Assembly: GCA_016200145.1 (NCBI GenBank) | Contig: JACQFH010000164.1 | Location: 1 to 37,213, forward strand | Direction: 5' to 3' | Length of the DNA: 37,213 nt | Source: Planctomycetia bacterium | Lineage (GTDB): Bacteria > Planctomycetota > Planctomycetia > Planctomycetales > Planctomycetaceae | Shown: positions 1 to 37,213 of the stretch, in pieces | Layout: each line of letters opens with the position of its first letter | Numbering within the stretch: the stretch's first letter is position 1 | Translations under genes and position numbers: made by a program | Notes under the pieces: model-generated | The model's input: the letters and a program-made list of their open reading frames with translations, nothing else | The model's database searches: none | Told to the model about the DNA's origin: nothing

Positions 1-48
1 CCTTCCAGCGGGGGACGCGAGTGGACACCACACAGTGGGCAGTTTCCC

Positions 49-72
49 GCCGGCGGCCTTTGGCCGGCCGGC
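49..72. repeat. GC-rich hairpin in the tatC upstream region
   Basis: GCCGGCGGCC and GGCCGGCCGGC can pair across a TTT loop, with one bulged base. No T-run follows, so this is at most a weak terminator for a gene left of the window. No supported coding sequence was found in bases 1-199. Confidence 0.4.
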
Positions 73-199
73 GTGCGGAACGACAGACAGAGGTGTTCAC
101 AGCGGCGGCATTCTTCGTGCCCCTTCTGCGGCGCTTTCGCTCTTCCCCCGTGTGTGGTCCGGAATTTCACTCGCATCCGTTTCGCACTCGAGGTGAATC

Positions 200-1270
200 A
201 TGGCCAAGAAAGACCTGTTCGACGACTCGACGATGACGTTCGGCGAGCACCTGGAAGTGCTCCGCGTGCACCTGTGGAGGGCGATTGTCGGCCTGGTGAT
301 CGGGACCATTGCCGCGTTCTTCTTCTCGAACCACATCATCGTCGCCGTGCAGGTGCCGGTGATCGAAGCCCTCGACCGGCACTTTGCCAAATCCGGGGCC
401 GAGGACGCCGACAAAGGGAAGTGGGAGTCGATGAAGGAATGGTTCCAGGCGACGTTCAACAAGTCGGAAGCCGACGTCGAGGCGGAAGAGAAGCAGGCGG
501 CGAAAAAGAATGCCGATCCGCGGATGACTGTGGAATTCGACGCGCGCGACGTGGCGAGCAAGCTGCACGAGGTCGATCCCAAGACGTATCCGCCGCCGCC
601 GGAAAAAGCAGAGCCGGCGATCATCAAGATTTCTTTCGCGCAGACCCCCCTGGGCGACCTGCTCGACGAGATGCGAAAAGAATCGCTGCATCCGCGAACC
701 GACGGCGTCGACGAGGCGTTCATGATTTACCTCAAGGTCTCGCTGGTGGTCGGCATCGTGATTTCCAGCCCCTGGATTTTCTACCAGATCTGGCTGTTCG
801 TCGGCGCGGGGCTGTATTCGCACGAGCGGAAATACGTGTATACGTACCTGCCCCTGAGCGTCATCCTGTTTCTGGGAGGCGCGGCATTCTGCTTCTTCGG
901 AGTGATTCCATTCGTCCTCAAATTTCTGTTTGAGTTCAACGAATGGCTGCACATCCGTCCCGAAATCAAGATTTCGACCTGGATCACCTTCGCGCTGATG
1001 GTGTCGCTGATGTTCGGGATCAGCTTCCAGTTGCCGCTGGTGATGCTGTTTCTCGAACGGATTTCGCTGGTGAGCTCGAAGCTGTATCGCGAAAAACGCC
1101 GGCACGCGATTCTGGTCATCGCCTTCCTGTCGATGGTGCTCACCCCCTCCGACCCGGTGAGCATGATGATGATGATGATCCCCCTGTGCATTCTGTACGA
1201 GCTGGGAATCATCCTCTGCGGTCGCAAATCCGGAGCGCCCGGCAGCCCCTTCGAAGCCCAGCCGGCGTAG
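200..1270 (+). CDS. tatC: Sec-independent protein translocase subunit TatC, with a large periplasmic insertion
   Basis: Inner-membrane core receptor of the twin-arginine translocase, which binds signal peptides of folded exported proteins. The N terminus carries the TatC hallmark (FGEHLEVLR, residues 14-22) and the first membrane segment lies near 24-50. The conserved EAFMIYLK segment that normally closes the first periplasmic loop appears only at 172-179, so about 115 extra charged residues (about 55-170) are inserted in that loop. Four more hydrophobic stretches follow. At 356 aa it is about 100 residues longer than usual TatC. A GAGGTGA Shine-Dalgarno sits a few bases before the ATG and fixes the start. 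No tatA or tatB is visible in the window. A perfect 14-bp hairpin follows the stop by 22 nt. Confidence 0.95.
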   Translation: MAKKDLFDDSTMTFGEHLEVLRVHLWRAIVGLVIGTIAAFFFSNHIIVAVQVPVIEALDRHFAKSGAEDADKGKWESMKEWFQATFNKSEADVEAEEKQAAKKNADPRMTVEFDARDVASKLHEVDPKTYPPPPEKAEPAIIKISFAQTPLGDLLDEMRKESLHPRTDGVDEAFMIYLKVSLVVGIVISSPWIFYQIWLFVGAGLYSHERKYVYTYLPLSVILFLGGAAFCFFGVIPFVLKFLFEFNEWLHIRPEIKISTWITFALMVSLMFGISFQLPLVMLFLERISLVSSKLYREKRRHAILVIAFLSMVLTPSDPVSMMMMMIPLCILYELGIILCGRKSGAPGSPFEAQPA

Positions 1271-1292
1271 CGCGGCATGCGGTTTCGGGTAA

Positions 1293-1323
1293 CCTCGTTC
1301 CCAGGCTCTGCCTGGGAACGAGG
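1293..1323. repeat. Family B palindromic element (perfect 14-bp hairpin) after tatC
   Basis: CCTCGTTCCCAGGC and GCCTGGGAACGAGG pair perfectly around a TCT loop. It lies 22 nt after the tatC stop and may act as a terminator or 3'-end stabiliser. There is no T-run. A degenerate relative is at 16146-16181. Confidence 0.85.
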
Positions 1324-1454
1324 AAGTCGAGAGGAGAACGAGGGAGATCCGCCCGCAGGATGCGAAACCGGCGCCTTGCAGTGCGGCGCGAAATACGTTC
1401 GGATGAAGCGCGCTGTTACTTGCACGATGGGACCGCACTGGGAGCCCGTTTGCC

Positions 1455-3068
1455 ATGCCCGCCATGATTTCTGCGCCGCAGCCGTTGGCCGTCGAAGAGG
1501 GGGCCAAGGCACTGATGCGCGGGGGCAACGCTTACGACGCGGCCCTGGTCTGCGCCTTCATGCAGTTTGTGCTCGACCCGCACTCGTGCGGGCTGGGCGG
1601 GTATCTGCTGCTGACGCACCATCGCGCGGGCTCCGGGCAGCCGCAGCAGATTCTCGACGCGCCGGCTGTCGCCGGTTCGCGCGTGACCCCTGAGATGTGG
1701 GAAAAGCAGGTTCTCGGTCCCAACCCCGGTGGCTGGGGATTTTTCCTCAAAGACAAGGTCAACGACAACGGCTATCAGTCGATCTGCCTGCCCGCCATCG
1801 TCCGGGGGCTCGAGGCGATTCACAAGCGCTGGTGTACCTGGAAGTGGGCCGACCTGATTGCGCCGGCCATCGCTACGGCCGAGAACGGGTTCGCCGTCGG
1901 GGCGCATCTGGCCGGGCGCTGGAAAGACAAGCCCCTGTACTACGAAGATTCGTCGCTGTTGCAGAAGCTGTACGTCACGCCCGACGCGAAACAGATCTAC
2001 CTGAAAGCCGATGGCACGCCTTATGACGAGGGAGACGTGCTGCGCAATCCCGACTACGCAAAGTCTCTGCGGCGGCTGGCCCAGGCCGGCCCAGACGATT
2101 TCTACACCGGCGAGTTGGCACGGCAGATGTCGGCCGACCTCGCCGCGCACGGGAGCTGGGTCACGGCCGAAGATCTGGCCACTTGCGGAATTCGCGACGA
2201 GGCGCCAATCGTCACGGAATACCGCGGCTGCACGGTCGTCACGTCGCAGGCGCCGCACGGGGGACCGACTCTGGCGGCAATCCTCAATATCCTTGATGGA
2301 TACGATCTTTCGTCGATGCGGCACAACTCGCCCCAGTACATCCATCTGGTGTCGATGGCGATGAAGGCGGCGTTTTCGGACCGCAACCGCACGCTGGGCG
2401 ATCCCCGGTTCGTGAAAGTGCCGCTCGATGAAATGCTTTCGCCGGCGCGGGCCGCCCACTGGCGACGCGTGATTGATGCGGGTCAGCCGATCGACACGAC
2501 CCGCATTCAGCCGGGTTCGAAGACCACGACGCAGGCGACCGTCGTCGACGCAGCCGGCAACTGCGTCTCGCTGACGCATTCGCTGGGGTCGTCTTCGGGG
2601 GTCATCACGCCGGGTTTGGGTTTCATGTACAATAATTCGATGGTCAATTTCCACCCCTATTCCGGGCACCCCAACAGCATCGCTGCGGGCAAGGGGCGGA
2701 CGACCGGCATGACGCCCACCGTCGTGCTCGACGGCGACAAACCGGTGCTCGTACTGGGCGCACCGGGGGCGACGCGGATCATCACCTCGGTGTTGCAAGT
2801 GATTCTTAACCGGCTCGAATTCGGCATGAGCATGACCGACGCCGTCCTGGCGCCGCGGTTCGACTGCCAGGGGGACACGATTTTCTGCCAGTCGCGGATT
2901 CCCGAATTCGTCTGTGCCGAGGTCCGCAAGAAGCACCCCATTCGCCGCATTCCCGACGCCCACGGCGGCATGGCACTCGTGCACGCGATCGCCATCAAGC
3001 CCGAGACGGGGCAACTGGAAGGGGCGGCCGACACCGGCGCCGATGGCATGGCGCTGCTGGTTGAATAG
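1455..3068 (+). CDS. Gamma-glutamyltransferase family protein (Ntn hydrolase)
   Basis: Member of the gamma-glutamyltranspeptidase family, which cleaves and transfers gamma-glutamyl groups of glutathione and related amides after autoproteolysis. The N terminus has the family pattern GGNAYDAAL (about residues 24-32) and DPHSCGLGG. The autocleavage region reads TTTQATVVD followed by GNCVSLTHSLG, in which a Thr is the expected nucleophile, and further on is a GLGFMYNNSMVNF segment. At 537 aa it has the usual length for a complete large-plus-small subunit precursor. No signal peptide is visible, whereas many homologues are periplasmic, so an acylase-like cytoplasmic role is possible. The start at 1455 has no clear Shine-Dalgarno, and ATG 1464 is an alternative. 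The next gene begins only 6 nt after the stop, which suggests cotranscription with the NAD+ synthase. Confidence 0.9.
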   Translation: MPAMISAPQPLAVEEGAKALMRGGNAYDAALVCAFMQFVLDPHSCGLGGYLLLTHHRAGSGQPQQILDAPAVAGSRVTPEMWEKQVLGPNPGGWGFFLKDKVNDNGYQSICLPAIVRGLEAIHKRWCTWKWADLIAPAIATAENGFAVGAHLAGRWKDKPLYYEDSSLLQKLYVTPDAKQIYLKADGTPYDEGDVLRNPDYAKSLRRLAQAGPDDFYTGELARQMSADLAAHGSWVTAEDLATCGIRDEAPIVTEYRGCTVVTSQAPHGGPTLAAILNILDGYDLSSMRHNSPQYIHLVSMAMKAAFSDRNRTLGDPRFVKVPLDEMLSPARAAHWRRVIDAGQPIDTTRIQPGSKTTTQATVVDAAGNCVSLTHSLGSSSGVITPGLGFMYNNSMVNFHPYSGHPNSIAAGKGRTTGMTPTVVLDGDKPVLVLGAPGATRIITSVLQVILNRLEFGMSMTDAVLAPRFDCQGDTIFCQSRIPEFVCAEVRKKHPIRRIPDAHGGMALVHAIAIKPETGQLEGAADTGADGMALLVE

Positions 3069-3074
3069 ATCGTT

Positions 3075-4760
3075 ATGAAGATTGCCATCGCCCAGCTCAA
3101 CCCGACGGTCGGTGACGTCGCCGGCAATTGCGATTTGATTGCTTCCGCGGCCAACCGGGCGCACGAGGCCGGGGCCGACCTGGCCGTCGTTTCCGAGCTG
3201 GCCGTCAGCGGATATCCCCCCAAGGATCTGCTGCTGCGCGAAGGATTCGTCGAGGCCTGCGACCGGGCCGTGACGGCGCTCGCGGCGACCATCAGTCCGC
3301 ACGTTGGTTTGCTGATCGGCCATCCGTCGCGGCGGGGTCTGCCGGCCGGTTCGATCGGCAACGCCGCCAGCCTGCTGCTCGGCGGCAAAGTGCAAACGAC
3401 GCTGCACAAATGCCTGCTCCCCAATTACGACGTGTTCGACGAGCGGCGTTACTTTCTGCCGGCCGCCTCCGCGGCGCCGGTGGAATTCGGCGGCCTCAAG
3501 CTGGGCGTACACATCTGCGAAGACGCGTGGTTCGGCGAACCGGGCACGGCGTACCACCTGAAGCCCGAACAGCGCCGCGATCCGCTCGACGAGCTGGCTG
3601 CGGCCGGGGCGAACCTGTTCATCAACCTGTCGGCGAGCCCTTTCGAGATCGATAAGCCGCACCGCCGGACGCAGCTCGTCGAACGGCACATCAGGCGGCA
3701 CAAGCTCCCTTTCGTGTTCGTGAACCAGGTCGGCGGCAACGACGATCTGGTTTTCGACGGGAACAGTCTCGTGTTCGATGCGCAAGGGCGCGAAGTCGCG
3801 CATCTGACGCCTTTTGCAAGCGATTTTGCGATCTGCGAAATCGATCCGGCCGTGTCGCTCACCCGTGCGATCACGCCCACGCCGGCACTGGCCGTTTCGC
3901 GCCCCCGCCCCGCCGACCTCCTCGACGCCCTCGTTCTGGGTCTGCGAGATTACGTCCGCAAGAGCGGGTTTCACGACTGTGTGCTGGGGCTCTCGGGAGG
4001 CATCGACAGCGCGCTGGCCTGCTGCATCGCGGCGGCGGCCATCGGTCCCGAGCACGTGCATGGCCTCGCGCTCCCCAGCCGATATAGCAGCGAACACAGC
4101 GTGGCCGACGCGCAGAAGCTGGCGAAGGCGCTCGGCATCGATTTCGAAATCGTCCCGATCGACGCGATCCATGCCGCCTACGAGGCGACCCGCGTCGCCG
4201 GCGCCGATCTGGCCTCGCAGCCAGGAGGGCTCGCCGATCAGAACTTGCAGGCGCGGATCCGCGGAGCGCTCGTCATGATTCGCAGCAACCGTCACGGCTG
4301 GCTGGCGCTGGCCACGGGCAACAAGAGCGAGCTGGCGGTGGGCTACTGCACACTGTACGGCGACATGGCGGGGGGATTTGCCGTGCTCGCCGACGTCTAC
4401 AAGCGCGACGTGTACGCCGTCGCCCGGTACATCAACGACGAGCGTGATCGCCGCGAGGTAATTCCCGAGGGATCGCTGACGAAGCCGCCCAGCGCGGAAC
4501 TCGCACCGAACCAGTTTGACCAGGATACGCTCCCTCCCTATGCGGTGCTCGATGCGATTCTGGAGGGGCTGATCGAGCGCGAGATGTCGGTGGCCACGTT
4601 AAGCCGGCAGTTTCCCGCAGAAACGGTGCGATGGGTCGCCGGCCGGCTCGACCGCAACGAGTTCAAGCGCCGGCAGATGCCCCCCGGCATCAAGCTGTCG
4701 ACGCGCGCCTTCGGCAGCGGCCGCCGGATGCCCATGGCGGCGAAATTCAATTGGGAATAA
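3075..4760 (+). CDS. nadE: Glutamine-dependent NAD+ synthase
   Basis: Catalyses the last step of NAD+ biosynthesis, ATP-dependent amidation of deamido-NAD+ using ammonia from glutamine. The N-terminal nitrilase-like glutaminase domain (1 to about 260) shows the Glu-Lys-Cys triad: E41 in [13 protein letters not shown]112 in [17 protein letters not shown], and C148 in HICEDAW. The C-terminal synthetase domain has the ATP pyrophosphatase loop [12 protein letters not shown] and the downstream [12 protein letters not shown] segment. At 561 aa it matches the two-domain bacterial form. It lies 6 nt behind the gamma-glutamyltransferase gene and is followed at once by the family D inverted-repeat element. 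Confidence 0.97.
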
Positions 4761-4764
4761 CCTT

Positions 4765-4925
4765 CGGGAGGGCGACGCTCCTGCCGAGCCGCCAATGTGC
4801 CTCCGCAAATGCCGAAACGTTCAATGGGTCGTTGATTGACCCGCCGTGGGCGACTCATTTCCCAACGGTGCGGTTTTTGTCAACCGGTTGCCGATTGGCG
4901 GCTCCGCAGGAGCGTCGCCCTCCCG
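4765..4925. repeat. Family D inverted-repeat element between convergent nadE and the RNase HII-like gene
   Basis: The 32-nt arms at 4765-4796 and 4894-4925 are inverted copies with a single mismatch, separated by 97 nt. The arms contain GGGAGGGCGACGCTCCTGCC. There is no coding capacity for a transposase, so this is a MITE-like or REP-like element placed 4 nt after the nadE stop. Confidence 0.85.
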
Positions 4926-4957
4926 ACGGACGGCTTGGAAGGTCATCAAACGGAAGT

Positions 4958-5953
4958 TTACCGCTCGCGCCAAAAATTATCGTCGGCAATCGCGAGCTGC
5001 TTCTGCAGCGCGGCGATCTCGCCTCGGAACCGGCCGGCGTCGACGGGATACCCGGCGGTCGGTTTCAATCCGGGCTGGCGTTCGGCCCAGAACCGATTGA
5101 ATAACTTCATCGACAGCTCGCGAAGGTATTTGCAGACCATCGACGCCAGGGCAACCGGCAGATGCCGCTCGGATTTTGTCTCGAACCGGATCTCGGCATT
5201 TCCCACGCTGTAGCGGCTGGATTCGCCCGACTCGGCCAGGCAGCGGATGAAGCGGTCGCCGAACACGGCCGGAAGGAAGTCGTGATAACGGTTCCGGCCA
5301 CCATGCTTGTCAGCCAGGATCAGCACGCTCTCGTGGGCGTCTGCGTCGCACTCATGCCAGACGTGCCGCAGCAGGTTCATCGTGATTTCGGAAAGCGCCT
5401 GCCCTTTGCTGTTGTGGGCCCGCGCGTGGTCGTTGAACCGCCGCGTGAGTACGACGTCGGAACGGATGGCCCGCAGGCGAATGCTGTGTTCGCGGCAGCG
5501 CTCCAGCCAGCGATTCGAAAGTGGCAACTGCCGCGCGGCCGGCAATGTCAAATTGCTGTCATGAAACCAGGGCTCGGTATCGAGGGTCGCAAGCGGCTGA
5601 ATCGCCGTTTGTCCGAATAACTCGCGGAAATTCTCCGGTATCGGGGCATCGCCCTGTGGATCAGCGCAAGGTTCTACTTCGCCGCTCTGGCAGCGACGCA
5701 GTAACGCCAACGCGTGCAGGACCCCCTGTTCGAGATTGTCGAGGCCTTTCGAGGGAGTGTAGACCTGTTTGGAGTCGGCCACCTGCACGTGCGAGCCATC
5801 GACAGGCGGGGACTGGTCAACGACGCCGGAAAAAGCCTGCCACAGATCAACCTTCCGCGGATCGCCAGTCACTTCCCACGCCGTCGCGCCGACAACGAGC
5901 GGACCAAGATTCGGCCCGTACCCGGCCTCATCCATGCCGATGATCAATGCCAT
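4958..5953 (-). CDS. RNase HII-like (RNase H fold) protein, function unassigned
   Basis: The N terminus MDEAGYGPNLGPLVVGA (residues 7-23) parallels the RNase HII signature DEAGRGPLAGPVV, supplying acidic D8 and E9. A DSK triad follows at 60-62, like the DSKK of RNase HII. D215 lies in LILADKHGGR, and ASMVCKYLREL (270-280) mirrors ASIVAKVTRD, with Glu in place of the usual last Asp. At 331 aa it is well over the 200-230 aa of RNase HII, with an extra central segment of about 100 residues. I infer a divergent RNase H-like nuclease; cleavage of RNA-DNA hybrids is not proven. It converges on nadE and lies 9 nt downstream of the giant Ycf48/CBM9-like gene on the same strand. Confidence 0.75.
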   Translation of the reverse strand: MALIIGMDEAGYGPNLGPLVVGATAWEVTGDPRKVDLWQAFSGVVDQSPPVDGSHVQVADSKQVYTPSKGLDNLEQGVLHALALLRRCQSGEVEPCADPQGDAPIPENFRELFGQTAIQPLATLDTEPWFHDSNLTLPAARQLPLSNRWLERCREHSIRLRAIRSDVVLTRRFNDHARAHNSKGQALSEITMNLLRHVWHECDADAHESVLILADKHGGRNRYHDFLPAVFGDRFIRCLAESGESSRYSVGNAEIRFETKSERHLPVALASMVCKYLRELSMKLFNRFWAERQPGLKPTAGYPVDAGRFRGEIAALQKQLAIADDNFWRER

Positions 5954-5962
5954 GTCCCGTTT

Positions 5963-8900
5963 TTAACGGGGGGCGCCCGGGGCGTCAAACCGCAGGAGGC
6001 CGGCGCATTCCGGGCGCGGGGTTGCCGACGCGGGATGCGTCCAGCTTTCGAGACCGATGGCGGGTATGATTCGCGTGATGCCCAGGGCCCATGCGGTTCC
6101 GCGGCCAGGGACATACGGCGCAATCTCCGCGAACGGGATCGCCGCCTCGACACACCATTCGGCAGCGTCACCCTGGACCGCGACCAGCCAGCGCGGGTCC
6201 CAGGTGGAATCGTTGCAGCACGCGTCGTGCGTGCAGCCGCGCTGGTCGACAGCGAACTGAAATGCCGTCACATAGTCGCGGTCGACGTCGAGCGACACGA
6301 CGACGCGATCGAAGTCCGAGAGGTCTTCGTCGTGACGCCGCTTGCCCGCGAATGAGCCGTCGGTGCGAGCGCCGGCGGCGCGCGGCAGCCGTGCTGCGAA
6401 ATACAGGTATTCCCCGTCGCAGCACACGTAAGCACGGGCCGGCAGATCACCCTGACCAGCAGGCTGATTTTCCCGGGTGAGCGGCAATTCGCCGGCGCTT
6501 TTCCAGCAGGCGTCCGACAGTGCGCCATCGAGCACCGGCCTCGCGGGAGTGAACGGGCAGCGCGAAACGGCGCTGGTCGGCGGATTGCTGACGTTCGTCA
6601 GCCACAGCTCGCCGCTGGCCGCGTGCCCCCAGGGGTTCTCGGAATCGGCATTTGCGAACCGCTGGTAGATGGCATCGGCTTTCAGGTGCGACGTTCGCTG
6701 CCGGTGCATCGCAGCCAGCGAAAATTGCACGCAGGGTTCGCCCGCCAGCGCCGGATCGCGGCGCGTCAGCTCGGCAACGAGCTTCAGGGCACGAGTCTGC
6801 CAGTAGCGCTGCTTGCGTTCGACGTCGCGGTGCGTCACGTGTTTCTCGGCCGTGGCGTTCTGATCGGGGGCCGGCGTGATCGCGTCGTTCTCCAGCAGGT
6901 CATCGGGTTCGTCGTCGTCGCTGTTGAAGACGGTGCGATTGATCTTCTGCGACTGCTGCCGGAGCCGCGCCTCGGCAAATCCCACCGCGGCGGGAACCGA
7001 AAGGTCGGGCCGGCTCTGCCGGCGCTTGAGGTCGGTTGAAGACGGTTTCAGCCGCCGCCAGCCGACCTCGGCACTGCTCCACGCGTGCATCAGCCGCTGC
7101 ACGGCTTGCACGGCAGCCGGCTGGTCGGGGTACTTTTCGCCAAGCTCGATCAGCGCCAACTCGCCCAGTTCCCAGTGCCCGGATTTCTGGTAGCGGTCGG
7201 CCAGGTGCAGGAGTTGCCAGGCGGCGTCGGAATCCGACAGGCCGCGTGCGACGTCGGGCAACTGGGCGATCAACTGCCCGGCCCGCCGATCGTCGTTGAG
7301 GAGCTTTTCGGAATAGGCGGCGAAGTTTCGCATCTTCTGGATCGCCTTGTGCCGCGATTCCAGAACGTCTTCGCGAATCGGCAACAGGGCACGCCGCGCC
7401 GGGCCTCCGCTGTTCAGTGCGATTCCCGCAAAAATCCCTCCGGCGCCGGCCCCCGCCTGCGCGGGCGTCCCCGCCCGTTTCTCTTGCGGAGAATCGAACA
7501 GCCGGTACGCATCCCGGCGAACCGCAAGCCCTTCGTCTCTTAGAAACAATCCCTCGGCCGTGGCCGCGACGATGTTGGTCGTTTCGCCGACGTGCGGCAG
7601 CAGATGAAACGGCTCGATGTTCACCTGCCCCGCTTGCCCGGGGGGCAGCCGTTCGAAAATCTTCTGCACCTGCCACGGTTCGAGGCCGGCGATTTCCTGA
7701 TGTTCGAGAAAGCTCGTGGCATCGGCCGCCTGCGCGACGGCCTGCCTGGCCGCCTCGGCCAGCAGCATCGCGAGCGGGCCTGCGTCTTCGGGCTGTTCGA
7801 GGATCAGCACGCTGGGTCGCCAGGTCCGCAATTGCCTCACCAGCGCGCCGACCAGGAATTCACCGAGCCGGTTTTCGGTGCGGCGGTTCCATTCGGCGAC
7901 CAGTCGGTCGAAGTCGCGCTCGACGCCCGGCAGCGCCAGCGGCAACTGCCAGCCGACCAGCCCGGTTGTCCCCCCCGCACTGACAACCGCTTCGTGAAAT
8001 CGATCGCCGGATTCGGCATCGTTGATTCCGTCCGCGGCGTCTTCGTCGCGTGCGACCACCGAAACGAGGCTGCGGTACCCCTGTTCGGCGGACATCTCGG
8101 CGATCAGCCCCAGGGAAACCTGCCCCGCACGGCCTGAGAGCGATAACAGCGCGAGGCGGCGGTCGTTGCCCCGCACCGGCTGCCACGTGCGTCCACCGTC
8201 GGTGGTGCGCACGATCGATCCCAGCGCACCAACTCCCCAGCCCATTTCCGCAGAAACAAAGCACAGCTTTTCCAACGGGACGGTCTGCCCGGTGCGCTGC
8301 AATTGCCACGTGCGCCCGGCGTTGGTGGAATGCCAGACGGCGCTTCCCGGACTGCCGGCCACCCAAACCTTATTTTCGCGACAGGCGACCGTGTGAAAGT
8401 CGAACGACTCGCGGACGCCGGCCGGCAACGGCCGCGGCGGCGCCTGCCAGACGATTCCGTCGTTCTCGGTCCGCAGCACCAGCCCTCCGTCCCCCACGAG
8501 CCAGCCGCTGCGCTCCTGATCAAGCGTCACGGCGCGCCGGGCGCGCCTGCCGATGCGCTCCAGGCGCGGCAGGGCGACTGTGCCTTCGAGGGCCATTCCC
8601 AGACTGTCGCGGACGCCGACCAGAATCCCGGCTCCCGGGTTCAGGAATTCCGCGTTCAGCCAACCGGGGGATTCCTTTCCCGGCATCGCCCGCCACGATT
8701 TGCCCCCGTCGTCGGTGACGTAAGCGCCGCTGGGCTCGCGCCCCGTGCCCTCGCCCACGGCGATTCCCTCTTCGAGCGAGAAGAACTTGACCTTCCTGAT
8801 GCGGGGGAGCAGAGTTTTCTCGGTTGCTTTTGCCTTCTCGATGGTTTGCGGCGACGACTGACGCTGATGATGGACCTTTGCAACGCTGGCGGGGGGCACA

Positions 8901-9343
8901 GCGAGCGGTCGCCACGACTGGCCTCCGTCGTTTGTGAACAGAACGACACCGTACGACCGCCGCGTGAACGGAACCGTTCCGCCGCCGGCGACCCAGCCCA
9001 CGCGATCGCTCAGGAAGCAGACCGAACGCAAGGGGCAGGTGACGCCGCTCGGCTGCAGATTCCAGGTTTCTCCGCCGTCGTCGGAATGCCAGATCACCCC
9101 GCGATCGCCGACGGCCCAGCCCTGCCGGTCCCCCACGAACTGCACGTCGTGCAGATTGGCGTCGTCCTCGATCGGTGTTGGCTCGCGGAACACGCTCCGC
9201 GGCTGTTCAACCGAACTCGTCGGATCCGCAGGACATGCCACGTCGGCCGCAGAAAGATAACAAATGGTCGTAACGAAGATCAGAAACGCCAACGACGGAA
9301 TTCGACTGCCCCGCAGCCATAGCGACCTGAGGAGAGGGACCAC
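5963..9343 (-). CDS. Large secreted Ycf48-like beta-propeller protein with C-terminal CBM9-like domain
   Basis: The first third has about six repeats of the BNR/Ycf48 type, each with a GWAVGD-like strand followed by DDGGETW or TDGGRTW. These form a beta-propeller like those of photosystem II assembly factor Ycf48 and bacterial sialidase-like proteins. A middle region contains a LVSVVARDEDAADG segment and a WRPSVLILEQ strand that might be a degenerate LmbE/PIG-L-like fold; this is weak. A helical TPR-like part follows. The last 200 residues (LDGALSDACWKSAGELPL; later DRVVVSLDVDRDY) resemble CBM9-like domains of planctomycete secreted proteins. A hydrophobic signal-like stretch (PSLAFLIFVTTICYLSA) is near the N terminus. 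The open frame continues to 9496 but that part runs through a repeat element, so I chose GTG 9343. TTG 9292 is also possible. Confidence 0.75.
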   Translation of the reverse strand: MVPLLRSLWLRGSRIPSLAFLIFVTTICYLSAADVACPADPTSSVEQPRSVFREPTPIEDDANLHDVQFVGDRQGWAVGDRGVIWHSDDGGETWNLQPSGVTCPLRSVCFLSDRVGWVAGGGTVPFTRRSYGVVLFTNDGGQSWRPLAVPPASVAKVHHQRQSSPQTIEKAKATEKTLLPRIRKVKFFSLEEGIAVGEGTGREPSGAYVTDDGGKSWRAMPGKESPGWLNAEFLNPGAGILVGVRDSLGMALEGTVALPRLERIGRRARRAVTLDQERSGWLVGDGGLVLRTENDGIVWQAPPRPLPAGVRESFDFHTVACRENKVWVAGSPGSAVWHSTNAGRTWQLQRTGQTVPLEKLCFVSAEMGWGVGALGSIVRTTDGGRTWQPVRGNDRRLALLSLSGRAGQVSLGLIAEMSAEQGYRSLVSVVARDEDAADGINDAESGDRFHEAVVSAGGTTGLVGWQLPLALPGVERDFDRLVAEWNRRTENRLGEFLVGALVRQLRTWRPSVLILEQPEDAGPLAMLLAEAARQAVAQAADATSFLEHQEIAGLEPWQVQKIFERLPPGQAGQVNIEPFHLLPHVGETTNIVAATAEGLFLRDEGLAVRRDAYRLFDSPQEKRAGTPAQAGAGAGGIFAGIALNSGGPARRALLPIREDVLESRHKAIQKMRNFAAYSEKLLNDDRRAGQLIAQLPDVARGLSDSDAAWQLLHLADRYQKSGHWELGELALIELGEKYPDQPAAVQAVQRLMHAWSSAEVGWRRLKPSSTDLKRRQSRPDLSVPAAVGFAEARLRQQSQKINRTVFNSDDDEPDDLLENDAITPAPDQNATAEKHVTHRDVERKQRYWQTRALKLVAELTRRDPALAGEPCVQFSLAAMHRQRTSHLKADAIYQRFANADSENPWGHAASGELWLTNVSNPPTSAVSRCPFTPARPVLDGALSDACWKSAGELPLTRENQPAGQGDLPARAYVCCDGEYLYFAARLPRAAGARTDGSFAGKRRHDEDLSDFDRVVVSLDVDRDYVTAFQFAVDQRGCTHDACCNDSTWDPRWLVAVQGDAAEWCVEAAIPFAEIAPYVPGRGTAWALGITRIIPAIGLESWTHPASATPRPECAGLLRFDAPGAPR

Positions 9344-9377
9344 GAAAGACGCGAAACCGTGATGACGAAAATGTCTT

Positions 9378-9455
9378 CCACAGATTTCGCAGATTTTCGC
9401 AGATGAATTCAACTGAGGGATCTCTTGATTCTGTGAGAATCTGCGTAATCTGTGG
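9378..9455. repeat. Family J inverted-repeat element (CCACAGATT type)
   Basis: CCACAGATTTCGCAGATTTT at 9378 onward is mirrored by GAATCTGCGTAATCTGTGG ending at 9455. The 21-nt arms have two mismatches. It falls inside the apparent N-terminal extension of the upstream open frame on the - strand and makes that extension unlikely to be protein. Confidence 0.75.
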
Positions 9456-9514
9456 ATCAACCTGTTCGTCAACAAATATCGGGAGATACGGCCCAAAGCG
9501 CGGGCGGAAATCTA

Positions 9515-9533
9515 GCAAAACGGGGCGTTTTGC
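9515..9533. promoter_or_regulatory. Hairpin or operator in a divergent promoter region
   Basis: GCAAAACG and CGTTTTGC form a perfect 8-bp inverted repeat around GGG. It lies between the divergent propeller gene and the small membrane-protein gene, so it could be an operator. No regulator is known. Confidence 0.35.
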
Positions 9534-9592
9534 GGAGGGCCGATCGGCGACTGGGCTAGGTGCAGGTTTCGCCCGTTTGATATAAGCCCCCC

Positions 9593-10045
9593 ATGACCGG
9601 CGAATTCCAGAACCCCGATTCCGCGCTTGCCGATCCGTCCAGACGACCGCTCAAGAAGTGGATGAAATTCGTCCTGCGGTTCGCCGCCGTGTTCAACGTC
9701 TGCGCGGGGCTGTTCATGCTGATCGGCTACCACGAAACGTACAAAATCATCGGCATGAACAAGCCCGATACCGCCTTTCCGATCCAGCTTGTCGGAATCC
9801 TGGTGGGGCTGTTCGGCGTCGGTTACTACCTGGTCGCCAGAAACCCGATCGAGAACCGGGCTGTGCTGCTGCTGGGGTTCTGGAGCAAATTTCTGGGCTC
9901 GTGCCTGGGGACCGGCTACGTCGTGATGGGAAAACTGCCGCTGCATTTTGTCGCGGTCTATTTCTTCGCCGACGTGATCTACCTGCCGTTCTTCTACGTG
10001 ATCCTGCGCCGGCTCTATGCGCTGGCCCGCGAACGCAGGCCGTAG
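9593..10045 (+). CDS. Small integral membrane protein of unknown function
   Basis: I do not recognise this 150-residue protein. It begins with about 25 polar and basic residues, followed by four hydrophobic segments (about 27-45, 60-80, 88-108 and 115-138), with a basic cytoplasmic-type tail ending RRLYALARERRP. The arrangement GFWSKFLGS between segments 2 and 3 and a His-Phe pair in segment 4 are the only distinctive polar features in the membrane. It stands alone, divergent from the large propeller gene, with no Shine-Dalgarno visible before the ATG. A family F hairpin starts on the base after its stop codon. Confidence 0.75.
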   Translation: MTGEFQNPDSALADPSRRPLKKWMKFVLRFAAVFNVCAGLFMLIGYHETYKIIGMNKPDTAFPIQLVGILVGLFGVGYYLVARNPIENRAVLLLGFWSKFLGSCLGTGYVVMGKLPLHFVAVYFFADVIYLPFFYVILRRLYALARERRP

Positions 10046-10065
10046 CGGAACTCGTGAGAGTTCCG
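10046..10065. repeat. Family F palindrome (CGGAACTCGTGAGAGTTCCG)
   Basis: A perfect 8-bp stem with a GTGA loop begins on the base after the membrane-protein stop. The same sequence type, with flanking TAG before it and AAGCC after it, recurs at 24199-24218. Confidence 0.8.
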
Positions 10066-10198
10066 GCGAAGCCGCCCTTGAATTCCATTCGCCCAGGCTG
10101 AAGCCTGAACGTGCTTTTCCGTGCGCATCGCGAATCTGCTATAAACAGAAGCGCGTACTCGGACATGTACCCTCCGGTCATTCGATCGCACGCTTCTC

Positions 10199-11566
10199 AT
10201 GCTGATCCGCGTTGGCAATGGCGCCGGTTTCTGGGGTGATAATCTCGACGCGCCGCGCTTGCTGGCCGAGCGCGGCGGACTCGATTACCTGACGCTCGAG
10301 TACCTCGCCGAGTTGACGCTTTCGATTCTCGCGCACCAGCGCTCGCGCAGCCCGGATGGCGGATTTGTCGCCGACTTCCTGACCGTTCTCGAATCGCTGG
10401 GCCCCGTGCTGGCGGCGCAACCGAAGCTGAAAATCGTGACGAACGCCGGTGGCATGGCGCCGGTCGCGTGCGCCCGTCAGGCTGCGCAGATTCTTGTGCG
10501 AGCAGGCCTGGGAACGACCCGAATCGCGGCCGTCTCAGGTGACGATCTGCTGCCGCGCATCGACGATCTGCTGGCAGCCGGCGAGACGTTCTCGAATCTT
10601 GACACGGGACAGCCGCTGGGAGACGTGCGCCCGAAGATCGCCAGCGCCAACGCCTATCTGGGGGCTGCGGGAATTGTCGAAGCGCTCGCGCAGGGGGCTA
10701 GAATCGTCATCACCGGACGCGTCGCCGACGCATCGCTGACCGTCGGGCCGGCGATTCACGAATTCGGGTGGAGCAGCTCCGACTGGGACAAGCGCGCCGC
10801 CGCCACGGTCGCCGGGCACCTGATCGAGTGTGGCGCGCAGGCCACCGGGGGAATGTTTTCGGGCTGGACGCCGGAGATTTCGCTCCAGAACCTGGGGTAT
10901 CCGATCGCCGAGATTTCCGAGCCGGGTCATTTCACGATGACGAAGCCTGCCGGCACCGGCGGCGCCGTCACGGTCGATACGGTCGCCGAGCAGCTCGTCT
11001 ACGAAATCGGTGACCCGCGGCACTACCTGACGCCTGACGTCGACGCCGATTTTTCACACGTGCAGCTTGTCCAGAGCGGGCCTGATCGTGTCGACGTGCG
11101 CGGGGCGAAAGGCAATCCGGCTCCGCCGCGGTACAAAGTCTCGATGGCCTATCGCGACGGCTACATGGCTTCGGGAACGCTGGTCGTGTGTGGTGATCAG
11201 GCGGCGGCCAAAGCCCGCGCCTGTGGCGAGCTGATCCTCTCGCGCTTAAAGGCGGCTGGCGTCAACCTCGAGCGCACGCATGTCGAATGCCTGGGGACTG
11301 GCGATTCACTGCCCGGAGTCTGGAAAAGAAACGACGACGCGCTGGAAGTCGTGCTGCGGGTCAGCGTCCACGATCCGTCGCGAGAGGCGGTCGAGCGGTT
11401 CGTCCGCGAATTCTCGCCCCTGGTCGGCTCGGGGCCTCCGGGAGTCACCGGCTATACGGGTCCGCGCCCCAAGCCCTATCCGGTGTTCGCCTACTGGCCG
11501 ACGACCGTGGCGCGAGAAAAACTACAACACACAGTGGAAGTGCGCGAAGCAGAGAAGTGGGGATAG
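10199..11566 (+). CDS. AtuA family protein (DUF1446, acyclic terpene utilisation)
   Basis: The sequence matches the AtuA/DUF1446 family, named from the Pseudomonas acyclic terpene (citronellol/geraniol) catabolic cluster. Biochemical function of the family is not settled. Recognisable family segments are GAGFWGDNLDAPRLL near the start, LEYLAELTLSIL (about 34-45), VTNAGGMAP (about 81-89), an ITGRVADASLTVGPAIHEFGW stretch near 171-191 and a GHLIECGAQATGGMFSGW stretch near 206-223. At 455 aa it has full family length. It is followed by the AtuA-like small domain and an enoyl-CoA hydratase, so it probably belongs to a CoA-linked catabolic pathway for branched or hydroxylated acids. The start at ATG 10199 aligns with the family N terminus. 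Confidence 0.88.
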   Translation: MLIRVGNGAGFWGDNLDAPRLLAERGGLDYLTLEYLAELTLSILAHQRSRSPDGGFVADFLTVLESLGPVLAAQPKLKIVTNAGGMAPVACARQAAQILVRAGLGTTRIAAVSGDDLLPRIDDLLAAGETFSNLDTGQPLGDVRPKIASANAYLGAAGIVEALAQGARIVITGRVADASLTVGPAIHEFGWSSSDWDKRAAATVAGHLIECGAQATGGMFSGWTPEISLQNLGYPIAEISEPGHFTMTKPAGTGGAVTVDTVAEQLVYEIGDPRHYLTPDVDADFSHVQLVQSGPDRVDVRGAKGNPAPPRYKVSMAYRDGYMASGTLVVCGDQAAAKARACGELILSRLKAAGVNLERTHVECLGTGDSLPGVWKRNDDALEVVLRVSVHDPSREAVERFVREFSPLVGSGPPGVTGYTGPRPKPYPVFAYWPTTVAREKLQHTVEVREAEKWG

Positions 11567-11583
11567 AATTTGAATCGCGCGGA

Positions 11584-11605
11584 CCCACGGGGCACGGCCC
11601 GTGGG
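11584..11605. terminator. Family G hairpin after the AtuA gene
   Basis: CCCACGGG and CCCGTGGG pair perfectly around GCACGG, 17 nt after the AtuA stop. No T-run follows, so terminator activity is uncertain. It may be another dispersed palindromic repeat. Confidence 0.5.
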
Positions 11606-11643
11606 CTTGAGTGCGATGCTAGATCGATTTGCATTGAATCGTC

Positions 11644-11682
11644 AAATCCGAAATCCGAATTCCCAAATCCGAAATGGCCTTC
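11644..11682 (+). repeat. Heptad repeat leader (AAATCCG), copy 1
   Basis: Four degenerate AAATCCG heptads followed by a short pyrimidine-rich linker end on the base before ATG 11683. A 39-nt copy with 5 mismatches stands in exactly the same position before ATG 12104. Confidence 0.85.
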
Positions 11683-12051
11683 ATGTCGACGATTCGACTA
11701 GCTGAAATTGCCCATGCCCGGTCGGGAGACAAAGGGAACCACGCCAACATCGGGGTGATCGCCTACACCGCGGCAGGGTTCGAGTTTTTGGGCAGATACC
11801 TGACTGAGACCAGGCTGGCGGAATACCTGCTTCCGCTGCGCCCGCGGCAGGTCGAGCGGTTCGAAATGCCGGGAATCCTCGCGTACAATTTTCTACTGCG
11901 CGACGTGCTCGCCGGCGGCGCGAGCCGTTCGCTGCGCACCGACAACCAGGGAAAAGTCCTCAGCGCGGCGGTCCTGGAACTACCAATCCCCAAACCGCCG
12001 AATCTTGCCGAAATGCAGCGCCCGGATGGTGCCACGAATCAACGCACATGA
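11683..12051 (+). CDS. AtuA-like small protein (AtuA ferredoxin-fold domain)
   Basis: This short protein (122 aa from ATG 11683) carries the segment IAHARSGDKGNHANIGV near its N terminus and a FEMPGILAYNFLLRDVL segment. Both are typical of the domain found C-terminal to, or encoded next to, AtuA/DUF1446 proteins. It probably forms a complex with the AtuA protein encoded just upstream. The open frame starts at ATG 11674, but 11683 is chosen because its 39-nt leader matches the leader of the next gene, with both ending exactly at an ATG. The 3' end runs to within 53 nt of the hydratase start, so the three genes are probably cotranscribed. No catalytic motif is evident. Confidence 0.8.
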   Translation: MSTIRLAEIAHARSGDKGNHANIGVIAYTAAGFEFLGRYLTETRLAEYLLPLRPRQVERFEMPGILAYNFLLRDVLAGGASRSLRTDNQGKVLSAAVLELPIPKPPNLAEMQRPDGATNQRT

Positions 12052-12064
12052 ACTCGACGCCAGC

Positions 12065-12103
12065 AAATCCGAAATCCGAAATCCCACATCCGAAATCCCT
12101 TTC
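12065..12103 (+). repeat. Heptad repeat leader (AAATCCG), copy 2
   Basis: This is the second copy of the 39-nt leader, ending exactly at ATG 12104. It supports that ATG as the start of the hydratase rather than the upstream ATG at 12005. Confidence 0.85.
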
Positions 12104-12895
12104 ATGTCTGATCCGCTGATTCGTCTGGACGTGACCGACGGCGTCGCTCAACTGACGCTCAACCGGCCGGACAAGCGCAATGCGCTCACGCGCGAGATGC
12201 TGGCCGACCTGCTCGCGCGCTTGAAGGAGGTTTCCTCGCGGCCCGACCTGCGGTGCCTGGTCCTGACGGCCAGCGGCCCGTTGTTCTGTGCCGGAATGGA
12301 TCTCGGACAGATGCAGGAAGCTGCCGGCAAGCCCGATGCGGCGCAGGTCTGGCATGCCGATACACAGCTCTATCACGATGTCGTCAAGACGCTGTTTGAT
12401 CTGCCGGCCCCGACGCTGGCCGTCGTACGGGGCGGCGCGATCGCCGGCGGACTGGGGCTGATTCTGGCCTGCGACATCGTTGTCGCCGGTGCGCTGTCGA
12501 ACTTTGCGCTCCCCGAACCCAAGCGCGGCATTACGGCGGCCGTTGTCACGCCGCTGCTTGTTCACCGCACCGGACCAGGCGCCGCGGGCTATGTGCTGCT
12601 CTCGGGCGCGACGATCGATGTGCAAGAGGCGCAGCGCATGGGCATCTGCCACATCATTGCCGACGAAGACCGATTCGACATGACCGTGACGGACCTGCTG
12701 CGGTCCATTCTGTCGGGTGCACCCGGCGCACTGGCGATCACCAAAAAACAGCTTCGCGCGTGCGGGGCGGCCGGCTTTTCGGCGCTGCTCGCGCAGGCCG
12801 CCGTCGTTTCGGCCCAAGCCCGCGAAACGCCCGAAGCCCGCGAAGGACTCGCGGCGTTTCTGGAAAGGCGCCAGCCCGGCTGGTGCCCGAAGTGA
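12104..12895 (+). CDS. Enoyl-CoA hydratase/isomerase family protein, AtuE/LiuC-like
   Basis: Crotonase-fold protein of 263 aa. It has the oxyanion-hole segment FCAGMDLGQ (about 65-73) and a second segment, GGAIAGGLGLILACDI (about 110-125). The first catalytic Glu of classical enoyl-CoA hydratase is replaced by Gly here (AGGLGL), while the Glu of FALPEPKRG is kept. That pattern is seen in methylglutaconyl-CoA and isohexenylglutaconyl-CoA hydratase-type enzymes, which fits the neighbouring AtuA genes. The reaction is inferred: hydration of a branched 2-enoyl-CoA or glutaconyl-CoA. Its 3' end is only 13 nt from the convergent helicase gene. Confidence 0.88.
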   Translation: MSDPLIRLDVTDGVAQLTLNRPDKRNALTREMLADLLARLKEVSSRPDLRCLVLTASGPLFCAGMDLGQMQEAAGKPDAAQVWHADTQLYHDVVKTLFDLPAPTLAVVRGGAIAGGLGLILACDIVVAGALSNFALPEPKRGITAAVVTPLLVHRTGPGAAGYVLLSGATIDVQEAQRMGICHIIADEDRFDMTVTDLLRSILSGAPGALAITKKQLRACGAAGFSALLAQAAVVSAQARETPEAREGLAAFLERRQPGWCPK

Positions 12896-12908
12896 ATGCG
12901 CGTGAAGC

Positions 12909-14162
12909 TCAGGCAACGCCCAGCGCGAACTCGGCAAACTCTTCTTCTGCCTCCACAAGCGTCGGGGCAGGCGGCGGCGGGGCCGCCGCGACCGGCTTCC
13001 GCGCCGGCTGCAATGTGCTCTGGAAGTTCGTGAATTGATATTGCGGCAACATTTTGTTGATCCGCATCTCGATGTTCGTCAACTGCTCGCCTTCGTCGCG
13101 GCACACGAACGTGAACGCGAAGCCGCGCTCGCCCGAGAGGCGACCCGTGCGGCCGATGCGGTGCACGTAGTCGTCGCAGAATTCTGGGATGTCGTAGTTG
13201 ATGATGTGCGAGATGCCGCTGACGTCGATCCCGCGCCCCACCACGTCGGTGGCAATCAACAGCCGCGTCGTTCCGTCGCGAAATTCTCGCATGGCCCGAT
13301 CGCGAACCGGCTGCTGCAGGTCGCCGTGAATGACCGACACGCCCGGCAGCTTGGCCGACAGCTTGCGGTACAGGTTGTCGGTGCCGCGCTTCGTGCGACA
13401 GAAGACCAGCGCCTGCCGCGGGCGCTCCTGGACCAGGAGCTGAACCAGTGTGCGCAGCTTGCGGTCGTGATCGACGGTGACGTAGAACTGCTCGACCGTT
13501 TCAACGGCGACCTGGTCTTTCGACAGGTCGACCCGTTCGGGCGAACGCATGTAGCGCTGCGCCAGCCGCTCGACCGGAGCGGGAAGCGTCGCCGACAACA
13601 GCAGCGTCTGCCGCTCGGTCGGGCAACGTCTCAAGATCTTTTCGATGTCGGGGCGGAAGCCGATGTCGAGCATTCGATCGGCTTCATCCAGCACGGCGAT
13701 GCGGATCTGGTCGAGGATCAGCAGCTTGCGGCTCATCAGGTCGAGCACGCGACCGGGGGTGCCGACGACGATCTGCGCGCCCTGCTTGAGGGCGTCGATC
13801 TGGCGGCGGATCTGCTTGCCCCCCACGCAGCAGACGACGTGCACCGGGCGTGTGTACGCCAGCCGGCGGCATTCGACGGCAACCTGTTCGCTGAGCTCGC
13901 GCGTGGGAGTCAGCACGATCGCCTGGACGTGCGTGCTTGCGGCGTCGATCCGTTCGAGAATCGGCAGAGCAAAAGCCGCCGTCTTGCCCGTCCCGGTACG
14001 GGCCTGCCCGATACAATCCCGGCCGGTGACGGCCTTGGGGATGAAAGCGGCTTGAATGGGGCTGGGAACTTGATAATTAACGTGACTGACGGCTGCCAAC
14101 GACGCGGGACTCAGTCCCAGATTTTTGAACCCGGCAGCGGGTTCGATTACCGCATTTTCCAA
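12909..14162 (-). CDS. DEAD-box ATP-dependent RNA helicase
   Basis: Cytoplasmic RNA unwinding ATPase of superfamily 2, probably acting in ribosome assembly or mRNA decay. All core motifs are visible: ARTGTGKT (54-61), PTREL (86-90), TPGR (about 135-138), DEAD (159-162), SAT (190-192), a Q-motif-like PSPIQAAFIP region (about 33-42) and HRIGRTGR (334-341). The tail after residue 380 is short, proline-rich and then acidic, without an extra RNA-binding domain. At 417 aa it is a compact RhlE-type helicase. It is transcribed divergently from hpt, and the shared region contains an AT-rich inverted repeat. Confidence 0.95.
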   Translation of the reverse strand: MENAVIEPAAGFKNLGLSPASLAAVSHVNYQVPSPIQAAFIPKAVTGRDCIGQARTGTGKTAAFALPILERIDAASTHVQAIVLTPTRELSEQVAVECRRLAYTRPVHVVCCVGGKQIRRQIDALKQGAQIVVGTPGRVLDLMSRKLLILDQIRIAVLDEADRMLDIGFRPDIEKILRRCPTERQTLLLSATLPAPVERLAQRYMRSPERVDLSKDQVAVETVEQFYVTVDHDRKLRTLVQLLVQERPRQALVFCRTKRGTDNLYRKLSAKLPGVSVIHGDLQQPVRDRAMREFRDGTTRLLIATDVVGRGIDVSGISHIINYDIPEFCDDYVHRIGRTGRLSGERGFAFTFVCRDEGEQLTNIEMRINKMLPQYQFTNFQSTLQPARKPVAAAPPPPAPTLVEAEEEFAEFALGVA

Positions 14163-14220
14163 GAAACTTCTCTCCTGAACCTAAGAACTGTGCCGGCCAT
14201 TATGCTTCCGGCTTCACATA

Positions 14221-14240
14221 AAATCTGAACGATCAGATTT
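14221..14240. promoter_or_regulatory. Inverted repeat AAATCTGA/TCAGATTT in the divergent helicase-hpt promoter region
   Basis: A perfect 8-bp inverted repeat with a 4-nt spacer sits in an unusually AT-rich stretch (about 14215-14290) between two divergent start codons. A regulator-binding site or cold-responsive element is possible. Confidence 0.4.
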
Positions 14241-14321
14241 CGCATTTTTGTTATTTCAGTAAAATCTTATTGGAAAAGTCGATTTGAGTCAATTCGAATC
14301 AGTGCCGCCGGGAATTGCCAC

Positions 14322-14867
14322 GTGAAAGTCATCCTCTCCGAATCCGAAATCAGCGCGGGCATTGCGCAGCTCGCGCGGCGGATTTCCGACGACTATCGCG
14401 GCCGTCCGCTGACTGTCGTCGGCGTGCTGACCGGCAGCCTGATCTTCCTTTCCGACCTGATTCGCCGGCTGGATTTGCCCCTGAAAGTCGGGCTGATTCA
14501 GGCATCCAGCTATCGCGGCCGCGCGACCAGCCCCGGCAAGCTCGCCGTGGCCGATCTCTCGGGTCTGGATCTGGCCGGTCGCGACGTGCTGCTGCTCGAT
14601 GACATCTATGATACCGGCCAGACCTTAAAGGAGATCACCGCACTCCTCCACTCCCAGAAACCCGCCTGCCTGCGCTCGGCCGTGCTGCTCTGGAAAGAAG
14701 GCCGGCAGCGCGTCGAGCTGACCCCCGACTACCACTGCTTCCGCATTCCCGACGTGTTCGTCGTGGGCTATGGCCTCGACTACAACGACGAATACCGTCA
14801 CCTGCCGCACGTCGCGGCCCTGGAAGACAATGAGCGGCCCGACTGTCGGGCCGGTTTTGCAGTATGA
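14322..14867 (+). CDS. hpt: Hypoxanthine (guanine) phosphoribosyltransferase
   Basis: Purine salvage enzyme that joins hypoxanthine or guanine to PRPP, giving IMP or GMP. The PRPP-binding loop DVLLLDDIYDTGQTL (about residues 88-102) is diagnostic. The PPi-loop region reads GVLTGSLIFLSDL (about 34-46), the flexible loop is near IQASSYRG, and the base-binding end DVFVVGYGLDYNDEYRHLPHV matches the family. The length of 181 aa is standard. The start is GTG 14322. The stop overlaps the next gene in an ATGA, so the DUF2252 gene may be translationally coupled. Confidence 0.96.
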   Translation: MKVILSESEISAGIAQLARRISDDYRGRPLTVVGVLTGSLIFLSDLIRRLDLPLKVGLIQASSYRGRATSPGKLAVADLSGLDLAGRDVLLLDDIYDTGQTLKEITALLHSQKPACLRSAVLLWKEGRQRVELTPDYHCFRIPDVFVVGYGLDYNDEYRHLPHVAALEDNERPDCRAGFAV

Positions 14868-16126
14868 TGGCTCTCACGCCATCCTCTGCGGAGCCCGATA
14901 TGAACTCAACCGTTGCCGGCGAGCCGATCTTTGACGCGATCGTGCGGTTCAATGCCGACCGCGACGACGATCTCGTTCGTCTGAAACTCAAGCGGCTTGA
15001 TGAGAGCGTCTTCTGTTTCTTCCGTGGGACCGACGAACTGTTCGGCGAGGCGTGGAATGAGCTGCGGCCGCGCGACCCTGGGCCGGCGATTTTGTGTTCG
15101 GGCGACCTGCACCTCGAAAACTTCGGCGCGTGCCAGTCGCAGGAGGGGGATTTTCGCTTCGAGATCAACGATTTCGACGAGGCGGTCGTGGCGCCGTGCA
15201 GCTTTGATCTCGTGCGGTGCACCGCCAGCATTCTGCTGGCAGGCGAAGACTGGGGCCTCAGCCCGCTCGATGCCACGGGCATCGCACTGGCATTTCTCGA
15301 CCAGTACCGGCATGCCGTGATTGACGCTGTCGACAGCGGCACGGTGGGCGAGATCTCGCCTCGCAGCGGCGAAGGCCCCCTCTGGGATCTGCTGAACGTC
15401 ACATCTCAGGGAGCCAAACCGGGGTTCCTCGACCACGAGACGCGGAGAAAGAAAAACGGTACGCGCGAGATCATTCGCTCGGCCAAGAAGCACCCCGACG
15501 TGGGCCCGAAGCGCCGGCAGCGAATTCAAGAGGCGATCGAAGACCACGGCAAGGCCATCGGCAAGGCCGGCGCGTACAAAGTTCTCGACGTGACGGCCCG
15601 GATCGCGGGGATCGGCAGCCTGGGATTGCGCCGTTACACCGTCCTGATCGAAGGCGGCGGCTCGCCCGACAGGAACCGCCTGCTCGACGTGAAAGAAGCC
15701 CGGCGATCGGTCGTCGCCGACCATATCGAGATTCCGCAGCCGGCATTTCCAACTGAAGCTGAGCGCGTCGTGGAGGCACAACGTCAATTGCAGTCGCGGC
15801 AGGCGCTGGGATTGGGGACGGTGCAGATTGGCGAGCAATCGTACCGGCTGCGCGAAATGATTCCCGATGAAAACCGCTCGAGCCTCGACCGGCTGCAACG
15901 GAAACCGAAGAAACTGAAACGGGCCGTCGAAGTCGTCGGTCAACTGGTCGGCTGGTCGCAGGTCCGGGGGGCGAATCGGCCCGCGGGCGCCGGCTCAGAC
16001 GAGCGGCAGGCATTGGCCGAATGGGCCAAAGGCCCGGGCATCGACGCCGTGCTCGCCGCGGCCGTCCGCGTCGCCGATCACACGCAATCGGAATACGACG
16101 AATACCATCGGGCATATTCCCAGTAG
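14864..16126 (+). CDS. DUF2252 family protein (kinase-like fold)
   Basis: The 420-residue protein matches DUF2252. It has LCSGDLHLENFGA (about 78-90) followed by an NDFDEA motif (about 103-108), an arrangement recalling the catalytic and metal-binding loops of aminoglycoside phosphotransferase-like kinases. The substrate is unknown. The terminal region, with HTQSEYDEYHRAY, is also family-like. The first ATG overlaps the hpt stop as ATGA. ATG 14900, 12 codons on, is an alternative. A degenerate family B repeat separates its end from the convergent thyX gene. Confidence 0.85.
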   Translation: MMALTPSSAEPDMNSTVAGEPIFDAIVRFNADRDDDLVRLKLKRLDESVFCFFRGTDELFGEAWNELRPRDPGPAILCSGDLHLENFGACQSQEGDFRFEINDFDEAVVAPCSFDLVRCTASILLAGEDWGLSPLDATGIALAFLDQYRHAVIDAVDSGTVGEISPRSGEGPLWDLLNVTSQGAKPGFLDHETRRKKNGTREIIRSAKKHPDVGPKRRQRIQEAIEDHGKAIGKAGAYKVLDVTARIAGIGSLGLRRYTVLIEGGGSPDRNRLLDVKEARRSVVADHIEIPQPAFPTEAERVVEAQRQLQSRQALGLGTVQIGEQSYRLREMIPDENRSSLDRLQRKPKKLKRAVEVVGQLVGWSQVRGANRPAGAGSDERQALAEWAKGPGIDAVLAAAVRVADHTQSEYDEYHRAYSQ

Positions 16127-16145
16127 GTCTCGCATGCCGGGCGGG

Positions 16146-16181
16146 ACCTCGTTCCCACACAGAGCGTCGCAACGAGGAACG
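16146..16181. repeat. Family B palindromic element, degenerate copy, between convergent genes
   Basis: CCTCGTTCCCA on one side and AACGAGGAACG on the other form an imperfect version of the hairpin seen after tatC. It lies between the stop codons of the DUF2252 and thyX genes. Confidence 0.55.
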
Positions 16182-16213
16182 AAATGTTTGCGGGGTGATC
16201 AGTGCGTGAGGCA

Positions 16214-17116
16214 CTACGTCGCCACGGGCGCCAAGAGCCCCAGCCGTTCGAGCTTCGCGCGGCATTCGTCGCGCTCGCGCGAGCGGCCGAGCGAGCGCCA
16301 CGATTCATCCTGCACCGCCAGAAAATCTTCGAGCGTGTACTGGGCGCCGGGCCGGGGGCGGGCGAGCAGGCGCTGCATGACGCCGGCTTCGAGCCGCGAC
16401 AGAAACAGGCCTCCCAGCCGATAGTCTTCGAACGCCTCCCACACGATGGGAAACAGGGGCTTCACGATGTTCTCGCCGATCGCCGCGGCGTAATCGCGAA
16501 TTTCCTGCTGGGCGTGCGCATCCATGCGCAGCGCGAGGAAGTGCAGCAGGTTGTGCAGGTCGATCTTCCAGTAGGCCTCTGTGTACGTCGACAGGGGCAG
16601 GTCTTTGCGGGCCTGCTCGCGGGCCACGCCCGCCTCGAGCCGCTTCTGGTATACCTGCCGCGCCGTCACCTGAAAATGGTGTTCGTCCTCGGTGAGCTTC
16701 TCGCCCAGGTCGGCCGGCAGCGGAGAACCGCTCCCCTGCCGGTTTTGCTCGGCCTGCGTGCGCCATTCGTGCGGCATCGTCGTCTGAGTCGAATCGATGG
16801 CCACCGAGTAGCGCGTGCTGTATTCGTTGACCGACGCCGTGCGGTGCCTGATCCATTGCCGCCAGCAGTCCATCGGCACGCGAACGAGGAACTTGAGCTC
16901 GGCCATCTCGAAGGGAGTGGTGTGCCGGTGCCGCATCAGGTATCGGACCAGCGTGCGGTCGTCTGAGACGCGCTTGGTTCCTTCGCCGTAGCTGACGCGC
17001 GCGGCCTGCACGACCGAGCCATCGTCCCCCATGCAGTCGACGAGACACACGAACCCGTCGTTCAGGACCTGAAATTTCTTCCAGCGCAGATCAGAGAGAA
17101 TGTCGGCGAGTGCCAT
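16214..17116 (-). CDS. thyX: FAD-dependent thymidylate synthase ThyX
   Basis: Makes dTMP from dUMP using methylene-tetrahydrofolate, with FAD and NADPH as reductant. The ThyX signature RHR-X7-S is present as RHRTASVNEYSTRY (93-106 counted from GTG 17125). FVCLVDCMGDD and VVQAARVSYGEGTK at the N terminus and LRMDAHAQQEIR near the C terminus are family features. About 300 aa is usual for the class. ATG 17116 is preferred over GTG 17125 because an AGGCGG lies about 9 nt before it. The gene overlaps the 3' end of rplU by 26 nt, so it is likely in the same transcript. No thyA was seen in the window. Confidence 0.95.
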   Translation of the reverse strand: MALADILSDLRWKKFQVLNDGFVCLVDCMGDDGSVVQAARVSYGEGTKRVSDDRTLVRYLMRHRHTTPFEMAELKFLVRVPMDCWRQWIRHRTASVNEYSTRYSVAIDSTQTTMPHEWRTQAEQNRQGSGSPLPADLGEKLTEDEHHFQVTARQVYQKRLEAGVAREQARKDLPLSTYTEAYWKIDLHNLLHFLALRMDAHAQQEIRDYAAAIGENIVKPLFPIVWEAFEDYRLGGLFLSRLEAGVMQRLLARPRPGAQYTLEDFLAVQDESWRSLGRSRERDECRAKLERLGLLAPVAT

Positions 17117-17375
17117 GCGGGACACCGCCTACGCGGCGGAACTTGCCGACCTCGATCTTCGGGCCCTTGAATTCCTCGTCGAGCACTTCGGCCTTGATTG
17201 ATGCGCCCGCGATCAGTGGGCGGCCGATCTGGCCGGTGGCGTCGTTGCCGGCCGCGAGAATCCGGTCGAACGTCAGCGAATCGCCGGCCTTGGCGGATTC
17301 ACGGTAATCGACTTCCAGGCGGTCCCCCGTCTTCACGCGGTACTGGTGACTGCCGTCTTCAAAAATGGCGAACAT
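17091..17375 (-). CDS. rplU: Large-subunit ribosomal protein bL21, C-terminally truncated
   Basis: The N-terminal three quarters match bL21: MFAIFEDGSHQYRVKTGD, an IGRPLIAGASIKAEVL segment, and GPKIEVGKFRR (about 71-81). In normal bL21, KFRR is followed by about 20-25 basic residues (RRKxYRRxxGHRQ and TxVKI) that contact 23S rRNA. Here the frame continues as VGGVPHGTRRHSL and stops. Neither of the other two frames encodes the missing tail. The position after rng fits the widespread rne/rng-rplU order, but rpmA (bL27) is absent and thyX overlaps the end. It may be functional but shortened, or a deletion product. Confidence 0.8.
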   Translation of the reverse strand: MFAIFEDGSHQYRVKTGDRLEVDYRESAKAGDSLTFDRILAAGNDATGQIGRPLIAGASIKAEVLDEEFKGPKIEVGKFRRVGGVPHGTRRHSL

Positions 17376-17447
17376 GAACGTAGCCTCACAACCTTCCTGA
17401 AATTGTTACAGCTCAAAAGGAGCCGGTATATTCGTAGCAAGACGATC

Positions 17448-17524
17448 GTTTAACCCGGAGCCAGCGGCGACGGCGTTTCGAGCGACATCCGACTCTCGCC
17501 GTCGCCGCAGGCTCCGGGTTAAAC
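17448..17524. repeat. Family C inverted-repeat element between rng and rplU
   Basis: Arms of 28 nt at 17448-17475 and 17497-17524 (GTTTAACCCGGAGCC at each outer end) are inverted copies with one mismatch around a 21-nt centre. It could form a very stable stem in the rng-rplU transcript and so act as terminator or processing site. Confidence 0.85.
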
Positions 17525-17596
17525 AAGGCCCCAGGCGGATCACCAGAAAACGGCCTCGGGCCGGCCTGGTCACCGGGAACGCACCATAGTAGCGGG

Positions 17597-19210
17597 TCAG
17601 CGGGATGATTTCGAGTGTTCCGGGGGGGCGAATTTCAATTCGGTGCCCCCGGCATCGAAACAGCGGATTTGCAGGTGTTCCGGCCCGAATTCCGCCCGCG
17701 ACATTATGTGGATCGACACCCCGTTGTCTTCCTCGAAGCAGATCAGGTCTTTCCGCTTGCGATTGTTGAGATAGGTCGCCACCCGGTCGTGGACCTCGAC
17801 GGTGATTTTCGAGACGTTCTCGCGGTGCACCGAATTGAGCAGCAGCCGAACGACTTCGATCGCCACGCTCTCGGCCGTCTTGACCAGGGCCGTTCCCCGG
17901 CAGCAGGGGCAGTCTTCGTACACGCTGCGCCGCAGCGACGGTCGGATCCGCTGGCGGGTCATTTCGATCAGTCCGAACGGACTGATCCGCAGAATTTTCG
18001 AACGGGCGCGGTCGCGGCGCATGGCGTCGCGCAGGGCCCGCTCGACGCCGCGGCGGTGCCGGTCTTCGCGCATGTCAATGAAGTCGTTGACGATCACGCC
18101 CCCCAGGTCGCGCAGTCGAATCTGCCGGCAGATTTCGGCGGCAGCACGCAGGTTCATCTGGTAAGCCGTTTCTTCGGCGTCGTTGTCGGCCCGGAAATTC
18201 CCGCTGTTGACGTCGATGGCCACCATCGCCTCGGTCTGGTCGATGACCAGCGACCCGCCCCCCACAAGCGGCACGTGGCGCTGCTGGATGCGGGTGATTT
18301 CGTCTTCGATGCGGTACTTGTGAAAGATCGGCTCTTTGCCCTCGTAGAGTTGCATCCGGTCGGCATGCTTGGGGAGCACCACCTTCAGGAATTCGCGGGC
18401 CCGCTCGAATGTTTCGGGCTCGTCGATCCAGATCGTTTCGATCTCCGCGTTGTAGATGTCGCGAATGGTACGGATCACCATATCGCTTTCCTGGTAGATG
18501 TCGACCGGCGCGCGGGTTTTCTTGATCCGCCGCACGATCACGTTCCACAAGCGCAGCAGGTAATTGAGGTCGCGTTTCAGGTCGATCTGCGAGCGCTCGA
18601 TCCCGGCGGTGCGGATGATAAAACCCAGGCCCTGCGGCGGGTTGAGCTGTTCGAGCGTCGTGCGCAACTGGCGGCGAATGCCCTCGTCGACGATCTTGCG
18701 GCTGACCCCCACGCGCTGCAGGCCGGGCATCAGTACGAGATACCGGCCGGGAATGCTGATGTAAGTCGACAGGGTCGGGCCCTTGGTGCCGATCCCTTCC
18801 TTGATGACCTGCACCAGGACTTCGCTGCCGCGCTTGAAAATCTCCTGAATGGGGGGCTTGTTGCGGACCGAGCGCTCGTTGAAGCGCTTTTTGCCGCGCT
18901 GCGGCCGCTCTTCTTCTTCGTCGTCGTCGTCGGGGCGGGCGGGGACCGAGCCGCCCGGGCCGGTCAGGTGCTTGTAGTACTGGTATTCGACGTCGCTGAC
19001 GTGCAGAAACCCGTTGCGGCCCACGCCGAAATCGACAAACGCCGCCTGGATGCTGGGCTCGATGTTGACGACCCGGCCCTTATAGATGTTCCCCACGAAG
19101 TTTTCGAGACTGTTCCGTTCGATGTACAGCTCTTCGAGCACTCCGTTCTCGACGATTGCAATGCGGCTCTCTTCGGTTTGGAGCGCATTGACCAGCATTT
19201 CCTTCTTCAT
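17597..19210 (-). CDS. rng: Ribonuclease E/G family endoribonuclease
   Basis: Single-strand-specific endonuclease for rRNA maturation and mRNA decay. Counted from ATG 19210 (537 aa), it has an S1-type RNA-binding domain (about 36-150) that is split by an acidic loop, DDDDEEEE, near 94-101. The catalytic core has D333 in AIDVNSGNF and D376 in NDFIDM, which bind the catalytic metal. The zinc-link motif CPCC is at 434-437. The long non-catalytic scaffold tail of E. coli RNase E is absent, so it is closer to RNase G. The frame stays open to 19411, but homology starts at MKKEMLVNALQTEESRIA. It sits between ptsI and rplU on the same strand. Confidence 0.93.
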   Translation of the reverse strand: MKKEMLVNALQTEESRIAIVENGVLEELYIERNSLENFVGNIYKGRVVNIEPSIQAAFVDFGVGRNGFLHVSDVEYQYYKHLTGPGGSVPARPDDDDEEEERPQRGKKRFNERSVRNKPPIQEIFKRGSEVLVQVIKEGIGTKGPTLSTYISIPGRYLVLMPGLQRVGVSRKIVDEGIRRQLRTTLEQLNPPQGLGFIIRTAGIERSQIDLKRDLNYLLRLWNVIVRRIKKTRAPVDIYQESDMVIRTIRDIYNAEIETIWIDEPETFERAREFLKVVLPKHADRMQLYEGKEPIFHKYRIEDEITRIQQRHVPLVGGGSLVIDQTEAMVAIDVNSGNFRADNDAEETAYQMNLRAAAEICRQIRLRDLGGVIVNDFIDMREDRHRRGVERALRDAMRRDRARSKILRISPFGLIEMTRQRIRPSLRRSVYEDCPCCRGTALVKTAESVAIEVVRLLLNSVHRENVSKITVEVHDRVATYLNNRKRKDLICFEEDNGVSIHIMSRAEFGPEHLQIRCFDAGGTELKFAPPEHSKSSR

Positions 19211-19711
19211 TGGTTGCCCTTCGTCGGCAAAGACGAACGGTGCGTTTTCTCGGGCCCGCGGCCCCCTCCGGCGGCGCGAAGCCTGCCGGCGGTGTTGCGT
19301 CGCCCCGGCCATTGCGGCCGGTTTGTCCCCACGCCGGGCCTGCGACGCCGGCCGAATTCGATCGGCTGGCCGTGCGCGGGATCGTCCCGGGCGTCCGTGG
19401 GAAGCGTGCATCCGAGAAATGATCGGCGGTGGGGCTCCAGGCGCTGGTTCGGCACGGCTCCGGGAACGTCAGTTCCCACCGGAGTCCGCGACTTTCCGAA
19501 GCAGGCGCCAGAGCGGGAAACGCCGCCGAGACGCACTCTGTTTGCACCAGAATTGGTTGCGTGCCGCGCGGCGCTGCCGTGGCGCCGCTGGCTGTTTTGC
19601 GGGTCTGCAGGTCTCGATCGTTTATGGTCAGACCGGGCATCCTGTTTCCCATGAACAACGATTTGCTCAAGATCCAAAACTGCGCCCGCGGCATCTCACC
19701 ATGCCGCCGGG
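19211..19711 (-). other. 500-nt region between ptsI and rng without a supported gene
   Basis: Several short open frames cross it but none resembles a protein family. It contains a small GGGAACGTCAGTTCCC hairpin (about 19462-19477). If rng is cotranscribed with ptsI this is a long spacer; otherwise it is a promoter plus long 5' leader for rng. Confidence 0.5.
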
Positions 19712-21463
19712 CTATTCGACCAAATCCGGCGAAAGCTTCTTGAGCTCTCCCCGGAGATAGTTTTCCACGTCGCGCGCCACGTCGAGCGTCCTGGCGCGGG
19801 CCAGAATCTCGCGGGCTTGTACCACGGTCAGGTTGCGCACGGCCTGTTTGACCTCCAGGATCGATTGCGGCGTGACGCTCAATTCCCGCAATCCCATGCC
19901 CACCAGGAGGGGGATGTAAATCGGGTCGGAGCTCATCTGACCGCACACCGAAACCGGCCGATTGTGCTTTTCGGCCGCCCGCACCACGTTTTCGATCATA
20001 CGCAGGATCGACGGGTCGGCCGAGCTGTACAGGTTGGCCACCGCCGGGTTCGCACGATCCACAGCTAATGTATACTGAATCAGGTCGTTTGTTCCAATGG
20101 AGAAAAAGTCGACTTCGCGCGCAAACTCGTCGGCCATGATCGCCGCTGAAGGGACTTCGACCATCATTCCGACCTGGATTTTCGGATTGAACATGACCTT
20201 CTGGTCGTCCAGGTCTTCGATCACGTCCCCCAGGATCATCTTGGCCTGCCGCAGCTCCAGCAGCGTCGAAACCAGCGGAAACATGATCCGCACGTCCCCC
20301 AGGGTCGCGGCCCGCAGAATGGCCCGGAGCTGCGTCTTGAACAACGGCAGATTGTGCAGCGTCAACCGCAGCGACCGCAGCCCCAGCGTCGGATTCGGGG
20401 TGCCGTCGATGATTTCCTGCATCGAGGTCGGAAATTTCTCGGCCCCCAGGTCGAGCGTGCGGATCACCACCGGTCCGTGTGGAAACGCTTTAACGACTCG
20501 CGCGTACGCCTCGTATTGCACCTCTTCGGTCGGCTCCTGGTCGGTTTCGAGGTACAGGAACTCCGTCCGGTACAGGCCAATTCCCTCGGCCCCGCGCTCG
20601 ACACAGTGCTCGACTTCGTGGGGAAACTCGATGTTTCCGTAAATGTGGATCGGCACGCCGTCTTTGGTCTCGGAAGGCAGCGGACTCAATAGATTGAGTC
20701 GCACCGAGGCCGTCTTCCGTTTCTGCTCCGACTCGCGGTAGCTGCCCAGGGTCTCTTCATCCGGATCGACGATGACGGTTCCCTGATCGCCGTCGATGAT
20801 GACCGTTTCGGCGCCGGAAATCTCCGACAAAAACGACCCCACCCCCACGACGGCGGGCAATTCCAGGGCCCCGGCGAGAATCGCCGTGTGGCTGCTCTTG
20901 CCTCCCACTTCGGTGGCAAAGCCAAGCACGAATTTCTTGTCGAGGTTGGCCGTTTCGCTGGGAGTCAGGTTATGGGCCAGCACCACCACGGGAGAGGTCA
21001 ACTGCGCCAGCTCTTCACGGCGCTCTCCCAAAAGGTGCCGCAGCAGGCGCTTTTCCAGGTCGAACAGGTCGTGGGCCCGCTCGGCGAAATACCGGTCTCC
21101 CAGATCTTGCAGCGTCTTGGCGTGCTTGCGCAGCACGCGGCTCGAGGCGAACTCGGCCGAGTGCGATTTCTGCCGGACCAGATCTTCGATTTCCTTGATC
21201 AGCTTGGGGTCCTGCACAAGCTGGCGGTGGGCGGCGAAGATCGCGCCGTACTGCTGCCCGAGCCGCGCGGCGGCCAGTTCCTCGTGGCCGGAAATCTCTG
21301 AAACGGCCGCCTGCAGCGCTGCCTGAAAACGGGCCCACTCGCTTTCGATCGCGTCGGCCCGCACGAATCGCTGCGGAATGCGGTAATCTTCGGAACCCAG
21401 CAACAGCGCCGGGCCGATGGCCACTCCGGGAGCTACGGCGATTCCTCGTCTGACTTCCATCAA
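19712..21463 (-). CDS. ptsI: Phosphoenolpyruvate-protein phosphotransferase (PTS enzyme I)
   Basis: Cytoplasmic enzyme that takes phosphate from phosphoenolpyruvate and passes it to HPr. The phosphorylated histidine is H192 in [19 protein letters not shown]. The PEP-binding barrel shows [36 protein letters not shown] and the terminal [11 protein letters not shown] with the conserved Cys. At 583 aa it is a plain EI without a GAF (PtsP) domain. It follows ptsH by 24 nt. No EIIB or EIIC permease genes are nearby, so it probably feeds a regulatory branch. Confidence 0.96.
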
Positions 21464-21487
21464 GGCTCCGTCGGCCGGGCTCGCCCG

Positions 21488-21778
21488 TTATTCCGGCCGG
21501 TCGCTGGCGAAATCTCGTTCGAACAGCGCGGCGATCGCTTCCACGGCCTGTGCGGCATCGTCTCCGCGTCCTTCCAGTAGCAGCGAGGCGCCCTGCTCGG
21601 CAGCCAGACTCATCAGATCGAGAATGCTTTTGCCGTCGACCGTACGGTCACCCTTACGAATTGCCAGCTCACAACTGAATTTCTGCGCCACCTTCACAAT
21701 CTGCGACACAGGACGGATGTGCAAGCCGTTTTCCAGCTTCACGATCACTTCTCGGGTGCATGTCGGGTTCGAATTCAT
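21488..21778 (-). CDS. ptsH: HPr family phosphocarrier protein
   Basis: Small phosphocarrier (96 aa) between EI and IIA proteins. The active-site region reads NGLHIRPVS with phospho-His H20; Ala of the common GLHARP is replaced by Ile. S51 in DGKSILDLMSL corresponds to the regulatory serine of HPr. No HPr kinase gene is visible. It is 24 nt upstream of ptsI, so coupled expression is likely. A 102-nt gap from ptsN contains 10-nt inverted repeats (TGGTTGAACT at 21803 and AGTTCAACCA at 21878). Confidence 0.93.
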   Translation of the reverse strand: MNSNPTCTREVIVKLENGLHIRPVSQIVKVAQKFSCELAIRKGDRTVDGKSILDLMSLAAEQGASLLLEGRGDDAAQAVEAIAALFERDFASDRPE

Positions 21779-21880
21779 AGTGACAACGCACTGCGAGACG
21801 AATGGTTGAACTCGGTCGAATGCCAGCCGGCCCGCTTCGCGCCGAGGCGCTGGTGATCCGGCAGGGCTTGGCGACGCAGT

Positions 21881-22354
21881 TCAACCAAGTTGGTTATTGT
21901 CGGCTTCCTCCAACAGCTCGATGACGGCTTGCGGGGTCTGCGCCTGCTTCAGAAAATTACAGAAGTTGTCGTTCCGCAGATGGCGGGAAATGTTCTCGAG
22001 GGCCCGCAGGTGGTCGCCGGGACGGTCGGGCGGCGAAACCAGCAGGAACAGGATCTGCACCTTGTCTCCGTCCAGGCTGGCGAATTCCACTCCCGTTCGC
22101 GAAAGGGCGATCGTCGCCACGAGCTTGTCGACCGACGGGTGCTTGGTGTGCGGCACGGCCACCCCCTTGCCGATCCCCGTCGATCCCAGTTCTTCGCGCT
22201 TCAAGATGGCCGCGATGATGCCTTCCTGGTCCAGCGGCTTGATGCTTCCGACGGCGGCCAGGCTTTCGACCATTCCGCGGATGGCAGCGTCTTTGGTGGC
22301 GCCCTTCAAATCGGTCAAGATCGACTGGCGCACCACGAAGTCCGACAACTTCAT
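21881..22354 (-). CDS. ptsN: PTS IIA component, nitrogen-regulatory type (PtsN-like)
   Basis: Soluble EIIA of the fructose/nitrogen family, which receives phosphate from HPr. The active histidine is H69 in GVAVPHTKH, and the flanking [14 protein letters not shown] is the family segment. The later [23 protein letters not shown] is also typical. The length of 157 aa equals IIA-Ntr. With no EIIB/EIIC partner close by, a regulatory role (ion transport, stress or carbon/nitrogen balance) is more likely than sugar uptake. It lies 22 nt behind hpf, the same pairing found downstream of rpoN in proteobacteria. Confidence 0.93.
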
Positions 22355-22376
22355 GAATCACTCCTGTATCTGGCGG

Positions 22377-22703
22377 TCACTCGCCGGCCTCGCCCTTGAC
22401 GGGCAGGTCGCGGCGGTGATCCTGGATTTTCTCTTTGTATTTCCTGATCTGCTGTTCCATTTTGTGAAGCGCGACGTCAAACGTGGGAATGACGTCGTCG
22501 CCGGAATCGTTGGCGACAAAATTGTGCTTGTGTTCGGCATCGACGAGGATTTCGACCCTCACCCCTCCATTCTCGAATGTGGTTGTCACGTTGATGGCCG
22601 TGACCCGCTCAAAATATGTCAGAAGTTTCTCGGATTTCCGTTTGATGTAGTCCTGTTGATTGCCGCTCAACTGACCGTGCTTGCACGTAATGGCCACTTG
22701 CAC
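22377..22703 (-). CDS. hpf: Ribosome hibernation promoting factor, short form
   Basis: Binds the 30S decoding region to silence ribosomes in stationary or starved cells. The 108-residue product begins MQVAITCKHGQLSGNQQDYI (GTG read as Met) and has the family centre INVTTTFENGGVRVEI and a basic helix KMEQQIRKYKEKIQDH. The start is GTG 22703, fixed by an AAGGAG Shine-Dalgarno 9 nt upstream; the longer open frame to 23033 is not supported. It lacks the C-terminal dimerisation domain of long HPF, so it is the short class. It heads the hpf-ptsN-ptsH-ptsI cluster. Confidence 0.92.
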   Translation of the reverse strand: MQVAITCKHGQLSGNQQDYIKRKSEKLLTYFERVTAINVTTTFENGGVRVEILVDAEHKHNFVANDSGDDVIPTFDVALHKMEQQIRKYKEKIQDHRRDLPVKGEAGE

Positions 22704-22998
22704 GACGAAACGCTCCTTCTGAATGCGGGCCCGCGGGCGGACGATCATCCTCCCGCGGGGCGAAATGCGGATTCTCTCCTCAATGTCCCCCAGTTTAGCT
22801 TGCGCGCACCGGCATTGCCAGCCTTGCCAATCGGGCCGTGTACGGCCAGAACGCCCGTTTTGCCGGGCTGCCAAGAGCGTTCGTTGAACCGCAATCCGGG
22901 CACCGCCGCGGATAGTGGTGGTCGGAGCGCGTCGCGAGCGCCAACCGACGCGCCGTCGTGTTTTGACTGGTGTCCGACGACCCCGATCAAAGGCCTGG

Positions 22999-23376
22999 CT
23001 ACTCGTCCTGAGGATCCGAGAGACTTTCTGCATCGGCAGCCGACGCCGCTCGGGACGACACCGGCAGCGGCTGGCTCTTCGGCCGCTCCTTCGGGAGCAT
23101 CGGCAACAGACGCGACAGCGCCGTCGCCGGTTTCGCCGGGTCTTCGGGGGCTGGATCGGTCAGGCTCGCGGTCTGAACGTTGCGCGTTTTCGTCCCTGTG
23201 GTCGGGGCGGCGTCTTCGGCTTCAAGCGGTGGCTCAGACTGCCGCGGGACCGGGTTCAGGCCGAACGTGCGAGATGGCCCACCGCCGACCGAGTCGCGCG
23301 AAAACGTCTGGCAGCCTCCGCACAGCACTGCCGCGAGCAGCCCGGCCCCCAGCAGCATCCAGCGACTGTTTCGCAT
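22999..23376 (-). CDS. Putative small lipoprotein, unknown function
   Basis: I do not recognise a family. From ATG 23376 the 125-residue product has a basic start (MRNSRW), a hydrophobic stretch and a lipobox-like LLAAVLCGGCQTF with Cys at about residue 22, which suggests signal peptidase II processing. The rest is a low-complexity Pro/Ala/Ser-rich tail without secondary-structure signals. The open frame extends to 23460, but the part before the signal sequence has no merit. It lies 296 nt upstream of hpf on the same strand, and is divergent from the pilin-like gene. Confidence 0.55.
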   Translation of the reverse strand: MRNSRWMLLGAGLLAAVLCGGCQTFSRDSVGGGPSRTFGLNPVPRQSEPPLEAEDAAPTTGTKTRNVQTASLTDPAPEDPAKPATALSRLLPMLPKERPKSQPLPVSSRAASAADAESLSDPQDE

Positions 23377-23486
23377 CTGCGTTAGCCCATTGTCCGAATG
23401 TTCTGATCCAGAACCGCCGCTTACCAGCCTCGAATCGCTGCGGACTCTTATCACTTTCATGAATCCGGGAAAAGGCCGTTTTCCAT

Positions 23487-23502
23487 GTTGCCGATCGGCA
23501 AC
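23487..23502. promoter_or_regulatory. 16-bp perfect palindrome GTTGCCGATCGGCAAC
   Basis: Perfect dyad in the divergent intergenic region and a plausible binding site for a dimeric regulator. No regulator gene is adjacent. Confidence 0.45.
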
Positions 23503-23743
23503 GCTGTTGCGAGACGGTTGATGCTTCGCCCGTAAGTCATTGTGCCGCAGCGCTTTCGGCAGCGAGAACTGGAGACAGCAGCAGCCGCGTGTTGCCGACG
23601 GGCATCATCATGTCGCGGGCCGGTTGATCGCATCCCGGCGCGAATCCCGAGACTCTCAATTCTCCTCAATGTTCAACCGGATTTGCACTTGCGCTCGTCC
23701 GGCGGGGGCGCCGAGCCAAGAATTCTTATCAATCTGTTCAGAC

Positions 23744-23759
23744 TGGCATTCGCGTTGCT
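23744..23759 (+). promoter_or_regulatory. Candidate sigma-54 promoter for the first pilin-like gene
   Basis: TGGCATTCGCGTTGCT has GG and GC with the 12-base first-G-to-first-G spacing of -24/-12 promoters (consensus TGGCACG-N4-TTGCW). Two of the less conserved bases differ. It is about 62 nt before ATG 23821. Confidence 0.4.
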
Positions 23760-23820
23760 TTTCACCCTTGTCGTGATCGTCAAACTGCCCCACTCCCCAG
23801 ATCGACAGGAACGAAACATC

Positions 23821-24147
23821 ATGAAAAACCTCTGCACGCGATTCTACAACGACGAAGCCGGTTTCGTGGTCTCGGCCGAACTGATCCTCGTCTCGACAAT
23901 CACCGTCCTGGCCCTGGTGTGTGGATTGAGCGAAGTCGCCTATGGAATCAACGGCGAGCTGGAAGACGTGGGCGCCGCGTTCGGCAGCCTGAACCAGTCG
24001 TTCTGCTTCAGCGGGTTTTCGACCTGCGGCTGCAAGAACAACAAATCTTCGGGAAGCTGCTTCACCGACCACACCGATCTGTGTGACGGGCAGAACGACA
24101 TCCAGAGCATGGCTCCCACCGGCGAACAGGGCGGCAATAACTGGTAG
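23821..24147 (+). CDS. Pilin-like (Flp/TadE-type) small protein, tandem copy 1
   Basis: The 108-residue product has a short charged leader (NDEAG) followed by a hydrophobic helix, FVVSAELILVSTITVLALV, with a Glu near its start, the layout of Flp or type IV prepilins cut after Gly. After the helix comes GINGELEDVGAAFGSLNQSF and then a Cys-rich part with CFSGFSTCGCKNNK and DLCD. Proteins of this kind are common and numerous in planctomycetes, often wrongly named. I infer a surface or pseudopilus subunit; assembly genes are not in the window. An AGGA Shine-Dalgarno is present 11 nt before ATG. The upstream open frame to 23542 is not real. It is followed by family F repeats and paralogue 2. Confidence 0.75.
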   Translation: MKNLCTRFYNDEAGFVVSAELILVSTITVLALVCGLSEVAYGINGELEDVGAAFGSLNQSFCFSGFSTCGCKNNKSSGSCFTDHTDLCDGQNDIQSMAPTGEQGGNNW

Positions 24148-24159
24148 CCCTGCGATGCG

Positions 24160-24218
24160 GCGGAATTCTCACGAATTCCTCTACACGCGGGAAGTAGCGG
24201 AATTCGTGAGAATTCCGC
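24160..24218. repeat. Family F inverted-repeat pair between the two pilin-like genes
   Basis: GCGGAATTCTCACGAATTCC (24160-24179) and its exact reverse complement (24199-24218) face each other. Each 20-nt arm is itself a small hairpin (GGAATTC, loop TCAC or GTGA). It is the same family as 10046-10065. Confidence 0.85.
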
Positions 24219-24335
24219 CCAAGCCAACCTGAACTCACGTGATGCGAACGACCGTCCAGTCGGTGGGTTTCCTGCCGCCTGACTCAATCAATCACAATTC
24301 TGATTTCACACGATTCTGCAACTGGAGACTCCCGC

Positions 24336-24695
24336 ATGAAGACCCTTTTCAACCGGTTCTGCAATGAGGAGGCAGGCTTCGTTGTCTCGGCCGAGTTGAT
24401 CCTGATCTCGACCGTCACCGTCTTGTCCCTCGTCGTAGGCTTGAGCGAAGTTTCGTACGGCATCAACGGCGAGCTGGAAGACGTGGGCGCGGCCTTCGGC
24501 AGCCTGAACCAGTCGTTCTGCTTCAGCGGATTCTCGACCTGCGGCTGCAAAAACAACAAGGTGGGCGGGAGCTGCTTCGTCGACCACATCGACCTGTGCG
24601 ACAAAGAGCACGACATCTGTCCCACCGGCCCGACCGGCGAGACCGGCAAAGGCAACGAACACGGCGGACACGGCGACAATGGCGGCAACTGGTAG
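24336..24695 (+). CDS. Pilin-like (Flp/TadE-type) small protein, tandem copy 2
   Basis: This is a 119-residue paralogue of the gene at 23821. The stretch from GINGELEDVG through CGCKNNK is identical in the two proteins, and the leader (NEEAG) and helix differ conservatively. The five-Cys pattern is retained, with one more Cys near DIC. The tail diverges to a Gly/His/Asn-rich end with PTGPTGETGKGNEHGGHGD, slightly collagen-like. A GGAG Shine-Dalgarno lies about 10 nt before the ATG. A strong intrinsic terminator follows at 24801-24831, ending the probable two-gene unit. The role is inferred as above. Confidence 0.75.
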   Translation: MKTLFNRFCNEEAGFVVSAELILISTVTVLSLVVGLSEVSYGINGELEDVGAAFGSLNQSFCFSGFSTCGCKNNKVGGSCFVDHIDLCDKEHDICPTGPTGETGKGNEHGGHGDNGGNW

Positions 24696-24800
24696 GCGTG
24701 CGAACTCTCCGCGGCGAATCGGGGAAATCGCCACGGCTTGAGTCGAGAATTACGGCAACACGCGTCTCGTTGGTCCGCGGGGCAGCGGACAAACGACCAA

Positions 24801-24831
24801 ACGGACGGGCTCCCAAGCCCGTCCGTTTTTT
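24801..24831 (+). terminator. Intrinsic terminator after the pilin-like pair
   Basis: ACGGACGGGCT pairs with AGCCCGTCCGT around a 4-nt loop (CCCA), giving an 11-bp GC-rich stem followed by six T. It is the clearest Rho-independent terminator in the window. Confidence 0.9.
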
Positions 24832-24941
24832 CTTGCGCCGACGCCGAGTCCTCCCCCCCCTCGCCATTGCAATCTGGCGAACCAGCACATTTTCCGGCAC
24901 AATAGCCCCTGTCACGCCGCAACGACCCTGCGTTCCAACCC

Positions 24942-25838
24942 ATGCCCGCCACGAAAATCACCCTCGACCTCCAGCGGGCACTGACGCACAACAACGCCGT
25001 CTACTGGGCTGCGTTCTCCCATGACGGCGCACAGATCGCCACCGCCAGCCTCGATAACTCTGTCAAACTCTGGAAAGTCGCCAACGGCGAGCACACGGGC
25101 ACCCTCAAGGGTCACGGCGACGGCGTCGCCTTCGTCGGCTATCTCGCAGACGGGAGAATCGTCTCCGCCAGCCTCGATCGCAGCCTGAAAGTCTGGTCCG
25201 CCGACGGCGTTCTCAAAGCCACCCTGGCCGGGCATCAGGACTATCTGACCTGTGCGGCGGTTGCGCGCGCTGGCACACTGGCCGCGTCCGGCGGCTTCGA
25301 CAAGGCCGTGCGCCTGTGGGATGCCGAATCTGGCGGAAATCGCGGCGTTTTGACCGGCCACGAAGGGGGCGTGCTGTCGGTGGCCGTCTCCCCCGACAGC
25401 AGTCTTGTCGCCTCGGGCGCCAACGACCGAACGATCCGGCTGTGGGACGTCGAAACCAAAGCGTCGCGGCACGTGCTGACCGGCCACAACGCCCACGTCG
25501 AGACGGTCGTCTTCGCCCCGCGGGGCGACCTGCTCGCCTCAGGGGACATGGAAGGGCGAATCCGCCTCTGGAAGCTCGATGGGACCGCGGCCGACAGTTT
25601 CGAAAGCGGCGCGTCGCGGATCCGCTGCCTGGCCTTCTCCCCGGGGGGTGAATGGCTGGCCGGAGGCGATGCCGACGGGGTCGTCCGCATCTGGAACGTC
25701 GCCGACCGCACCGAGCTGGCGCGTACAGCAGCGCACAAGAACACAGTTTACGGCGTGGCCTTCAGCCCGGACGGCAAGTTATTCGCCTCGGCCGGATTCG
25801 ACCGCACCATCCGCCTCTGGAGCCTGACCGTCGTGTGA
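24942..25838 (+). CDS. WD40 repeat protein, seven-blade propeller
   Basis: The 298-residue protein consists almost entirely of seven WD40 repeats. Each ends in a strand such as VKLWKV, LKVWSA, VRLWDA, IRLWDV, IRLWKL, VRIWNV and IRLWSL, with GH dipeptides at repeat starts (for example LKGHGD, LAGHQD, LTGHEG, LTGHNA). It therefore closes a full beta-propeller. There is no signal peptide, so it is probably a cytoplasmic protein-interaction scaffold. The partner is unknown. The 3' end overlaps by 60 nt the end of a small convergent gene. No kinase or protease domain is fused to it, unlike many planctomycete WD40 proteins. Confidence 0.9.
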   Translation: MPATKITLDLQRALTHNNAVYWAAFSHDGAQIATASLDNSVKLWKVANGEHTGTLKGHGDGVAFVGYLADGRIVSASLDRSLKVWSADGVLKATLAGHQDYLTCAAVARAGTLAASGGFDKAVRLWDAESGGNRGVLTGHEGGVLSVAVSPDSSLVASGANDRTIRLWDVETKASRHVLTGHNAHVETVVFAPRGDLLASGDMEGRIRLWKLDGTAADSFESGASRIRCLAFSPGGEWLAGGDADGVVRIWNVADRTELARTAAHKNTVYGVAFSPDGKLFASAGFDRTIRLWSLTVV

Positions 25839-26105
25839 CGCAACTTCCATAGTCGTCAACAGGTTGCGCGATTCGCAGGCGGCTGGCGTGTTCCCGAACC
25901 GGTCGGCCACGTGCTTCAATCGACGCCGCGCCAAATCGGTCTTTCCGTAGGCCAGCAGCAAGCGGGCGATCTCCAGGTACGATTCGGCGAATTCGGCGTC
26001 CGCCCGGCGAGGGTCCCTGACAATTCGGCTCAAGCGCCGCTCGACAGTCGTTTGCAACAGTCCCAGGTGATGCTTCGTCGCAGGCATTTCGAATTGCGAA
26101 CTCAC
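25779..26105 (-). CDS. Small TPR-like helical protein, hypothetical
   Basis: The open frame encodes 108 residues. The centre, with AESYLEIARLLLAYGKTDLARRRLKHVADRF followed by TPAACESRNLL, has the helix-turn-helix spacing of a tetratricopeptide repeat. The final 25 residues are polar and low-complexity. It fills an otherwise empty interval between WD40 and PQQ-like genes, and its end overlaps the WD40 gene end by 60 nt. ATG 26087 is an alternative start. The overlap with a certain gene and the lack of a recognised family keep confidence moderate. Confidence 0.45.
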   Translation of the reverse strand: MSSQFEMPATKHHLGLLQTTVERRLSRIVRDPRRADAEFAESYLEIARLLLAYGKTDLARRRLKHVADRFGNTPAACESRNLLTTMEVASHDGQAPEADGAVESGRGE

Positions 26106-26215
26106 AAGTGTTGTTGTCGTAATAGACTCGCCGTCTCCTGTAGGTTATTTTCGACATCCCACGGCGCTCGCTTTGAGCCGACTTACGGATTCGTCATCGT
26201 TCAGGGAGAATTGTC

Positions 26216-27485
26216 ATGCTGCGTCGAGTTGCTTTCCCGATGTCGTGCCTTCTTGTGCTGTGCGGCGCGTTCGCGACGATCGCGCAAAGCGGCAACTGGC
26301 CGAGCTGGCGCGGGCCGGATTCGAGCGGCGTGGTGCGCGAAGGCCAGGGATTTCCCACGCGCTGGAGCAATTCTGAGAACGTCCTGTGGAAGATCGAACT
26401 GCCCGGCAAGGGGGCTTCGACACCCATCGTCTGGGAAGACCGGATCATCCTGACCTGCGCAATCGACGGGAAAAACGGCGTGCTCTGTCTCGATCGCGAA
26501 GGGAAAACACTCTGGAAAAAGACGGTGGGAGCAGAGAAGCCGGGCAAGCACGCGAAGGCGACCGGCTGCAATCCTTCGGCCGTGACAGACGGAAAACGCC
26601 TGTACGTCTACTTCAAGAGCGGCGACCTGGCCTGCCTCGACATGGCGGGAGGGATCATCTGGCAGAAAAACCTGCAGGACCTGTTCGGGGAAGACACCCT
26701 GTGGTGGGACCTGGGCACCTCCCCGGTGCTGACGAAAGACAACGTCGTCGTGGCGGTCATGCACAGCGGACCATCTTACATCGCCGCTTTCGACCGGGAA
26801 ACTGGAAAGCAGGCCTGGAAACAAGACCGCAATCTCGACGCACCCCGCGAAGCGGCGCAAAGCTATTCAACCCCTGTTGTCGTGAACGACGGCAACCGCG
26901 AAATCCTGGTTGTCCTCGGCGCCGACCATGTCACCGCGCATGACGCCAAAACCGGCACAGAATTGTGGCGCGTCGGCGGGTTGAATCCCGCCGGCGATGA
27001 GTACTTCCGTTCCATCGCCTCTCCCGTCGTGCACGACGGCATCGTCGTCGCCCCCCTATGCCCGCGGCAACGTCGTGCTTGCGATTCGACTGGGAGGCAA
27101 GGGAGACGTGTCGAAATCTCACATCGTCTGGTCGAACAACAAGCTGGGGGCCGACGTTCCCACTCCGGCTGCTCTCGACGGCAAGGCCTACGTCTGCACC
27201 GACCGCGGCGAGCTCGCCTGCATCGACGTTAAATCAGGAAAAGTCCTCTGGAGGGGCCAGGCGGAAAAGCACCGCGCGGCCTTCAGCGCCTCGCCCGTCA
27301 TCGCAGACGGCAAGATCTATACGATCCGGGAAGACGGCAAGGCGTTCGTCATGGCGCTGGGGAACGAGTTCAAGCTGCTCGCCGCCAATGAGCTCGAAGG
27401 CGAATTCGTCGTCGCCACCCCCGTCTTCGTCGACGGCCGCATCCTCATCCGCACCGCCCAGCGCCTCTACTGCATCGGCACGTAG
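26216..27485 (+). pseudogene. PQQ-like beta-propeller secreted protein, frameshifted
   Basis: The N terminus has a signal peptide (MLRRVAFPMSCLLVLCGAF...) followed by NWPSWRGPDSSGV, the usual opening of planctomycete PQQ-binding-like propeller proteins. Repeats with strands such as GVLCLDREGKTLWKK, GDLACLDMAGGIIWQK and IAAFDRETGKQAWKQ fill the product. The frame is lost at a run of six C (27051-27056). Dropping one C joins HDGIVVAP to YARGNVVLAIRLGG, and the rest (ELACIDVKSGKVLWRG, RLYCIGT) completes a protein of about 422 residues. The break may be a real mutation, phase variation or a sequencing error. Its stop lies exactly at the edge of a family A element. Confidence 0.85.
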
Positions 27486-27663
27486 TAGGTCAGGCTTTCC
27501 AGCCTGACAGCAATGCGGACCCAACAAGAATTCACGATTGCCAGCCCCAAAATCGAGCAACCAGCAAGTCGCGTTCTTACAACTCCGGTCAAGGCCGCTG
27601 GCCCGCAACCTATAGCATTCAGGCAACACCGAGCGCCGTCAGGCTGGAAAGCCTGACCTACTA
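27483..27663. mobile_element. Family A MITE-like element, copy A1, between convergent stops
   Basis: Arms of 24 nt (27485-27508 and 27638-27661) are exact inverted copies containing GTCAGGCTTTCCAGCCTGAC. The TAG stops of the PQQ-like gene and of glpD lie at the two outer ends, each reading TAGTAGGTCAGG. The interior shares segments such as CAATGCGGA, AGAATT and GCCAGCCCC with copy A2. No transposase is encoded. Confidence 0.85.
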
Positions 27664-29217
27664 CGCCACGTACCCGGCCGCCACATCCCCGTACGCCGCC
27701 ACCTGCCGCGACACCCACTCCGGCCCCATTCCCAGTTCGCCGGCCATCAGCTCGGCCACGACCGGCGCGGCTTCGATGCTGGCCCGCGCGTCGAGGAACA
27801 GGGCCCGCGTCCGCCGTGCCAAAACGTCTTCCGGCGTGCGTGCCATCTCGTGCCGCGCGGACCATACGACCTCGGCCTTCAGATAGGGCAAGCGCGGATG
27901 CAACAATGATCCCAGCTCGGCTCTGCCGGCGGCCAGTTTCATGATGGCCGGGGCTTCGCTGCCGTAGACCGTCAGCGGCTCGTGCGGATCGAGCTCCGCG
28001 CGCCAGCCGTGCAGCCGCAGCTCACGCGTCCCGCACAGACGCACCGGCAACCCCGCGGCACGCGCCGCCACGTCGACAACATTCTCCCCCATGTGGCGAT
28101 ACGTCGTCCATTTGCCTCCCGTGATCGTCACCAGGCCTGATGCCGAGATCTCGATGTGGTGGTCTCGCGACGTCGCCGCGGTCGAGCGCGATTTCGGGTC
28201 GGCGACCAGCGGTCGCAGCCCGGCGTACAGGCTGACGATTTCGCCGCGCCTGGGCAGCGCCCGCAGGTAGCGCCCCGCATTGGCCAGCAGAAAGTCGATT
28301 TCCTCTCCAAGTGGCCGCGGTTCGAGCTGCGCTTCTGAGACCGGCGTGTCGGTCGTTCCCAGCAGCACCTTACCGTGCCACGGAATCGCAAACAGCACCC
28401 GACTGTCGTCGGTGTGCGGCACGACGACGGCGCAGTCGCCCGGCAGCGCGGCCCGGTCGAGCACGGCATGAATCCCCTGGCTGGGAGTCATCAGCCGCCG
28501 CGCCGCGGGCTCGTCCATCCGCCGCACATCGTCGGCGAACACTCCCGTGGCGTTGATGACCACGCGCGCCCGGATGTCGAATTCATTCCCTGTCTCGACG
28601 TCGTGCAGGAGCGCACCGCACACGATTCCGTCAGACTTGATGAGTCCGGCCACGCGCAGATAATTCGCCGCCGTGCCTCCCAGATCGACCAGCGTGCGCG
28701 CCAGAGCCACGGCCAGGCGCGCGTCGTCGAACTGGCAGTCGTGGTACAGGATGCCGCCGCGCAGGTTGTTTTCAATCAGCGTCGGGCAGCGTTCGAGCGT
28801 CTCGCGGCGCGAGAGCCATTGGGCGCCGGCGCGCCGGTACTTGCCCGCCAGCAGGTCGTATGCTTTCAACCCCGAGAAATAGAACGGCAGCTCCCACAGC
28901 GAATACGCGGGGATGACGAACGCCATGTCGTGCACCAGGTGCGGCGCGTTCCGCAGCAGCAGCTCGCGCTCGAACAGCGCCGTCTGCACCAGATTCACGC
29001 GCCCCTGGGCGAGGTAGCGAATTCCGCCATGAATCAGCTTGGTGCTGCGGCTCGACGTTCCCTTGCAGAAATCATGCTGTTCGACGAGCAGCGTGTGGTA
29101 GCCGCGCGCTGCCGCATCGACCGCCGCCCCCAGCCCGGTCGCCCCGCCACCAATGACGAGCACGTCCCACGGATCGCTCCGATCCCCAATCGCCCTCAGT
29201 GCCTCATTGCGATTCAT
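27661..29217 (-). CDS. glpD: Aerobic-type glycerol-3-phosphate dehydrogenase (FAD)
   Basis: Membrane-associated flavoprotein oxidising glycerol 3-phosphate to dihydroxyacetone phosphate and feeding electrons to quinone. The Rossmann FAD motif VIGGGATGLGAA is near the N terminus, followed by KGTSSRSTKLIHGGIRYL, the GlpD family hallmark. TITGGKWTTYRHM and the C-terminal helical domain (EVVWSARHEMARTPEDVL) complete the protein. From ATG 29217 it is 518 aa, the usual size; GTG 29241 is a possible longer start. The stop codon forms the right edge of a family A repeat. No glpF or glpK was seen, and the adjacent exporter genes are divergent. Confidence 0.95.
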   Translation of the reverse strand: MNRNEALRAIGDRSDPWDVLVIGGGATGLGAAVDAAARGYHTLLVEQHDFCKGTSSRSTKLIHGGIRYLAQGRVNLVQTALFERELLLRNAPHLVHDMAFVIPAYSLWELPFYFSGLKAYDLLAGKYRRAGAQWLSRRETLERCPTLIENNLRGGILYHDCQFDDARLAVALARTLVDLGGTAANYLRVAGLIKSDGIVCGALLHDVETGNEFDIRARVVINATGVFADDVRRMDEPAARRLMTPSQGIHAVLDRAALPGDCAVVVPHTDDSRVLFAIPWHGKVLLGTTDTPVSEAQLEPRPLGEEIDFLLANAGRYLRALPRRGEIVSLYAGLRPLVADPKSRSTAATSRDHHIEISASGLVTITGGKWTTYRHMGENVVDVAARAAGLPVRLCGTRELRLHGWRAELDPHEPLTVYGSEAPAIMKLAAGRAELGSLLHPRLPYLKAEVVWSARHEMARTPEDVLARRTRALFLDARASIEAAPVVAELMAGELGMGPEWVSRQVAAYGDVAAGYVA

Positions 29218-29245
29218 GCCCGATCCGTCGTCCAGCGCCACGTAG

Positions 29246-29265
29246 GGCAGGTTTAAAAACCTGCC
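29246..29265. repeat. Family E palindrome (GGCAGGTTT/AAACCTGCC)
   Basis: GGCAGGTTTAAAAACCTGCC forms a 9-bp stem with an AA centre, 29 nt upstream of the glpD ATG. A relative with a TCC centre is at 33871-33889. Confidence 0.75.
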
Positions 29266-29297
29266 AGTCTGGTCTGTTGCTTTTCATTGCCTCTATC

Positions 29298-29316
29298 GTG
29301 CGCACATTTTGCGCAC
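29298..29316. promoter_or_regulatory. Perfect hairpin GTGCGCA-CATTT-TGCGCAC in the glpD-ABC divergent region
   Basis: A 7-bp perfect inverted repeat with a 5-nt spacer. Between divergent genes this could be an operator, and glpD is commonly controlled by a repressor of glycerol genes. Confidence 0.35.
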
Positions 29317-29336
29317 GGTGAAAGTACGTTATGTAC

Positions 29337-29357
29337 GAGCAGGCTGGAAGCCTGCTC
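29337..29357. repeat. Short palindrome GAGCAGGCTGGAAGCCTGCTC
   Basis: Nine-base arms around a 3-nt centre, directly before copy A2. It resembles a single arm of family A and may be a solitary or degenerate arm. Confidence 0.6.
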
Positions 29358-29360
29358 TAC

Positions 29361-29539
29361 GTAGGTCAGGCTTTCCAGCCTGACAGCAATGCGGATCCAA
29401 CCAGAATTGACGGTCGCCAGCCCCAGGCCTAAGCAACCGAGAAATCACTTCCGCACATCGCCCGCCAATCCTACTGGCCCGCGACCCGTAATTCTCTTCA
29501 CACGCTGATCACTGGCAGGCTGGAAAGCCTGCCCTACGA
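29361..29539. mobile_element. Family A MITE-like element, copy A2
   Basis: Left arm GTAGGTCAGGCTTTCCAGCC (29361 on) and right arm ending CCTGCCCTAC (29539) are inverted copies with two differences. The interior shares CAATGCGGATCCAA, AGAATT, GCCAGCCCC and CTGGCCCGC with A1. It is about 179 nt and ends 17 nt before the ABC ATPase ATG, so it may supply or disrupt that promoter. Confidence 0.8.
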
Positions 29540-29556
29540 CAGCTACGCTTCCCCCC

Positions 29557-30513
29557 ATGTCCTCCCTCGCCATCTCCTGCCGGCAGCTCGTCAAGCGTTA
29601 CGACGGGAAGCCACCCGTCGAGGCCGTGCGCGGCGTCGATCTCGAAGTCCGCACCGGCGAGTGCTTTGGCCTGTTGGGCCCCAACGGCGCCGGCAAGACG
29701 ACGACGATGGAAATCCTCGAGGGCCTGCTCGACGCCACGGCCTCCGAGAAAATGGAAGTTCTCGGTCTCGAATGGGGCCGCGACGACGAGACCATCCGCA
29801 ACCGCATCGGCATCTCGCTCCAGGAAACGCGACTCTCCGACAAGCTCACGGTTCTGGAAACGGTCAACTTGTTCCGCAGCTTTTACCGGTCGGGCCTCGA
29901 GCCGATCGAAGCCATCCGCCGCGTCTCGCTCGAAGATAAGTGCGGCGCCCACGTCGAAAAACTCTCGGGAGGGCAGCGCCAGCGCCTGGCCGTCGCATGT
30001 GCCATCATCGGTGATCCGGAGCTGTTGTTCCTCGACGAGCCGACGACCGGCCTCGATCCCCATTCGCGCCGCGAGCTGTGGGAGATCATCCGCGGCTTCA
30101 AGTCGGCGGGGCGCACCGTGCTGCTCACGACGCATTATATGGACGAGGCCGAACGGCTCTGCGACCGCGTCGCCGTCGTCGATCAGGGACAGGTGATCGC
30201 CCTCGGCACCCCCGTCGAGCTGATCGCGCGGCTCGGCGGCCAGCACATCGTCGATTTTTCGCTGAGTGGCGCCGGAAATCCCCTCACCGCCGACGAAGTG
30301 CAGGCGCTTCCCAGCGTGCAGTCGGTCCGCCTCGACGGCGGCAATTTCACGTTGTCGGTTACCGAGCCACACGTCGCGCTGCCGGGCCTGATGAACTACC
30401 TGCAGCAGACGGGGCGCGAGTTTGCCACGCTGACGACGCGGCACGCGACGCTCGAAGACGTGTTTGTGACCCTGACGGGCCGCCACCTGCAGGAAGGAGA
30501 AGAGGCAGCATGA
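29557..30513 (+). CDS. ABC-2 type transporter ATP-binding protein
   Basis: Cytoplasmic ATPase subunit of an exporter. Walker A is GPNGAGKTTT (41-50), the signature LSGGQRQRLAVA lies near 135-146 and Walker B/D-loop is LLFLDEPTTGLDP, with the switch His in LLTTHYMDEAERLCD. A C-terminal domain of about 95 residues follows the nucleotide-binding core, as in drug and daunorubicin-type exporters. At 318 aa it is typical. The stop overlaps the permease start by ATGA (30510-30513), so the two are translationally coupled. Substrate is not predictable. Confidence 0.95.
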   Translation: MSSLAISCRQLVKRYDGKPPVEAVRGVDLEVRTGECFGLLGPNGAGKTTTMEILEGLLDATASEKMEVLGLEWGRDDETIRNRIGISLQETRLSDKLTVLETVNLFRSFYRSGLEPIEAIRRVSLEDKCGAHVEKLSGGQRQRLAVACAIIGDPELLFLDEPTTGLDPHSRRELWEIIRGFKSAGRTVLLTTHYMDEAERLCDRVAVVDQGQVIALGTPVELIARLGGQHIVDFSLSGAGNPLTADEVQALPSVQSVRLDGGNFTLSVTEPHVALPGLMNYLQQTGREFATLTTRHATLEDVFVTLTGRHLQEGEEAA

Positions 30514-31556
30514 GCCGCCGCGCTCTTCATCCCCTCGGACATCTCGTGCTGGCCCGCATCCGCATGTTCTACCGGCAGCCCGAGGCCGTGTTCTGGACGT
30601 ACGGCTTTCCCCTCGTGATGATCACCGCGCTGGGCCTCGCCTTCCGCGAAGAGCCGAAGACGACGATCCTCGTCGACGTCGTCGGCCCGCAGGCGGAAGC
30701 CTTCCAGACGCGCCTGGCCAAGGACTCTCGATTCAAGGTCGTCCGGCCCGCCGAGTCCGACTGGAAAAAACGGCTGCAATCGGGCAAGACGAACCTGGTC
30801 GTCGAGACCGGCGCGTCGCCGACCGAGCCCCCGCAGTTCTGGGACGAGCCGCGCCGGGCCGACAGCCTGTTCGCCCGCGAAGCCGTGGAAAACGTGCTGC
30901 TCCACGAGCTGGTCCCCGAACGGCCCGCCATCGCCGAGAAGCATCTCGACGAAGTCGGCAGCCGCTACATCGACTTTCTGCTCCCCGGCATGATCGGCAT
31001 GAACCTGATGGGGGGCGGAATGTGGGGCATCGGCTTCGTGGTCGTCGACATGCGCGTCCGCAAGCTGCTCAAGCGGCTGCTGGCCACTCCCATGCGGCGC
31101 AGCGATTTCCTGCTCAGCGTGATGCTCGCCCGGCTCATCTTCACGCTGTTCGACATGATCTTCCTGATTACGTTCGGTTACCTGGCGTTCGGCGTCCGCT
31201 GTTCGGGAAGCCTGCTCGAGCTGTCGCTGGTGATGGCGATCGGCGGCACGAGCTTCGCCGGCATCGGCCTGCTCGTCGCCTCGCGAGCGCAGACGATCGA
31301 CGCGATCTCGGGGCTGATGAATCTGATCATGCTGCCGATGTGGATCGCGTCCGGCGTCTTCTTTTCGGCCGAGCGGTTCCCCGAAGTCTTCCAGCCCATC
31401 GTTCAGGCCCTACCCCTGACATGCCTGAACAACGCCCTCCGCGGCGTGATGCTCGACGGCGATTCGATCGTGACTCAGTGGCGCCCCCTGCTGGCCCTCG
31501 TCGCCTGGGGCGTCGTCTCGTTCACCGTCTCCCTCCGTATCTTCCGCTGGAAGTAG
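30510..31556 (+). CDS. ABC-2 type transporter permease
   Basis: From ATG 30510 the product is 348 aa. It has a first membrane segment (about 24-45), a large extracytoplasmic domain (about 50-150) and about five further membrane segments in the last 200 residues (for example GMWGIGFVVVDMRV and LMNLIMLPMWIASGVFFSAE). The last is the usual ABC-2 conserved region ending near LPLTCLNNALRGVMLDG. It forms the exporter with the upstream ATPase. The open frame continues upstream through that gene in another frame; this part is not coding. A G/C-run element follows the stop. Confidence 0.93.
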   Translation: MSRRALHPLGHLVLARIRMFYRQPEAVFWTYGFPLVMITALGLAFREEPKTTILVDVVGPQAEAFQTRLAKDSRFKVVRPAESDWKKRLQSGKTNLVVETGASPTEPPQFWDEPRRADSLFAREAVENVLLHELVPERPAIAEKHLDEVGSRYIDFLLPGMIGMNLMGGGMWGIGFVVVDMRVRKLLKRLLATPMRRSDFLLSVMLARLIFTLFDMIFLITFGYLAFGVRCSGSLLELSLVMAIGGTSFAGIGLLVASRAQTIDAISGLMNLIMLPMWIASGVFFSAERFPEVFQPIVQALPLTCLNNALRGVMLDGDSIVTQWRPLLALVAWGVVSFTVSLRIFRWK

Positions 31557-31570
31557 CCCGACAATTCCCT

Positions 31571-31601
31571 CCCCCCCGTCCACGGGGGGACCGAGGGGGG
31601 G
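31571..31601. repeat. Homopolymer C/G hairpin element 1
   Basis: A run of seven C, a short spacer (GTCCAC), six G, ACCGA and seven G. It can form a GC hairpin or a G-quadruplex on the + strand, and resembles the unit at 31736-31775. Confidence 0.7.
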
Positions 31602-31735
31602 CCGTGCTCTCACGTAGGATTACGTTCCAGGCCGTCGCGTCTCTCCCGTCATAGCCGAACTCCCCAGAGTTCGGGCCGTCCTCTTCTCAAGTATCCAATG
31701 TCTCCTCTCTCGCGAAGCGCCTCGCTCCGCCCCTT

Positions 31736-31775
31736 ACTCCCCCCCTTAGCAAGGGGGGGGGCAGGGGGGGGTCGG
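31736..31775. repeat. Homopolymer C/G hairpin element 2
   Basis: CCCCCC-TTAGCAA-GGGGGG followed by a further G run (interrupted by CA) has the same layout as element 1. Translated it gives the low-complexity Pro/Gly strings often seen in false short ORFs. Confidence 0.7.
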
Positions 31776-31799
31776 GTGACCCCGCAACTTGCAGCACCC

Positions 31800-31985
31800 A
31801 ATTGCAGTCTCCATACGACCCCCGTCTCTCTCTCTTCTCCCCTCTCCCTTCGCTCTTCGAATTCCCCCATTCTCCTCACCATTTTCGACTCTCTCCTCAT
31901 TCTCGGGCAGCGCCTCGCTCCGCGCCTCACAACCCTCACAACCGCCTGCACCCCTCCACCTCCACCTCCGCCCCTCCGCGCCGCG
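31800..31985. other. Polypyrimidine tract (+ strand) upstream of the GGDEF gene
   Basis: The + strand is nearly all C and T with blocks such as TCTCTCTCTTCTCCCC and CTCCACCTCCACCTCC. It is a low-complexity purine/pyrimidine-asymmetric tract that could adopt triplex or slipped structures. A unit CGCCTCGCTCCGC recurs near 31720 and 31912. Confidence 0.6.
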
Positions 31986-32089
31986 ATCACTGTCCGGCCA
32001 ACCTTCCCTCCGCCGACCCGCAAAAGAATCCGCCGCATCGCCGGAAGTATGCTAGGTTTTCGTAACTTACGTAAACCGAACTGCCACTT

Positions 32090-33859
32090 GTGTCTCGGAA
32101 CAGGGGCCTGATTCCGGTGTTCAATCTAACACTTGTCGAGTTCGTGAACGCCTGCGTGTTCAGCGGATGCACCGTCGCCCTGACGGTCATTTGCCTCCTG
32201 CAGTACATCGTTCACGTAGGGCGAATGACTCTCGTGCGCCGGCAATTGCAGTCCACGCGCGAACGCCAGGAGCTCGTCTCGCGCGAGCTGCAGGTCGTCG
32301 CCGACGAGCTGGCCGAGGTCAAGCGCGACCGCAACGTGACCCGTTTCGAATCGCAGGTGCTCCGCGAATTCGTCCTGCAGGAAGACCCCGACAAGGCGCT
32401 GCGGGCCTTTATGCGCCGCTTCGTCCCCAATCCCAACGACGGGTTCGCGGCGTTTCTGCGGCACGACGAGGGACGGCTCGTCATTACCCAGAGCCAGGGC
32501 CTGTTCGACGGGCCGTCGACCATTTTCGACCTCGACAGCACACTCCTCACGCAGCTCGCCGCCGGCGAAACGATCGTCTATGATCGCCAGGCCGTCCGCG
32601 GCAGCCGCATCTGGGATTCGCTTTCTCCGCGCGACCGCAACAAGCTCGACCGGCTGTTTCTGTTCGGCGTCGGTTCCGACGAAGACCTGCTGGGCGTGCT
32701 GATGTCGACACACCTGGGCCCGGCCGGACTCGAACAGGCCGACCAGATCGAGCTCATCAAGCGGATCCTGGCCACCATTCACTGCAACCTGCGCGAAAAG
32801 CTGCAGCTCGAGGCGCAGCAGGACCAGCTCCACTCGACCGGCGAGATGCTCGCGCTCCGCAACGTCGTCGATCGCAACTACGATTCGCCGGCGCAGATGC
32901 TCGAAGAATTCGTCCGGCAGTCCGCCGACAAGACCTCCGCCGACCGCGCCTCGCTGTACCTCTGCACCAGCGACCCGACGATTCCGGTGAAGGCCTTCGT
33001 GCGTTGCGGCGAAGCGCTGCAGGTGGGCCTGAAGGAACAATGGCAGCGGCACGAAGATGATCTCGTGCAGGTCGCCCTGACGATTCGCAGCACCCGCCAG
33101 TATACGCGGCCCGAGCTCGAACGCATGGGCATCGTGACCCTGATCGGATCGGCACTCGTCATTCCCGTGATGCAGCACAGCCGTACGCTCGGCTTCGTCT
33201 GCCTGTCGCGTCGTTTGCACGAGAACTTTTCTCGCAGCCAGCAGGCGATTGCCGCGTGGGTGGGAAATCTGCTCGCCGATCTCATTCCGCGCGTGCTCAA
33301 CCAGGCCGTCGTCGAGCGGCAGGCGCGCCTGGATGGCCTGACGCAACTGGCCAACCGCGGCGAGTTCGACCGTCACATCCGTCACGAGTTCTCGATCGCC
33401 AGCCGCTCGGGAACGCCGCTGTCGCTGTTGATGTTCGACCTCGACCGCTTCAAGTTGATTAACGACACGTTCGGGCATCCGGGTGGCGACGTGGTCTTGA
33501 AGGAAGCGGCCCGTACGATTCGCGACTGCGTCCGCGGCATCCGCACGGCCGACCGCGTCGCCGGCGTCAAACCGTTCGTCGCCCGCTATGGCGGCGAAGA
33601 GCTGTCCGTGCTGGCGAGGCTGGATACCGAAGCCGCCCGCCGGATCGGCGAATTCATCCGCACCCGGCTCGAATCGCAGGCGATTGAGTTCGAAGGGCAG
33701 CAGATCCGCGTGACGACGAGCGTCGGCCTGGCGACTTTCCCAGACCACGCCGTCTCGTGCGAAGACCTGATCGCCACCGCCGACGCGGCCCTCTACCAGG
33801 CCAAACTCAACGGCCGCAACCGCCTCGAAATCGCCAAACCCGAGTGCGTCGAAACGTAA
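32090..33859 (+). CDS. Membrane-anchored GAF-GAF-GGDEF diguanylate cyclase-like protein
   Basis: Predicted cyclic-di-GMP synthase (589 aa). A single membrane helix lies near residues 20-40 (SGCTVALTVICLLQYIV), then a coiled coil (about 50-85), two GAF-like sensory domains (about 95-235 and 265-405) and the GGDEF domain (about 425-585). DGLTQLANRGEF and DLDRFKLINDTFGHPGGD are family sequences. The catalytic loop is RYGGEELSVL (499-508), so the fifth residue of GG(D/E)EF is Leu rather than Phe. The RxxD (RTAD) that could be the inhibitory site is followed by an extra VKPF-containing stretch before GGEEL. Activity is likely but not certain. The start GTG 32090 is tentative. Confidence 0.88.
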   Translation: MSRNRGLIPVFNLTLVEFVNACVFSGCTVALTVICLLQYIVHVGRMTLVRRQLQSTRERQELVSRELQVVADELAEVKRDRNVTRFESQVLREFVLQEDPDKALRAFMRRFVPNPNDGFAAFLRHDEGRLVITQSQGLFDGPSTIFDLDSTLLTQLAAGETIVYDRQAVRGSRIWDSLSPRDRNKLDRLFLFGVGSDEDLLGVLMSTHLGPAGLEQADQIELIKRILATIHCNLREKLQLEAQQDQLHSTGEMLALRNVVDRNYDSPAQMLEEFVRQSADKTSADRASLYLCTSDPTIPVKAFVRCGEALQVGLKEQWQRHEDDLVQVALTIRSTRQYTRPELERMGIVTLIGSALVIPVMQHSRTLGFVCLSRRLHENFSRSQQAIAAWVGNLLADLIPRVLNQAVVERQARLDGLTQLANRGEFDRHIRHEFSIASRSGTPLSLLMFDLDRFKLINDTFGHPGGDVVLKEAARTIRDCVRGIRTADRVAGVKPFVARYGGEELSVLARLDTEAARRIGEFIRTRLESQAIEFEGQQIRVTTSVGLATFPDHAVSCEDLIATADAALYQAKLNGRNRLEIAKPECVET

Positions 33860-33870
33860 CGCCCCCGTGG

Positions 33871-33889
33871 GGCAGGTTTCCAACCTGCC
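33871..33889. repeat. Family E palindrome after the GGDEF gene
   Basis: GGCAGGTTTCCAACCTGCC gives an 8-bp stem with a TCC loop, 12 nt after the stop. Confidence 0.75.
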
Positions 33890-33935
33890 AGCGCGTCGTC
33901 TGTCAGACAGTGGGGAGCCGGGCCTGCCCGCCCAA

Positions 33936-34096
33936 GTAGGTCAGGCTTTCCAGCCTGACAGCGTTGCGGATTCCCTGGAACTCATCGGTCGCCGGCCAGC
34001 GGGCTAGTCGTACCGTCAGACGTGATTCATGCCGGCTTGGGGACAGACGATTCACAGCGAGGGCGTACTGCCGTCAGGCTCGAAAGCCTGACCTGC
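33936..34096. mobile_element. Family A MITE-like element, copy A3
   Basis: The left arm GTAGGTCAGGCTTTCCAGCC begins at 33936, and the right arm (34073-34096) ends in GCCTGACCTGC, with one mismatch in the core. The interior begins ACAGCGTTGCGGATTCC, like A1 and A2. It adjoins a duplicated gene 3' end (34097 on). Its right part has a near copy at 36883-36946. Confidence 0.75.
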
Positions 34097-34419
34097 ACGC
34101 AGCAGGCGATGCCCGGCGAGGCGGAAACCGCGCTCGGCGAGGCGGGCCTGCCAGCCGGCGCGGGTGCCGATTGACGAGGCGTCGTCGAGCAGGCCGTGCT
34201 TCTCTTCCTGCCGGGTGAGGCGGGCGAACCTGGCGTGGAGGGGATGAGCCGCCGCCAGGAACGTTTCTTTGCGATGGAGCAAGGGCGGGTTTTCGCTCTG
34301 GCGGTAGTCGTAAAAGTCGATCTGCCGCGAGCGCATGTTGAGTTTGACGCAGCTCGCCAGGGCCGGATGAGGATCGGTCTCGAAGTCGGGATAAGCGAGG
34401 AATGCGACGTTGCCTGAGA
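34052..34419 (-). pseudogene. Duplicated 3'-end fragment of the phosphorothioation-associated methyltransferase-like gene, copy 1
   Basis: Read on the - strand, about 105 codons match the partial gene at 36902-37213, with segments NVAFLAYPDFETDPHPAL, QSENPPLLHRKETFLAA, FARLTRQEEKHGLLDDAS, IGTRAGWQARLAERGF and GHRLLR. The frame has no start for the full protein and begins 7 nt after the stop of the toxin gene. It runs on through the right arm of copy A3 to a stop at 34052. It is too short to be the whole protein. The homology extends beyond the gene end by about 60 nt, so the duplicated block includes intergenic DNA. Family call as for the partial gene. Confidence 0.75.
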
Positions 34420-34426
34420 CATCCCC

Positions 34427-34834
34427 TCAGTCCGTCCAGTTCTCCACCTTCAAATCCGGCACGGCTGACAGGTCGCTGTCGGTTGTGACGACAGTGCAAT
34501 TGCCGAGGCTCAGCGCGATGGCAGCGATGAGAATGTCCATCGTCTGCATCGGTCGTCCGCGCCGTCTGAGGTCCGCGTACAAACGTGCGTATTCTCTTAC
34601 AGCTTCGGTCGTCAGCGGCCAGATTCGAAACAGCGCGATATGACGGGCCAGAATCTCCAGGTTTCGTTCGCGGGTGGCACTGCACTCAATTCCTGCTAAC
34701 AACTCGGCCAACACGGGAATTCCGATGCCGATTTTGTGGCCCGCGAGCCGCGCCTGCTTGACGCGTTCGTGAACCCCCTTGCGGCGAAAGATGCAGTCCG
34801 CAGCGGCATTCGTGTCGAGGAGGTAGCGCGTCAT
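34427..34834 (-). CDS. PIN-domain ribonuclease toxin, VapC-like
   Basis: The 135-residue protein has the PIN acidic cluster: D7 in YLLDTNAAAD, E44 in VLAELLAGIE, D100 in TMDILIAAIALS and D119 in TTDSDL. It is predicted to cut RNA, commonly tRNA, when freed of its antitoxin. ATG 34834 overlaps the antitoxin stop as ATGA, so it is translated from the same message. The longer open frame upstream is not needed. A gene 3'-end fragment lies 7 nt beyond its stop. Confidence 0.93.
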   Translation of the reverse strand: MTRYLLDTNAAADCIFRRKGVHERVKQARLAGHKIGIGIPVLAELLAGIECSATRERNLEILARHIALFRIWPLTTEAVREYARLYADLRRRGRPMQTMDILIAAIALSLGNCTVVTTDSDLSAVPDLKVENWTD

Positions 34835-35130
34835 TCCCACATTCCGCGCAGCGTCGCGGCACGCCGGTCGAAATTCGCGGTGTCCAATGCCCGTTGTGCG
34901 CTGCGGGCGCTCTGCCACGCGGCCTCTTCTGCGGGGGTCATTTCCAGAGGCGGAAGTGCTTCGAACGCCTCGATCCAGCGGGCGATCGATTCGGCGTCGT
35001 CCCCCTGCTCGTCCTCGGTCATGCCGATGAACGCAAGGCACGGTTCGGGATCGACCGTCAACCGGCAGCCATCCGGCCAATCGACCGGCCCATCGGGGAC
35101 GATTTGCCCGTTTCTCCAGGTCGCTTTCAT
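34831..35130 (-). CDS. Antitoxin of the VapBC-like pair
   Basis: The 99-residue product begins MKATWRNGQIVPDGPVDWPD, a short beta-rich start seen in small antitoxins encoded with PIN toxins. An acidic centre with EDEQGDDAE and a helix (AEEAAWQSARSAQRAL) probably wraps the toxin. The stop overlaps the toxin start by 4 nt, and GGGAG precedes the ATG by 11 nt in an A-rich leader. I infer that it neutralises the toxin and represses the pair; the exact family is uncertain. Confidence 0.85.
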   Translation of the reverse strand: MKATWRNGQIVPDGPVDWPDGCRLTVDPEPCLAFIGMTEDEQGDDAESIARWIEAFEALPPLEMTPAEEAAWQSARSAQRALDTANFDRRAATLRGMWE

Positions 35131-35247
35131 CGTGAGACGCGCTCCCTTTTTTTATCTGCTGCCAATCAAACATTTTACCGAGCGTTGGCCAGTGAGACAA
35201 TTCTTGTTTCGGCGTGGTTCGCGCCCTGTCTCTCTGCTCTCCCCTGA

Positions 35248-35391
35248 CTACCCACTCGCGCAGCGCAGCAAGCGATGGCCGGCCAGGCGAAACCCGCACT
35301 CGGCGAGGCGGGCCTGCCAGCCGGCGCGGGTGCCGATCGTCGAGGCGTCGTCGAGCAGGCCATGCTTCTCTTCCTGGCGGGTGAGGCGGGC
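35248..35391 (-). pseudogene. Duplicated 3'-end fragment of the methyltransferase-like gene, copy 2
   Basis: About 45 codons on the - strand match the last part of the partial gene at the right edge: RLTRQEEKHGLLDDAS, TIGTRAGWQARLAECGFRLA and GHRLLR, then CASG and a stop. The homology begins abruptly at 35391, 26 nt beyond the Fic stop. It is therefore a second, shorter copy between the Fic gene and the toxin-antitoxin pair. Unlike copy 1 it has no family A arm after it. Confidence 0.75.
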
Positions 35392-35416
35392 AGCCGGTCC
35401 AACGATACGCCGCAGA

Positions 35417-36652
35417 TCATCCATGAGTTTTCGTGGACTTGCCGCGGGACGCTGCCTGCGGCGCGTCTGGTCCGAGTTTCTCGGTTCCTTCTTTGAGTAG
35501 ATCGAGGTATTCGCGGTACGAATAAAGTCTGCCCCACGACTGCCTGGTGATTTCCTGCAATAAGCCGGCTTTTTCCAACTTCGTCAGCAATTGGTTGGCC
35601 GTCGGCTGACTGACATGCAGGGCGCCCACCACGTCATTTGCGTCGGCATAGGGTTTCGCATAAAGGTGATCCAGCAGGCGCAGCGCATTGGTTGCAGCGC
35701 GTGGCAGCGCGGTGTGGATCAATTGCTGGTGTTGCTCCCGGAGAGACAGGATCTTTCTTGCAGTTCCCGTCGCCTGTTGCGCCACCTCCGCAACTCCTCG
35801 AAGAAAGAACTGAATCCAGCCCTCCCAGTCGCCGGCGAACCGAATCGCGTTTAATCTGTCATAGTACTCGCTCCGGTTGGCTTTGAAGAAATAACTCAGA
35901 TAAAGCAGCGGTCGGCTGATCGCTTTCTCGTGGCACAGGAGAAATGTAATCAAGAGACGGCCGACCCGGCCATTTCCGTCAAGGAAGGGATGGATGGTTT
36001 CAAACTGTGCGTGGATCAGGGCGCATTTGATGAGCAATGGAATGGCGATCCGGGAGTGAATGAGTTTCTCCAAATCTGCCAGGGCCACCGTCATTTCGTG
36101 CGGAGGAGGAGGAACAAACGATGCCGTGTTGATCGTGCACCCGGATTCGCCAATCCAGTTTTGCGACGTTCGGAATTCTCCCGGCATCCGATTGCTTCCG
36201 CGCCCCTCTTTCATCAATTCGCCGTGGATTTCTCGGATCAGGCGCAGCGAGAGCGGCATCTTTCGCAGGCGTTGCAGGCCGAAGTTCATAGCGGCCACGT
36301 ACCGGATGACGTCCGCCGCTTCCGGCGCCCGCTTTCGAGTTGGCGAGAGGGCTTCATATTCCAGAACTTCATCGAGAGACGCCTGTGTTCCCTCGATTTG
36401 CGAGCTGAGCAGGGCCTCCTTGCGGACGTACATCGAGAGAAACAGATCCGGGTTGGGAAGATTGACCGTCAATCCGTCCAGTCGACCCAGTTCGAGCGCA
36501 GCGTCGTTTAAGCTGCACTGAATTTCTCCTGAACTTTCGAGCGGCGGTGCTGTCGGGGGCAACGGCGCGGGGATGAACGCCCGGTAGTCGGTCGGCTGCC
36601 GAACATATCGGCCCGCCCGGTTGGAAATGATGTCGGCCATGTTCCGCTTCAA
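35417..36652 (-). CDS. Fic family protein (class II), probable AMP-transferase
   Basis: Transfers AMP or another nucleotide moiety from a nucleotide to a target protein. The Fic motif HPFLDGNGRVGR is complete at 221-232, including the catalytic His. The inhibitory helix motif SxxxEG is present in SSQIEG (83-88), which makes this a class II autoinhibited Fic. A C-terminal winged-helix part (about 335-400; with HVSQPTANQLLTKLEKAGL) may bind DNA. At 411 aa it is the usual length for Fic-wHTH proteins. The start may be M1 or M5 (36640). The target is unknown. A 16-bp palindrome lies 39 nt before the start. It is bordered by gene-3'-end copies on both sides. Confidence 0.93.
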   Translation of the reverse strand: MKRNMADIISNRAGRYVRQPTDYRAFIPAPLPPTAPPLESSGEIQCSLNDAALELGRLDGLTVNLPNPDLFLSMYVRKEALLSSQIEGTQASLDEVLEYEALSPTRKRAPEAADVIRYVAAMNFGLQRLRKMPLSLRLIREIHGELMKEGRGSNRMPGEFRTSQNWIGESGCTINTASFVPPPPHEMTVALADLEKLIHSRIAIPLLIKCALIHAQFETIHPFLDGNGRVGRLLITFLLCHEKAISRPLLYLSYFFKANRSEYYDRLNAIRFAGDWEGWIQFFLRGVAEVAQQATGTARKILSLREQHQQLIHTALPRAATNALRLLDHLYAKPYADANDVVGALHVSQPTANQLLTKLEKAGLLQEITRQSWGRLYSYREYLDLLKEGTEKLGPDAPQAASRGKSTKTHG

Positions 36653-36690
36653 AAAGAACCGCCAGTAAACTTTTAAACTGCAAATGAGGG

Positions 36691-36706
36691 CAAAAGCTAG
36701 CTTTTG
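36691..36706. promoter_or_regulatory. 16-bp perfect palindrome upstream of the Fic gene
   Basis: CAAAAGCTAGCTTTTG is a perfect dyad 39 nt before the fic start, in the most AT-rich part of the window (about 36660-36770). It could be bound by the winged-helix part of the Fic protein itself, although this is speculative. Confidence 0.45.
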
Positions 36707-36882
36707 AAGACGCGGCAGAAAAATAACATGTGTTGTTGAATCTTATTTTATTATGCATTTCGTGTCCATGGAATGTCAATTCGTATGCGCGCAACAAAAG
36801 GAATCGGCCATTTCCACATGGAAAATACTGGCAGCAGCCATACTGCAGACATTTCGACTCCGCGGGGATGTGGAATTCGCGT

Positions 36883-36946
36883 GGGCTTGGGAACACACGA
36901 TTCACGACGGGGGCACATTGCCGTCAGGCTGGAAAGCCTGACCTGC
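36883..36946. repeat. Right half of a family A element (A4)
   Basis: GTCAGGCTGGAAAGCCTGAC is at 36923-36942, with flanking sequence (GGGCTTGGGAACACACGATTC) closely matching the right part of A3. No left arm is found, so it is truncated near 36883. Confidence 0.75.
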
Positions 36947-37213
36947 ACGCACCAGGCGATGGCCGGCCAGTCGAAACCCGGCCTCGGCGAGGCGGGCCTG
37001 CCAGCCGGCGCGGGTGCCGATTGTGGAGGCGTCGTCGAGCAGGCCGTGCTTCTCTTCCTGGCGGGTGAGGCGGGCGAACTTTGCGTGCAGGGGATGCGCG
37101 GGGGCCAGGAAGGTTTCTTTGCGATGCAGGGCGGGCGGATTTTCGCTCTGGCGGTAGTCGTAAAAGTCGATCTGCCGCGAGCGCATGTTGAGTTTGACGC
37201 AGCTCGCCAGGGC
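36902..37213 (-). CDS. C-terminal part of a DNA phosphorothioation-associated methyltransferase-like protein (partial at window edge)
   Basis: The frame is open at the right edge and ends at 36902. Visible residues begin ALASCVKLNMRSRQIDFYDY and continue with QSENPPALHRKETF, FARLTRQEEKHGLLDD, IGTRAGWQARL and GHRLVR. This resembles, from memory, the C terminus of the dnd-associated putative methyltransferase family (TIGR04096). The last 15 codons run into the family A4 arm (AGQAFQPDGNVPPS), so the original stop appears overwritten. The rest of the gene lies outside. Two fragments of its 3' end recur at 34052-34419 and 35248-35391. Confidence 0.6.
   Translation of the reverse strand, partial: ALASCVKLNMRSRQIDFYDYRQSENPPALHRKETFLAPAHPLHAKFARLTRQEEKHGLLDDASTIGTRAGWQARLAEAGFRLAGHRLVRAGQAFQPDGNVPPS

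Follow-up and report, generated by a model that had tools for sequence, protein, structure and literature searches.

Short palindromes tagged with the tetranucleotide GTAG (GTAG REPs) have been described in many bacterial phyla, with Planctomycetes named at phylum level, as head-to-head dimers sited between convergent genes, and their termini "often provide" a TAG stop codon (Di Nocera 2013, PMC3733652). In the accessible part of that study, which covers 24 families, stop usage is a remark made without frame or homology analysis. In Pseudomonas and Escherichia coli, the inverted REP doublet (REPIN or BIME) is the mobile unit and forms a long hairpin as single-stranded DNA (Bertels & Rainey 2011, PMC3116915). 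The REP-associated tyrosine transposase (RAYT, or TnpA-REP) is a Y1 HUH enzyme whose gene lies between inverted REPs of one type (PMC2817692, PMC6006769, PMC8266576). IS200/IS605 elements likewise have a tetranucleotide 5' of a hairpin and make no target duplication; the left-flanking tetranucleotide there belongs to the target, whereas REPs are considered to carry GTAG as a guide.

The planctomycete repeat family described here, family A, shares with the GTAG REPs, as far as the accessible part of PMC3733652 goes, the GTAG tag and short palindrome, the dimers with GTAG outside, the preference for convergent or unidirectional gene ends and the TAG supplied by the REP. It has the same inverted doublet and long hairpin as the Pseudomonas and E. 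coli REPINs, but its spacer is longer and weakly conserved (often ~129 nt) and no matching RAYT was detected in its own draft genome. The same arrangement of a Y1 gene between inverted REPs was found in planctomycete relatives, where the family-A RAYT gene ends at the TAG of the REP in two of three cases.

The window is the whole stretch of DNA analysed, 37,213 nt of a Planctomycetia bacterium (contig JACQFH010000164.1, C427 in our numbering) from a draft genome of 8.28 Mb in 742 contigs. Between two convergent genes, it contains the element A1 (27485-27661), in which two GTAG-type REPs, each consisting of GTAG and the palindrome GTCAGGCTTTCCAGCCTGAC, stand head-to-head as a REPIN or BIME unit. 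The features of A1, its neighbours and the other family-A copies in the window are as follows.

26216-27485, plus strand: left neighbour, a BamB/PQQ-type beta-propeller gene, with a frameshift near 27050-27080 in the assembly that divides it into ORFs 26216-27232 and 26997-27485, each matching TIGR03300/PF13360.
27483-27488, plus strand: TAGTAG, comprising the left-gene stop (27483-27485, its last G being that of the arm) and then the arm's own in-frame TAG.
27485-27508, plus strand: left REP arm, GTAG (27485-27488) and palindrome GTCAGGCTTTCCAGCCTGAC (27489-27508); exact 24-nt family core, with conservation beginning at the G in the genome-wide logo and variable flanks.
27509-27637, no strand: A1 spacer of 129 nt with weaker inverted symmetry, seen in the pair table and the single-stranded DNA fold.
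27638-27661, minus strand: right REP arm, inverted, with GTAG outward and the same core.
27658-27663, minus strand: TAGTAG, comprising the right-gene stop (27661-27663) and then the arm's TAG.
27661-29241, minus strand: right neighbour, a glycerol-3-phosphate dehydrogenase-like flavoprotein gene (PF01266 and PF16901).
29361-29537, no strand: second family-A REPIN, its right arm degenerate; it has the same spacing as A1 and 77% identity to it over 126 nt.
33936-34096, no strand: third family-A REPIN, spacer 113.
36923-36946, minus strand: lone family-A REP arm.

The inverted arms of A1, already seen in the sequence-only reading, extend over 31 nt (27481-27511 and 27635-27665) with 97% complementarity and a longest perfect run of 28 nt. 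They enclose the 24-nt family core GTAGGTCAGGCTTTCCAGCCTGAC once on each strand (27485-27508 and 27638-27661), and each arm reads GTAG and then the palindrome GTCAGGCT TTCC AGCCTGAC, the structure typical of a GTAG-type REP. A1 and family A show the defining arrangement of a REPIN, namely two inverted REPs with GTAG outward that can form one hairpin, and A1 folds as single-stranded DNA with z = -6.45. The neighbours' TAG stops at both edges were also confirmed, the left ORF ending at 27485 and the right, minus-strand ORF at 27661. Both borders read TAGTAGGTCAGG, where a flanking TA and the G of GTAG form one TAG, followed in frame by that of the arm itself. This is a minority variant: a gene ends at, or one base into, the arm in 5 of 166 arms, and GTA stands immediately 5' of the arm in 4 of 166 against ~0.9 expected. 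In the usual form in family A, the arm's own TAG is the stop.

The overlapping ORFs of the left neighbour match one propeller, the 3' part being the ORF that reaches A1, and the frameshift may be either a sequencing error or the mark of a real pseudogene. An ortholog of the A1 locus was not found in the same-genus genome G001, in which the best match of the left gene has 41% identity and no GlpD match was among those listed. Elsewhere in the window, the palindrome GAGCAGGCTGGAAGCCTGCTC at 29337-29360 adjoins the second REPIN (29361-29537) and resembles a GTAG-type REP of another kind. Towards the right end, direct repeats 128-300 nt long with 88-94% identity (34025-34324, 35264-35391 and 36875-37174) overlap REP arms, and two small adjacent duplicated genes (23820-24044 and 24335-24559) share 83% identity over 225 nt.

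The 16-nt arm core occurs in 153 exact copies in the draft genome and the reversed control in none, so the arms of A1 are not a chance occurrence. In a logo of 160 arms, GTAG lies directly 5' of the short palindrome, as in GTAG-type REPs, with conservation of 93-98% per base for GTAG and 96-99% for the palindrome. Conservation begins abruptly at the G of GTAG, and outside it just A/T at -1 and A at -2 are favoured. All 56 close pairs have GTAG outward, and about half of them fall into two spacer classes of 125-131 nt (21 of 56 pairs) and 104-113 nt. About one third of the arms are single (56/168). The family is high in copy number and mostly extragenic, with 13 of 164 arms inside genes. The exact 24-mer was found in this genome and one other among 392 in an even sample of the phylum, and the arm is present in ~20 or more planctomycete MAGs of a named collection. 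One pair of arms at the end of contig C201 (L102:8724-8773), separated by just 2 bp and with flanks that form a perfect palindrome, is probably an assembly fold-back and was excluded from the stop-codon counts.

The draft genome has seven Y1 transposase genes, either IS200-like or with other palindromes, and none of those with readable flanks is flanked by family A. The RAYT of C332 (L121:4600-5700) carries GGGGACAGGTCCAT repeats instead, that of C503 (L149:12820-13600) carries CAGGCTCTGCCTG repeats, and those of C615 and C128 (L172:1900-2830, L174:5230-6030) carry GGTGGCACGCCCTG repeats; C471 and two IS200-like genes have no family-A repeats. These distinct flanking palindromes (GGGGACAGGTCCAT; CAGGCTCTGCCTG; GGTGGCACGCCCTG) mark several coexisting REP-RAYT systems in one genome. 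No transposase-like ORF was seen between arms among the loci checked, and the initial arm loci examined in other MAGs contained no RAYT. In a survey of 90 Y1 loci from ten related genomes, family-A REPs were found on both sides of a Y1 gene at L450 (G398), L471 (G395) and L483 (G399), the arrangement expected of a REPIN/RAYT system. The RAYT-like transposase with matching ends that the sequence-only reading proposed to look for is present in three relatives, and none was found in the draft genome itself. The three proteins have 222-227 residues and are 60-90% mutually identical. The L450 protein matches PF01797 (Y1_Tnp) with E = 1e-8. Its match to NCBIfam REP_Tyr_transpos has E = 3e-22 and, at 79 bits, falls one bit short of the cut-off of 80. 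A search of solved structures with the RAYT gave no match. At L450 and L471, the RAYT gene itself stops at the arm TAG, and the L483 RAYT continues into VGQAFQPD. Since the closest Y1 proteins of the draft genome are only 21-35% identical to the family-A RAYT, the cognate gene is either missing from the draft or lost. The flanking arrangement suggests that an L450-type RAYT moves family A. We hold with high confidence that A1 is a REPIN belonging to a REPIN/RAYT system; this confidence applies to the REPIN/RAYT identity and not to the target model considered below.

Gene ends were called with a home-made codon-pair gene finder trained on 1.18 Mb of the genome, and the stop counts rest on the 1.18 Mb of arm- and RAYT-containing contigs, a set biased towards arms. 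Seventy-two genes reach an arm edge, of which 4 share only the arm's G (the A1 class), 1 is flush with the edge and 67 run in. Among these 67 genes, 57 stop at the arm's TAG, 1 stops at the next-frame TGA, met 23 nt into the arm, and 9 read on in the open frame, whose product is VGQAFQPD... If both stop frames were equal, the ratio of 57 to 1 would have p = 4e-16. TAG, TGA and open frames stand at 20:1:7 at 80 loci of other planctomycete MAGs, and other GTAG-hairpin families of the same genome give 10 stops, 2 open frames and no TGA frame at gene ends. Of another 32 arms located 3' of a stop, 14 are no more than 13 nt away from it. Dimers are enriched between convergent genes (20/53 against 124/712 intergenic regions, p = 8e-4), and the 20 convergent dimers use the arm TAG on 23 of 40 sides, on both sides in 8 elements. 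This genome-wide excess of the palindrome's G-TAG as the neighbour's stop points to a mobile element landing at gene ends. On the other hand, 132 of 322 non-arm GTAGs at or behind gene ends are also stops, against 57 of 94 arms, some of the 132 belonging to other GTAG-palindrome families. Since vacant GTAG stops are common, part of the arm excess could be plain GTAG targeting combined with purging from genes. Random placement relative to stop codons, named beforehand as the outcome that would speak against the coincidence, is not what these counts give. The proposal that the element targets stop codons thus stands as far as non-random placement is concerned, while targeting and selection are only partly separated.

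Whether the TAG was found or brought was addressed by comparing arm-ended proteins with their orthologs in G001, the single same-genus genome, to which one window gene aligned at 71% DNA identity. No arms were found behind the ortholog ends examined, and the stops of the orthologs are mostly TAA or TGA. Among 17 arm-ended proteins, 8 end at exactly the same residue as the ortholog, 9 are shorter by 1-12 residues and none is longer, compared with 22 exact, 5 shorter and 3 longer in 30 control comparisons (one gene counted twice; p = 0.02). The 8 exact C-termini indicate that many copies sit precisely at a conserved gene end, and the 9 shorter proteins, with none longer, indicate that some copies probably truncated a gene and brought their TAG along.

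We also compared ten family-A sites of G398 with the orthologous intervals in the others of five related genomes, whose aligned flanks are ~90% identical. The orthologous intervals often contain a different inverted repeat. At slot E9, family A in G398 is matched by GTAGGTTGGGACTCCG... in G394, the right borders being identical and the left borders differing by 2 nt. As judged by eye, the upstream gene, DUF58-like when read from its sequence alone, ends with GTG-TAG in two species with two different REPIN families and with TGA in two species lacking a GTAG element. In slot E10, two species have family A and a further two have two other GTAG palindromes, and slot E4 holds family A in three species and GTAGGTTGGGAC... 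in a fourth. The borders of the different GTAG palindromes at E4, E9 and E10 coincide within 0-5 nt. An inverted repeat was present in 14 of 17 orthologous intervals without family A, against 31 of 73 intergenic regions generally (p = 0.006, a hand count made by eye on a small sample). Unrelated inverted-repeat families share the same intergenic slot at E3, E4, E6, E9 and E10 (L225, L257, L268, L279, L287 and relatives). At E7 (L272:4845-4909), a family-A REPIN lies in frame within a gene that reads as protein-kinase-like; among the orthologs L365, L373, L381 and L384, the same gene region holds other inverted repeats, and one site, L365, is nearly empty and has no GTAG. Slot sharing suggests either hot slots or direct REPIN-for-REPIN replacement, and it is both the least expected and the least secure part of our findings.

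How A1 came to lie between two stop codons can be read in several ways. The sequence-only description as MITE-like is apt for its appearance, as an element of ~177 bp that is dispersed, intergenic and bounded by perfect terminal inverted repeats. A classical MITE mobilised by a DDE transposase acting on such repeats is nevertheless highly improbable, since each arm is itself a GTAG palindrome, a third of the arms are single and the arm-flanked gene is a RAYT rather than a DDE transposase. Moreover, direct duplications of 1-9 nt in 56 elements showed no excess over shuffles at any length, and the suggested TAG target duplication gains no support from this result. A bidirectional intrinsic terminator common to the convergent genes, and spread or kept for that role, would explain why a stable hairpin coincides exactly with the 3' ends of both genes and why dimers are enriched between convergent genes. 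However, neither arm hairpin of A1 is followed by the T-run that makes a GC-rich hairpin an intrinsic terminator, and the sole terminator-like match, with a frequency close to chance, is in the spacer. In addition, no gene end faces about one third of the arms (57/166), and a given slot can hold unrelated palindromes in different species. We regard this role, also raised in the sequence-only reading, as improbable.

REPIN family A would be non-autonomous and depend for its movement, as folded single-stranded DNA, on a REP-associated tyrosine (HUH) transposase. New copies would arise at gene 3' ends because recognition or retention at the target involves, in part, the GTAG/TAG of the stop codon. 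We give target use of GTAG/TAG, in one form or another, about an even chance. An IS200/IS605-like use of a pre-existing tetranucleotide is favoured by the frame lock and the exact C-termini, and the truncations and the near-empty L365 are against it; judged from sequence, the stop-codon data seem to fit such target use better than GTAG as a guide. A pure model in which GTAG is the target leaves the truncations unexplained and does not easily explain why both ends of a dimer are stops. Alternatively, the REP may carry GTAG as a guide and land regardless of stops, with selection retaining gene-end copies whose TAG cheaply replaces a stop. This rival of the target model, which leaves the REPIN identity untouched, is a real possibility, though somewhat short of even. 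It is supported by the E. coli and Marinomonas RAYTs, for which GTAG forms part of the REP (PMC8266576), by the higher share of truncated genes among those ended by an arm than among controls, by the rarity of within-gene copies and by the missing GTAG at L365. Random landing followed by selection alone does not account for the 57-fold rarity of the TGA frame, which costs only about seven residues, for the exact C-termini in 8 of 17 proteins, or for the pile-up at the stop itself, with 14 of the 32 copies behind a stop no more than 13 nt away. Exchange of a resident REPIN for one of another family would change the sequence inside the GTAG...CTAC borders while leaving these and the stop in place. 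It would account for the different palindromes with nearly coincident borders at E4, E9 and E10, the two kinds of ending of the E9 gene and the excess of inverted repeats in the hand tally. Since the numbers are small, come from one clade and were classified by eye, and since repeated independent insertion into a permissive slot could give the same pattern, we consider exchange rather unlikely. We propose only tentatively that planctomycete RAYTs place REPINs at GTAG stops, or swap REPIN families between fixed GTAG...CTAC borders, so that a stop codon would be shared with a mobile element and unrelated families would succeed each other in the same slot of sister species.

A1 would place a hairpin directly behind the stops of two converging genes and give both messages a 3'-end RNA structure that is no classical terminator, and this is the likely effect on its neighbours. 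According to work cited in the accessible part of PMC12306157, ribosomes in E. coli are stalled by REPs lying no farther than 15 nt from a stop codon. By analogy, the hairpin at, or a few bases from, the stop would fall within this range for both convergent genes.

GTAG REPs are a known kind of element, and their coincidence with TAG stops is already noticed in the accessible part of PMC3733652; neither there nor in the other accessible papers did we find a frame test, C-terminus test or slot comparison for them. The frame-locked excess, the planctomycete RAYT and the different REPIN families in one slot of sister species appear to be new. This genome and its relatives thus provide a countable signature, consisting of the TAG frame lock, the exact C-termini and the slots common to unrelated families, and the family-A REP-RAYT pair from the relatives offers a system for testing stop-codon targeting. 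Family A also explains odd gene ends and in-frame VGQAFQPD inserts in planctomycete proteins.
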